Origin: Fragilariopsis cylindrus CCMP1102
Lineage: Eukaryota; Bacillariophyta; Bacillariophyceae; Bacillariales; Bacillariaceae
Length of the DNA: 64,000 nucleotides
Reading direction: 5' to 3'
Assembly: GCA_900095095.1 (NCBI GenBank)
Contig: FMBT01000346.1
Coordinates: 1 to 64,000 of the forward strand
Within the stretch, counting starts at the first letter, position 1. Each line of letters begins with the position of its first letter. Shown here piece by piece: positions 1 through 64,000 of the stretch. The notes below the pieces were generated by a model. The model had not been told where the DNA came from and searched no databases. It was given only the letters and a program-made list of their open reading frames with translations. A program made the translations under genes and the position numbers.

Positions 1-52
1 TTTTTGGATTTGTTTCTAACTCGTTTCTCCTTGTTTCTCTAATTTTTCGTAG

Positions 53-437
53 GTATAACACGTCAGCTGACATGTGGTCGTTAGGTTGTATGTGTTTTGA
101 ACTGTTGACGGGAGATCTGCTGTTTGATCCGAGGGCAGGAGATGATTACGATCGTGATGAAGACCATCTAGCTATGTTTCAAGAATTACTTGGTCGAATG
201 CCGAAGAGATTGGCCCTCGAAGGCAAGTATGCTAAACAATTTTTCGATAAAAAAGGATCTCTGAAGCATATTAAAAGTCTGAAATTTTGGCCGATTCAGG
301 AAGTCTTGATGGAAAAATATCATTTTTCCAAGGAAGATGCAAACGATGTTGCTGATTTTATGCGGCCATTATTAGACTTCGATCCAAAAACTAGAGCGAC
401 CGCACTTGACGCCATACGGCATAAGTGGTTACGGTGA
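53..437 (+). CDS. SRPK-type Ser/Thr protein kinase, last exon (5' part outside window)
   Basis: C-terminal part of an SR-protein kinase (SRPK/Sky1 family), which phosphorylates Arg-Ser-rich splicing factors. The exon opens after a TTCGTAG acceptor at 46-52 and reads Y-N-T-S-A-D-M-W-S-L-G-C, the kinase subdomain IX stretch. It continues with the family-specific FELLTGDLLFDP and the acidic DYDRDEDH segment, then ELLGRMPKRL and a closing subdomain XI Arg (KTRATALDAIRHKWL). This subdomain IX-XI sequence is highly diagnostic for SRPKs. The ATP-binding and catalytic loops and the usual long spacer lie upstream of the window. The frame is open from the splice site to TGA at 435-437. Confidence 0.9.
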
Positions 438-647
438 TCCCCCTTACATAATTAAGACCCCTATTGATTTGTTAGTTATCTTTTAGCTAGTACAGGCGGT
501 TTTATGAAGCATTTAGTACATGAATGATTGGATAAGTTTAGTAATAATTAAAATTATACATGAGAGTAGGATTCTATACACAATCAATGTAGTTTCTCTT
601 CTTTTGTTTGAGTCTAAAAGTAACACAATCATTAATCTATCAATTAA

Positions 648-2212
648 TTACAACTTATCACGATGCAGAATGTTACTTCCGTGCTCTTCGTAGTCTGTTT
701 TGGACGTCCACATGGACTTAAATGTTGCTAGACTGCCAAGGATAGAACCACCTACAAACGCAGAGTTTCACTCGATCTGGTGGGGCAGAAATTCGTATTT
801 TCGTGTGGGATGGTGATCGAGAACGGACCTCGTATAGCATACGGTCACCAAATCCTGGTAGGAGTGTAGATCCACCCGCCAACACAACCTGTGAAAAAAT
901 GTTGATCTTAAATCGATATCACTTTTCATAATAGAATTAACAAGGACATCGGCAACTCCTGCCTCTTCGGATCCAATTAGTGACGGATCGAATAGAATAT
1001 TTGGTGCCTGATACCGTTCTGTTGATAATGTTTACTCCCTGCCCATCCAGGCAGTGTATATTGTGTCCTGGAATCTTTTCAGTTGAATCATCGACCAACG
1101 GAGTACGTGTCACGAAACATGATTCCTCCTTCATTGTTTTTACTAGATTGCTTCTGCTGTTGTGGTTAAGGAAAGTCCCGACCGACGAAGTAATAATTGC
1201 ATTTGTCGTGTTACATCTCTACCAGCAACATCACTACGAGTGACTGAATGTGGAAGAGCAAATCCCTCGTAGACAGGAACAGCATGGGTAACGCCCTCAC
1301 CAACGTCTAGTACTACACCGGTTGTTCTACCAGATGCATACAAACTAAGTACTGCAGGTGGAGCAAAGAAAAGTGCAGGAGCTCCAAATGTCTCAAAGAA
1401 AATTTCGGCGACCTTATCTCGATTCTGGCAAGGGTTTAGGGGAGCTTCCGTCAACAATACTGGATGATCTTCAGTTTTAACATTAATATTAGGTTTCGAA
1501 TAAAGATGCTGCATAGTGAATGTAAAATATAGTGAAACGAACGAAGTAAAGGAGAAATAATTGAGAATGCTGCACCAACCAAAAAAAGTATTGGAGATCG
1601 CTTCACAAATAAAATCGAGATTTAATTTTTTGCGTATCTATCTCACCTCCCAGAGCGATTCCATAGCATCCCAACCCCCGTCTACTATATGGCCCTTGTC
1701 CATAGGATATTCTAATAGAAAGGATCCACGGTGCTCATCTAATTTCTTTCCTACAAATACGGACGTGGGACCAGAATGTTCGGTTTCTAATGCACCACCC
1801 GGCATGATCCGCATATGCTTCGTTCTTCCAACCTTAGTACCAATGACAACCTGTACGTTTCGTGCATTTTTTTAGTTTTCGTCGTGTAAATTTTATAAGA
1901 ATGAAATCGAATGAATCGAATTAGGAAATAAAAAAATATGAAAATAAAAAAATCATATGTTAGATAGATTATTCAAAAAAGTTAAACTACGACCGTCATT
2001 GTTTCGGTCTCGAATACGACTAAAGAGAATATCATATTCGATCTTCTCTAGAGAAAATAATGTATGTCAAACACTTGTCGACTTGCCTTTGGTCTATCGC
2101 TTCCAGCAAAGCCGGCTTTTAACGTTGCTGTTCCATTATCGATGACCACGGGTTGGTTGAGGAACAATGAGCTCCCTGTACCCCCTTCACCTGATGTTTC
2201 TTTCGACGACAT
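648..2212 (-). CDS. ARP1: Actin-related protein 1 (centractin) homologue, frame interrupted
   Basis: ARP1 forms the short actin-like filament of dynactin, the dynein adaptor. Three exons: 2212-2087, 1850-1647 and 1508-648. Exon 1 carries [19 protein letters not shown] (nucleotide-binding phosphate loop 1), exon 2 [10 protein letters not shown] and [10 protein letters not shown], and exon 3 [41 protein letters not shown] and GRDVTRQ. The C-terminus [15 protein letters not shown] is also actin-like. The total, about 396 residues, is close to centractin (376), and [14 protein letters not shown] favours ARP1 over conventional actin. Intron 1 (1851-2086) has a GC-AG boundary; intron 2 (1509-1646) is GT-AG. 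Exon 3 has about four one-base frame breaks (near 1143, 1025, 890 and 765), but actin homology continues across all of them. It is either a mis-called sequence or a decaying gene. Confidence 0.82.
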
Positions 2213-3550
2213 TATTGTGATGTTCTGTAAACTAGTATTCGATGTAATAGCTAGCTAGCAAGGATGGTAGATATTTCTATTTCTCATTCAATGTTTCAAA
2301 GTAGTTGGAGGCCTGGAGGCAGACCAAATACCAAAACCCTTATTTCAGGCGGTAACAGCACTTAACGCGTTGTTTTGTTTTGCATCGTGATCGGCACTCG
2401 TTGCTTTTGTTGAGTTGTGTGAAAAAGGGGTGAAAAAGTCCTGTGCGCATATTTGGGGGTTACGATAGTTTTGAGCAGTCGACTGTGTGTGTGTGTGTGT
2501 GTGGAGTAGTTCTTAGTCTCTTGATTCCTATATGCAGTACGTTACAGATCAATAACCACGGTGCAGTGTGTGCAAAAACTCACATTGAGGTTGTTTTTTG
2601 CACCAGTAGCTTGCTGTGGCAGAGTTGGAATTGGCAGAATGGTATAACTTTCACATATGCCTTTGAGTGTATTACATGGTATGTTCATCAAATACCTTTT
2701 AAAATGACTTCTCATTAGAATGATGTGTTCATTCTAGATTCATTGTGTGTTATGAAAGGGGGGGGGGGCTGGTATGCACTAAGTAAAAGTGACCCAGTAG
2801 CTCTCACCTGTTGGTACAATAATGGAGGTCAGATAATTCTCGTTTGCCTTGTAGATTATTATCTGATGCATTGAAGATGGCTCAGTCAATGCTTTTATGT
2901 GTCAACTTTTTGTTTGATTGGGTACATGTGGAGAATTGTCGACCAGCATGGAACTTCTACTGGTGTGGGGGCAGGGCCTAGTTAACAAGAATGCCTCCAG
3001 TTTAGATGGATACTATTTTTTGTGGAACAGAACAACATAAATTGAATAATAGAGAAGTGGGAATGGTTTCGAAAAATGCTAAGAAGTAGGCACGCGTCTA
3101 AAGGTACAAATACGACTCGATAATTATCATTTATTTATTTGTACAAAGTGCGACCAAAAGTTATTTTTAATTAGGAGACAAATCGATCGAGGTATGTATT
3201 TTCGAAATATTTTCTCTCAACTGATGATGGGAAGTAATAAAAACTCGCACGATAGGTCGGCGTTTTCACGGTGGATCGAATATGAGAAAACACGATTATT
3301 ACAAAAAAATGTCGAGGAAGTAACGGTAGGCGAGAGAACCGACTGCGGCTACTGTACTACTACCAGGCTTGTACAAGTGCGTAATAAGAAAACACTGTTT
3401 GCTGATCCTGATACATAATATTTGAAATACTACATTTAGTTCTAGACTTCCCACGACATCGATCGAACGCTTTATTCAGTGTCTACGAATAATAATTATA
3501 TTGTTGAAAAGCCTCGAAAGACCTGTCCAACGAAAATTAGATTAGAGACG
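2213..3550. other. Intergenic region without a recognisable gene
   Basis: Holds a (GT)n microsatellite near 2484-2503 and a G-run near 2759-2768. Short open frames here match nothing I know. It contains the upstream regions of ARP1 (leftward) and of the secreted beta-helix gene (rightward), so it is probably a shared divergent promoter region. Confidence 0.5.
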
Positions 3551-5398
3551 ATGAGACACCTTGCGGAAAATATGGGAGTGTTTCGTCGTTGCATGGCGAT
3601 CATTGTTGTCTGTGCTACACTTTTACCAGTTGAAATGATTTTTGGTCAATCATGTATCGATGATATTAGTGAAATATACAAAAAAGAAAAACAATATACG
3701 GATACATTGTTTCCACGTTTGTACGTAATCTGTCCACGACGAATTTATGATATGGGCCATCTTGATTTTAATGGGAATGTAGTAGAATCAGATACTGGGT
3801 CGGTCGTTCCACCAATCCCTCTACGAGCAAATATGACAATCCGATGTGGCGATCAAGGTTCACGTGACAATCTTTGTTGGTTTACGGGTGGTGATTTACA
3901 CATGGACGGAACAGCAATTTTAGGTATTGGTGACGAAACGATTGAAAATGTTTCCATTGAAGGTTTCGTCTTTATCGGAGCAAGACAACATTCTCTTTGG
4001 GCAACTAAGCCAGGTTCAATCACATTCAAGGATTGTGAATTTCGTGTACGTGTGTATATATTTATTTCTCTACTATTTCTAGGAGTTGATATTTTATATT
4101 GCATTTGCATATTGAATGAAGGTGTTTTTTTTTGGTCCTTTGATGCTCACTTTGTTTGTTACTATTATTTATTTCTTCGACCACGATTATTTATTTCGAC
4201 GCTTTCGTACATAATATCAATAGGATTTTGTGAACTCTCAAGTACCAATCATGTTGGACTATTACGATGCGTCGAAACCATCGACTGAGCTAGTGACAAC
4301 ATTTTTGGATTGTGAATTTCGGGTAAGTTTTTTTAAAGCTATTTTATTCAATCCACTGTGGTTTTTTTATTTCCTTTATAAAATACGTCATTGTATCGGG
4401 TCTGCTCAGATTTTATCATCGGTTTATATATTATTATAATCAAATCTCAATTAAATTTTCAACTTCTACTTCTTTACATAGGACAATCGTTACTTTGGAA
4501 GAGGCTCACACACTGCACTTATCTATGCCAACAGCGTACAGAATCGACTCATAGTTGAGAGTTCACTGTTTGAGAACAATGACATGATCTGGAATAATAC
4601 TAGGGTAAGCGAAGTCAAGTATTTATTTCACTGTTGCTGTATCGATTTACTTTATATAAAGCCATGCTGCTGTTACTGCAAGCCCCGAGAAGAGCGATGA
4701 CCCAAAATTTCCTCACATATTCTTTTGTTGCATCCCTTGTTCATGACTTGCTTTCTTTGGATTTTATTATATCTATTTCGCAATAATAGCCTGATACGCA
4801 TAGTTTCCTCATTGAATCGCTTGGACCCGTTGCTGTCAAAACGACGTGTTTTCAAGACAACGTAGTGGGAGCATCCGATATTGCCGTCTTTGGGAACACA
4901 TTCAAGAATGATCTGAATTTTGTCGCTAATAGTAGCGGTCAATTGTGCCCATATTCTTCTGTATTTCAGACGATTCAACAGTTTGACTCATTCACCCCGA
5001 CATGCGTAGAAGCGAGTGCAACTGCATGTAGTCGCTACGATACCACCAGTCCGACAATTAGTCCAAGTATATCGCCAACATCGAGTCCTACTACTCTAAG
5101 CCCAACGATGTCATCAGCGCCATCATCTTCTCCAACTTTATCCCCAACTGTCACCGGCCAACCAACGATCACACCTGTACCAACCGAAAGCCCTTCTGAG
5201 GCACCATCGGGCGAACCGTCAGAGTTTGGTACCACTAAATCGCCTACCACTTCACCATCAAAAGGCCCACTTTCAGTTTTGTTTGGCCTGAAGACACTAC
5301 AGACGAACCAGTATCCAAAGCCACCTGTGCTAACGCTTCCGCTACTAAACTATTGTTGCTTTGCAGTACAGCTCTTTATCTTTTCTTCCTATAAATAA
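3551..5398 (+). CDS. Secreted parallel beta-helix-like protein with Pro/Ser/Thr linker
   Basis: Four exons: 3551-4045, 4224-4322, 4482-4604 and 4790-5398 (about 440 residues). I chose the ATG at 3551 because it directly precedes a signal peptide (CMAIIVVCATLLPVEMIFG, then QSC). The middle is built of short coils such as IENVSIEGFVF, SITFKDCEFR, TTFLDCEFRDN, LIVESSLFENN and VKTTCFQDN, the pattern of right-handed parallel beta-helix (pectate-lyase-like) proteins. Exons 1 and 2 both end with the same residues, D-C-E-F-R. The C-terminal quarter is a linker of repeated S-P-T units (about 5040-5270), typical of secreted diatom proteins, then a short hydrophobic tail. No catalytic residues can be assigned. 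It probably acts outside the cell or in the wall. The extreme C-terminus after about 5270 is uncertain, given the indels elsewhere. Confidence 0.7.
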
Positions 5399-6077
5399 AA
5401 GGCATCGACTACTAATAGAAGTACTCGGTAGTAAATAGAGGGGAAATATAAAGGGAAACTCGCCACCAACGTTGCAAAAAGAACAAATTCAGAAGCTTAT
5501 TATAAAACATTCAGTGCTGGCTCACATGATGCATATTACAAGCAGTATCTATTACATCTAAATCCCATTCGAAAAATAGATATAAAACCGCAATTTCTTC
5601 ATAGACCTAATGCTATACAATGCAACTCAACAATTCATTCATTTCATCTACTTAAAGCAATTTCCAGTCAGTCCCACATCAAGACGAGAGGTGATGATGT
5701 CAAATTGGCTAAGAATATGACCTTTTCACTGGCTATACTATCCATGTTCCCGTGATGTATTTCGATATTAGAAACACATACTGTAACACATTTCTTATTT
5801 GTTGTAGTTTAATTAGTCCGTGATCAAATCCAGTCCCGTATAATAATTGCATAATGAACGATGAACATCGGATGAACGATGAACAAAAACATACTCTAAA
5901 CTCTAATAAATCGACTAACACAACACAACACAAATGCTAAGACCACAAATTAACTACTAAGTATCCAGTACATCCGCACTTGATTGTGTGTACATGAGGA
6001 GGGAAAGTCTCGATCGTATAAAAGACGAATTTATTTAGAAAGGGATATCAATTTGTACACAACAAGAGACAAGCGCG
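5399..6077. other. Intergenic region
   Basis: No coding pattern seen on either strand. It separates the end of the beta-helix gene from the CDT1-like gene and should contain the promoter of the latter. Confidence 0.5.
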
Positions 6078-7756
6078 ATGAGCGGCCAAGGACGAATGAA
6101 AATGCCCATACCATCTTTTAGACCACCGCCTCCCGAAGAGTTATCTGATACGGGTAGTAGTTGTAGTAGGAACAAAAGTAAGAACGGCAATAAGACCAAT
6201 CGTCCATCAGAAACGAAAATGAGCAAGATTGCAAATAAAACGAAGATTCGGCTTCCAATCAACGAACAAAATTTGATCCAAGTAGAGAGTGCATTACAGC
6301 TTCATTTGCACCATCATCAGCAACAGCAGAATGGTGATCGAATTTCATTTATCGACTTCTCTAAGATCGCTTCAAAGATCGATATAAACTTTACTATTTC
6401 ATCGAAAGGCAATAATGGCGATGACGATGATGATGTCAAAGATCTGACCAAAAACAAAGTTGACAGCGACGACGACAACGACTCATTGGGACTTTGGAAT
6501 CTATCAAAGGAGGAGCGTCTTTGGCACGATATTTATTGTGTGGCTGTCCCGAATTTATATAGAGTAGATGACCCTAACAACAATGGCGACCATTCAGCAA
6601 TCGACTCGAGTAAAAACAAAAACAACGGACGAAAAAAGGCGGCTGCTGCACTGACATTGACGCGGGTGTCATCTCCCGCATCGACGACAGGAGGAGGAGA
6701 AGGTAATCGATTGAAAGAATTGCGTCGACGTACTAGAGAATTTCAAACCGAAGGGATTGTTAAAGCCAAATCTGATCGTGCTTTTGATCTATTGTTGTCT
6801 CTGCGGCGAGAGAAGACAAAGTACGATCAAGAAAGAACAAAAATGAAATCTGTTGTGTCGAAAGATAAATTAAGAGTAAATGGCTCGGAGGATGCTAATA
6901 ATAGCAGCAACAAGGGTATTGTCCCTGGCAAGAACAAACAAAGCCTTATAGATTCGCTACTCCATGATGCTGGTTTTGCCAATAATACGAACGCCACGAT
7001 GATCGTCGAAAACGACGGGAAAAGTACTATTGAAGATCGTGTACGTGCTAGGGCAAAGGAACGTGAACAAAATATGGAACAAGCTCGAGCCGCTCGTAAG
7101 GATCCACGAGAAGAACGTGTTGCTATAGCAGACGCACTCTATTCGTATGCTTCCCATGTTCTTCGTCGGACGCGATGTCGAACAACAAAACAACAAGCTT
7201 CGTCGACATCATCATCGAAGACATCGAATTTGGGGACAACAGGGGTTAGGGGATTGTCTTCGACGTCTCGTTTTTTGGGTCGTACCACCACCGCCAACGC
7301 GAAAACCGTTAATAGAAGTAGTGACTATATAAAGCATGGTTCTTCTTCTCCTTCAAAATGTATCCTGACGTTTAAGGAAGTAGTAACAAATGCGTTACCG
7401 AACCGATCGAGAAAGGAGATTGCTCGACTAATGTTGGATATTGTACAAGTTCTATCGACGTCTTCACAGAAAGAAGACCATCGTAGTCCTGACTTAAGTT
7501 ATGTTTTATCAAGTGGAGAGAACCTGAAAGCGGTGGCGGAACAAACGGACTTCCAATTTCTAAAAAAGCTACAGTTTGGATCGATACTGCCAATTTTAAG
7601 CATGTCCGAGCAGTTTTGAATAAAGAAAAGATAGCGGACGAAAATCAGATACAACAATCACAAAGTGGTAGGAAACGTCCCGTCCCCGCGGCTAATAATA
7701 ATTATTGTACGACGGATCACCGGGTGCATTCTAAATCTAAAAAGAATTCTCGTTAA
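6078..7756 (+). CDS. CDT1: CDT1-like DNA replication licensing factor
   Basis: CDT1 loads the MCM helicase at origins. About 560 residues; metazoan CDT1 is about 550. The C-terminal third resembles the CDT1 winged-helix domain and the helix before it: an Arg/Lys-rich helix (RVRARAKEREQNMEQARA, about 7038-7095), then VAIADALYSYASHVLRR, FKEVVTNALPNRSRKEIARLMLDIV and, in the shifted frame after about 7569, KATVWIDTANFKHVRAVLNKEKI. Human CDT1 has the same order: [42 protein letters not shown] and DKAADLAHITARL. The N-terminal part is low-complexity (Asn, Lys, Ser, Asp) with LSKEERLWHDIYC at its core. A six-A run at about 7562-7567 appears one A short, because reading one frame over restores homology up to TAA at 7754-7756. 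The identification rests on remembered motifs. The central geminin-binding domain is not obvious. Confidence 0.6.
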
Positions 7757-8316
7757 TTTATGGATATATTCTAATAAGATATGGGAATACCGAGAAGGGG
7801 GGGGGGGGGGAGAAGCATGAATACCTTTTATTTGGTTACATTGTGTACGTTGGTGTGGACAAAAATGATGTCGCACTAATAGCTAGCTAGTTATAAACAA
7901 TCAATCCATAGGTTGCGACTGAGACTTTATCTCGTCATGTCTTCTGGTTTGATTGTTGTGATCACTTTCTTTAATTTCGCTGATTCACTAAAACGAAAGT
8001 CAATATATCTACCTACTGTTAAATAGTTTCTAAAGATGTATATGATAGTTTTAAACGCTAGATCCAATATGCAATATAAATATACATTTGTGGATACTGA
8101 TAGGAGTGTCCTAAAACTAAGGTTAATGTATGGGTAATATATTTTGTGTAATATATATAATTATTTTCACCCATAGATCCCCCCCCCCCCCCCAATTTCA
8201 CTAGACACAATACAACATGAAAACTGAAAACCGACAAGGAAATTATTGCTTCGTGCGATTGGTTATTGGAAGTCAAAAGCAAACCTCTTCAAACGCTTCA
8301 AAATAGACACAATCCG
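7757..8316. other. Intergenic region with homopolymer runs
   Basis: Contains a G-run at about 7798-7810 and a C-run at about 8179-8193. Both are hard to sequence, and their lengths should not be trusted. No gene seen. Confidence 0.5.
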
Positions 8317-10111
8317 ATGATGAATGGTAACCAAAGGAAAAAGGATCCACAGTCATCGTTGTTGCCTGATGTTCAAGTCTTTTTGTCTCGACCATCCTAT
8401 CCTTTAGGAGGATCCGTTGTCGGCACTATATTGATATCACAACCGCGACATGACAACAACAACACTACGAAGACGTCTTATCCTAGTCTACGTTCGGTAT
8501 TAGAATCTGTAACGGTATATGTAGCAGGACATTGTAGGATAGATTCACGATGGCATTCCCTAGCGAATTATACGAAAATTTATGGAAAGATGCATCCGTA
8601 TTTACAACTTTTACAGGAACGTTTTGATGCAGACTTAATATCACAAAGTGAAGATACTGTTTGTTTTTGGGCGACGAATGGAATGGAGGTTCTAGACTTA
8701 ACCGAACGAATAGAAGGTGGACGATGGAATAATGATGACCTTCAACGTGGTTTGCATGAAGACGATGACTGTGATGACGACAACAACAATGAAATTGTAG
8801 CAACAAGGAGAAGGAGGACGACGACAACGACAAGAACAACAACGACGGTAACTTCAAAGATGATATTTTAGCATTTACCTTTCGAGCAGAAATTCCACCA
8901 AATTTACCGCATTCTGTCCACGCTACAACATGTCGATATTTTTATACAGCAAATTCTTAGTTAAAACTGCAACACAACAACAAATCTTAAAACGTACCTT
9001 TCAAGTGTATACAAAAAATAATAACTCTTATTATAATAATACTACCAATAAGAATAATAATAATAATAATAATCAGCAACATCAGCAAGAAGATGATTAC
9101 TATCCGAATACGATCAGTAGTGCACGTGTAAAGTTTGGTAATTGCTTGGGTATGGCACACTCTAATGGTTTACCATGTCATATATCTGCAACAGAAATAC
9201 ATCGTCCAAAGGATCAAATGATGGTCGTACAGAATCATTGTCTTCGACGACAACAACGAAGCAATGACGTGCAAACGTTACGAGTATCCAATGCCGCCGG
9301 TCGACCTGTCTGTGTTTTAACAGTGATCGGTTCACAAAGTCTTTCGCCTGGATCTCGGATACATCTTCAATGGGATTTCCCTAGTACAGAAAATTATTAT
9401 CATCATCAACAACAACAACACCAAACTGAAGAAAACGGTAGCAAAAAAAAGAACAATTATTGGATTCCCTGTCATCAAGTATGTGCATGTTTACAAGGTG
9501 AAGAATATGCTGTATATGAAGATGGAAGTAAAAAACGGACTCAATCATCTTTATTTGATACATGTCATGAATATGTCGATCCAGGTATAACAGATCGTGT
9601 CTCTACGACGTTATGGTTAAGTAGTAGTGGTGACAATAATAACAATAATAGTACCCCACCATGTGATTTAAAAACAGACGTTATGGAAGTTTCGACGTGG
9701 TGTCAAGTGGACATTACAGTCCGTGAGAATGAAAATGAAAATAATAATGTCAATAACAAGGGTGGTGGTGATGTAGAAGGAGGATACAATAATTTAAGTC
9801 TCAGAATACCCTGTCGTATACGGCACACTAATAGTAATTTAGATGACCAAGAAGAACAAGAGATGATGCAAGACAATTATGTACAGCCATTGAATGAATT
9901 ATTAAACAATAACAACAACGTGGAAGGAGGAGGAGAAAATCAAGAAATATATGCTAATTATGATATTCAAACAATATTATTTCCAACCAATGATATACTA
10001 TCCGATTTGAAAACAGTATCATTGGACATGGAAGAACGAGTTCGTAAAATAAAGGAATTGCCAATAGTACAATCGATCAAGGAATCAGCAGCACTGTCAA
10101 ATAATAAGTGA
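8317..10111 (+). CDS. RGP1: RGP1-like subunit of the Rab6/Ypt6 guanine-nucleotide exchange factor
   Basis: RGP1 pairs with RIC1 to activate Rab6/Ypt6 at the Golgi. About 598 residues. The first in-frame ATG is at 8317, followed by VQVFLSRPSYPLGGSVVGTI, the opening arrestin-like beta-strand of the family. Then come SVTVYVAGHCRID and DTVCFWATNGMEVLDL, ILAFTFRAEIPPNLPHSVHA plus CRYFYTAN (the family's receptor-like sandwich), and VSNAAGRPVCVLTVIG with LSPGSRIHLQWDFP. A C-terminal region STWCQVDITVRE with IPCRIRH follows. Asn- and Gln-rich spacers coded by AAT/CAA repeats separate the strands. The frame breaks twice (between 8790 and 8860, and near 8950), but homology runs through. It converges with the gene ending at 10236. 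Confidence 0.72.
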
Positions 10112-10235
10112 AGTAAATAGGCATGTTACCATTACAATGATATCATATATCATAATTATTTCCTGCTATAATAGAACGATACTATATAGTTTTGTCATTT
10201 ATTTTTATTTTAATGTACATATTTTTCTAGACCTT

Positions 10236-10889
10236 TCACAACAAATTTATATGGACTCCAGCATTCTTTACAGTTCGTATACAGAACATAGGACTACTGA
10301 ATCCATCATGCTGTTCCAATGGATATCCTTCACCAATACGGATTCGTTTGGACGGACTAGTCGTCTCAACAGTCTCTCCATCAGTACTACTACCAGCACT
10401 AACACTACCCTTCAGTGTAACGTAGGCAACATCCCCATCAGGTGCCATAAATTCAACTAATTCAACTTCGTTAGATTTTAATTTTGTATTAAAGTCTTTA
10501 TATGATATACTTGGTTCATTTAATGTACTGGCATCTAAACCATCATATTCGCCACCACGATAATTAAAAGCAAGTCCATTAAATGCATTCACCACAACAC
10601 CATCTCGCATTTCAGTTTGTTGTTCTGCAAAAGCTATTCCTGGCATACTGATCAAACATGTAGCTGATGCTGCTACTGAACCACCAACCACACCCATCGA
10701 TTTGAAGAATGAACGACGATTGCTTGTAATAGTAGTAGTACTACTACTACTACTTGTCGCACTGGATCTTGTCGACAAACCATGAACGACAAAAAGATTG
10801 GTCGAGCAGCAGCATACCGCAATTGCTACTAGTGCTAGTAGCAAGACGGTGACATGGCTATGGGATGCTGAAGATGATTGGTGGAACAT
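10236..10889 (-). CDS. Predicted thylakoid-lumen protein with FtsH-N-like domain
   Basis: 217 residues. The start is the ATG at 10889. Residues 1-33 form an ER-type signal peptide (VTVLLLALVAIAVCCCSTNLF) ending near VVHG-LS. A Ser/Thr-rich transit-like stretch follows, then a second hydrophobic segment behind two Arg (NRRSFFKSMGVVGG) ending in ISMPGIAFA-E. This three-part leader is what a protein routed through the four-membrane plastid and then to the thylakoid lumen by the Tat or Sec route would carry. In the mature part, SYKDFNTKLKSNEVELVEF and VAYVTLKG recall the N-terminal domain of FtsH proteases, but no ATPase or protease domain is present. The end (RIRIGEGYPLE, FSSPMFCIRTVKNAGV) looks well ordered. 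The function is unknown. Confidence 0.75.
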   Translation of the reverse strand: MFHQSSSASHSHVTVLLLALVAIAVCCCSTNLFVVHGLSTRSSATSSSSSTTTITSNRRSFFKSMGVVGGSVAASATCLISMPGIAFAEQQTEMRDGVVVNAFNGLAFNYRGGEYDGLDASTLNEPSISYKDFNTKLKSNEVELVEFMAPDGDVAYVTLKGSVSAGSSTDGETVETTSPSKRIRIGEGYPLEQHDGFSSPMFCIRTVKNAGVHINLL

Positions 10890-11155
10890 TGTCAAAAGTC
10901 ACAAATCTGGGAATTATTATACGGTTGATAATAGATGGTGTTGTAATGAGAAATGAAAAGAAAATGCGAAGATGCCATCTTGTGTTCTTGAACGTAATCT
11001 TTTAAATCGAGAAAAGAATGATTCTTTAAAATGCGTTCTCCCACGAGTCCCGCGGGTCTCAATTTAAGAGTTCTTGTTTTTCTTTTCTTGTAAGGGATTT
11101 TTTGTAAGCCTAGGAAAACTTCATTAAAGGAGACCGGTAATGGATATCTATCAAG

Positions 11156-11452
11156 ATGACGGAAGGAAAAAAACAGAAAAAAGGAGTGCAGCTCACTCAT
11201 AGCGAGACTAAGGAACGCAACTTATTGTTGAAGAAACTCGAAAAAAATGGAGGTTTTGATAGGTGCGTTATGGTACAGTATTCGTCGCGTCGTTGTTTTT
11301 CTTGTAGAGTTTAGCTAAAGTCGTCCCGTCCCGTCCGGGATGTTGTTAGACTATTTGTTTTTTCTTTGAATAAGAAATGACAATTCGTACATAAACAAAC
11401 AACGATCTCATCATAAGATTTTTATTCCTCTATCTCTTGCTCCCTAATAATG

Positions 11453-11485
<33 letters not shown>

Positions 11486-11770
11486 TTACTAAGATTGAAA
11501 AAATCCGCTTATGCACGACTTATGTTAAATGGATGGAGGGATGAAATCAAACAACATACTCGTGAGGCTCTTAATAGAAGTAATGGTGGAACTGATAGTA
11601 TCGATGAAATTACTCTTGATGAATTATCCGCAACAATCGTGGACAATAGTGTTGGTTCCGTTCCAGTCTTATCGATTAAAGATGAATTTTCTTTTAAAAT
11701 ACGACAATCTTGCGGTTATAATGATACTGATCAACAACGACAACAACAACAACAACACCAACAACGGTAA
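11156..11770 (+). CDS. ENY2: ENY2/Sus1 homologue (SAGA deubiquitinase module and TREX-2)
   Basis: ENY2/Sus1 is a small helical protein shared by the SAGA histone-deubiquitinating module and the TREX-2 mRNA-export complex. Two exons: 11156-11262 and 11494-11770. Joining AG with A makes an Arg codon and gives LKKSAYARLMLNGWRDEIKQ, matching the conserved L(R/K)xxLxxxGWxDxxK of the family. Then come ITLDELSATIVD and the V-P-x-x-x-K-x-E helix (SVPVLSIKDEFSFKIR). The usual length is about 100 residues; this one is about 127 because of a Gln-rich tail. The intron ends in an ATA/AAT repeat, with a weak pyrimidine tract before the AG. The gene is divergent from the lumen-protein gene, with 266 bp between start codons. 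Confidence 0.82.
11448..11486. repeat. ATA/AAT microsatellite at the ENY2 3' splice site
   Basis: About thirteen trinucleotide units end a few bases before the acceptor AG of the ENY2 intron (11492-11493). Confidence 0.85.
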
Positions 11771-12994
11771 TGTAGTACTAGATACACAGGAAGATCGACG
11801 AAGGAGCGACCAAGTGCCATATTATCTTTCACTATGGGATTTCTTAACCTACCTTCATACATAAACCTATTTCTTCACAGATATCAATCATCAGAATTCA
11901 CATATCAAAAAGTATATACGATACGCTTACATTGTACACACGTTCGATTACATAAATCGTTGTTCGAATTCAATCAGTCAGCATTCCTCATTGATATGAT
12001 TATGCGAACGATGCATCTATACGGTAGCCGGTGTTATCACATTGAAAGAATAAAAAGCGAAGACCTTAAAGTATACCAATAAGAGAACATGTAACACACA
12101 GCTAACGATAGAATTCAAACAAACAACAAAAATGTACAGGTTTCTTCTGTCAAAAGATCAAAAATTAAATTTAAAAAACTACATTACATTATGTGCTTGA
12201 TGAATGTCTGTTATTCATCTTACTAACTACTTTGAGAAATCTTGTCCGGTCAAGTGCTCGACTATACAGTAACTTGTTTACTTTTTAATTATGATATAAT
12301 TATTTTTATCTTTGAAGTTTATTTTTATTTGCTATGGTAATCCATGGACGCGAAGGCGGTATATAGAAAAAGGAATTAGCCACCAAACTAGATTATCACA
12401 AACATAGATAGATTATTTTTGTGGTTAGTTACTTGACTTTATTTGTGCCGCGGCACATATTTACAGCACATTTACAGAACATAGTTAGTTTCTTTTTATT
12501 CAATGACATCATAGGTCTGACTTAAACTTGTACTGTATCATATGAATTGGATGTAAGATCCATATGAATCTTTTCCTCGGTACATACCTCGTGCGCGTCT
12601 CGCGCAATATTAAAAAAATTGCGTGCTAATTAAAAAAAGATACCACTTGAGCACCCTTCCATCACATGCATTCCACATAATCAACACATCATCGTCATCA
12701 TCTCTCTTGATTGCTAACTCATTCATATTTAAATGTTGTGTTTAATTAGCAAGAAGGTACAAGTAGTTGTCCAATCTGACTAGTTAGCTGTACATCGGCA
12801 CAAACTCAAGAATAGAAATTCTGCCGCTGTTAATCATCGGCATTCCCAAACCACAAATTAACATACTTGTTCAGCAAAGGTGAAGAGAGAGAAGCTTTCA
12901 ACAAATTCGTAGCTTCGAAAAAATCGTCGTGGAAGTTGTCGTATTCACCACACTAATTAGATACTTCTTCCCATTTAATCATCAATAATCAATC
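11771..12994. other. Intergenic region without a recognisable gene
   Basis: About 1.2 kb. Short open frames (for example 11834-12082) have no recognisable motif. It should contain the ENY2 3' end and the promoter of the ABC transporter. Confidence 0.5.
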
Positions 12995-15900
12995 ATGAGA
13001 CTACAAAATAGCGGATGTCACAATTTATTATTCTGCCATGGTAGACCGATCGCCGCTACGATGATACTTTATTTTTCTTGGCGGCGATCGGAAACGACGT
13101 CGTTTCACCTTTCGGTAGCACTGCCGATGTGGGAAGGCAACAACAGCGCCCAATACCATCGACGACAAAAACGACGACAACGACTACTACTGTCTCAGCA
13201 GCAGGAACGGCTTCTAAATCAACTCTTTTTCGAAATGGTCCTACTAGTAGCCGCCACTCAATTGCCACACTACAAGCAGTAGCATCAACAGTAACAGCAG
13301 AAGGAACGGAGGAAAAGAAGAATCACAAACCTACTTCCCTATTTCGACGAATCCTTTGGAATGCTAATCCTCTCGCAGGACGGAAAGATGATCGTTGGAA
13401 GGGTGGAGAATCTACAGCAACAATCGCATCTCGTCTCGTTTTCAGTTACGTTTCTCCCCTTCTGGACATAGTTGACGACAATAACAAAAGCAACAAAGAT
13501 AATAACAAAATACTCGGACGTTGACTGAAGAAGACGCTTTCGATTTATCCAAGGGACATCGATCGATGGATAAAGCTGTCGATGCTTTGGCTGAAACATA
13601 CGATCGATCTAGAATCAAGGCTGGACGACGTCTAGAAGAAAAGCGACAAGAACAACAACAGCAACAAAGTAATAACAGAAGTGGTAGCAATAATAATGAA
13701 GTAATAAAAAATTCTCAATCAATGATTTTATTGAAAGCATTGGTACGAGATCAGAAATCTATTCTTGTGTTAACAGGTGTTCAACGGCTCTTAAATACTT
13801 GCATCCAAGCATTTCCGAGTATTCTAGTTGCACGGCTACTAAGATCCATGAGGCAGGGAATGCACAACCCATATCGCAATCTCTTAAGGCTGCAGCTCTT
13901 TTAGTTTCTGTTCTTAGTATCAAAATGATCACAGAAAACCTATTCTTTCACAATGTGGTAAATATGTCGACACAAGTCCGTGGTGCATTGGAAGGATTAA
14001 TCTTCGATAAGTCGTTAAGACTTCCTGAAGGTGGTAGTGGAGTTCAAACAAAACAAAAAAGCGGTGGTACTAAGGCTTCGGATCGGGTGGGGTAAGTAAA
14101 ATGCAACTTATTTATGTATATGTATATAGATGTATTATAACATCAAGGAGGAAAAGTAACTGATATTTTTATGTTTCTAACGTATTCCCCCCTCCTTCGT
14201 GTCTCTGATTTAGGTATTGAATTTGATGCAGAGTGATGCGGCAACAATCGAGGGGGCTGCGATGCAGCTTCATACCTTTTGGGATGGTCCTTTGCAAATT
14301 TCCATATATACTTATCTTCTTTTTCAATATATCGGACCATCGGTTGCTTGGGGCCTTGCCGTACTACTAACCGTCATTCCACTGAATAGTATAACGTTAA
14401 GAATATTGGATCGCTTATCGCAGAAGGAAAACGAGGCCAAAACTGCTCGGACGAAACGAACCAACGAAAGCATCACGCAAATGAAATTGTTGAAGGTGCA
14501 GGGGTGGGAAAAAACATTTGCGAACGACGTCGATGCTCACCGACGTGAGGAACTAAATATTCATCGGATGAGAGGTGTTGTGAGAGCTTTCAATTCTGCT
14601 TTTTCCAATGCAGTCCCATCGTTGGTATTAGTCGTCACGTTGACTGCCTACGCAAAAACAGGCAATCCCATCAAAGCAGTACGATTTTTACCGCGATATC
14701 GCTTTTCAATCAATTGCGCTTCCCACTGTTTTTTTACCCTATGCTTTTAGATTCGTTGGCCAGTGCGAAGATCTCGATGCGTAAGATTGCTTCGTATTTA
14801 ACTTCGGAAGAAATTACTCCATACGTCCAAATTCTATCCCCAAAGGATGATGGCGGGGGTCAAATTGAGATGAAAGATGGTAGTTTTCTTTGGTCTACAT
14901 CGAATCAAATTGAAGATGGGGAAGTTGCACCGCCAAACTCTCCGGCATTATGTGGCGTGAATCTCAAAGTAAATCCTGGAGAAGTTGTAGCGGTAGTGGG
15001 TTCCGTCGCAAGTGGTAAAAGTGCACTCATTAAAAGCCTCCTGGGGGAGTTAACTCCTGTCCCCAGAATCGTTGTTGATAATAAGAATGGTGCTGCTACC
15101 AATTCGTCACAAACCGATGAATTGATGAATCGGCCACAAGTTACTGTGCATGGTAATATTGGATACTGCTCTCAGGAAGCATGGATCCCGAAAGGAACTC
15201 TCAAAGAAGCAATTGTATTTGGGAGAGAATACGACGAAACACGATACCAACAAGCAATCTTCGATGCAGGTTTGGACCAAGATTTGGCAGACGGAACATT
15301 ATTCTCAGAAATAGATGTGGGCGAAAAAGGAGGAAGTTTATCAGGAGGACAGCGTGCTCGAGTGGCATTGGCTCGTGCACTATACGGGGATGAAAATACT
15401 AAAGTGTTCCTTCTCGACGATTGTTTGGCAGCTCTAGATGCGAGAGTTGGATCTCTTGTTTTTGAGCGAGTAACCAAACGAGCGAAAGCCTCCAAGGCAG
15501 CGTTAATTCTAGTCACAAATGACCCATCGTTACCGAGACTTTGTGATCGGGTTATTCTGATGGGGCCGGTAGACAGTCAAAATGGCAGTTTGCCTTCTCA
15601 GGAATCTAGCTGTTCAACAATAATTGACACTGGAACGTACGATCAATTGTTATCTCGGGGACACAAGCTCCAGAGAAACATTGACGATGATACCAAAGAA
15701 CATGATGAGGATGCTTCTCGTATATTGGATCAAACAGAGATTAAACAGAATTACAATCAAACCGATACGATTCGGGTCGTAGGAGGTTACAAGGTGATGA
15801 ATACCGACTGTTCTTGTCATGCCGATCCTGACTTTGACGTTGATGTAAAGAACAATCCGGACTTCATTGCAGAGCATGTTATTCCGCGCGAGATTGATGA

Positions 15901-17983
15901 CATCGATTTGGAAGATACCGAAACAAATTCCAACTCAACTACGTCTACTGTTTCCCATTCTAAGTCACCATCAAGGGCAAATGGTCTACTTTCAATAGAT
16001 GATGGAATGAATACCCAAGCTGTACCCATATCGACATACGTTGGGTACTTAAAAGCTGTTGCTAGTCCGTCTCTGATCATTGGAGCGTTAGCATCATTTC
16101 TAGTTGCCGACGGTGCCAAATTCTTTCAGCAATACACGGTCGCTAAGTGGACAGAATTGGCTGCTGACTCGTCATCATCTATAGCAGCCGCGATGGGAAG
16201 TAAATACTTAAGTAACATCGTTTACGCTGCTGGTGTTCTTTCTGTATTCCTTTGGCTTCGGAGCTTCCTTACGATGCATGTTGGATTACGGGCATCTACT
16301 TTCTATCACAACCGAATGCTTTCTTCTGTGTTTCGTGCTCCAATGTCATTCTTTGATTCAACCCCATCGGGCCAAATTTTGTCACGTTTTGGCAAGGAGC
16401 TAGAGACAGTTGATCGTGCTCTCCCAGAAAGCATTGCGAGCGTTCTTTTCTGTTCTTACAGATCATGAGCTCTGTCTTGGCGTTATCAGGTGCCATATCT
16501 CCTGCTATGATGATACCAATAACATTTGCTGGAGGTATGTATCTACGGATAATGAAACGATTCCGTCCAGCCGCTCGTGATATGAAACGAAATGAGCAGC
16601 GAACAAGATCACCTATCTTCACACACTTCGGTGAGGCACTTCGTGGCACAGAAATTATCCGCTCGATACCAGGGGCTAAACGCACGTGGTCAGGTCGACA
16701 TCGAAAATTAGCAGATGTGAACTTGTCTGTCTTTTCAACCGTCAAAGCACTCGGTAAGTACAGCTTTTTAGATTTAATACACAGTAATCAACGTCACATT
16801 TTTGCCTCTAACACGTAATTCTTTTTCCTCTCCTTCCCGGTTAGACCGTTGGCTATCCATAAACTTGGAGGCAATTGGCAACACCATGGTGTTCGTAACA
16901 TCATTGAGTTGTGTTTTCCTAACAAGGTCTGGCAAGCTTCAATCTGGTGCGGCAGCTTGGGGACTTACGCAATCTCTGGCCATCACTGGATTGATGGCAT
17001 GGGCTGTTAGGAATCTTACCATGCTCGAGTCACACATGATGAGTGTGACACGAGTAAGCGAGTTAACCGATATTGATACTGAGAATGGCAGTAAGGACGA
17101 TACAAAGAAGAAGTCTGCAATCCCCAGGGAAATGGATAAGGCTGGCGATGCACTGAAAGTGAATTTTCCCCCAAAACTGAATTTGAGTCCGTCTCCTGTC
17201 ACAGAAAACGCATTGGTAGCAGATGGTTGGCCATGGCGTGGTGGAATAGAATTCAAAAAAATATCAATGAGGTACAACCCATCATCACCGTTGGTCTTAA
17301 ATCAGGTGACATTATCCGTGCCTCCCGGCAGTACTTTGGGAGTCGTAGGCCGAACAGGTAGTGGAAAGAGCAGTCTGCTTTTATCTCTGTTTCGTATAGT
17401 AGAGATCGAATCAGGAGGAAGTATTGAAATCGATGGCGTCGACGTTCGCTCAGTGTCTATGGAAAGCCTACGTGATAGCATTGCTATCATTCCCCAAGAT
17501 CCAACTCTCTTCGCTGGGACTTTGGCATTCAACCTTGATGCGAAAGGCAAGGCCACACCAGAAGATATGTGGAAGGCATTGGAAGCTGCCTCTCCAGACT
17601 TAGTTCGACAATTCAAGGCTCTTGGTGGACTCGAGACTGAAATCAGTGAAGATGGTGGAAATTTGAGTCAAGGCCAGCGGCAATTAATTTGTTTAGCAAG
17701 GGCTATGCTCAAGAATAGCAAAATCCTAGTTCTCGATGAAGCGACCAGCTCGGTTGATGCACAAACTGATCAACAAGTACAAAATACAATTCGCAAACAA
17801 TTCGTAGAAAAGGGAGTTTCTGTCATAACAGTTGCGCATCGACTGGATACTGTCTTGGGATGCGACAAGATTGCTGTGTTAGGTCAAGGTGAGCTTATTG
17901 AGTATGATTCTCCGTCTAATTACTTAAGATTAGAAATGGCGAATTCCGAAGCCTGGTCGATGCCGACCGAGCAAACAAAATGA
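12995..17983 (+). CDS. ABCC-type full ABC transporter (MRP family), frame interrupted
   Basis: An ATP-driven exporter of organic anions or conjugates with layout TMD1-NBD1-TMD2-NBD2, about 1,590 residues. NBD1 (14860-15680): Walker A GSVASGKSAL, signature LSGGQRAR, and Walker B VFLLDDCLAALDA with Asp in place of the catalytic Glu, a normal ABCC feature that makes site 1 weak. NBD2 (17250-17930): GRTGSGKSSL, LSQGQRQLICLARA, ILVLDEATSSVD and H-loop VAHRLD. TMD1 includes LRLPEGG and the family's VLNLMQSDAATIEGA; TMD2 includes LPESIASV and SIPGAKRTW. Introns are 14092-14213 and 16754-16844. About six one-base breaks occur (near 13076, 13520, 13853, 14091, 14676 and 16455). At 14088-14091 the exon ends with four G where five would keep frame. 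The N-terminal 100 residues are low-complexity and the start is uncertain. The substrate is unknown. Confidence 0.85.
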
Positions 17984-18082
17984 GGGGTAGTAAGCAGACG
18001 ACCAGTAGTAAGCAGACGACTAGAGTATAGTATACCATCAAAATTAAAGATTTACTATTTTTTTCTTCTTCTCAAGTTAGAA

Positions 18083-21000
18083 CTACTTGTAGCCATCTAT
18101 GTTCTTGCAGACCATAGACGATTTCCGCCGGGGCAACCTAGACAGAGATTCCCCCCATCTCTTGACGTCGTCATCATCGTCAGGTGCATGATCAAGCAGC
18201 TGTTTAAGGTAAGAAGCAGACTGTTTTGCTCCTTCTGTATCACCTGAATCTAGTCGCGAGGAAATAGCGGACGATTGGAGCTCGGTTGCAATCTTGACAA
18301 TTTTGCTTGACTCTGGAGCTGACAAGGCAACTTGAGCGTACCTTGTGGCCATGTTCCCCAAGACGCTATTTGACATGGCTTGGCGTTTCAAAAATTCAGT
18401 AAATGCTTTGAATCTGCGTCAAGCGGTGTTCGCAAACATCTATGCAAGTTATAAGCGTGAGGATGGAGCTCATAGAATGCCACCGTATGGTCGGGTGTAT
18501 TCGAATTCATCTTATCGTCTGTTTGGGCCGTCTCCACCATAATATCATTTAATTGATGCATAATTTGGTCCCCACCGGGATGGATGGGACTTACATGGTT
18601 GAGATCAATGATAGTACCTCCGATTTGACTTAATAAGTTACTGTCTTTAGTCAATGTCTGTGGAACTCCGTAGGATTCGCAGTGTATTCAAAATTCATTC
18701 CATTTGATTCAGTGAAAGTTTGCAATGGTATAATTGCACTCTTCACTCCGCCGCAGCAATAGGCTAAATTTAACCCATCACTCTTATATGTTTCAAATAT
18801 CCTGCTTTGAAATGATTCGCATTCAAAGTAGTAGGCAGAAATCTTTCGTCGTCGTAAAACCGTTGTCTCTTCAAACGCTCCATTACGAATGCTATAGCGC
18901 ATGGGACAGTTACGTCTACTCCGATCTCCGGAAATATAACCCACAACTATGGAGCCAGGGTTCATTGCAGTAAAGTCTAGCCAGGTTTGAGAGTTACACA
19001 TGAACATGTCTGATGATCTACATTGATGAATAATTGTATATGATCCTGAACGAGAACCTATCGAGTCGACTAATCCCACAAAGGGCGATATCCCTGTTCC
19101 AGAGGCAATGCAGACCAAATTAACATCCTTCGGTGGAACCAAGAAAAACGTAGCTGGAGAAAACGAGCAATGGACCTTCGTAATTTTTGGGTCACTCATT
19201 GCAGAATACCCATGATGGCGAGCCCCGTCATCTGGTTTCGAGACAAGTAGAAATACTCTATCAAGTTCGACCCCCGACACCGAGTAGACACGGGGAGAGA
19301 CAGGTTCAAGTGATACAATTTTTTCCTTTGGGATCAGGGGTGGATCAGCAAAGATCTGCCCTTTTCTCTTGCTACTCAAATCAAGAGGAGAGTGAACCCA
19401 ACGCGGCTTATTAGACGACTCATCTCGAATTTTTCCTTGCTCAATATATCGAGCAATCAATTCCAGTGGCACCCCCTCACCACCATTTTTTTCGAATCGA
19501 AACCAGCCTAGTGCTTCATACAGCTTATCCCACCCCAACCATTGCCATTATTTTTGTGCAATTTCAGCATGTCTTCTAATTTAAAAAACTCTTGCTCCAT
19601 GCATGCTAACGAATGCAGCCAAGAACTCGTAGGATTGTCACCATTTGGTAGTAATACTTTCACCACATCGCCATATTCATAGAGCAATCCGGAACCAGAT
19701 AAATCCAATGCTACTGTTGTAAAGCCTCCCGATTCACTAGTTGAATATATAATCTTGACCACCTCGCTCATGAGGGGCGGAAGGCGCAGTACCCATCTTT
19801 CATCCGATGCCATCCGCATGTGCTTGAACATCATTGCGGCAAACTTGTGATTATCGACAGCATTTGATGATTCGTTGGCGGCTGTGCCATGGGACAACCA
19901 GAAGTGACATGTTTTGATGATTCATTGCGGGCTGTGACATGGGACAACCAGAGGTGACATGTTTTGATGATTCATCGGCGGGCTGTGACATGGGACAACC
20001 AGAGGTGACATGTTTCGATGACTCATTGGCGGGCTGTGACATAGGACAACCAGAAGCGACATGGTGCTTTTGCCTGGAATCACTCTTTTCATCTTCAGCG
20101 AGGTGATTGGTACCGCTCGTTGACGATTGTACATTGTTGTGATGTATGAATAAAGTTTACGACTATGCGCTTGTAGCATACCTCCTTCACCAGCGTAGCA
20201 TTCGATTAAGTGATTGTATGAAGCCAGTAGATCCTTAGGTCGACCTAGAATATCAAGAATACCTCGAAGTGAAGCAGATTCTGTGAGTTTAGAGAGACAA
20301 CGAATAAATTCTCTTTGTGGTCTCGGGAAAGTTTCATCGACAGCTCCTACCGCCTCTACAAGCCCCCTATCCGTAGCTTGATCCTTTCTCTTATATTGAT
20401 ATCGACCCAGCACCCAATCAAGAAGATGAAAATAAGGAAACTGAGTACCTGTGGTACCCTTCATCGGTTTCGGTTCACCGCCCTTGGTTTTCCGAACGAG
20501 AACCCCATTAGAAAGCGGTTGGGTTTGCTTGATGGAAACGTATTTAGAATTGAAAGTCCTTTTAGCAGGATCGGTAGACATTTGTTGAAATTCTTCTTTA
20601 CATTTTGATAAGCTAAAGGCAACTTTGTAAAGCAAATCGTATAGTCGTTGAATTTCGTAATTGTCCGTGGAGGAGTCACCGTCATCATCTGGCATATTGA
20701 GTTCGGCCTCCACAACATTTCTCATAGCTGATATTATATCCAATATATCAAAGGGCAACGAGGATAGAGCAAAGCCCATACATGCTGGGACTAGTTGATT
20801 TATACGTTCGTGATTGTTACCAAAAGCGGGATACAACATCGTGATATTATCCAAATGGAATTCTATATCTTCCTCTACTCCCAGTACTGCATCATAAGAC
20901 TCTCCGTAGTCAGAGTACCGAAGATTTTCGTCAAGAAATTCTTCTGCCGAATCATGAACTGTACTGCTTCCGGAGCTCTCTAGACTGACAAATGATACTC

Positions 21001-22473
21001 TGCGCTTACTTATGTTGTATCCTCCAGCATCTCCTAAGGAAGATGAATACTTTTGCTCATCGACCATGGATCGAAAGACTTCAGTGAATCGATAAAACAA
21101 GTGCTGAAAGAGAACAAGTGATGTAAAATTATTAGCGACCAAGATAAAAATGAACTATAGGGCGCATTATACTCACGATGCAGTCAATTGTAGTTCTTCT
21201 ATTAGTGTCATCGAACAAATTTTTGTGGAGACATACCTTATCTTTGAGCAAATGATGTTTCTTTACATGCTTAAAAATATTTAATCGTTGGTTGATTGCT
21301 AGAGCAAGTCCTAGACAATCTTTACGGCTTGGTGCGCAATTATTTTCCATAAGTACATCAATTAATTGACTGCCGACGAAGCACCTTTTGTAGATTCGGA
21401 ACCCATATCGTCGATCTTTCACTTTGACGTATTTCATCGCATCAACGAGGGACATTGTTTCTTGCATGGATGTATGCCTATGTGCAACGATGCGGGAACC
21501 AGTATAAGATGATGACAATCGAGCTACGGCCTTCACATTCATCGAGGAGTTTGAATCGGAATTGTTGGGTTTCGAAGTCGTATTATCACTAGAACGTTGA
21601 TTGTTGTTGTCGTCGCCATTTTTAGTCTCAGGACCAAAAATAAAGCTTACGGAACGTTCTTTTCTTCCATCGTTCTCATTGCTTTCATCAATTACATTTT
21701 TACTTAATCGGCGTTTTGACAAAGCCGTAGATTTATTCTTAAGCACACCTCTCTCTCTTCTTGGGATGTTGATGTTGTTTCGTTGTTTTTCCACATCCAA
21801 TTTTCTTGTACCATAAAATGACCAGACAAAGTAGGTTCGATTTGTAGCCGCTTTGCTACCTCAATGAGTGGATCTTCGATCCAGTTAGGTAATCTGCAGT
21901 CTTGGGTCCGTTTGGTGCTGAATTACCGTATAGGTGACTTAATGTTCCTAATAATAAAAATATACGAGCTGCATCTCGATAATCATGATAATCTTCTTCC
22001 AACAAATTAACACACGGTACAGGTTCTTCTTTTACATACAAATGCAACGGCGTATTTCCATATAGCTGCTCTCCTTCGGGTGGAAGATTCTTAACGAGGT
22101 TATAATCAGGTCGTCCGAAATCAGGTCCCTCCTCCATGGCCTCGTAACATTCGATCGGCCAAAAGAATGTTTTACAGTTTTGTAATTTAATTTCCCAAGG
22201 ATAGAATTTCCCCTTTAACGGTCCTCCAAGTCCACCAGGAGCTGTGAAGCCCCATTCACGTGTACAAAAACCGTATGTACCATGACGATGGGTTTGCAAC
22301 ACTGATTGTAGACTACTCTCTATGTCCGCTAAATTGGTAAGAATTTTCTGCAACGGATTAGATCTTTTTCTTCTTCTGCTGCTGCTCTCATTGTGGCGAT
22401 TAGCACCGTCCTTATCCTCATGATCGGTTTTCTTGTCTACTATGTATTCTTTTGAAGAGGCAATTGCGGTCAT
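18083..22473 (-). CDS. IDO-like dioxygenase / DEP / Cys-Pro repeat / FAD-NAD(P)H reductase / cytochrome b5 fusion
   Basis: One locus of about 1,440 residues; exons 22473-21177 and 21103-18083. Its domains in order are as follows. (1) IDO-superfamily N-half (about 22240-21790): ARIFLLLGTLSHLYG, LPNWIEDPLIEVAKRLQIEP. (2) DEP domain (about 21455-21060): GFRIYKRCFVGSQLIDVL and LFYRF, split by the intron. (3) IDO C-half (about 20900-20110): TQFPYFHLLDWVLG, PRPQREFIRCL, and LQAHSRKLYSYI, whose His fits the proximal haem ligand. (4) Four to five 17-residue repeats with SKHVTSGCPMSQPA (20065-19862). (5) CPR-like FAD domain (LSGSGLLYEYGDVV, PRVYSVSG) and NAD(P)H domain (ASGTGISPFVG, YCCGG). (6) Cytochrome b5 (IIDLNHVSPIHPGGD and TPDHTVAF supply two candidate haem His). 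(7) Helical tail. No flavodoxin domain is seen. About eight one-base breaks interrupt it. The Arg expected at the IDO distal site is not evident, so tryptophan oxidation is not proven. Confidence 0.75.
19862..20065 (-). repeat. 51-bp coding minisatellite (Cys-Pro repeats)
   Basis: Four to five near-identical 51-bp units in tandem, each encoding 17 residues with K-H-V-T-S-G-C-P-M, between the IDO-like and reductase domains. One unit is a base shorter than the others (near 19926-19930), which breaks the frame and is probably a miscall. Each unit presents one His and one Cys-Pro pair. Confidence 0.85.
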
Positions 22474-23535
22474 GACAAAATGCGCATGCAGAAATACTTG
22501 AGAAGAAAGTAATGTGGAAGGGGGAAGTTGTCATTACAAAATTACTGTTTGTAATTCCTGGTACTTGTTACGATGCCGCCAATAAACTGTATTAATAGTA
22601 GGTACCAAACACGATCGATTGTTTTGTCGATGTAACACTAGCAGATTTTGTTCAATTTTTCAGAGACTGATGGATGATGACGATGCATTCATTTCTTTTT
22701 TCTTAAAACTCGAGGCTTTGCGCGACTCAATACTACGTATCTACTTAATAAACACATTTAATTATTATTGTTAAGTGTAACTGTTTCGAGTCATCATAGT
22801 AGTCTCATTTTAGATTTTACTTCTACTTTTTGTTTCGATGATTTCGTAGGATCTAAATGAGTATTTTGTACATATGAATATATATAGTATATTTTAGAAA
22901 AATTTTAGCAAGAATGATGAAAGATACAGCATCAATTGATCAAATTAATCGCTCTTAAGTATTATTTCTACATCGACTCTAACTTCACACATTAGATTGG
23001 AGACCCAATTTGTCGGTATTTTCTAAGTTCAGAATGAATGCTATGTTTTGTCATCATTGTTTTATCTTTTACTCTGCCCATTTTACTGTGCTACGAGTAG
23101 TTGTAGGGGGACCTAAGTTAAAGTTGGGTGCTAGATTTTTTATCTTATTGGTTATAGGATTTGGGATTTGTATCTTGTATTATTATCATTTAATACGTTA
23201 TAATACCTTTTGCGATTTCTAGTGCAGATCTCTATGAATGATACGATGATTGGATAATATTTTAGGATTGGTCTATTAAAAAATTTCAATACTCAAATCT
23301 ACGTACAATGCTCAATGTGGATATTCTGGTAGGAAAGATCTGAATCTTATTCTTTTTAGAGTGTACAAAATACGTAGTCCAAAATATTTTTCTCAACCAG
23401 AATATCACTTGATTTTACACCAAAATCTGTAGGAGTATACATTATTAAGAAATATCCGTTATAGTGCAAATGAATTCTTATTCAAATAACGATCTGTAGG
23501 ATGTATACTTGACAATTTCTCAGGTATGATACGGG
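22474..23535. other. Intergenic region without a recognisable gene
   Basis: About 1.06 kb and AT-rich. Upstream region of the leftward fusion gene and of the rightward membrane-protein gene. No coding pattern seen. Confidence 0.5.
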
Positions 23536-24387
23536 ATGATTATGCTTGCCATGATAATGAAAACATTTGATACCAAGAATGAAGTTGTGCTGATGATATG
23601 GATCGGTGTAAAGCTAACTATCTTTTTCAGGAGGAAGTTCGACTTTATGGAAAATAAAGTGTGCCATCTTCTCAATCCTATGTGGATTGGCGGCATACTA
23701 ATACTACTTGGCATCAGTAACGAAGATGTCGATTGGATTCAAATCATGCACAAAGGATTCCTTGTAGTATCTGTCATTTATGATATGTGTTTCTGTCTAG
23801 TATCTATAGAGGAAAAGATAAAAGCAGTATTCTTAACTTTTTCATTGTACCTTGCCATCTTGGGATCAATTACTGTTTTATGTTGGATCTCTACCTGTGT
23901 CATTGCAACCATACGGCTATTACGGTGGCCATCTGCGTTAAAGGTCTATCTGCGAACGCCAAGGACGATATGCGGTCCGAGCTATTCAATTCTTCTCATT
24001 GCTGCATGTTATAAAGATTTAGAAGTTGTCATGACAAGCTTCATTTGGCTACCAACCTTGTTGGAGATTGCATCAGTCTCATCATTTGTTGCAACTATGT
24101 TCTTTCGACCCGACAACCATAGCATATACATGTTGCTATTGTCTCTGAAACAACGACGACAAACTTTGGTTCCTGACAATGATAATAACAACAACAATAA
24201 GAAGAATCATAAGTTTATTCACGCGGGGTTGATGGTATTAAGTCACATCATGTGTATGATTATCGAGTCTTTTACTATGGAATATGATTATCCCTTTCAC
24301 TTTCTTGGGATCGTCTCCATTACGATGAGTTCTTTGGGGCTTTTCTGTGGTACGACTTTTGTGTTAACTCTTTCCAATCATATCTAA
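23536..24387 (+). CDS. Multi-pass membrane protein of unknown function
   Basis: 283 residues. I do not recognise the family. About seven hydrophobic helices are visible: MWIGGILILLGIS, GFLVVSVIYDMCFCLV, VFLTFSLYLAILGSITVLCW, YSILLIAACY, LLEIASVSSFVATMFF, GLMVLSHIMCMII, and LGIVSITMSSLGLFCGTTFVL at the C-terminus. An Asn-rich loop (DNDNNNNNKK) sits before helix 6. There is no signal peptide beyond the first helix and no catalytic motif. The first ATG of the open frame is used; an in-frame ATG near residue 38 is also possible. Expression is not certain. Confidence 0.5.
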   Translation: MIMLAMIMKTFDTKNEVVLMIWIGVKLTIFFRRKFDFMENKVCHLLNPMWIGGILILLGISNEDVDWIQIMHKGFLVVSVIYDMCFCLVSIEEKIKAVFLTFSLYLAILGSITVLCWISTCVIATIRLLRWPSALKVYLRTPRTICGPSYSILLIAACYKDLEVVMTSFIWLPTLLEIASVSSFVATMFFRPDNHSIYMLLLSLKQRRQTLVPDNDNNNNNKKNHKFIHAGLMVLSHIMCMIIESFTMEYDYPFHFLGIVSITMSSLGLFCGTTFVLTLSNHI

Positions 24388-24484
24388 AATAATCTAAAAC
24401 CCTATACTTCTCTATCTAAAGCCTCTCACGCAAAAGAATGTACACTGTGATCGTATAACACCTGATAACGGAACGTTGAATTAT

Positions 24485-24522
24485 GTATATATATATACAT
24501 ATATACATATATACATATATTT
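24485..24522. repeat. TA/TACATA microsatellite
   Basis: An AT-rich alternating tract between two convergent genes. No function is suggested. Confidence 0.7.
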
Positions 24523-24646
24523 TTCTAATATTTTAATATGGTTAAGTTGTTTCTGATTATAAATATACAATTTGTTTATAATTATTATGAACACACCGAG
24601 TCAACTACATCATAATCATACTACGGTAGTTTTACTGTTTATTTAT

Positions 24647-26229
24647 CTAAGCCTTGTAAGCTGGATCCCAAATCCATAAATTGATAAGCCACTTTTCTCC
24701 ACGGATAACTGGTTTGGCAGAATGCTGGGAAAAATCATCCATATTCCCATCTGGCAATTGATCATAGAATAGAATTGCTTTGCCTGCCTCGGGCTTAACC
24801 TTTAAGTCATGGAATGTTTTTCCATTGATATATCGAGGAAATGCTGTTTCGCCTCCAACCAATCCATCATGTTCATCATTTAAATAAAATAAGATCGTAG
24901 CGAAACGAGCAGCTTGCATGTTGTCATCAATATGAGAATATCCAAAGTCATGATGAGCTGTATACTCTTGCGTGGGATCATAATGGACCAATTGGAGTGT
25001 TTCCGCAATGGATCTCTTGCCATCAAATTCAGGAATTTCTTCCTCACTACGAGTTCTCATCAATGCTTCGTCGATTCTAGTCAAGTCAGCAGCTCGACGG
25101 TAAACAGCATCCAAGATAGGTGACTTTTCTCTTGCAACCCACGAATTTTTACTAGTCCTAACTTTAGTCTTCCTTTCGACTTTAGTGTCTGGATTTTTAC
25201 CATTAGAGTTACTTCCCACATCTCCTGTGGTAGATTCACTAAGTTTAATCCCTCCCGCAATTTCAATGATATGATCGATTTCCTTTTCCGATAAAAAGTT
25301 ACGAATTTCAAAGACACGGGGAGCACATGAAAGTACTGTTAGTGTCATGTTCATAGAATCGTGTGGTACATTATTTTCATCCTTGACACGATAATCTGCA
25401 AGAAATCTTGGTTCCGATTCCTTTAAAATTCGTTCTGAACCGTTCAAGGTAACACGTCCCAACTCTTCTGAGGGAGGCAATCGGTCAAAGTGTGTCTCCT
25501 TGGTTGTTACCCAATGTTCTTGTCCAAAATAATCAGCTCTCCACATAAAATGATTTGTTGGTGTACGAGGTCCATTGTCATCGAAATTAGAAGATATGAT
25601 CGACCAGTAAATGCACTGTATTGTTCATTAAATAGAAGTGTCTTTGTCCATTTATCGTATCGTGATCGTTCCTTTTCGTTAAGATGCTCTTTAAGATTCT
25701 TTTCCGTCTGTATTGGATCATCATCTACAAAGTACGGGTCAAACACGTATATGTTATCAGGATAATCTCCGACCACGAAAGTGACCAATTGGTTGTCGGG
25801 CTCGTCTTTTGGTGTAAAGTAAAATCTGTGTGTGGGGAAGGTTCCTGTTCCACCAGTAGAGAATGGATCATAATGACGCATCAAATGTGCTGGTCCATTC
25901 TTATAACTCTCCCAGTAAAAGTCAACATGACGATTAGACATGTTGATGAATTTTCCCGCTAGGCCATTAAATTTTGGTTCTACCCTGCTATACCCACTAT
26001 CACTTTGATAGAATGTATTGACATCTGGTTGAACGTATGCCATGAAAGATTTCGGACCGTCACCAACGTCATACGTAAATTCTTTTAATGCTGGATCCTT
26101 CTCTTCTGCGTCCAGTAAAGAACAAGTCGGTGACGACACCTCCTGCTCTGCTCGTACAACTACATGATGAGGTTGTAGCAGTAACGATGTAGCGTAAATC
26201 ACGAGGACTAAGAGAACAAACTTTGCCAT
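24647..26229 (-). CDS. Secretory prolyl 4-hydroxylase with VHL-like N-terminal domain
   Basis: A 2-oxoglutarate/Fe(II)-dependent prolyl 4-hydroxylase, about 527 residues. The start at 26229 precedes a signal peptide (FVLLVLVIYATSLLL); an ATG 51 bp further upstream is possible. The catalytic domain is C-terminal: VFEIRNFLSEKEIDHII, LQLVHYDPTQEYTAHHDFGY (iron-binding HxD), FATILFYLNDEHDGLVGGET, the second iron His in DDFSQHSAKPV, and the 2OG-binding Lys in GEKWLINLWI. Residues about 75-170 read KFINMSNRHVDFYWE ... THRFYFTP ... VFDPYF, resembling the beta-domain of von Hippel-Lindau protein, which in animals binds hydroxyproline. One frame break lies near 25600. It probably works in the ER/Golgi on wall or secreted proteins. 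Confidence 0.8.
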
Positions 26230-26280
26230 CTTGAGTATGTTGAATAGGTAATTGTGACATTGATTGTTGATGTTCAGCAT

Positions 26281-27020
26281 TCAGCAATAAATGTGAAGAG
26301 ACTTTTTTTTTCTGGAAAATGACCGATTTTTGTTTTGAACACGACGTAGAAACTGAACATTCGACTCGATCGACTAACTAACCATATATATTTTATAAAT
26401 AAAACAAGAATGTAAAAACAAAACAAAAAAACACTTTATGATGTGGGGGTCAGATACGATTCCCCTAATTCTAAGCCACCCAAAACGCATTGACTACGTA
26501 CAGGGTGTGTGGGTCAGTTATGGAAGGAAATGAAATGATGCCATGTGCAGGGGTAGTAATTTTTTTGACTCCTGGCCATGTGGTTGTGTGTATGTCTATT
26601 AGGAGTATATGGTTCTAGTTGCAACTAACATACATCACAGCTTAGTAGTTTGGTGATGGGAAGGGATGGAAGTAGCATTTTTGCACTGGCACTGATGGAA
26701 AATGCATCAGTAGCAAACAAGGCAGCTCACCAAGTGGTATTTTTACAACGACTGAAGACTGCAGGAGCTACCTGAAATTTGTTGAAGCAACTTCATTATA
26801 CTGTAGGAGAAACCGTTTATGGTGAACAAAGATCAGAAAAAAATTCAGATCTCATGTTTGTCCAGAGTAACACACAAATGAGTTTCAATTGACCAAGAAA
26901 ATAGAATAGAATAAAATGCATCTTTAGGTTCTTATAATGGTTAATTCTATTTATTTTGACTTTTTTACAGACGAAAAACAACTATGCGAACTCACTCAGG
27001 GGTAATAATTCATTACCCGG
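26281..27020. other. Intergenic region without a recognisable gene
   Basis: About 740 bp between the hydroxylase promoter side and the 3' end of TFB4. No coding pattern or structured RNA recognised. Confidence 0.5.
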
Positions 27021-28133
27021 CTATGATATTCGTTGTTGTTTATTATTTTTGGATATTGTTGGTAACCGAATTTCTGCATCGCATGTTGGACATCTATCAA
27101 CTGGATTTTTCTTAAAAATACTCAAACATTGATTACAAACGTAGGCCATGTCTAAAATATCTCCAGTATCAAAACACCGTGCTCGAAAATCGACCTTGTT
27201 GATTGCGGGTAGGTTCAGTCGAGATCGGCTCGTACGGGGGGGCAGGAATACACTCAATAAAACCTCCGTCAATGCCTTATTTGATTGTGCACCACCCTTC
27301 GGTACCAACCATAATCCTCCCGTTAAATCACAGGTTTGTTCCAAGTATGGGCTAGTCTGGGCGTAATTTGCACTCGCCGGAGCGGGAATGAAACATCCAT
27401 CAACGACGACGTTCTGTTTCACAGAAGCAAAGCTACAATTCATAAATGCGTTATAGTCAGATGGACGATCGTCCGATGCCTGGATTAGAAGGACGCGAGG
27501 TGACCATGCTCGGTTTTTATTTCGAGAGGAACTTCTCCCATTGCCACTACCATTTCCTCCTAATGCACCGATAACTCCTTCATCATCCCCATTGCCTCGA
27601 TTCCAAGAATCATTATTTTTCAATGCAGAAATTCCAGCATTAGATGCAACTAAAAATCGATTAATTATGCAAAGGGACATAGAAAAAGCAGATGCCATGG
27701 CCGCAAGAGAATCTGTAAGGGGTTGATTGTCTTTGTTGTTGTTTTTCGTCGTTGATTGCTTCGTAGCTGCCCTCGACACCAGTTCTGCTACACCTTCAAT
27801 TAGATCACTTTGAATCTTTCTACTGTCGAGTTTATTTTCTGGATTAGAAAAATAATTTTCAAGATCATCCTTGCGTGGATGGACTACGGCCACCTCACTC
27901 CCTGCCACTGCAACTAATATCAATGCCGAGTCTCTTTCGAGGCTGGAAAATGCTGATGCAAATGCCTGCACACCTGATAGTAGCTCCTGTAATGTTGCTG
28001 GACCGACGCTACCTTTTCCGGCGGCTTTTCTTGCCTTGTCGGAGGCTGTTCGCTGTAGTTCCCGATGCCCCCATGTAACCGGAGACACATCAACGACTAA
28101 GATAGTCAATGATCTTTCGCCTGATTGTTTCAT
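27021..28133 (-). CDS. TFB4: TFIIH core subunit TFB4/p34 (GTF2H3)
   Basis: p34/Tfb4 binds p44 in the TFIIH core and serves transcription initiation and nucleotide-excision repair. 370 residues, uninterrupted; the human protein is about 308. The N-terminal von Willebrand A-like fold begins SLTILVVDVSPVTWG and continues with DSALILVAVAGSEVAV, ALxxMASAFSMSLCIINR, RVLLIQASDD and the conserved YNAFMNCSFASVKQNVVVDGC. YLEQTCDLTGGLW and the family hallmark KVDFRARCFDTGDILDMAYVC then lead into a C4 zinc finger (CNQCLSIF ... CPTC). The insertions (Lys/Asn-rich near residue 145, Gly/Asn/Ser-rich near 200) explain the extra length. I start at the ATG at 28133. Confidence 0.93.
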   Translation of the reverse strand: MKQSGERSLTILVVDVSPVTWGHRELQRTASDKARKAAGKGSVGPATLQELLSGVQAFASAFSSLERDSALILVAVAGSEVAVVHPRKDDLENYFSNPENKLDSRKIQSDLIEGVAELVSRAATKQSTTKNNNKDNQPLTDSLAAMASAFSMSLCIINRFLVASNAGISALKNNDSWNRGNGDDEGVIGALGGNGSGNGRSSSRNKNRAWSPRVLLIQASDDRPSDYNAFMNCSFASVKQNVVVDGCFIPAPASANYAQTSPYLEQTCDLTGGLWLVPKGGAQSNKALTEVLLSVFLPPRTSRSRLNLPAINKVDFRARCFDTGDILDMAYVCNQCLSIFKKNPVDRCPTCDAEIRLPTISKNNKQQRIS

Positions 28134-28671
28134 CGGTGATGATGTAGATTGTAGCAACAAACAAGAATATTGTGCTTGGATTTACTGTGTAACATCAAAC
28201 ATCAAACTTCAAACAACAAACTTCATAATCTCGTCTGATTTCTCAAAAATTCATCACGAACAAAAGGGGTTTTGGTCACCCCCACATTCAAGTAAACCCC
28301 AAATCCACCTTCCCCTTCCCTGAATCAATCCATTCGTCCCTATTCTAATACTAGTAGTACTAATAGTACACTGTATTATTAATACTTGAAAAGGGGTACT
28401 GTACTACCAGTATTGGCTATCACATTGAATATAATGTTGCTGCATATGAAATTCAATTCAGCTAGCACCTCAATAATTCACTGATATCAAACATAGGAAC
28501 TACCAAAATACACAATTTTCTTAGTGGAACGCATCAGTGACCCCATATTGCCTTTTATGTGTAATTCTCTGATAATATTATATCTGAAAGGAAGTACCAT
28601 TACGATCCATTGGAAATAATGAGGCAGCAAATATTTGAATTTATTTTCACACTAGCTAGAAGAAAATTCAA
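28134..28671. other. Intergenic region
   Basis: Upstream of TFB4 and downstream of the amine oxidase gene. No gene seen. Confidence 0.5.
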
Positions 28672-30603
28672 CTACATATTAAGTAAGCTTAAAACATCTG
28701 CTGCTGCTCGATTTCCACTTATCAACGCACCATGAACACTCCCCATATGATCAATCTCAGTAGCTTCACCGGCAAACAGCAAACGTCCATCCCATTCTGA
28801 AGATTGGAGTACACCAACATGTTGGTCAGTTGTCCCTAAACGGAATGTCGAATACGACCCTCTTGTATGCATATCTTCCTCCCATCTAGTAACGTGGAAA
28901 TCTGTGCAGGAAGATGAGAGATCGTTGAGACCCATAGAAGCCTCCAAAAATTCGATCACTGCTTGTTGTATAATTTCGTTACTTTTTTCAAAGCACCACA
29001 CACCTAAATTTCCACACAAAATTGCCTCAATGCATGGTATATTATTTCGAGCCCAGAGATTGTTCAAGAGGAGATGGCATCCTGGTAAAACGGAAGTTAA
29101 TTTCGATGACCTATCCGGTTGCTGCCGTCGTCGTCGTGGTTTATTCCGGATAAGACCAATCATTGGTGGTTCTTTTGGCCAAAATATATGATCAAACGTT
29201 AGGAATACTTTTCTATACGAACCAGAACAAATGGATTTGATAGCATTTATTTTTTCATCACAAAGTCTTGGTTGAAAGAATGACGTATCGGTTTTTGCTA
29301 TTACATGTTGCAAGCATCCCAACGGTATAGTGCAGACGCAACATTTTGCTTCGATAATTTTCCCTGATGCCATCTCAATCCGGACATAATTCTTTTTATC
29401 AACAATCGAAATTACCTCTTCTTTTAGGCGTATAATATTGTGGTCGTCACCATCGTCATTTTGATGCCGCTCTATAATTTTTATCAATGGTTCTAAGACT
29501 GTAATCATTCCTTCCCTTACTTTACAATGAGGACCAGAAAAATCTCCTGCACCATCGTGATGTTTATCGATATCCATAAAAGTCACACCGTTTCTTTCTA
29601 TTTCTTTTTTCTCCTCTTCCTCCTTTTTATGTTCGTAGCTGTCTTCGTTGCCGTCTACTTCTTCGTTGTCACCGTTGTCTTGTTGCTCTGGCAAAAATAA
29701 CTCCACAAGCTGTTCTACACTCGTATCCTTCATGGAGGCACCATTCCAGTTTTCGATCAAGAATAGATAGAAAGACGCCAGTAAATTCACAAGAACCTTA
29801 TCATCCTCTTTATTATTATTATTATTATTCGTCGGAACAGTATCATTCTTCTCCATATTATCACTGATTCCGCCTTTGTTGGTATCGATTACGTCCATAA
29901 TATCTAAATGTGCTGCGCCTGCCACAATTGATGCGGACGCGTCCTTTGTTTGTTTACTTAGTTTGTCATTATTTGTGCCTAGCAGAGTACTGTTCAACCG
30001 CTTGTATATTTGGTCGACGCTCAATTCAACAACAGATGTTGGCGATAATGCTGATACCTCCTCATCGCTGAGTAGGTTATGAACATTATGTTCGCTCCCA
30101 TAATTTTGCGTGATGATTTCGAGAAATCTATAATGTCGTCGTAGGGCTTGCGATATCAGTGTCGATGATACTGGCAGCGATTCGTCGTCGACAATTGATC
30201 CGTTTACAAAAAACGATATCAAGCTTTTCCTTGCTCTCTCATCATCGCCGTTATTATGATGCAGCACTGTATTCGGTCGTATCCAAGGATTTCCTTCAAA
30301 GATAGGATCGAGTGACTTCAACACGGGCGTCTTACACTCTTCAAGAAGTTTTACCATAGGATTATCGTCGCTTGCTCCGTGAACCCAAGAGGCTCCGAGA
30401 TCTCTGCGGAATGAAACTTTATTGTTGGATCCACCATTGTCATCAGCAGTAACAACGTCAACCGTCTCGTGTCGAGTGTGAATTCTACCGCCAATTCGAT
30501 CTCTTGCCTCGACAACGACAACGTCAACGTCAGGATGCTCGATAAGACGAGCGCAACATTGTAGTCCACTTGCTCCCGCGCCGATTATTACACAGTCAAA
30601 CAT
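28672..30603 (-). CDS. FAD-dependent amine (polyamine) oxidase family protein
   Basis: 643 residues, one uninterrupted frame from the ATG at 30603. The N-terminal Rossmann motif CVIIGAGASGLQCCARL is followed by VVVVEARDRIGGRIHTR, the FAD dinucleotide-binding signature of polyamine/monoamine oxidases. Then come RRDLGASWVHG, VNGSIVDD, the substrate-side CCVCTIPLGCLQHV, KVFLTFDHIFWP and the C-terminal flavin segment RLLFAGEATEIDHMGSVHGALISGNRAA. Polyamine oxidases are usually about 500 residues. The excess is an Asn/Asp/Glu-rich insertion (about 29640-29860) with several repeats. There is no plastid or secretory leader. The substrate could be spermine or spermidine derivatives, or histone lysine as in LSD1, although the SWIRM domain of LSD1 is absent. 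Confidence 0.88.
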   Translation of the reverse strand: MFDCVIIGAGASGLQCCARLIEHPDVDVVVVEARDRIGGRIHTRHETVDVVTADDNGGSNNKVSFRRDLGASWVHGASDDNPMVKLLEECKTPVLKSLDPIFEGNPWIRPNTVLHHNNGDDERARKSLISFFVNGSIVDDESLPVSSTLISQALRRHYRFLEIITQNYGSEHNVHNLLSDEEVSALSPTSVVELSVDQIYKRLNSTLLGTNNDKLSKQTKDASASIVAGAAHLDIMDVIDTNKGGISDNMEKNDTVPTNNNNNNKEDDKVLVNLLASFYLFLIENWNGASMKDTSVEQLVELFLPEQQDNGDNEEVDGNEDSYEHKKEEEEKKEIERNGVTFMDIDKHHDGAGDFSGPHCKVREGMITVLEPLIKIIERHQNDDGDDHNIIRLKEEVISIVDKKNYVRIEMASGKIIEAKCCVCTIPLGCLQHVIAKTDTSFFQPRLCDEKINAIKSICSGSYRKVFLTFDHIFWPKEPPMIGLIRNKPRRRRQQPDRSSKLTSVLPGCHLLLNNLWARNNIPCIEAILCGNLGVWCFEKSNEIIQQAVIEFLEASMGLNDLSSSCTDFHVTRWEEDMHTRGSYSTFRLGTTDQHVGVLQSSEWDGRLLFAGEATEIDHMGSVHGALISGNRAAADVLSLLNM

Positions 30604-31140
30604 GTGGCAAACTGCATATGAGGTCAATAACCCTCCATATTTCCTCCGATTCGATGATTGGATTCGATTCTATATCACACACAAAAATTGACGACAGAAA
30701 CCTTGAAATTATATACACTGTACACTGTATGGGAATTCTCGCGCGCTATTACTGCAGGACATGTTCACCCTACCAGAGTACGGTGAAGTTTGTGGATTTA
30801 AACATTATTTTCATATGATACAGTACTGTATATAAACTTATAATCTGCTAGAAGCAGTATAATATTTCTAAATGGCAATTATTATCAAGCCTAGACAAAA
30901 ATATTTCTATTGTTTGAGAAAGCTAAGTCTTGAGATTTTTATTTTCTTCAAATACTTTCGTATCTATATCTCACTCTCATATAATTCGTATCAGAATAAA
31001 AAAGGAAAGGAAACAAAGTTGGTTTCCTAATTTTGGAATACAAACTATTTACAATATTGTTTGTTGATGCAATCCCTTATAGCTCAACAATAGAAGGAGA
31101 TAGTAAACATTGTCCGCTTCTAGTCCCCATGTTTTGGTGC
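30604..31140. other. Intergenic region
   Basis: AT-rich spacer between the amine oxidase start and the SMC5 stop codon. No gene seen. Confidence 0.5.
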
Positions 31141-34100
31141 CTAGTTTTTGGTTTGATCCTCCTCCTCCAACTCATCATCGACATTAGATTCCTCTCGACG
31201 ACGCTTTCTTGTGGCAATGAGATCTTTGGTGGACCAGTCTTGTGGGTTCTTAAGGTTGTATGGACCATTGAAAATGAAGAGGACGTTCATCGCTTCGACT
31301 TCCATGTCCGTAAGATTAGGAAGGAGTTTCGGTGTAATCAGCCAATATTGTCCACAATGATCTGTTGGTCCATTTGCTCCCGGAGGTTTTGTTGAGTTTT
31401 CAACAATCCTCTTAAAGACCAAACGTTCATTTCGATCATCCAAACCTTGGTTGATCTCGTCTACGCACCGGAAGGGAGCACACATCATATCTTGCATGGC
31501 CATCAAGTACATGATGGTAGAAACTGACCGCTCACCACCTGATTGAACTTGGGCTGATAGCACTGACGGTGGGACATTCTCACGAAAGGAGACCCTGATC
31601 TCAACGCCCCATTCTTCGAAGCTAGATTCCTCATTATCATTACTGTTCTCATCTCCTGATTTTCCCTTTCTCAAACGGACCTCTCCCTTGCAACCAAGCT
31701 CCCTCATATAATTGCCAAAACGCTTGTCAATTGTAGTGACAATCTCGTCAAGGGACAATTCCCATGGCTTTTTTTTAAGATTTAATTCATCTATTTTTTT
31801 CTCTTTCCTGTTGGTCATATCATCAAGATCTCCTCTTGTTTCCTCGAGCTCTTTTTTCTTTTCTTCGTACAGACGTACGACGTTCGGATCCGAGTGGATG
31901 TTGTTGACCTTCGCCTCTGCATCTTCAAGTGCAGCCTCAGCATGATCAACTGTTTGAAATTGGTGCAAGTCAACCTCTAGTACCTTCATAAGAGGCAAAT
32001 CGTTTCCATCTTCGTCTTCGATTGGTGCCTCTTTCATAGCGATAGCTCTCGATGTCTTATAAAGAATCTTTGCGGCCTTAAGATCACGTTTGATTCTAAG
32101 ACATTCTTGCCTTTTCCCATCATGTTCGTCTGTGGCCAATATCACTTTTTCTCTATTGAATACGTACGAACCGGAAAAATCAAAAGGGTGAGACTTTCGT
32201 ATATAAATAACTTACAATATCAAATATTCTTTGGACGCAATATACGATATTTAAAGTAGAATAAAATAAAAGAGAACGAAACAAAAACAAAAACATACCT
32301 ACTGGTTCTTTCCTCGACCACAGCAAGTTCCTTGTTCAATCGCGCACCGGATGCTTTCACCGTCGCTTCCATCACCTTATTGTAGCTTTCAGAGTGAGCA
32401 TTCATAGCCTTTAGTGATACAATGGCGCGCTTTTTTAAATCACCAACCAGTTCTTTCTTTTGCTCATCATCATCAGTATCTAATTTTTCCTCAGTTTCAC
32501 TTAGCTTGCGCTGAAAGTTCTTTAATTTTCTGTGTACCTGTTGAATCCTATGACAATCCGCCTTGGTATCCTTAACTCGTTGTTGTGAGTTTTGACTTTC
32601 TATTAGAAGCTCCTGTTGTTCACGGTCAACCCGTTGGATGTCTGGTGTAATCTTGTTCTTACGGTCTTCTAGTTCTTGCATTTTCTGGGTCAATTCCTGC
32701 TTCGCGACGTCATTGTTCCCTCCTTTTGTCAGTATCTTTGAAGGTCTGATGTCATCGACACGAAGTGATGGTTTTCCGGAATAACGAGAAATCTGTGAAG
32801 TGTACTTGAACGACTTTCCTTGCTTGCTGGCGAAAATACAATATCCTAAGAGGCGATTTCCCTGATTTTCAGACTCTGAAAGAATGTTGCCCAAGTCTCT
32901 ATCGTCCAAACTGTCCTGAGTATCATCGTTTCCAACCAAAACTTTATGGATATTTGAACTCGACTTTAGCGCTTCGATAACGACCTCTGGCCCTTCAAAC
33001 GATTCGTCCAAATACCCGACAATACCATGATCTTGTTTGAGCATAGCCATCTTTTGATCTGAATGTGGTCGAGGTTCGGCTTGGTCAATACGATCGATTT
33101 GAATAATATTAATGGCGATCTTTTTCTCTTTTCGAACTTTCTGATATAGTAATCGTAATCAGACTTGTCTTGCACAACGAAAGATTTTAGCGTGTTGTTT
33201 GAAATGTGCTGTTCTAAATATGCCGCAGCGTTGTTTGACTTGGGTGAAATCTCACAAGCAATGGGACCAATAACTTCCTTTCGAAATAAATTTCGATTGT
33301 TATGAATCCAGTAGTATGCATCTTTGACTTCCCTGAATTGTCTCAGAACGTGATTACGTCGTTGCTCCTTTTCATCCTGAAGTCTATCTAGCCTTCTTTT
33401 CGCATTGGTCCATTCGTCCTCCACAGATAATACTTTATGCTGAAGTTCTTGTAATTCGGCTTTCTTATCTTGGTACCTTGGAAGATTATTCTTTTGGTCT
33501 TCTTTTGCTTGACGAAACGCCTCTTCTAGGTCTTCTATGGAAGGGCTCGTATTCAAGGCGTTCTGAATATCTTCGACCTTAGTACGATAATCTTCTGCCT
33601 TTCTTTCCGTGTTTAAACGATTGGTATCAATACCTGTGATATCTATTAGAATCTCTTCGATTCTGTCATCGTGTTGTTGGTATTTTGCCTCTTCCTTCTT
33701 CATATCGTTTTTTTGCGTCGTGATCTGTTTATCGAAGGTACTTACCACCTTCTGTATACTAGTCAATCGTTCCTTTGCGACGTTGTTCGCCTCTTCGAGT
33801 GGCTCCAATTCCGACTCAAGTTGTTGCAGATTTGCTATAGCTTCTTCCCGTTTATCTTTTAATTTGATGGCTTTATCGCGGATAATATCGTTTTTAAGCC
33901 ATAGAATCTTTTTTCGAAGAAGATCTGCCTGCTCTTCAGCTTTCTTTCGTTCTTCCATCTTTTCGACACCTATTTTATATTTTTTTATTTCGGCTTCAAG
34001 ATTTTCTAATTTCGCATTCAAATTCTCTACTTGATCGTCCCCACCCTGAAGTTCTTTCTGCATCGATATGAGTTTCAAATGGGTATCGTACAGATCTTGA

Positions 34101-34958
34101 TTTTCGCTCAGAGTCTTTTCCGTCTCTTTAAGCAGGTCCTTGCTATTGATACCACTGAAACTTCCCACCTTTTCCTGTGGAAGGAATGTACACAGATTAT
34201 CGATTTGGATTTGAAAATGTTCCGAGGCACGTTCTCGAACCTTTTTTCCCGAAATGGTTTCACCGTTCCAAGTAAACGTCGTTCTATTCATTTTACTTTC
34301 TCCCTTTCGAATGACACGAGTGATAACGACGTCGTCACCATTCTCGTTGGCTACTTCTAATTCAATCATGGCATCCTCCTCTCCATTTTGAATAAAGGTT
34401 TCTACTTGGTCAGCTCGTCCTAGCAAACGAGGTTCTCCCCCTAATCCCAAGCAAATTGCACATAAAATCGAGGACTGTTGTTATATATATTATATAGGAA
34501 TAACAGAAAAGCATAGGGAACAAAAGAAAAAAATCAAGAACGACGATTGTGAAATATTTGAAATTTTGAATGATTAATTAATAGGCAAATGATCTTCTTT
34601 TAAATGACAATCTTGCAACCCGTGTATTTCTTTCATCATGCTGTGTCGGAAGCAACTTTTATACGTACCTTGCCAGTACCATTTGGTCCTACTACCATAT
34701 TAAGTCTGTACAGAAAAACAATATATTGGCGAGTGATGAGTACAAACAAAAGACGGGGAAACAAAAAGTGGATGAGAGAGCGATCAAGCGTCAACGCAAA
34801 GGAATTCGTTTAGTTTACACGTCAAAAGGGAGAGAAAGAGAAAACGTTATGAATAATACATCGCATGCATTTTTTGTTTGAGCAATGATAGTTTGGGTTC
34901 GGGATTCCGTTCGAATAGATCGATATCGATCGATCGATCGATCTTTGTCGACACACAA

Positions 34959-34993
<35 letters not shown>

Positions 34994-35362
34994 GCATCCA
35001 CTAAGATAACACCACGATTATTGTTGGCGTGAATCATAAACGTACCGAGGTCCAGGTACAAATTCTACAGCAGCATAGGTCAAAAATCTTGTCAGTTTGA
35101 TCCGTTTAATGGAACCATGTTTGTAATCACCAACAGTTTCCAGCTGCCACGCCTTCGCAGCCTGTTCTATTTGTTCTTGATCGGAACGAGGTGATGATAT
35201 ACTGCCGCCATGATTGTTGTTGCTGACTGATCGTGGACTATTTTCTCTCTCTCTATCTTGTCTGCAAAACTTTTCAATAAATTGATTGATTGTACCCTTC
35301 CTCTTTTCGTTTGGATTGCTGCAGTATGCTATGTTGAATGTACAATGCAAGATGATAATCAA
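31141..35362 (-). CDS. SMC5: SMC5, structural maintenance of chromosomes protein 5
   Basis: ATPase of the SMC5/6 complex in recombination repair and replication. About 1,180 residues. Exons: 35362(?)-35046, 34705-34669, 34474-32299 and 32152-31141. Exon 1 gives HGSIKRIKLTRFLTYAAVEFVPGP. The 37-nt exon 2 encodes little more than the Walker A (LNMVVGPNGTGK). Exon 3 starts SSILCAICLGLGGEP..LGRAD, then IDNLCTFLPQEKVGSF (Q-loop), coiled coils and a hinge (IGPIACEIS, SFVVQDKSDYDYYI, GYLDESFEG). Exon 4 holds the signature GGERSVSTIMYLMAMQ, Walker B CVDEINQGLD and QYWLITPKLLPNL, all SMC5-specific. The frame breaks once near 33135, where four A would need to be five. No ATG is visible in exon 1, so a further 5' exon (acceptor perhaps near 35330) or an error is likely. 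Confidence 0.92.
34961..34991. repeat. AAT trinucleotide microsatellite in SMC5 intron
   Basis: About ten AAT units, preceded at 34917-34942 by a GATC/ATCGAT-rich palindromic tract. It lies in the first recognisable intron of SMC5. Confidence 0.8.
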
Positions 35363-35912
35363 AAGCGTGACAATGACAAAACGGATAAAGTAATAGAAAA
35401 CGGTCCTCCGTAGACTAGAAAATACAATTCAAAACAAAGACTACTAAACCGTGGTGTGACGCAATGCGTACACAGTAGCACGATTTTTTATGGCGCGCTC
35501 GGCGCGGGAAAAATAAGTAAAACAGAGCTAAGTACTGTATCAGTGTTAAATTTAGGTTTTCTCTTCCTCCTGTACTGTAAAGAGTATGCCTGCCATACAC
35601 CTTTGAACAGACAGAGAGATTTCTTCTTGTATTTTAATTAGTGCACAGTGCAGTTGTATGCACTTACTCGTCATCATTGACATAAGTGTGGTCCCAATAT
35701 GTGTGAATAAAGGTACATCCCACAACAAAATGCGCTAGCTGGAGGAAGTCATGCAAGGAAAGGAGTGAAATATCTATAGACATATATTTGAAACAAGATG
35801 GTTTCTTAGTATTGTTCTTACGTTTTTTCTTCTTCTGTTCTCTCACTTAAAGACAAATAAGAGTAAGAGTAACGTATCAATCAATCATGTATTCATTCAG
35901 TCATTCAGTCAT
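35363..35912. other. Intergenic region upstream of SMC5
   Basis: No coding pattern that I can support. It may hide the true first exon of SMC5. Confidence 0.45.
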
Positions 35913-37569
35913 TCATTCAACATAACAACCAGGACCAAGATAACGGATCGAATTCAATTCTTCTCCTTGATCGAGACGAGATTTAATTTCTAATTTCATC
36001 GCCTCCAAGCGTGAATCTAAGATCGCATTTGCTGCACGCCAAATTGTATAGTCGAATGTTTCGTGTTCTTCGACATATTTTTTATGTCGTTCTTCCCAAA
36101 TGGAAAGTGGACGACATGGTTTAAACCTGCATGTCGAAAGGAAAGAAAAGAAATATAGAATGTCGAGTTGAGTACTATAACAGTACAACCCATGAGTTTT
36201 TCGATACGCTTTTACACAAAACGTTCACTACGTACCTACTTGACTTTTCAGGAATAGGATCGAATTCTAATGTGTAGTAAAATAAACACAAACTTTCTTT
36301 CATACGTTCAGTGATAGCAAACCAAATAAAATCTTCATCATCATTATTTTCATTGTACTGTATAAGTCCACCTAAATCACGTAATGTATATAATGCAACA
36401 TCATCATATGTCGGTGTTTGACTGTTCTCCATTTCTGGAAGTTGGGGCAGTTGACCTACAGTTAGTGAGTCGAAAAACCAAGATTAGGCAGGGTTGCGAA
36501 AGTAAATAATAACGAAAACAATAATTTTAGAAAATCAGTATGGACACCATCATTCATTTTGATACCTTCTAAGCTTACCCATTATAATTCTCGAGTATTG
36601 GTTATGTCTTCTTTTAGATTCCAAAAATTTATCAATTGATTCGCAGTGACTAAAATTTATCTTGTTGCAACCCTCAAGAATTTTCTTTCCATTGCGACAC
36701 TGAGTCGTTGCAATTTCAGTTCGTATCCGTGCTACATCTGTTAAATTCACTGGGGACATTCGGATGGAATTGTAGCTTCTTTCATTCCTTTCGTATAGGC
36801 CATAACACGACATTCTGTTTCATAAAATCTTGAGGCTGCTAAATCAAGGGGATTACGAATCATCGCCATTAATCGAATTTCTTTTCTTTAAATGGTGCAC
36901 CAACCTGTTCACGAAGATAATGAAGAAGGTAACGTTTCGGTGATTTCCCTTTTTCTTATTAGACCTCATGGCGTGCGGCCGTAATATCGAATGTGTATAA
37001 ATTATGGCCTTATTGTACCAGTGTTCTGGTGATTCATTCGGTGGATACTTTTCCAGTTCTTTCTGAAAGTCAGGGTGCACAAAATGTGCCGAAGCTCCGG
37101 AGCCTGGAAAAATTCGCTTTTTGCCGAAGATGTCTCTTAACATCAAGGAAAAAGAGGTCCCACCAGTTTTGAGTGGATGTATTAAGGCAAGAATATCGGA
37201 TGTGGAGTTGTACTCCGTCTGCTTTTTTTGAATTTCTTTTAATATTGGAATCGCAGTCAGTGGTAGATTCCATTTTTCTGTGATCGATTGGAAGTTTATT
37301 ATATTGGCGCTGTCAACGTTCTTCCACTTCTCTTGTTGCCCACCAGTTATAATAACAGTAATAGGCGACGAATTTCGTTTTTTTATAACTGTGCTGGACA
37401 TTTCCTTCGTTCGTCGATGAGATGATAGTAATCCTTCCGGCGGTGGAGCAAAGATGTCAACAGTCGATTCGAGGCTACTTGGCATATAATACAAGACAAT
37501 AATAGCAGGCAATAATAATGACCCTAACAATAAGGCCCCAAAGTAGAACATAGATCGAAAGAATCCCAT
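35913..37569 (-). CDS. Golgi-type membrane sulfotransferase (heparan-sulfate-like family)
   Basis: Probable PAPS-dependent carbohydrate sulfotransferase, type II membrane topology, about 475 residues. Exons: 37569-36579, 36455-36236 and 36126-35913. The N-terminal anchor is FYFGALLLGSLLLPAIIVLYY. The 5'-phosphosulfate loop is LIHPLKTGGTSFSLML, the pattern of 2-O/6-O heparan sulfotransferases. After frame changes, YLLHYLREQVGAPF, MAMIRNPLDLAASRFYE (3'-phosphate-binding R..S) and, in exon 2, FAITERMKESLCLFYYTLEF complete the core. The last exon is helical, FDYTIWRAANAILDSRLE. Introns 36456-36578 and 36127-36235 rejoin the frame exactly. Three one-base deletions (near 36945, 36877 and 36785) interrupt exon 1, at least one in an A-run. 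It likely sulfates polysaccharides or glycoproteins in the secretory route. Confidence 0.82.
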
Positions 37570-38556
37570 ACTACTGCAGCTGTGCTATAGCTGCTGCTGC
37601 TGTTTTGTACGGCCACTGTCACTGCTATTGATTGCTGTACTCGATGAGACTGTTGTTGTTGTTGTTGTTATTAGGAGTCCTCGTACTTCGAAGGCGGGAT
37701 GTGCGAAAGAAAAGGTATGAGGTACAGTATGATGATTTAAAAAAATTTTATTGAATAATAATAGCCGTTGAGAGCTGAAGAAGCCTTTCGTTCAGACGTG
37801 GATAAATTTCCAATCGACAACAAAATCGACGTCATGAGACTTGAATTAAATAATAATAGGAATGAAGGAATCGAAGGAATCGAATCAATCAATAAAGTAC
37901 CCATCCACCTTCCTTAACTGTTATTCACCGCCTAGACAATATTCGACGTTGTAAGCAAGCCTGTCCAATGTCACACGTAGTTTCATTTCTTTTACAGAGT
38001 AAGCAAGCTACAAAGTTGGCCAAAAACTCATATCAAAATTCAAGACTTGAAAAACTGCCCTCTTTGCTTCATTTTCGTTCGACTTTGCTTTCTTGAGTGG
38101 AATTCATTCATTCATCGTATGATTGATTGCCTATTTTGATTACTAGCGGGCCTACAAATCAAAACTTTGAATTGAATTGAATTGAATTGAATTGAATTGA
38201 AATCAATATAATATATATCATTAAAAATTAAAACAAAACATAAAACGCATCACAGCGAAACCTTGCTATCGAATGCATAGTACACCAGCAACATACTACT
38301 ACTACTACTACTAGCATCTTATTGGTGAAATTGCTTATTGGTATTTGTTGGTTGTGATATTCGTCCGTACAGTTAGCTGAAAACTTTCTCGATTTTGATT
38401 GATTCATTCATTCGTCATTGCATCATCAATTGTTGTGTTCCTTTTCAGCATTCAGTTCGATTCGATCCCATCCGATTCGATCCGATTCATTTACATATAT
38501 ACTAATAAATAAGGATAATATATAACTTGCTCTGCTTCTATTACTTTATTCGAGTG
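37570..38556. other. Divergent promoter region with microsatellites
   Basis: Lies between the sulfotransferase start (leftward) and the TBC gene start (rightward). It holds a (TTG)n tract near 37650, a pentanucleotide (GAATT)n repeat at about 38169-38202 and (ACT)n near 38297-38312. No gene seen. Confidence 0.55.
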
Positions 38557-40926
38557 ATGCCATTATTTGTTCTGACGGAAACAACACATTTTCCGTTCAG
38601 TGTGAGTAGTGTCCCTCCTTTTCTTTCACGTACAAAAAGCAACAACAATAATAATAATAGTAAGGCAACCACACGCGGTAGTGGCGACAACGAAGAAAGA
38701 ACAACAACAACAGCAACTACACCTTCTACCACTGCAACTTCCGCAAGCAGTACTACATCTTTATTCGACCACGAGGAGCAGCATAGTCACCATAACGTAG
38801 AAGTTGAAGTTGTTCATTCTTCATTAGAATTACAAGAAGAAGAAACTTCCAGAAACGCCAGTTGTGTGGATTGTGATCCGGATCGCTTTTCATATCTACA
38901 GTCACACTCTCATTCACATTCACATCTTTATCACCACAGTGATACTAATAATAATAATAATAATAGTACGATGTCGCTACAACTCGATCGGTACGGCTTT
39001 ATTACGAACATTGATAATAAGGGTCAAATAGTTGAAACAAATGGTGTGGAAAGTATTCAAGTTCCAAGTTTTACAGAATCACAACGAACTGATCGTCGTG
39101 AAAAGAAATGGAATACCACATTACAAAGTTGGGATACTAGTAATAATCGTCAACAAAAGCAGAAGAACAATAAGAAAAATAATAATATCCAAAATCAAAA
39201 ACCAGCAATACTAGTAAATCATCATCATTACCATTACCATGGAATAAAAATAAAGATAAAAAGTTACCGTTAGTGCAACGAAAACAACTACACGCTCCTT
39301 CCTCGAACAAGGTACTGATACGACGATTACGAAAGGGTGTGCCGGATTCGATTCGTGGTCGAGTATGGACGGCATTAGGTGGAGGGATACGTACTCCTGG
39401 TATGTACCAAAAAATTATCGAGAAAACGAGTGATGCCATGCTCGAAAATTGTCGACAGGTACAATGCTGTACCAACAGAAACAAGAACAACAATCAGAAT
39501 AATGATTATACACAAACATTCGATATTGAGAATGAGAACAACAATTATGGTGGGGATCGTACTCCGGAAAGAGTGAATAATAATAATGGCGAAAGCAACT
39601 CGAATCGAACTTCTCCTACAAATACCACTGCGTCGGAGGTTAGTAGTAGTGCCACACCACCATCGATCAAAGGAAAATCTATGGAAACAACCACAGCTAC
39701 TACTACTACTACTGCTACTACCAAAGAAAACACATTATCCTCATCATCTGGAAGATCTTCCCCAACAATAACGACGACGACGACGAAAAACAACAACACC
39801 AACATATCATCATCAGAAGAAGATAAAGAAAACTATGCTACAACTCGAGACTTTCGTAATCTGCAAGATATTATTGAACGTGATATACACCGTACCTACC
39901 CTCGACATAATCTATTTTATGAAGAAGAACGCGATACTTCTCCATTACCAGAGACTGTTCCTTGTGAGACGGATAGTTTACTTTCCAGTACAGTACTGTG
40001 TGATCCCGAACTTGCTGCAATGATTCTTAATTTAGAAACAGATATCCGAATGGTGGCATCTGGTGGAGGAGAAACTTCCACAGATAATGATGCTGCCTTA
40101 CAGCAATACTCTATCAATGACAACAATACACAAAATAATAATTGTGTTATTCATACAACAACTCAAGGTGGACAAGCTGCATTACGACGAGTATTACGTG
40201 CATATAGTTACTACGATCCAGAAGTTGGATACTGTCAAGGAATGAACTTTATAGCTGGGATGTTTTTAACTCAAATGAATGAAGAGGAAGCATTTTGGTT
40301 ACTCGTTTGTAAGTGCACAGCAGTAGTGGCTCTATATTATTACTATTTCTTTGTGACTTTTTTATATTGATTCTTTTTCATGATATTCACTAATTTATTT
40401 CTTCGAAAATGTTGATTTCTTTCTTTGATTCTTTCTAATTTTCCCTTCTTTCATCGTAGCGGTGATGCACGATAAGCCATGCAAGATGGGGGGCTTGTTT
40501 GGGGAGGGAATGCGTGATACCCATAAGGTCTTGTTTGTGGCAGAAAAACTTATTCATCATTACCTATCTCGTCTAGCACGACACTTTGATAAAGAACATG
40601 TCCATCTCACTATGTATGCTACACAGTGGCTCTTGACACAATTCACCAGTAACTTTAAATTTGATTTAGTCTTTCGTGTTTGGGATGCCTTTCTAGGTGA
40701 AGGGTGGAAAATCATATATCGAGTAATGTTAGCACTAATGCAAAAATATCAATCCCAGCTCCTTAAAATGAGTTTTGAAGATATCCTGACATTCTTTCGA
40801 GAATTACCGACCAAAATAGATGGTAATCAAATAATGGATATGGCACTGAAAATTCCACTTCGAAAAAAGATTATGGCCAAGTACGAAAATGAATGGGAGT
40901 CCCAGCAACAAGAACAACATCAATAG
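38557..40926 (+). CDS. TBC-domain Rab GTPase-activating protein
   Basis: Stimulates GTP hydrolysis by a Rab protein. Exons 38557-40308 and 40460-40926, about 740 residues. The TBC domain opens [19 protein letters not shown]. The catalytic Arg finger is in [11 protein letters not shown] and the Gln finger in [11 protein letters not shown]; both are present, so GAP activity is expected. The second exon continues [31 protein letters not shown] and [20 protein letters not shown], typical of the EVI5/TBC1D10-like group. Two low-complexity insertions (Asn/Thr/Ser, about 39460-39830, and about 40065-40170) lie inside the domain. The N-terminal 240 residues are Asn/His/Ser-rich. A frame break in an A-rich stretch near 39200-39240 separates the N-terminal part (to 39273) from the TBC domain. 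Confidence 0.88.
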
Positions 40927-41385
40927 CAGCAAGAGAAGGAGAAGAAGAAATTAAAAAAGAAAACAATCGGGTTCACATACGATCCCTCATACCTTTATAG
41001 CTACTTGTAGAGAAGTGATGCACGCATATTGGCAGTTGACAACCTTTTTATCCGATATGTTTACTGACTGTAAGACTTTTTGAAAATTATTATCTGACCA
41101 CGAGGCAAATAGAATAATGATGGTCGTTTTAAAAATAAAAATTCCAAATGGAAGTATCAGCGCCGTAAAAGCATGCTAATGGAGCTACTACTATTATAGT
41201 ACATCTATCTATGAACTACTATTTCTTAATCTTCTATTCCATTATCATGCTGTGTTATTATAAATCTTTAGATTACATTATTTTTCTATTTTAATTTTAA
41301 AAGATTATTCAAAACAGGCCCCGTCGAACAATACGTGTACTATTAATGCTACATGAATGCCGCTTTCATTCTACAGATTGTACTT
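40927..41385. other. Intergenic region between convergent genes
   Basis: 3' flanks of the TBC gene and of the CCDC53-repeat gene. No coding pattern seen. Confidence 0.5.
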
Positions 41386-43834
41386 TTACATAACAATACA
41401 TTGGCAGTGTTGTTCCGCGCCTTCGTCATCCACTGAGGTTTTCTTATTCTTTCTTGAATTCTTCACCTTTTTCTTCTGTTGCTTGTTCTGCGTGTTTCCA
41501 TTATCTTCACTTCTACTGATAGTCACCGCACTCGGCCGAGGCGAATTTGTTGTCGGACCAGTATGAAGCGGCGTTAGCAGATTGTGCTGAAGCGATATTT
41601 GTTTGTTTTTATGTATACTATAGCTCATCTCGGGCGAGAATTGAGTATCAACCTTCTTCTGCTTACTTGGTTTACCTACAGGTGTAGGAACAGGTTTTTG
41701 TACAGCGACGTTAGCAGATTTTGGCTTAGGTGGAACACATACTGCTTGATTTTGCTTCGACGAGACAGCGATGCTAGCAGGTTTCGACTTAGGGGGGACA
41801 TATACTGCTTGTATTTGCTTTGACGAGACAGTGATGCTGGCAGGTTTCGACTTAAGAGGGACATATACTGTTGGTTTTTGTTTTGACGAGACAGCGACGT
41901 TGGTAGATTTTGGTTTAGGGGGTACATATACTGTTTCTTGTTTTGACGAGACAGGAATGTTAGCAGATTTCGGTTTAGGGGGTACATATACTAGTTTTTG
42001 CTTAGACGAAACAGCAATGTTAGCAGATTTCGGCTTCGGAGGTTGTTTTGTGGAGTTTAGTCCAGATTTAAAGCCTTTCGCTGCAAGTTCGTCTACCAAG
42101 CTATCTCCAGAGGATCGAGGCTTTGGTGATAGTTGATTATCTTTAACGGATGCCTTCTTGAGGCCACCTTGACCTCCTGAAGCCGCTATCGCCGCTGCAA
42201 GTGGATTCGAAGGTCTCCCCGATTCAACCTCCTGTTTCTGTATAGAAGTCTTCTTCAGAGCCCCATTCCACTGAAGCAGCTATCGCCGCTGCAAGTGGAT
42301 TGGATGGTATAGAAGTCTTCTTCAGGCCCCATTCCACTGAAGCAGCTATCGCCGCTGCAAGTGGATTGGATGGTTTGCTTGGTTGAATCGATGGTTGACT
42401 TGATTTTTGAGAAAGCCAATTCCACCCGACGAAGCAATGGCTGCAGCCATGGGATTAACTGGTCGTGTGCTCGAGGTATCACCGCTACTCGGATCATTGG
42501 CAGGAGGCGCAGGCGTTTCTCCCTTGAGAACCGAATCCTGGATATGCTTTTTAACACCATCCATGGTCATTTTGTGTCTAACTGCACCTTCAGGCAAACC
42601 AGTTTTAATCATTTTTCTATAAGGAGTAGCAGTAGCCTCATCTTGTGGTGACAACGACGAATTTTTCCGGCACCTTTCGATGACGAAGCAATGGCTGCAG
42701 CCATGGGATTAACTGATCGTGTGCTCGAGGTGTCGCCGCTACTCGGATCATTGGCAGGCGCAGGCATTTCTCCCTTGAGAACTGAATCCTGGATATGCTT
42801 TCCAACACCATCCATGGTCATTTTGTGTCCAACTGCACCTTCAGGCAAACCTGTTTTAATCATTTTTCTATAACGAGTAGCAGTAGCCTCATCTTGTCGT
42901 GACAACGATGAAATTTTTCCGGCACCTTTCGATGTAGCAGCAACATTCGTATTTGCTGCAGTATTTCCAGAGTTTCTGGCCGTTTCTCCCTTAAGAACCG
43001 AATCTTGGATATGCATTTCAATACCATCCATGGTCATTTTGTGTCTAACTGCACCTTCAGGCAAACCAGTTTTAATCATTTTCCTATAAGAGTAGCAGTA
43101 GCCTCATCTTGTCGTGACAACGACGAGACGTTTCCGCCAGCATTCGTATTCGTTCCTGAGTTTCTGGACGATGAGGATGTCGGAATACTAGTAGTACGTG
43201 CAGTTGGAGTTGAGTTTCCAGCTAAAACTGCTTCCTGAATTTTCACCGAAATCCCGTCGGCGATCATTTTATGTGTTACAGCTCCATCAGGCAATCCCAT
43301 TTTCTTCATTTTTCGATACTGTTCTGCAGTCTTCTCCTCTTCCTGAGATAATGAGCCTGATGATTGGGTTTGTTTTACGACAGCGGGAGCTACATCCTTA
43401 GACATGACAGCGTCAACAATAGATTTAGAAAATCCATTTGATTGCATTTTGTGCATGACTGCTCCTTCTGGTAGTCCTCTTTTTAACATCTTTCTATACT
43501 GCTCAACTGTCTGTTTATCTTTCTCGCTCAATGATTGGCTACTAGTAGCACTACCGGAAGATCCTTTCTTCGAAAAGGAGGCCTTCCAACCTTTCTTCTC
43601 CTTCTTTTCTGGCTTTGATTGTGCCGGTTTCCCCATTTTGGCTGCAATCGCTGCAGCTGCAGCTTTTTGTGCTTTATTTTTAGATGATTTACCAATATCA
43701 TTCGTTGCTACGGGTTGTCGTGTGTGTTTTTCTTTTTGTTTCGTCTTTTCAGGTGCTGGTGGAGGCGTCTCAATTCCGTAAACTTTCCTGTGTCGAGCTT
43801 TTATAGCGTTCGCGAGTTCAGCTTGGACATCCAT
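41386..43834 (-). CDS. WASHC3/CCDC53-like repeat protein with C-terminal CaaX box
   Basis: About 815 residues. The ATG at 43834 begins a short helix (VQAELANAIKARHRKVYG). Five copies of a 30-residue motif follow, consensus YRKMxKxGLPEGAVxHKM, then DG and I(Q)(D)xVL, starting near 43510, 43325, 43082, 42870 and 42620. This resembles the motif of WASH-complex subunit 3 (CCDC53: YLKMVQVGVP..A...KM...G). Ala-rich segments such as NPLAAAIAAS..GLKKTS recur near 42700-42200 and look like degenerate actin-binding WH2 motifs. Six 20-residue units with PPKPKSANIAVSSKQ follow (42050-41690). The last residues are C-Q-C-I-V-M, a CaaX box expected to be farnesylated. About four one-base breaks occur. A role in actin control at a membrane is my inference. 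Confidence 0.68.
41690..42050 (-). repeat. About 60-bp coding minisatellite (Pro-Lys-Ser repeats)
   Basis: Six diverged tandem units encode P-P-K-(P/S)-K-(S/P)-A-(N/S)-I-A-V-S-S-K-Q plus a short VYV spacer. The frame is open across the array, and the units differ enough to be old. Confidence 0.8.
42241..42373 (-). repeat. 66/67-bp tandem duplication inside the CCDC53-repeat gene
   Basis: Two almost identical units encode NPLAAAIAASVEWGLKKTS. One is 67 bp (42241-42307) and the other about 66 bp (42308-42373), the only clear difference being one base near 42260. The 66-bp unit preserves frame and the 67-bp unit breaks it, so the extra base is either a recent mutation or a miscall. Confidence 0.8.
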
Positions 43835-44841
43835 GATGTTTTGTCGTTATTTTGGAAAATGAATTCTTTCTGTAACAATGAATTTAAGTACAAATGATTA
43901 TGTATAGTGTCTGACAAACGGATAGAATTTATGATCGATCAACGTGTGATTAGAAATATGTATAAAGAAAAAGGCAGTCTCCTCATGCGAAAATGGTCTA
44001 CTTGTATGCCAACCATATATTTAATTTGGTTGTGGTTTTATTCTTTTGTTCCGGTTGAGTAGTTAGGTTGAAGTTTTGTGTTGTTTACAAGTTTTGTTGA
44101 CATTAAATAAAATTTTGTTGACTGCTTTTCATTCGGCCCAACGCAGGCGCGCTCTCGCCTAACAAATAATCTTTTAATGTCCCCCTGGCATTGTTACAAC
44201 CACCATAGTAAATATTACTATGCATACTTGTAGGCAGGGTGTAATTATATAAATTTTGAAAGTACTTGTGGAGCTAGACAATCTAGAACTAAAGCTCTGT
44301 ATCTTTTAAAGGTGTGGAAGGCATAGTAAAGCAAAAGAAGAGTAAGGTACATACTACAATACTTGTACAAGAGAAATCGCCAACCAACCAACTGGTATTA
44401 TTAACAGTATGACACAGCCATCCAGGAGGAACTTCTTGTTCATTCTTGTTCAGAAGGTACATATATGTGTTGCCAATACAGTAACACTGAAGGTGTGTGG
44501 AACTCATTTTCTGCAAGGTATTAAGTTATAAAGCAGCAGATGCTACTTAGTTATCACATTACAAAAACAAAATTTCATTGAAAAATTAAGTTATAAAGCA
44601 GCAGATGCTACTTAGTTACCACATTACAAATACAAAATTTCATTGAAAAAACATAAGCCTTTTTAGTGGTTGTTATGTTATTGGAGTATAAATTATAAAT
44701 AGTTTTTAATCACAATTGCGTTTTGTACTGTATTTGTTCTAAGTTATCTATAGGATAGTTTATTTATAATTCGGCTGTGCTTGTTAACCGATGCAGTATT
44801 TCTTTTTTGTATCATTATGAATTGTTCCTTTTGCAAAATAT
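43835..44841. other. Intergenic region with a tandem duplication
   Basis: About 1 kb with no gene seen. It includes the 65-bp direct duplication at 44521-44650, listed separately. Confidence 0.5.
44521..44650. repeat. 65-bp direct tandem duplication
   Basis: Units 44521-44585 and 44586-44650 start TTAAGTTATAAAGC and differ at only about two bases. This is a recent non-coding duplication. Confidence 0.9.
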
Positions 44842-47418
44842 TCAAGGAGCAAGCATATCGTTGTTAGCAGCCAATTTGGCTTCCGCATCCGTTCGTCGTT
44901 GTAAAAGGATTGATCGTGCTAGCCACAAAACACATCGAACAAGTTGATAACCAATAAAGACAGTCCATACCGATGTTAGACCCACCGCATCGGTTCCCGC
45001 TAAGGCCTTCCTTTTTACTTTTAGCATCAGATACGGAACTATTGCAAAGAAAGCAGCGTACATCTTACCCAAGTATCCCAGATCTTTCTGACCGAGTAAC
45101 ATTCCCTCAGTTCCGCATACAAATCCGTGTACACCAAAAAATACAAGAAGTAAAGGTACAACTGAATTGACAAGACTAATGACAGCTTGATCAGACGTAA
45201 AGAATCCAGACACAAGAGGGATTGTAGAAACTGCCGCCATCATTGTACCTCCGAATACAGCTCCTGCCTTGAGAAAGTTTATTAGGACCTTCCTCAATGC
45301 GATCGCCTTCTCCCTACTAGGTGCTTTGTCAGAAATTTTAGGTACAAAGCTTTGTGCAGTTAGACTTAATGAATCAGCGATCGGGCATAGACAATAGAAT
45401 ATACTAACGATAACCTGTTGAGCTGCCATGCTAACCGTTCCAAGAGAGGACGCAACCACATGAGCCATTGCGACATAGCCAGAAATACGTCCAACTTGTG
45501 TGGAAGTTACAGGAAGAACATAGGGAGAAAATTCTGTTCGTGTTTCCTTGTTCGGTAATTTGAACAAATCTTTTGGATGAAATCTATTATTGAGGAAGCC
45601 CCGAGCCGAGAATGATTCACTCTTCTTGGAAGAAAATTTGTTTTTTGATTCAGTAGCAGTAGTTCGTACATCATTGCTTCGTCTGCTACTACGACCCTTC
45701 AATTTTATACTTTCCATAACATTCCGCAAGCTCTGTCGACGTCCCTTTCCTTCTTCTACCTTTGATTTGCTGGTGATTTCTAAGATAGCATTAGAAAGAT
45801 TAATCACTTCTGCTTGTGGGGGTCCTTCAGTGTCATTGGTGATGATGGTTGACTTTTTCGGCTTTGGCTTATTACGAAGCCATCTCATAAAGAATGTGAC
45901 AGCAGCATACTGCGAGAGGACAGTTGCCCATGCTGCACCTGCTGCTCCACCAAGGAGTGGATTAGAAGAACCCACCAAACAAGCATCACACAAAAAGTTC
46001 ACTACAGCTGCTGCTGCAAGTACATAGAGTGGACTTTTAATATCTTGCATTCCCAGACATGCAGCTTGCGTACTTCCAATAATAGCGGCGGCTGGCATAC
46101 CTAATGAACGGATACGAACATATTTCATTGCTGCTGCAAAGACAGCAGGTGATATAGAATCATTACCAATAATAGCTGTTAATAATGGTCGAGCAAATAT
46201 AAATAATATTGATCCTAATCCAACACCGACATAGGTTGACATTTGCATCGCCCCGATCATCATTTTCGCTGTCTTTGGTTTATCACTAGTACCACGGTCC
46301 GATTCCTGTGCAGATGCGACCATATTGGTGGTACCAGTATAAAGAAAAGCAATCAGTAATGCTGCATAATCAGTAACAGCCACCGCCGGATTAAGTGCTG
46401 CCTGTTGAGTAGTACCACTTAGAATACCAACTGCGGACGTATCGATCAATGATAATAATGGTCCACATAACCAAACACCAATTGCAGGTATAGCAAATTT
46501 AAGAATCTTCATCACACTCGGTGTTATTAAACTCATTTCTTCTTCTTCCTTCGTCATTTTCGTATTATCATCATCTTCCGTAACGACTACTGATTTTGAA
46601 TCTGATGACCCGGTAACGATAGACGATGGTGTAAACAACTCCTCTACTACCTTTGGTGGTATTGGTTGGGTCTGATCACCAACAACAACAGCAGTAGTAG
46701 AAGCAGTTATGGTAGCGATGATTTCTGGTGGTGGTGATGGTATGATCATAATCTCATTGTCACTATCATCGATACTGATTTTATTGTTGTTAGTATTTTG
46801 TTGCTGTTGTTGTTGTTGTTGTTGCTGCTGTTCTAAGAAGGTCGCATTTGTTGCAACGATTGCTACTTCATCAAGTTGTTCTACCAATTCTGGTGATAAA
46901 CTAGCCTCAGCTTCTGCAGCTGCTTCCACTGATGCTGTTAACACTGCCATGAGACTTTCATTTTTGATATTATCATTATTCAATGATTCGATCATGATAG
47001 TGTTAGAGGAACCAGAACCATCAATGTTACTGGCGGATTCTTCTTCTATCGGAGGTGTCATATCAGAAAGATTGACAATAGAATCATCATCAGTATCATT
47101 TAGCAAAAATTCTATCTGTTGTCCTGACGTTGATGATGATGTTGATACTGTAGAATCGATCGGTTCATCATCAAGAGGCGATACCGGTACAGAAAGACGA
47201 TCATCTACATTATTATTACTATTATTGTTGTTGCCATTTACATTATTGTTCGAATACACAGCACCCCTTCTGGTATTAAGAATGTCCCCACGAATTGTCT
47301 GTGTCTGTGTATGAGTTGTGGTCTGAGTCTTGATTGGTACAAAAGCATTCGTTACAGGTGCTGAATGAATAATGGTAGCAGCCAAAATGACTGCTACTTG
47401 TATTATTGTAATCAACAT
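44842..47418 (-). CDS. Plastid-targeted MATE-family transporter
   Basis: 858 residues, one uninterrupted frame. A signal peptide (TIIQVAVILAATIIHSAPVTNA) is followed directly by FVPI, the Phe at +1 that diatoms use to send proteins into the plastid. Then comes about 270 residues of low complexity (Asn, Gln, Thr, Ile; includes a Gln run from a TTG/CTG repeat near 46800-46830). The MATE core starts at LKFAIPAIGVWLCGPLLSLIDTSAVG, with GTTNMVASA, the conserved RSLGMPAAAIIGSTQAACLGMQDIKSPL and, in the second half, AQQVIVSIFYCLCPIADSLSLTAQSFVPK and VFFGVHGFVCGTEGMLLGQKDLGYL: about 12 helices with a hydrophilic loop near residue 590. MATE proteins export organic cations or acids by H+ or Na+ antiport. 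Plant plastid members (EDS5-like) are the closest analogy. The substrate is unknown. Confidence 0.88.
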   Translation of the reverse strand: MLITIIQVAVILAATIIHSAPVTNAFVPIKTQTTTHTQTQTIRGDILNTRRGAVYSNNNVNGNNNNSNNNVDDRLSVPVSPLDDEPIDSTVSTSSSTSGQQIEFLLNDTDDDSIVNLSDMTPPIEEESASNIDGSGSSNTIMIESLNNDNIKNESLMAVLTASVEAAAEAEASLSPELVEQLDEVAIVATNATFLEQQQQQQQQQQQNTNNNKISIDDSDNEIMIIPSPPPEIIATITASTTAVVVGDQTQPIPPKVVEELFTPSSIVTGSSDSKSVVVTEDDDNTKMTKEEEEMSLITPSVMKILKFAIPAIGVWLCGPLLSLIDTSAVGILSGTTQQAALNPAVAVTDYAALLIAFLYTGTTNMVASAQESDRGTSDKPKTAKMMIGAMQMSTYVGVGLGSILFIFARPLLTAIIGNDSISPAVFAAAMKYVRIRSLGMPAAAIIGSTQAACLGMQDIKSPLYVLAAAAVVNFLCDACLVGSSNPLLGGAAGAAWATVLSQYAAVTFFMRWLRNKPKPKKSTIITNDTEGPPQAEVINLSNAILEITSKSKVEEGKGRRQSLRNVMESIKLKGRSSRRSNDVRTTATESKNKFSSKKSESFSARGFLNNRFHPKDLFKLPNKETRTEFSPYVLPVTSTQVGRISGYVAMAHVVASSLGTVSMAAQQVIVSIFYCLCPIADSLSLTAQSFVPKISDKAPSREKAIALRKVLINFLKAGAVFGGTMMAAVSTIPLVSGFFTSDQAVISLVNSVVPLLLVFFGVHGFVCGTEGMLLGQKDLGYLGKMYAAFFAIVPYLMLKVKRKALAGTDAVGLTSVWTVFIGYQLVRCVLWLARSILLQRRTDAEAKLAANNDMLAP

Positions 47419-49523
47419 TATTCGATGATGATATTATTATTATTATATTGCGTTGTTGTTGTTCTATGGTCGTTGTTGAAAGATGGTATCCGTCTCATTA
47501 TCATTCTCAATTGTATTCAGTTTCAATTCTCTAAATGAAGTGTAAGTATGTTACAGAGCGTTCTTCAAGGTTTCTTTATTTCGAAAATATTGAAATGTTA
47601 TGAACAGCACTGTGGGTTCGCAAGTGGAGTCTAATGTGATGATGATGTAAACTCTATTTCTTTATATCGCTGGTGACAAGATTCATTCAGATACTTACTG
47701 TACTCATCGTAGAATGCACCTTGCTTAGGTGGTAAGAAACAGACCTCTCCCTTGGTGACAGAGGGAGCAAGAGTTGAAATTACAAACACGAGAGAAGAAC
47801 AGTGAATGAAACATTCGCGTCAAAAGAAATTTCAATCACGAAACGATTTGCGCTAAACGAATAAACTTAAACTGTGATTGGCATTCATGATTGAATACTT
47901 CACTAGTTAATTTAACTGCTGAAGTGGAGTATCAGTCAACGAGGTCGTAAATTAATTTTAAAAACAGCTGCATAGCATCAGTGGAAAATGTATCATCATC
48001 AATCGTGAACTTCAAGAGACACGGGTTCGCCACACATCACAATGAGCGTCTGTAACAAAGAACAAAAACAAAATTGTATGCAAGTAAGAGTCAGTCAGAT
48101 ATGATGGGACAATATATGACTTTTCCATGATGCCTTATCCTTCTCACTTTGATTGTACTTAATAATAATGTTTGATGTTGGTTGAAGCCAGTTATTGCTT
48201 ACTACTGTACACTAAGAAGTAACTAATTTCCTTTTATAACGCTGCGCTGCACACCAAGGATGTCCTAGGTAGTCTGTAAATGATTTCTTCTAATGAATTG
48301 TCAGTACAAAGTTGTACCAGAGTTGTATCACATTATAAAGTTGTACCGAGTTGTATCACATTATAAAGGATAGTACTTTTATTTAGTCAGGGTTTGTGTG
48401 TGTTTGTGTTTAGTGAGTTCAATGCAGGTGGGACTATCTTTTTTTTTTCCAACTCAATCATCTTATGCCTTAAAGTACAAGAAGGTAGGAGAGATCGTGA
48501 TAAAGGCATCACAGATCTATGATGTGTACATTATGTTTGTTTCCATTGTCATCATTTCCGTAGGATATTCAGAAGCGCTAAATACATGATGCCCAAAAGG
48601 ACCATTAGACTGGGTCACAACTAACTGAACCTTTTTGATGGCAGTCAGGGGTCCTTGTTTAATGTCTGGAGCTATGATAAATAAACCCTCTGTGTGGTCA
48701 TTCCAAGCAAAAGGTGATAAATGGTTCTTTTAAAAACACTCCTCTTTTGATTAGATAGTTGTTCATTAGAACTCAAATTTCTACTCAATCATAGTAATGA
48801 GAGCTATAGCTATCAATCAATATATCTACTGCTGTTTTGGATGCCTTATTGTGGTGGTAGGAGATATATATGCTTCTGTAAATGCATCTACTAGCTTCTA
48901 TTACCTACTTGGACTCACTAGATACTAAGACACACTGTATATCTGCATATGTATGCAGATGATGTGTATTGTATAAAGAGTAAACTCACTTGCTCAATAT
49001 CATGCAATCTACCCCACTGTATGTGTCTTACTCCCCCATCAATTACGGTTCTAGTTGTGTTCAAGAATTTAAGTTAGAGTGCAAAAGAATACATACATTA
49101 TGAGAAGTGCAACAACAGCAAAAGTTATCTACAAACAAACAAACTATACCAGCTGAAATATCAATAATAGTTCACAATGTCTCCAAATAGGATTTCAATG
49201 ATCCATGATGTGTTATCCGATAGAAGTGGTATCTTGTATGCTGTATTTTTAAGTTTTTTTTTAATCCAAGATCAGAATAATGTGTAAGTCTATGACAAAA
49301 TCTATGTATGCCAGTGGGAAAGTAAGATTCCATTCCATAGTTAATATTCTAGCTAAGACCAAGTGTGGCTCTCACTGTCAAATTGGCAGTGACTAGTGGT
49401 AGCAAATAGTACATTCAATTGAAACAAATCGTAGTGAAGTTAAATCATAAAGGGATTTTCGCAAAGGATGAAGTTAAATTATTTTGGACTTAAAGGCGTT
49501 GAACGGACGCATGTGAGTTCAAT
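47419..49523. other. Long intergenic region without a recognisable gene
   Basis: About 2.1 kb, the longest gene-free stretch between two genes. It contains a small direct repeat at about 48309-48367. The short open frames have no recognisable motif, and I cannot see a tRNA, snRNA or transposon end. Confidence 0.5.
48309..48367. repeat. About 29-bp direct tandem duplication
   Basis: Two adjacent units starting AAGTTGTACC and ending ATCACATTATA, differing by a one-base gap. Confidence 0.8.
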
Positions 49524-52500
49524 TCATATTGTGATTGGTAAATTAGTAGCATTGCCACTTCTGGTAGCTGATGCATCCCTTGAACGTCGATTCGCACGAG
49601 GACTCGTCCACTGTCGCTTTTCACGCATAGGTGTCGAAATTTCCCAGGGAGCACGTTTTTTTCGAGGTGAGCATTTGTCCTCACCCATTTTCTGGAGGCG
49701 GCTGTTATTACAGCTGGCCTCCCATTCGTCCATCAATTGAATTGCCTCTAAGGGTTCGAAGATGTCAAGGGCTTCCCCCTCAATTTGATCATAGAGATCG
49801 AGAAAAACCATATGAGTGCGATCATCTAGATAATTATCTGGCATATTCAATGCTCGTTGGAGGGTCAACGATGCCGTGTGTAGCAAACTGAGAGCTCGAC
49901 ACCTGCCGCCTTCATCGGGATTTTGCTCTACTGTTAAGACCGCCATCATCCAGAGACAGAGGACAGTAGTTTGCTCTCTTTCGCAGGTAATTACCTCAAG
50001 TGATGGTGACGCGGAAGCGAAATGAGAAATAGGCACATGTCGACCGGAAATAAATGTCAGTCTATCCATGGACGATGACGACGACCTGTAGTGTTTCATT
50101 TGGATACTGTTTTGATCAGAGCCGAACGATGCTACTGTTGCTGTCGCTAAGATTTCATCTACCTTTTGTTCCAAGCACGAAGCCAAAGTTTCCAATATTC
50201 TTAAAGCTTGGTTTAACTTTCCAAGTTCTCGAAGACATCTGGCAATCGAAAGGGTTACGGATGCAGCATTAGGATGAATGAGAGATTCAACTTTGGTCCA
50301 GCCCCTTAACGCGAGATCATATTGCGAATAGGCCATAGACCAGAAATATCGAGATATGGCTGTATCGTCTTCGCTTGAGGTGGGTTTCGTTTTTGATCCC
50401 GGAATCTTGTTCTCAATCTCTTCGCTAGCAGAAAGACAGTTGGCAAGTACCGAAAATGAGTCAGCAACAAGGGAGTGGTTTAGGAGTCGGATTCGATTAT
50501 CTGGACCCAAAAGCTTAAGAAAATCTCTTGACAACTCTCTATGAAAGTTAATGGCAAATGCTTGCATAATGTCTACAGCGTCGACACAGTCGTCAAATGC
50601 TACAACTTTATTGGAATTATTTGCGTGATAATATTCGTAGTACCGTCTATCGAAAAATAGTGATTCGGTTTCAAATAAAAAGTTCGAGAGTAAATCGAGC
50701 AGTCCAGAGATAATGGACTTCGCAAAATCGTCTTTTTTAGCTTCTGTCATGGCTCCCGCAAGGTCCAGCATTGTACTGAGTGTTGTAGGGTGACAAGGGC
50801 TAAGATTCTGTTCACAACGCATTAACAAAGAAGATAAGATATCCGATGCTTTTGTCCAATCCTTTTCCACCGCCATATTACATGCTATTTGTTGTAACAC
50901 TTCAAAAGGAAGGTTGAGAGCACGATCAAACGGGTTACTCGAGCCATATTCAAGCCAGCCGATCATTCCCATGGATGTGGCTTGATTGCTGATAGCAAGA
51001 GTTCTCAGAAGCAGTCTTCTTGAGAAAGTGGATAACTCAGCAAGTGACACTTCATTCTCTCTTAGCAATGGTGGCAGATCTATAATGAGCTGCTGCATGC
51101 AAGTAGTCAGCAAGTGAAGACAGTAAAATGCAGGAAGATGTCTCGGATTTGAAATCGCTTCGGGAATACCTGCCTCAAAAACAGCAGATATCAATATTAG
51201 TGATGCAGTACCACCAACCGGATCCGTTTTAGAAGCTTCATATATCGATTGCTTCAAAGAATTCCTCCTCAAAGCAGCCTGGGCGGCAATGGCTGCGATC
51301 CCAACAAGTGGTGCCTTCTTCGGAGCTTCTACGTCTTTCTTTTGAGACCGTTTCAGTGCAGCCTGGGCGGCCATTGCTGCAATATCACCAACCGGCGTGT
51401 TTTGGGGAGCTTCTTCGTCTTTCTTTTGAGATTGTTTCAGTGCAGCCTGGGCGGCCATTGCTGCGATACCACCAACCGGTGCCTTCTGAGGAGCTTCTTC
51501 GTCTTTCTTTTGAGACCGTATCAGTGCAGCCTGGGCGGCCATTGCTGCAATACCACCAACCGGTGCCTTATTAGGAGCTTCTTCGTCTTTCTTTTGAGAC
51601 CGTTTCAGTGCAGCCTGGGCGGCGAGTGCTGCAATCCCAACAAGTGGTACCTTTTCAGGAATGACTCGTCTGTTGATTGCTTCGCAGAATTCTTCTTCAA
51701 TGCAGCTTGGGCGGCGAGTGCTGCAATCCCAACAAGTGGGACCTTTTTAGGAGCTTCGTCTGTCGATTTATCTTCTTCCTTCCGCGTTGCAATGACCAAG
51801 TCTTCGTTAGGCTTTGTCGTCGGTTCAGTTACGGATGCTGTTGTCACATCCGCATCTGAAGTATCCGCTCTATTTGTATCGTGTATTCTTTGATCGACCA
51901 AGAATACGGTGGCTAGTTTAGTTGGGGTCGTGAGTACCGAACGGACAAAGTCAGTAGTCGAGACGCCAAACAAAGATTCCTTCTTTTCCTTGGAGAGCTG
52001 TGTATCGGTATTTCGAGTTATAGTCTCCTTTCTATTCTCCATTTCAAACGAAACAATCTCGCGATGCAATGAATAACCTTCTACACCCATCACTCCAAAA
52101 AACTGCGCTATCTGAAATTGCAGTTCTAGAAGAAGAAGAAGAAGAAGAAGAAGAAGAAGAAAAGAGAGAAAGTAAGAAAATGTAAGTAAAATCTGTATGA
52201 TTTAAACTCAGCCGAAGGTTATAAAAGTGAAAACATACCTGCAATAAGGCCACCATTCAGCCTCAAGTTGACAAGGATGTGACGGTAGCCGGTAGGAAGA
52301 GAATGATAGAATTCGCTCCCTGCTTTTGTAGTACGAAAAAGATTTTTCAACCGCACGATCTTGAAGGAAGGTACTGGTTTGGTCGACCCAATTTTTTCCC
52401 TATTACCATCATGTTCCGCAAGATTGTGTAACGAATACAAGCCACATATCAATGAGCCTTCGTCAGGAAACGTAATTTCACCTCTCAAGGCATCTTTAAC

Positions 52501-55500
52501 CTGTGATACATCGCCATTGTACTTTCTTGTAGCCTTTTTCCGAATTGATGAATAATCCTTGACTCCAGCTGAAGAAGATATATAGTCACCTTCAGTATCT
52601 GTGGTCTGTGGATCATTGTGTGTGGAATACTGTACAATGCAATCTATGACAATCTCCAGATTTGTCAACTGCTCTTTTGCTTCCTTTTGAATGTCTTAAT
52701 GGTAGGGGTATCTTCCTGTTGGTTAGTCTTGTGCGTGGTGGAAAAGTCATGTCGCAACGATGAATGTATAGCTGAACCATTTCTCCTGCAACTGACACCG
52801 TATAAAGACGGCAAAGGACCAATTCACAAAGGAACCTCGTCAAAACCAAATAGTCTTTATGAGTCCTATCGTAGCAGTTGTCATGAATATTTCTCAGTAA
52901 CGAGTACGCATCTGCAGAAACAAAATCATTCGAAAAGCTCACATTCTTAGATCGAACCGAAAATTAATAGTAGACATTGAAGAAGACAAAGTATCGTCGT
53001 CGTCAAAGAATCCTGTCTGTCTCACCAAGTTCGACAATGGGATTGATGACGGTCTGGTCAGCATAGCTCTGCAAGATTCAGCATGCTTCCAATTTGCAAG
53101 AAGTTGACGCCAAATTAGCGATGCCATGCTTTTCGATACTTCCGGTGATTTTCGGTGAGGAAAATTCTCGAGAAATTGTAGATTTTCTAATGAAGAAAAA
53201 GCCATGAGTGTTTCGTGAAAGTGTTCGGATCTTTCGATCGCTTCTGTCATTTCTTCTGTGTCAGGAACACTCGGAAAATTGGCTTCGGCGTCACTATCCC
53301 ATCGAACCATTTCACAACCATCATTGGCGGGGTTCAAATCAGTCTGTTTACCGTCGACTAAGGAACGATTTTCAACTGGTGTCTCGTACGGGGATCTAGC
53401 TGATTTGGTGTTGACTAAAGATCTTAGCGACATTTTGCTTCCTTGCCTGTGAAGTCGTCGTGAATTTGGGCGCCTGGAAGAAGTCGAGAACGGCCTGGAA
53501 TGGAAACTGTTTTGTTGTGTACTCAAGGAGTCCAGCAAATTATCTAGAGACACAGCGCTATCTTCTTTGAGTAAAGCACGCTGTTGTGATCTTTCCTGTG
53601 AGACATTAGATCTCAACCTGAAACAATTCTCCTCCTTATCTGGTTCACTTGAGATCTTACGTTTTGCAGGAACGAAATCGAACATCGAAATATGTTCATT
53701 CATTTCCTCTATTGAATGACGACAAGAGCGCTTGTCTTCGATTTGATGACATGTCTGAATCTCTGGAGGTGACGACAACGAGCTAGAAGCAAAGTAGTAT
53801 TCATCTGCTTGCCAAAAATACTGTCGACAACTGGACGATCAAAGGATAAAGTTGGGTCAAAAAGGTCCAATTTATGGGTCTTGTCTTTCACCTCGATATC
53901 GAATCCAGTAAGCTTTGTAACAACGTATTTGACAATGCTTTTTCTATCCTCGAAAATGCTCTGTTCAAAACTCGCAGTGAATTTCTCTTCAGGGTTGGTC
54001 ATCGTGCCATCTCGAATTTTTACCGTGTCGACATCTTTGTTTTGGTATATTGAGTCCTCGTTCATATCAAATAGAGGCAACGTTCTGTTAGCTTCTTTGC
54101 CGTCGGGTGTACGATTCAACAAATGAATATTATTTGTCTCCTTTTCGTCAAATACAGAATCCCTCTCGCAATCTTTATGTATTTTATTTGAGATTCCATC
54201 AAGTTCCATTGTGCTTCCAATGTCATCGTTTTCCGGACGTATGTCAAAGTCTTTATCCTGTATTGTGGTATCTACAACTAAACCCTTTAATTTCTCGTCA
54301 ACGCCTTTAGGTCGAGTAGGCTTTGCCGTTGTCGTTTCAGGTGTATGCTTTGAATTATCCCTTTTTAAGAAGGCTATTTCAGTTGGAGGAACGGCATCAA
54401 AATCTTTCCTGGTCATCTCATTTTCTGATGGAGAAACTTTGATACCAGATACATCGTTTCTACCATTTACTCCATTACTAACAGCTTGTTCGGTAGCGTT
54501 GAGCATATCACACGACACGGTTCCAGACCGGATTGCGATTTCGCCTGCCGTCATCTGCTGAATTTTATAATTTTCTTGCTCTTTCTTCTCGTCAAAAGGT
54601 AGTTCGAATGACATAGTCCCGTCAATAATGTTCGTTTGGGATCCGATTCCTCTATATCATTTTTATTGACAATTCGAGTCTGAAGAGGCAACGTACTATT
54701 TGTATCCATTGCCGTATATATTTGTTTAGATCGATCTGATTGCACGTTCGGTTCTTCTATTTTTGAGCGTGTTTTCATAGAATGATTGTTGTGTGTAGTT
54801 GAGTTATGCTGCTTTTCGCATATGCTAGTTGAAAGTTTCTCGTTGTTTTCCTCAATGTGGCATTGAGCTAATTGTGTATCTACTTTCCGAACGTCAACAC
54901 TCACATCAATTACAACAGTTTTTCCGTCATCATTCTCTTCTTCGTTTAGGTTCGATATCGCGCGTTCTGATTCTTCGTGAATTTGGGATGAAGCAATTAT
55001 CGAGACTGTGCTTCTTTCTTCTTGTGAAGATTTCTTCGAGGCCATTAATTGCCTTGGATTTGTTTTTCTATTTTTACTTTTGTCGTTGTCGTCGTCGTCG
55101 TCAGATTCATCCTTTTTTATCTTCAAAAGATCTTCGCTCTCCTCAAACTTTTCATCCAAATTTGGTAGAGAGGATGGAAATGCTAGAAGTGAATTTTGCT
55201 TACTGTGCGATGCGAAAAAGTCGTCAGAAATGGCACTACTAGCGCTACCCTGTCGCGTATGAAGAGAGGGAGACGACGTAAATTCGGATATCGAATATAT
55301 TGTTACTGTTTCCTCATCATTCACGAACTGAGTTTCGTTTCCTTTTTCCCATTCTTTTTTGACATCATGTGCAAATTCTGTCGCTGACGATACCACAACC
55401 TTCTTCGCATCATTTAGGTGTGGAGCTGCCACATGAGCCACCGTCTTAACAGTTGAGGAAGCCGTCTTTGCCAATCGCCGAAGAGATGTTTTCCATTCAT

Positions 55501-55905
55501 TATCTTCGTATAGACTACTAAATCGTTGTTGTCGTATCTGTTGAGCTCGTTCGTGCTTTTTCTTGCGCACTGCGGAACCAGCTGCTACGGCGTCCAAAAC
55601 TGGGTCTCTGAAAACACTTTATTGTTTTGCTCCGTAACAGCCAAAGCTCCTAGCAGCAAACCTCCCGAAAAAAAATCCCCTTGCGAATGGTTGAGATTAG
55701 GATTGGAATGGGAATATTTTCTTTCTACTGTTATTCTATTGTTGTTGTCGTTATCACCAGTATTGTCGATATCAGATGAAACTTGTTCCACCTTGTCCCC
55801 GCAACTGTTTCGTTTGATCTCTAATGGTATCAAACCTTCCACTTGAAAATCTTCGTGTTCCAAATTCACCGATCTACCTGTCGACGTAGATACCTCATTC
55901 CCCAT
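49524..55905 (-). CDS. Giant multidomain protein: N-myristoylation signal, RelA/SpoT-like domain, Ala-rich repeats, TPR-like helices
   Basis: About 2,090 residues, with one intron (52126-52238, containing a GAA repeat). I start at the ATG at 55905 because it gives M-G-N-E-V-S, a good N-myristoylation signal. Residues up to about nt 53000 are mostly disordered and charged, with LRRLAKTASSTVKTVAHVAAPH near the start. Around 52940-52030 lies a RelA/SpoT-like nucleotidyltransferase-type domain: KKATRKYNGDVSQVKDALRGEITF, SFKIVRLKNLF, TGYRHILVNLRLNGGLIAELQFQ. Six 28-residue units follow (51760-51250; VGGIAAMAAQAALKRSQKK). The C-terminal 550 residues are helical with kinesin-light-chain-type TPR features (LSPCHPTTLSTMLDLAGAM, SIARCLRELGKLNQALRIL). 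The pieces are joined across about six one-base breaks. No ppGpp-synthesis residues could be confirmed. Confidence 0.62.
51250..51760 (-). repeat. 84-bp coding tandem repeats (six units)
   Basis: Six units of about 84 bp encode P-(V/L)-(G/V)-G-I-A-A-(M/L/I)-A-A-Q-A-A-L-K followed by a charged SQKKDEE spacer. The inner units are nearly identical, so the array has been homogenised recently. A one-base break lies near 51655, between units 1 and 2. Confidence 0.88.
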
Positions 55906-56917
55906 TGCGTCCGAGAATGAATCAATCAAAAAGTGCGACAGAGGTATGTAGAAAAGAGATGTTTTCCACTGCCACAACTAAATCTATCTTTCTATATGAT
56001 GGTTTGCACCGGAACTTATACAAAGGTTGGTCCCTACTTTAGCTAACTGCCCAAGTTTGATGCTTGATGTGTCGAATGTCGAATGTCGAATGGGAATTAT
56101 TTTGTCTCGATTTGTTTTTACCCGAATAAGAAGCCCTAACTTACTACTTCATGCATACCTATTAAACGTAACGGGACTCGACTCAGTTTCGTTTTTTTTT
56201 TTTTTTTTTTCTATAACATAGTCAGGGCAACACTAGGGAATCAATGGCACAATATTCAGCCACACAATTAAAATATGCAGATAATAAAGATACATTCAAT
56301 TAAGTGGTGTAGAATGAACTAGACCTCTTTCCAGATAACAAAACTGCTGTGAGTTGTGCAGTTGTAATACTGACAAAGTTCTAACACTTGTTATTACATT
56401 ATTAATTATTACACAGGTACCAAAGGTATTATAGTGCCCAAATCAAGTATACAAAATTTGTGATGGAGGAAAGATAGTTCGAATCTGATATAGATTATAT
56501 ATACAACTTTGCTTCTAACGTCCTTCAAAATGAGCTATTAATACTGCTCGACATAAATAGAATCTGTATAATATCAGTCAACTGAAGTATAGCATAGGAA
56601 GGAAACGGGTGACATCATATCGTAAGCATCTTAAGGAGGGAGCCCCTAGCAACGATGACAATTTTTGAGCTCAATTAAACTTGGTATAATCACCAAACAC
56701 CGTACTGCTCAAGCCCGACTTGTGTGATTTCTAAACATTCTTCGAAAAGAGACGATGGCTTTTGATATTGCTTTTTGGTAACCAGTATTTGCTATATGCA
56801 CGTGTTGTGATCTTGTCTTTTTCCAGTTGTTGGCTGAAACAAAAGTATGTTTTCCTATGGATTCTAGTTTAGACAGAGCAAAATCACTAATTGCATGAAT
56901 TGACTCATTTGCACGAT
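55906..56917. other. Intergenic region with T-run
   Basis: Contains a T-run at about 56192-56210. Upstream of the giant gene and downstream of the coiled-coil gene. No gene seen. Confidence 0.5.
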
Positions 56918-58855
56918 CTAGTTTTTAATACCAGCCAACGATACGTCGTCAACGCTTTTCTTCACTTCATAGAAAATTATTTCAGAACCTTCCAGGCCGT
57001 GTTTGAGAACTTTATCAGTAGATTTGTTTAATTCCGTTCCCAATCTTCTCGTGACCAATTTAGTGCTATTGAGAAACATTGGCATTGATTTTACAAAAAT
57101 GCTTGCTTTATGCGAGAATTCTTCCTTCCAGTCTCCTTTGAGCATCGCAAAATGTGCAGATTGCATCGGAACCGCAGCTACTACTTTATCAAATTGTTTA
57201 CCAACAATATTGAGCATTGGCGAGAACCGTTTCTTTATCTGTTTAAATACTTTTGGTAATATAGGACCTTTTTTCGTCATAGCACTATTCAATAAGACAT
57301 TTTGTATTGATTGTATCTTAATCTTTGACGAAGATGTTCCTTCATCCATTATCGTCAAGTCTAAATAATCTGTCAGATTCGCGTCGGTTTTTTTCTTAAT
57401 TGGTTGTTGCCGTTGTTGGTATTCATTACTTCTAATTTTTTGATGCGCGGTTGCATCTTCCACAATACGTTGTTGCTGTTGGTTATCATCGATTTATTTA
57501 TAGGGACAACAACAGCATCAAAAGATGTTGTTGCATTGTTATTCTGTGAATCGATGTTATTATTATTTTCATGTTCTTGTCGTATAGATAAAAGTTTACT
57601 CTCCAACTCATGTATTATATCTTCTAGCTTATGCCGTTGGTCTTCTTCCGCTTCCAAACGTACTGCAAGACTATCCACTTGATGACGAAGTTCTTCAACT
57701 AAGCAACATCGACTTGCTCTTGTCTTTCCGTCGCCAATTCATCATTGTTTTGTTGTCCTGCTCCTGCTCCTGCTCCTGCTCCTGTAAGGATTTCTGCAGC
57801 TGCTGCTGAGTAGTATATGTACTTGGAACTTTCGTGTTGTTGTTGTTGTTGTACGCAGAACTTGCCTCCGCCACCATCACTTCTTGAGAATCATGACATT
57901 CATCTTCGACAGCACAATCTATGATGGAGAAGAAGTTGAAGTGGTCAATTCGATACCGCAAAGAAAGACCTTTCATCACTTTCATTGGTCCACATTCACG
58001 ATTGCTGCTGTAGTAAGTCATTAATTTTGTTGCAAGAAAAATCAGAACGACGAAAGGTCCAAGCACTAAACAGAATCGACAGAATCGTCGTCGCTTTCTT
58101 TGTTTTGATGATAATGATTGCCTTTTCCGCTGACGTTGTTGTTTGTGCTTAGTAAGTCGATCTCGACGATGAAGTCGTTGATTATTAGGAACTGCAGTTA
58201 ACGACGGTGATAGTGATAACGACATCGATGATGCTAGTATTGATAATATTGATGTTGACGCTTCTTCTTCTTCTTCAGCCTGCCGATCGGAATGTAATAA
58301 TGATGCTGGTGATAGAACATCACCATCACCATCATCATCATCATCGTCGTATTGTAAATAGTCTAACTTTCGACCCACTACCACTCCTTCTTCTTCTTCC
58401 ACGTTGTTGTTGTTGTCACTGTCATTGTCGTTGTTGTCGGAGTACAAGCATGCACGGTTGCGATGGCGGTTGTTATAGAGATAATGTTGTTTTGTTGTTG
58501 GTGTTGTACTCGAAGTTATAGATGATTCTACCAGTATTGGGGGTGGTGATGATAGGGAAGATAATGATGAGGTATTTATTGCACGTGGTGTTGGTGTTGT
58601 TACTTGTACCAACTTTCGTTCACGCTGTTCCAAGTCAAATGCTGTACTTAATATAGTCCTACAATATTGTTCACGGACTACCATTGACTGTTCAATTATT
58701 TCATCCAAAGAATAGTATTTGACGACGTTATTATTCCGATAACCTTCTTCTTCTTCTTCTTCTTCTCTTTCTTTCTCATCATCGATATTATTATAGGTGA
58801 CAAAACCCAAAGGTGTTTCCAAATCATCAATATTCGGTATAACTTTCCAGTCATT

Positions 58856-58886
<31 letters not shown>

Positions 58887-59689
58887 CTATCATTTTTGGA
58901 ATTAGCAGTTATTTTACATCGAACACCTGCCTTATCATACAGTAATAAAAGTGTATTATCGGCTATAATAGTCACAGCAACTTCGATCGTTTGTGACGAT
59001 GATGCACGTGATCGTTTATAATATTCTTTTTCATTGGTGTTGCTGTTGTTGAATATTATGTCAGATTGTTGTTGCACCGTTGACGATGACGATGACGAAG
59101 ACAATGATGGCGTGTTGTTGTTGTTAACGATTCCATATGGACGTCTAATATAAAATTTAGCAAGATCTGATTTGTATTCAAATGGAACAATCTGTACAGC
59201 TTCTTTAAAGTAACGCAACATGTTGTTGTTGTTGTTTTTTCTTTTTTTTGTTCTCTTTCGTGGTAATAATAATGGTGTTTGTATCATCATGGGCGCAGCA
59301 GCACCACCACTGATGTCCAGAATAAGAGGAGTTATCGGACTAACACCAGCAGTAGCAGCAGCAAAATCAGCACATGATGGTTCTGGAGAATTGAATTTAA
59401 CATTGGATGATGATGCTGGTGGAGATGATGGTAACAAACTCATGATACTATCATTGGTGACATCATTATCATTATCATCATCCCCATCGTCACCATCGTC
59501 ATCGTTATAGTTATCATCGTTAACATACTTCAAGTAGTTATAGTTATTACCATCGGAAGAAGGTGACGATAAATAGTCGCCGGCACTAATAATTGTATCT
59601 GCATCGATGATCGCCATATCACCTTGATGCTGTTGTTGTTGTTGTTGCTGTTGCAGATCTTCGGTTCCTTCTTCTTCTACTACTTCTTT

Positions 59690-59735
<46 letters not shown>

Positions 59736-59884
59736 TCTGGAAAAAATAGAACTTCTTCTTCAGGATATCGACAGGAGCAAATAACCGGTGTTACAACTGA
59801 AAACCCAAAAATATTTTTATTTTCCTGTTCCTCTTCTTGGTCTATGTTCGTTGTGCTCGAAATCATGAAGACTCGTTCCTTCAT
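56918..59884 (-). CDS. Single-pass membrane protein with coiled coil, unknown function
   Basis: About 990 residues; I do not recognise the family. The first 630 residues are acidic low complexity with ordered islands: LRYFKEAVQIVPFEYKSDLA, FYIRRPYGIV, IEVAVTIIADNTLLLLYD with KAGVRCKI, and YYSLDEIIEQSMVVREQYCR with TILSTAFDLEQRE. A basic stretch (RLTKHKQQRQRKRQ) precedes one membrane helix (LVLGPFVVLIFLATKLMTYY, about 58070-58010). The far side carries a coiled coil, after two frame changes near 57750-57690: LVEELRHQVDSLAVRLEAEED and HKLEDIIHELESKLLSIRQ. A C-terminal helical domain (KVFKQIKKRFSPMLNIVGKQF, about 57260-56920) follows. The basic-then-TM arrangement suggests an endomembrane or nuclear-envelope tether, but this is only a guess. 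The Asp and Gln runs come from trinucleotide repeats. Confidence 0.5.
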
Positions 59885-60528
59885 TCGATCATACGAAGAT
59901 GGAGGGTGAAAGGAAAATATGCAGTCTACCTACTGTAGCTCTTCTAGTTGCTAGTCTGCTGTACCAGTTCAGTATTCACAACCATTCCAACAGTAGAGTG
60001 TTGATTCGATTCAAAGTCAGAAGAACCCTTTTTATTTTATAATATTATTGATAGACAAATAGAGATTATTGGCCTAAAATAATAGCGAGGCAGATTTGTG
60101 TACACAATTATGGCGCCACACACTATCATCACCAGTGACATCATTGCGCGATAACCAATCAGAAAATTTACATTACTGTACATGATACTAGGATACTATT
60201 TTTAAAAGGTATCATGCGCTAGCTTTGTACTATACATACCTACCTATCTAGTGGTAATACATACTACTACGTACGTACTGAGTAGAACTCTCAAAAGTTC
60301 TGCTTGTCAAACAGTCGAAGGGAATTCGAAAGTGTCAACAAAGCAAGATATTACGTTATTGCCTTTTGCCTTCGAAAAATCAATCAATAATCGACTGATC
60401 GTCATCATAAATAAAATCCATTCAATTGCTACTACCGTATTGACATCTCTAAGTTATCGGTAAGCAAACTTATCAAAAACAACAAATAGTAACCACACCA
60501 ACAACAACAACAACAACAACAACCCAAG
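59885..60528. other. Divergent promoter region
   Basis: Separates the leftward coiled-coil gene from the rightward IFRD gene. A (CAA)n tract immediately precedes the IFRD start (about 60499-60523). No other gene seen. Confidence 0.55.
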
Positions 60529-62049
60529 ATGGGCAAAAAAAATCGTGGACGAAAAAATAAAGGAGGAGATGGATCAGATGATGAAAATTCGATGGATGGT
60601 AATGTTGATTATTTATCAGAAAATCATACTATTGATGGTTTATTAAGTAATGGTGGTGGTGGTGGTGGTGGTGATAATACAACATTGGGATCAATGCCGG
60701 ATGATGAATCCTGGGATATTCATGATAATGATGACGAGGATGGTGCGTATCATAAAAAAGGTGCTACTAATATGTCCAATGAATTAGAGGCTATTGAAAT
60801 TCGACAACAAAAATTAGATGAAATTCTAAGTAGTACTGTACCAGAATTTGCATCCGAAAAACGTAGTAGTAAAAGAGAAGCCATGTTGAAAATGTGGTTC
60901 AAGGCATTAACAAATTATGCAACAGTACCACCCTACAATGTTGTGGAAGAATATCGTGATCTGTTAATTAAGGTATGTAGTCAACATGCTATATTACGTG
61001 GTAGTCCATCAGAACAATATGCTGCCTGTCGTGTCTTAGAAGCAATGGCTATATTAATTGGTGATCATGATTTATATGAACAATTAGTGAAAAGATTAAC
61101 ACGAACAATCCAAGCAACACATCGTGCCGTACCAGTACGGGTTGCTGCATTACGTGCATTGGGTATGATTGTATTTTGTGGTATTCATGGTAATGATGAT
61201 GTTATAACAGAATCTGTATTAGATTTATGTGAACAAATTGTCCAAATAGAATATCGTGGTCAAACCACACCATCATCATTACGTGCTGCAGCGTGGCAAG
61301 TTTGGACTTTACTTGCAACAACAATTCATGAATTGTATGTTGCTGGTAAAGATGATGTCTCGATTGGACGTGGATTATTATTACTGCCAGTTATAATGGA
61401 ATGTTTAGATCAAACAACCACAGATGAACAAAGTTTAAGTTTAAAGGAGGCAGCTGGACAGGCAATGTCCTACATCCATGATGCACGATTACGACTTGGA
61501 TCGGATGCATTAGATGGTGATGTACATAAGTTAGAAAATACTACTGATTTACAATACAAATTAGGTTCATGGGAGGGATCAGAATGGGAAGGTGATGTTG
61601 ATGAAATAACACAAACAATATATGAATTAGCAAATACATCTGGTCATTATTTATCAAAGAAGGCTAAAAAAGAACAACGGTATGTCTTTCGTGATTATTT
61701 GGGTATGTTACAAGAAAATGAAATTCCAGTCGAAACAATTCAATTTCGTGGTGGTTCTTTAGAATTAAGTACATATAAAGATATTATTGCATATGATTTT
61801 GTAAAACGTTGTCTCCAAGGTGGATTTCAAATTCAATTATTATCTAATCCAACATTACAAGAAATTTTTGGCTGTGATGGGAGTGCACTAGGTGGTTCTG
61901 GTGGTGGATATAGTCAACTTGAAAAACGTTTACTATTAGGAAAAACAAGTGAGGCATCTAAATTAAAAGATCAAGGTAGACACAAAGGTCGTGATAAACG
62001 ACAAAACGTTAAGAATCATTTCTTAACAGCTGATGAAGAATATTTTTAA
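60529..62049 (+). CDS. IFRD-family (interferon-related developmental regulator) protein
   Basis: 506 residues, uninterrupted. The IFRD family comprises HEAT-repeat proteins conserved in eukaryotes; animal members act in transcriptional co-regulation and ribosome-related stress. The acidic N-terminus with a Gly run is followed by helical repeats: KREAMLKMWFKALTNYA, EQYAACRVLEAMAILIG, VPVRVAALRALGMIVF, SLRAAAWQVWTLLAT. The diagnostic C-terminal segment is LSKKAKKEQRYVFRDYLGML, then ETIQFRGGSLELSTYKDIIAY, LQGGFQIQLLSNPTLQEIFG. The end is basic (GRHKGRDKRQNVKNHF). The start ATG directly follows a CAA repeat, and the context ACCCAAGATGG is favourable. The gene is clean, with no frame breaks. Confidence 0.87.
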   Translation: MGKKNRGRKNKGGDGSDDENSMDGNVDYLSENHTIDGLLSNGGGGGGGDNTTLGSMPDDESWDIHDNDDEDGAYHKKGATNMSNELEAIEIRQQKLDEILSSTVPEFASEKRSSKREAMLKMWFKALTNYATVPPYNVVEEYRDLLIKVCSQHAILRGSPSEQYAACRVLEAMAILIGDHDLYEQLVKRLTRTIQATHRAVPVRVAALRALGMIVFCGIHGNDDVITESVLDLCEQIVQIEYRGQTTPSSLRAAAWQVWTLLATTIHELYVAGKDDVSIGRGLLLLPVIMECLDQTTTDEQSLSLKEAAGQAMSYIHDARLRLGSDALDGDVHKLENTTDLQYKLGSWEGSEWEGDVDEITQTIYELANTSGHYLSKKAKKEQRYVFRDYLGMLQENEIPVETIQFRGGSLELSTYKDIIAYDFVKRCLQGGFQIQLLSNPTLQEIFGCDGSALGGSGGGYSQLEKRLLLGKTSEASKLKDQGRHKGRDKRQNVKNHFLTADEEYF

Positions 62050-62430
62050 TACTTGAACTAATAATAGTACGATGATGACCATGATGATCATGATGACTAT
62101 GATGATCACGATGGTCATGATGATATAAAATAATAATAATAATAATAGTACTTGAAGTATGATAATGACGATATAAGATATGATAATAACATAATACAGT
62201 ATAGAAAGAATTTAAATTGTAGTCTAATGTAGTACATTGTAGTCTGACGACTTTTGCGTTGTTCTATATTTGATTCGTCGTTACTGTGTTCATACTGTAC
62301 AATTGTTGTATCGTTTGTGATGCAAATTAAAGTTATGATAAATGATTATTTTATGATTTCGTGAACACATAAATACAAAATCAAATGATAGTAAATTGTA
62401 ATTTTTGTTATTGAAAGCAGATCAAAACAC
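62050..62430. other. Intergenic region with GATGAT/ATCATG palindromic tract
   Basis: Just after the IFRD stop (62069-62125), imperfect GATGAT / ATCATG repeats could fold into a hairpin, followed by an AAT run at about 62130-62146. Possibly part of the 3' UTR. Confidence 0.45.
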
Positions 62431-62435
62431 GACAC

Positions 62436-62467
<32 letters not shown>

Positions 62468-62512
62468 ATCAATTGGGTTTATCCCGCGTAGGTTCGAGTC
62501 CTGCCGGTGTCG
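62431..62512 (+). tRNA. tRNA-Ser (anticodon AGA)
   Basis: 82 nt, no intron. Acceptor stem GACACCG (62431-62437) pairs with CGGTGTC (62505-62511), with discriminator G at 62512. The anticodon arm ATTGA-CTAGAAA-TCAAT (62457-62473) gives AGA at 62464-62466, reading UCU (and UCC/UCA once A34 is deaminated). The long variable arm (about 62474-62489) is the class II feature expected for Ser. The T-arm contains GGTTCGAGTCC. CCA is not encoded, as is normal for nuclear genes. Confidence 0.96.
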
Positions 62513-64000
62513 TCTTCTTTTTCTTTTGTCATTCCATCCTCTTTTTCACCTGGTTCTTCTTCTACATCCCTTTTTGTTTTGTCTCTCCATCTCCTTATTA
62601 TTCTGTTCACAATCGAATTTTATGTCCTTATTTCAGGTTTTTGCGCGATGCTTTTTTCTTCTAATACAGAAGTCCGTGGTATGATTTTTCGATATCTTTT
62701 ATGTGGAATTCGACTTCATCTCTCGTTCACCTTTCGTTTCCATTAACTTCCATCTGAATTGGTTGAATAATGATGAAGATATGGCTGATTGTTTCCTCTC
62801 TTCTCTTTCATTTGATGAAGTGATTTTAAAATTAATTTTTCGCAATTTTGCAGTCGTGCACAAATTAAATAAAACTACGTGCTATTGGTGCTAGTGCGTC
62901 TCAAAGAGTATTGTTTTGAGAATTTTAATTATCAATCTGATTGGTTTCTTTCGTAATGGAAAAGACCCCTAATTTTTATAAAAAACAATCTATTCAGCTA
63001 GCTATATTACTCTCAACTATGCCATTTAATAACAGGACAATAATGCACCAATAGACTTGATTTCTTCTCTGTTTTTTTTAACATAATGTGTTGTCATTCA
63101 ATCTATACCAGTATTATTAGTATCTAGATATAAATAAATAATAGCAACTTTTGAGTAGTATTAGTAATATCTGCAACAGTTGACCTTTTGGGGCTTTTGT
63201 CATTGTACATTCACTCAAAATAAACCTAGTATCAATACTAGGGTGTATGTCAGGAAGGAACTTTATAGTAATACGTTTAGATTATACGATCCTGACATGA
63301 TCCAGTCTTCCTGAGTAACTGGTGACTTGGGGAGTTGGAATTGTGACATTTTGACAACTCAAAGCATAAGCTAAGGCAAGTTCAAAGAGTTAGTGTGTTT
63401 TGGGAAAAGCAATATTGGTAATAGTAGTAATAAGTTCAAGCAAACTATCTGCCCTGCCCTGTACCACACTACAGATGTTGAAGAGTGGCACAGGATGATA
63501 GGTGTGGTTGTGCTGGAAATATAATTAGAAATGCTGATGGTACCTCTCCCCAAAACACACTCAAATGAATAAAGATAGCACTTTTAGAACAATGCACAGT
63601 TAAAGGGTATAATCCATGCTTGTACAATGGCATGGAGAGATGGTCTGCCCAGCAGCATATAAGATGATGTTAGGTGCAACCATTATTTATTTGTTAATTC
63701 TAAGACACATGGTATGATATTATTCATACCATCAAAAAACATGTCAAACATACCTATTGATAATGGATATCCTTTCAAAGCTCAAACAATAAAAACAACT
63801 GCCTTATGATAACACCTTACTTAGTAATATAACAATAATGCTATACTCTATTATTCTTTCAGTAGTCTATTATTTGATCCATATTTCTCCTCTCTTATGC
63901 ACTTCTTGTGGTGATTCAAAAATTGTCTCCCCATACCTATACAACCTCTCACAGAATTTTCCTCCACAGACCAAACCCAATCAAACTTTTCTCCCTATTC
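62513..64000. other. Region without a recognisable gene at the right edge
   Basis: About 1.5 kb downstream of the tRNA. The short open frames do not look like genes, and no repeat or RNA is recognised. Confidence 0.5.
62518..62522 (+). terminator. RNA polymerase III T-run terminator
   Basis: Five T residues, five bases after the tRNA-Ser 3' end, with a second run of four T at 62524-62527. Confidence 0.75.

Follow-up and report, generated by a model that had tools for sequence, protein, structure and literature searches.

An IDO-fold haem domain fused to an FAD/NAD(P)H reductase and a probable cytochrome b5 in the diatom Fragilariopsis cylindrus

The window analysed here is a stretch of 64,000 nt from Fragilariopsis cylindrus CCMP1102 (contig FMBT01000346.1, positions 1 to 64,000). 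On its minus strand lies a gene that starts with an ATG at 22473 and ends with a stop at 18085–18083. It has one intron (21236–21101) and eight frame changes between its pieces, and the 1,411 codons, as read, contain no stop. The protein read across these changes is referred to below as the read-through protein. The features of the locus are:

18083..22473, minus strand: entire gene from ATG to stop, interrupted by one intron and read as 1,411 codons over the eight frame changes
21895..22473, minus strand: piece e1, N-terminal part of the indoleamine 2,3-dioxygenase (IDO) fold, with the motif REWGF
21755..21892, minus strand: piece e2, end of the IDO N-part (LPNWIEDPL...HFMVQENW); alone it scores 17.2 bits with Pfam IDO, under the cut-off
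21237..21752, minus strand: piece e3, an insertion inside the IDO fold, consisting of a linker and most of a DEP domain (DEP portion 21428–21237)
21101..21236, minus strand: GT...AG intron of 136 bases that splits the DEP domain, read from the sequence; the protein is continuous here in homologue P0001
20147..21100, minus strand: piece e4, end of the DEP domain, an acidic linker and the large haem-binding IDO domain, which begins at LYPAFG (about 20833)
20162..20164, minus strand: predicted proximal haem-ligand His (AHSRKL)
19863..20063, minus strand: tandem array of 17-residue SGCPMSQ repeats (period 51 bases, 4.0 copies), in a presumed JK-loop position
19778..19852, minus strand: last IDO-fold helix (helix K, NHKFAAMMF...), starting just past the approximate site of the canonical-IDO GTGG
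19120..19775, minus strand: CPR/FNR-type FAD-binding domain and connecting part, with RVYSVSG at about 19292; boundaries approximate
18690..19119, minus strand: NAD(P)H-binding domain, with GTGISPF at about 19100 and CCGG at about 18758; boundaries approximate
18410..18650, minus strand: divergent cytochrome b5-like domain, with the HPGG His at about 18582 and a second His (ELHP) at about 18465
18083..18406, minus strand: C-terminal helical region, with a counterpart between b5 and STAS in bacterial homologues

All of the elements named in the first-pass annotation were found, in the order it gave and running leftward from 22473 to 18083. The Cys-Pro repeats do not form a link between two modules; they appear to occupy the JK loop of the IDO fold.

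The read-through protein scores 43 bits with the Pfam IDO family (PF01231; cut-off 26), and P0031, P0032, L015 and P0037–P0040 also exceed the cut-off. The structure prediction proposed as a check recovered the IDO fold across both of its domains; the models for this fold and for the reductase are those of relatives of the window's frame-broken copy. The proximal haem His is present in 40/40 alignment rows with a letter at that column, from a total of 41. The Trp-binding motif GTGG is missing from the whole 42-member set, made up of the read-through protein and 41 database proteins that carry the proximal-His motif, while all five canonical bacterial IDOs have it. The residue at the Arg231 site depends on the method: it is Gln (QP for RP) by profile-profile alignment, His or Tyr by HMMER alignment to IDO1, and Arg or Lys in 39/39 rows with a letter when read without gaps. 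The early doubt over the distal-site Arg was a fair one.

Compared with IDO1 and IDO2, the whole fold and the proximal His are the same, whereas GTGG is lost, the Arg231 position is not clearly kept, a reductase and b5 are fused, DEP is inserted in the diatoms, and some diatoms have a long JK loop with Cys-Pro repeats. By fold, the His-ligated haem-dependent aromatic oxygenases PrnB, TyrH, SfmD and MarE belong to the same superfamily, and PrnB and IDO are described, in the excerpted account of PMC11791213, as among its closest-related members. That account mentions no reductase fusion for these enzymes, which are compared here by description.

The reductase module falls below the Pfam cut-offs, both for NAD_binding_1 (13 bits against 22, read-through protein) and for FAD_binding_1 (14.4 bits against 32.3, own piece). 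A structure model of the diatom homologue P0043 (79% identical to P0005) contains FAD and NAD(P)H domains with a CPR/FNR-type fold, although Foldseek gave this model low TM-scores (0.31/0.35 with its top match). The R, Y and S of the RxYS motif occur in 40/40 rows with a letter, and the CGG-type motif is CCGG in the read-through protein. On the modelled fold, the identity of the reductase is regarded as secure. Fold and motifs are those of the FAD module of CPR, the sulfite reductase flavoprotein and methionine synthase reductase. A difference is that no FMN/flavodoxin domain was matched by Pfam in the read-through protein or 14 homologues, and b5 follows instead.

The region around HPGG is probably a divergent cytochrome b5 domain, judged from its sequence. 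Only one of six slices matched Pfam PF00173, at 11.7 bits (cut-off 23.7), and the 34 places that PF00173 picked out in the genome include none on either C706 or C387. The best PDB match has an E-value of 0.046, and 32 of the 34 PDB matches are b5 or b2. Profile-profile comparison (hhalign) against nine b5 sequences of the same genome (3 of 12 loci yielded none) gave a score of 29.4, an E-value of 1.9e-4 and a probability of 47%; 60 shuffled-column controls reached a maximum of 18.0 (mean 10.9). The HPGG-type His and the second axial His are each present in 38/38 rows with a letter, out of 41, the row of the truncated P0034 being unreliable for the latter. While cytochrome b5 shares these two His and the profile match, the His residues here are about 35–38 residues apart, against about 24 in classical b5, and the score is under the Pfam cut-off. 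The pLDDT of this part is about 53–78 in both structure models. The fold evidence concerns the IDO and reductase domains, since a single domain took up all the fold matches listed for each model.

The DEP domain (PF00610) scores 47.6 bits in the read-through protein (cut-off 32.7). The region matches 7owg with the family profile (E 5.5e-21) and 7ped with the read-through protein (E 7.8e-11), and its best solved match is the tandem DEP domains of DEPTOR. In contrast to DEPTOR, the domain lies inside an enzyme fold, has one copy here, and is accompanied by no other DEPTOR part found. Insertion within the IDO fold was borne out, and the fusion is kept in other diatoms, the full-length relatives having two DEP copies. 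Bacterial homologues are without DEP and carry a STAS domain instead; in P0039 and P0040, however, STAS was not matched.

Protein searches recovered at least 43 related database proteins (P0001–P0043); each search scored only those 7,978 to 7,998 candidates that had the most words in common, making the counts lower bounds. Fourteen diatom and eight bacterial proteins passed all four motif tests, and the others are fragments or lack motifs. Chance resemblance was rejected on these grounds. The same architecture was recovered in other diatoms, as the first-pass annotation had suggested looking for, and also in bacteria without DEP. A search with nine bacterial rows returned 10 proteins, none new. 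The tree comprises 34 rows, the bacterial label of some being assigned in this analysis; ten proteins with missing end motifs were left out (P0015, P0020, P0025, P0026, P0028, P0029, P0030, P0034, P0042 and P0043). In the order of L015, 2 of 293 genomes matched (the L015 genome itself and one partial match), so the bacterial form of the fusion looks rare. A viral origin was rejected: 19 viral-contig stretches matched a pattern, none encoding a relative, and a fold search with the reductase-b5 model turned up nothing viral at E ≤ 0.001.

Continuous homologues exist in Pseudo-nitzschia multistriata (P0008), in Seminavis robusta (P0013) and in a bacterial ORF (L015), so that a pair of adjacent genes and a chimeric assembly were both rejected. 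Transcript data also argue against these: P0011 (1129 aa, transcript-derived) is continuous from DEP onward, a single frame taking in one DEP, the C-part of IDO, the reductase and b5. The claim of a single polypeptide holds in that the fusion is real and continuous in relatives, but the window itself does not have one open frame. Among the openly licensed PubMed Central papers listed, none describes a fusion of IDO with a reductase, with b5 or with DEP.

We think it probable that the gene encodes an IDO-fold haem oxygenase that reduces itself through its own FAD/NAD(P)H reductase and b5, with DEP and the repeats in a position to gate it. Haem would be held in the IDO-fold domain by the conserved proximal His. 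The CPR-type reductase, without an FMN domain, would pass electrons to the fused b5, which would fill the one-electron carrier role of FMN in CPR and render the IDO haem ferrous, allowing O2 to bind. DEP appears to be inserted close to where the small IDO domain meets the large one, and the Cys-Pro repeats appear to belong to the JK loop, which closes over the active site; both may thus be placed to gate this site in response to a membrane, a partner or a redox/haem signal. We infer the loading of haem and flavin, the direction of electron flow, the gating and the oxygenase chemistry; the computed support consists of the IDO and reductase folds of relatives, the domain order and its conservation, the open frames in relatives and the synonymous-only substitutions described below. 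A point against self-reduction is that CPR and b5 gave no product with the IDO relative PrnB, according to the part of PMC11791213 drawn on here.

The plan resembles that of self-sufficient P450s, in which a haem oxygenase and its redox partners form one chain, e.g., CYP116B46 (as outlined in PMC7260179), but uses a His-ligated IDO fold, with b5 as the likely one-electron carrier. Of the earlier proposal of a self-sufficient IDO-like dioxygenase, the fusion of IDO fold, reductase and probable b5 stands and self-reduction is its best reading, while the identity of an IDO-type (tryptophan) dioxygenase is not supported. The missing GTGG motif and the lack of TDO and kynureninase matches in the genome make it probable that tryptophan is not the substrate, or not the sole one.

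It is not settled which reductant maintains ferrous IDO inside cells. According to the available text of a 2026 preprint (PMC13142367), IDO1 is supported in vitro by CPR, alone or together with b5, the role of CPR in vivo is unclear, and b5 has been named a major reductant in human cells in work cited there. Nature's own fusion of the IDO fold with a reductase and b5 backs that pairing independently, and provides a single protein in which IDO electron transfer could be measured, a route to how IDO-type enzymes get reduced and to what further reactions they may be capable of. The regulatory domain on the chain differs between the lineages, being DEP for the diatoms and STAS for the bacteria. 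Should the enzyme act on something other than tryptophan, oxidation chemistry would gain a new enzyme class.

The same preprint text describes the overall IDO1 reaction as redox neutral, the electron being needed only at the start (PMC13142367), so a dedicated FAD and b5 chain on every molecule would suggest that electrons are supplied at each turnover, as in a monooxygenase. This leads to a bolder and tentative reading, more doubtful than self-reduction as such: a separate NAD(P)H-driven oxygenase class on the His-ligated IDO fold, in which the P450-reductase plan evolved independently, acting as a non-tryptophan monooxygenase switched by DEP or STAS, with the JK-loop repeats as a haem or thiol sensor that controls the opening and closing of the active site.

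Alternatively, the protein could be a haem-based sensor or signalling protein. Its IDO domain would sense redox state or the gases O2, NO or CO and be kept ferrous by the reductase, and DEP or STAS would relay the signal. The attachment of two unrelated regulatory domains in two lineages is consistent with this, as are the loss of the substrate motif GTGG and the Cys-Pro repeats, which we take to resemble haem-regulatory motifs. However, conservation of the NAD(P)H/FAD module points to turnover, sensors would have no need of a two-step electron chain, and P0039 and P0040 are without a STAS match; a sensor role is unlikely. A self-sufficient but ordinary tryptophan/indoleamine 2,3-dioxygenase, its reductase and b5 only priming the haem and its product being N-formylkynurenine, is improbable. 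The lost GTGG and the uncertain Arg231 site argue against it. So does the genome, which has no match to TDO or kynureninase and contains quinolinate synthase; diatoms appear to take the aspartate route to NAD, as described in the portion of PMC4217691 used here.

A flavohaemoglobin-like NO dioxygenase, or another NO-handling enzyme with the IDO fold in place of the globin, would account for the pairing, flavohaemoglobin being built from a haem domain and an FNR-type reductase. A b5 domain is, to our knowledge, no part of that plan, and this function is very unlikely. The self-reducing oxygenase remains the preferred reading.

A second copy of the gene on contig C387 has seven of the eight frame changes, together with one extra of its own, the remaining change being found only in the window. 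This sharing would suit a decayed pseudogene of a fusion functional in related species, as would the HSP70 matches of this assembly: of 35, 32 are without internal stop and three are full length in a single frame. Decay is nevertheless the least credible of these alternatives, given the 1,411 stop-free codons and the evidence from P0005 and the second copy. P0005 is 99.6% identical to the window over 285 residues and 100% over 108 (cleanly aligned segments), and is open across the region containing six of the eight changes. Substitutions between the window and C387 copies, in the frames as read, are synonymous in 6/6 cases; for independent substitutions free of selection, the chance of this is 7e-4. 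The eight frame changes are, therefore, probably sequence errors. The e2/e3 change falls in a linker of low conservation, and a short intron could be concealed there instead. P0005 has one repeat fewer than the window.

The fusion gene occupies the minus strand, and its translated pieces (22473 to 18083) follow one another as the IDO N-terminal part, DEP, IDO C-terminal part, Cys-Pro repeats, FAD domain, NAD(P)H domain, cytochrome b5-like region and a C-terminal region. This bears out the domain order proposed, as far as b5, in the first-pass annotation. The 68 Mb assembly searched (818 contigs) includes the window.

Features in and around the fusion gene, in window coordinates.
21236–21101, minus strand: the one intron (136 bases), within the DEP domain
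approximately 8008–25038: duplicated region, with a second, 99% identical copy on contig C387 (loci L002 and L003)
16414–17983: reads by eye like a C-type ABC transporter, heading towards the fusion gene and ending about 100 bases from its stop
62431–62512: tRNA gene; nothing else in the window matches Rfam above the gathering threshold

In the read-through protein, translated across frame changes, the DEP (47.6 bits) and IDO (43 bits) matches both exceed the Pfam cut-offs. NAD_binding_1 (13 bits, window protein) and FAD_binding_1 (14.4 bits on its own piece) fall below theirs, while the bacterial relative P0032 passes for NAD_binding_1 (26.4 versus a cut-off of 22). Bacterial and diatom members also have in common a helical region after b5 (residues ~896–1001 of the bacterial protein P0035; window 18406–18083), in which no Pfam family over cut-off was found.

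Besides the intron, eight frame changes lie between the pieces of the gene. The C387 copy, 99% identical to the window over 17 kb and probably the other haplotype, carries seven of the eight; one is window-only and one C387-only. No internal stop was found in the 1,411 codons read. The two copies differ by six substitutions, every one synonymous in the frames as read, for which the chance is 7e-4 if substitutions are independent and unselected (two of the six are close together). P0005, a database protein of 979 residues, is uninterrupted over the part holding six of the eight frame changes, and aligns cleanly with the window in two segments of 285 and 108 residues (99.6% and 100% identity), with three Cys-Pro repeats versus four in the window. 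As a comparison within the same assembly, 32 of 35 HSP70 matches had no internal stop, three were full length in one frame, and one overlapping frame change was seen, on contig C693. The fusion locus is thus worse than average for the assembly. We take the frame changes as sequence errors rather than decay; intact copies exist. The ORF pieces of the putative ABC transporter likewise overlap in different frames.

With the read-through protein as query, a protein search found at least 34 proteins, and the nearest homologues of the window gene are from diatoms. The search for the same architecture in other diatoms, suggested in the first-pass annotation, thereby found homologues, including the first two listed here.

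Diatom homologues and their database annotations.
Pseudo-nitzschia multistriata, 1643 aa: "DEP protein"
Seminavis robusta, 1442 aa: "DEP domain-containing mTOR-interacting protein"
Nitzschia inconspicua: "mechanosensitive ion channel"
Cylindrotheca fusiformis: among the 34 proteins

In P0011, derived from MMETSP transcripts, one DEP, the IDO C-terminal part, reductase and b5 share a single frame. The databases contain family members as unnamed or misnamed entries. Joining a haem oxygenase to its reductase in one chain is a known plan, seen in self-sufficient P450s. No IDO-reductase, IDO-b5 or IDO-DEP fusion was found among the literature matches listed, and a chain built on the IDO fold that also has b5 and a signalling domain inserted seems to be undescribed.

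Proteins P0031–P0033 look bacterial and combine IDO, reductase and b5 without DEP. A STAS domain forms the C-terminal end of P0031 and P0032; P0033 stops before that point. Scanning genome contigs gave two loci.

Loci on genome contigs.
L014: record titled Gammaproteobacteria (Loclat bin)
L015, 7938–11339: record titled Klebsiella pneumoniae MAG, a doubtful name

The L015 product has 1133 residues, and by eye the flanking ORFs look bacterial. P0035 is identical to it over the part searched and is found on contigs as long as 513,936 bases. Among 293 genomes of the taxonomic order around L015, two gave a match, the L015 source itself and one partial case. A third protein search gave no new family members. 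A tree of 34 core sequences, read unrooted, separates the ten rows that we assigned as bacterial from the 24 diatom rows by a branch with 100/100 support. STAS was matched in six of those ten (P0031, P0032 and P0035–P0038), with no match in P0039 or P0040. P0005 and the window sequence are sisters in the tree, and P0010, named Bacillariaceae sp., adjoins both.

Only one of six slices of the b5-like region matches Pfam b5, at 11.7 bits versus a cut-off of 23.7, and none of the 34 places found in the genome with PF00173 is on C706 or C387. Both axial histidines are kept: at each of the two positions, all 38 rows with a letter have His. Of 34 PDB entries matched by a profile of the region, two are STAS proteins from lipid transporters and 32 are cytochrome b5 or b2; the best E value, 0.046, is not significant by itself. 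Compared profile to profile with nine b5 sequences of the same genome (three of 12 loci yielded none), the region scored 29.4 (E 1.9e-4, probability 47%); 60 column shuffles averaged 10.9, with a maximum of 18.0. The region is a probable, not a proven, divergent b5.

Electrons would pass internally from NAD(P)H to FAD, the b5 haem and the IDO haem. According to one preprint, IDO1 is supported in vitro by CPR with or without b5, the part CPR plays in vivo being unclear, and hypochlorite is argued to be able to start IDO1 without ferrous haem (PMC13142367). There are two candidates for the Arg231 site of IDO1: a Gln-Pro that hardly varies (38 of the 39 rows with a letter have Gln), and, one helix turn away, a position with Arg or Lys in all 39. 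Searching the genome for the IDO family gave a single match, the second copy of the fusion gene, just below cut-off. Six-frame searches gave no match to TDO or kynureninase and one to quinolinate synthase, which would fit diatoms making NAD by the aspartate route, as they appear to do (PMC4217691). Such searches can miss intron-split genes, so the absences are no more than suggestive.

The Cys-Pro repeats form a tandem array (51-base unit, 4.0 copies) 3′ of the proximal-His helix and ahead of the last helix of the IDO match. The ranges of the matches, together with the profile alignment, lead us to infer that they sit in the position of the JK loop, which closes the active site. They are absent from P0031–P0033 and several diatom members. 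Two DEPs occur in all 14 diatom proteins passing four motif tests, one in the window copy and none in the ten bacterial rows. The first DEP seems to have been lost in this lineage, or to be absent from both assembled copies. Most of the window's single DEP lies within 21752–21237. The tandem DEPs of DEPTOR resemble the DEP region of the fusion gene. Six consecutive DEP matches elsewhere in the genome (G000:C79:221696-223513) mark a tandem DEP array protein.
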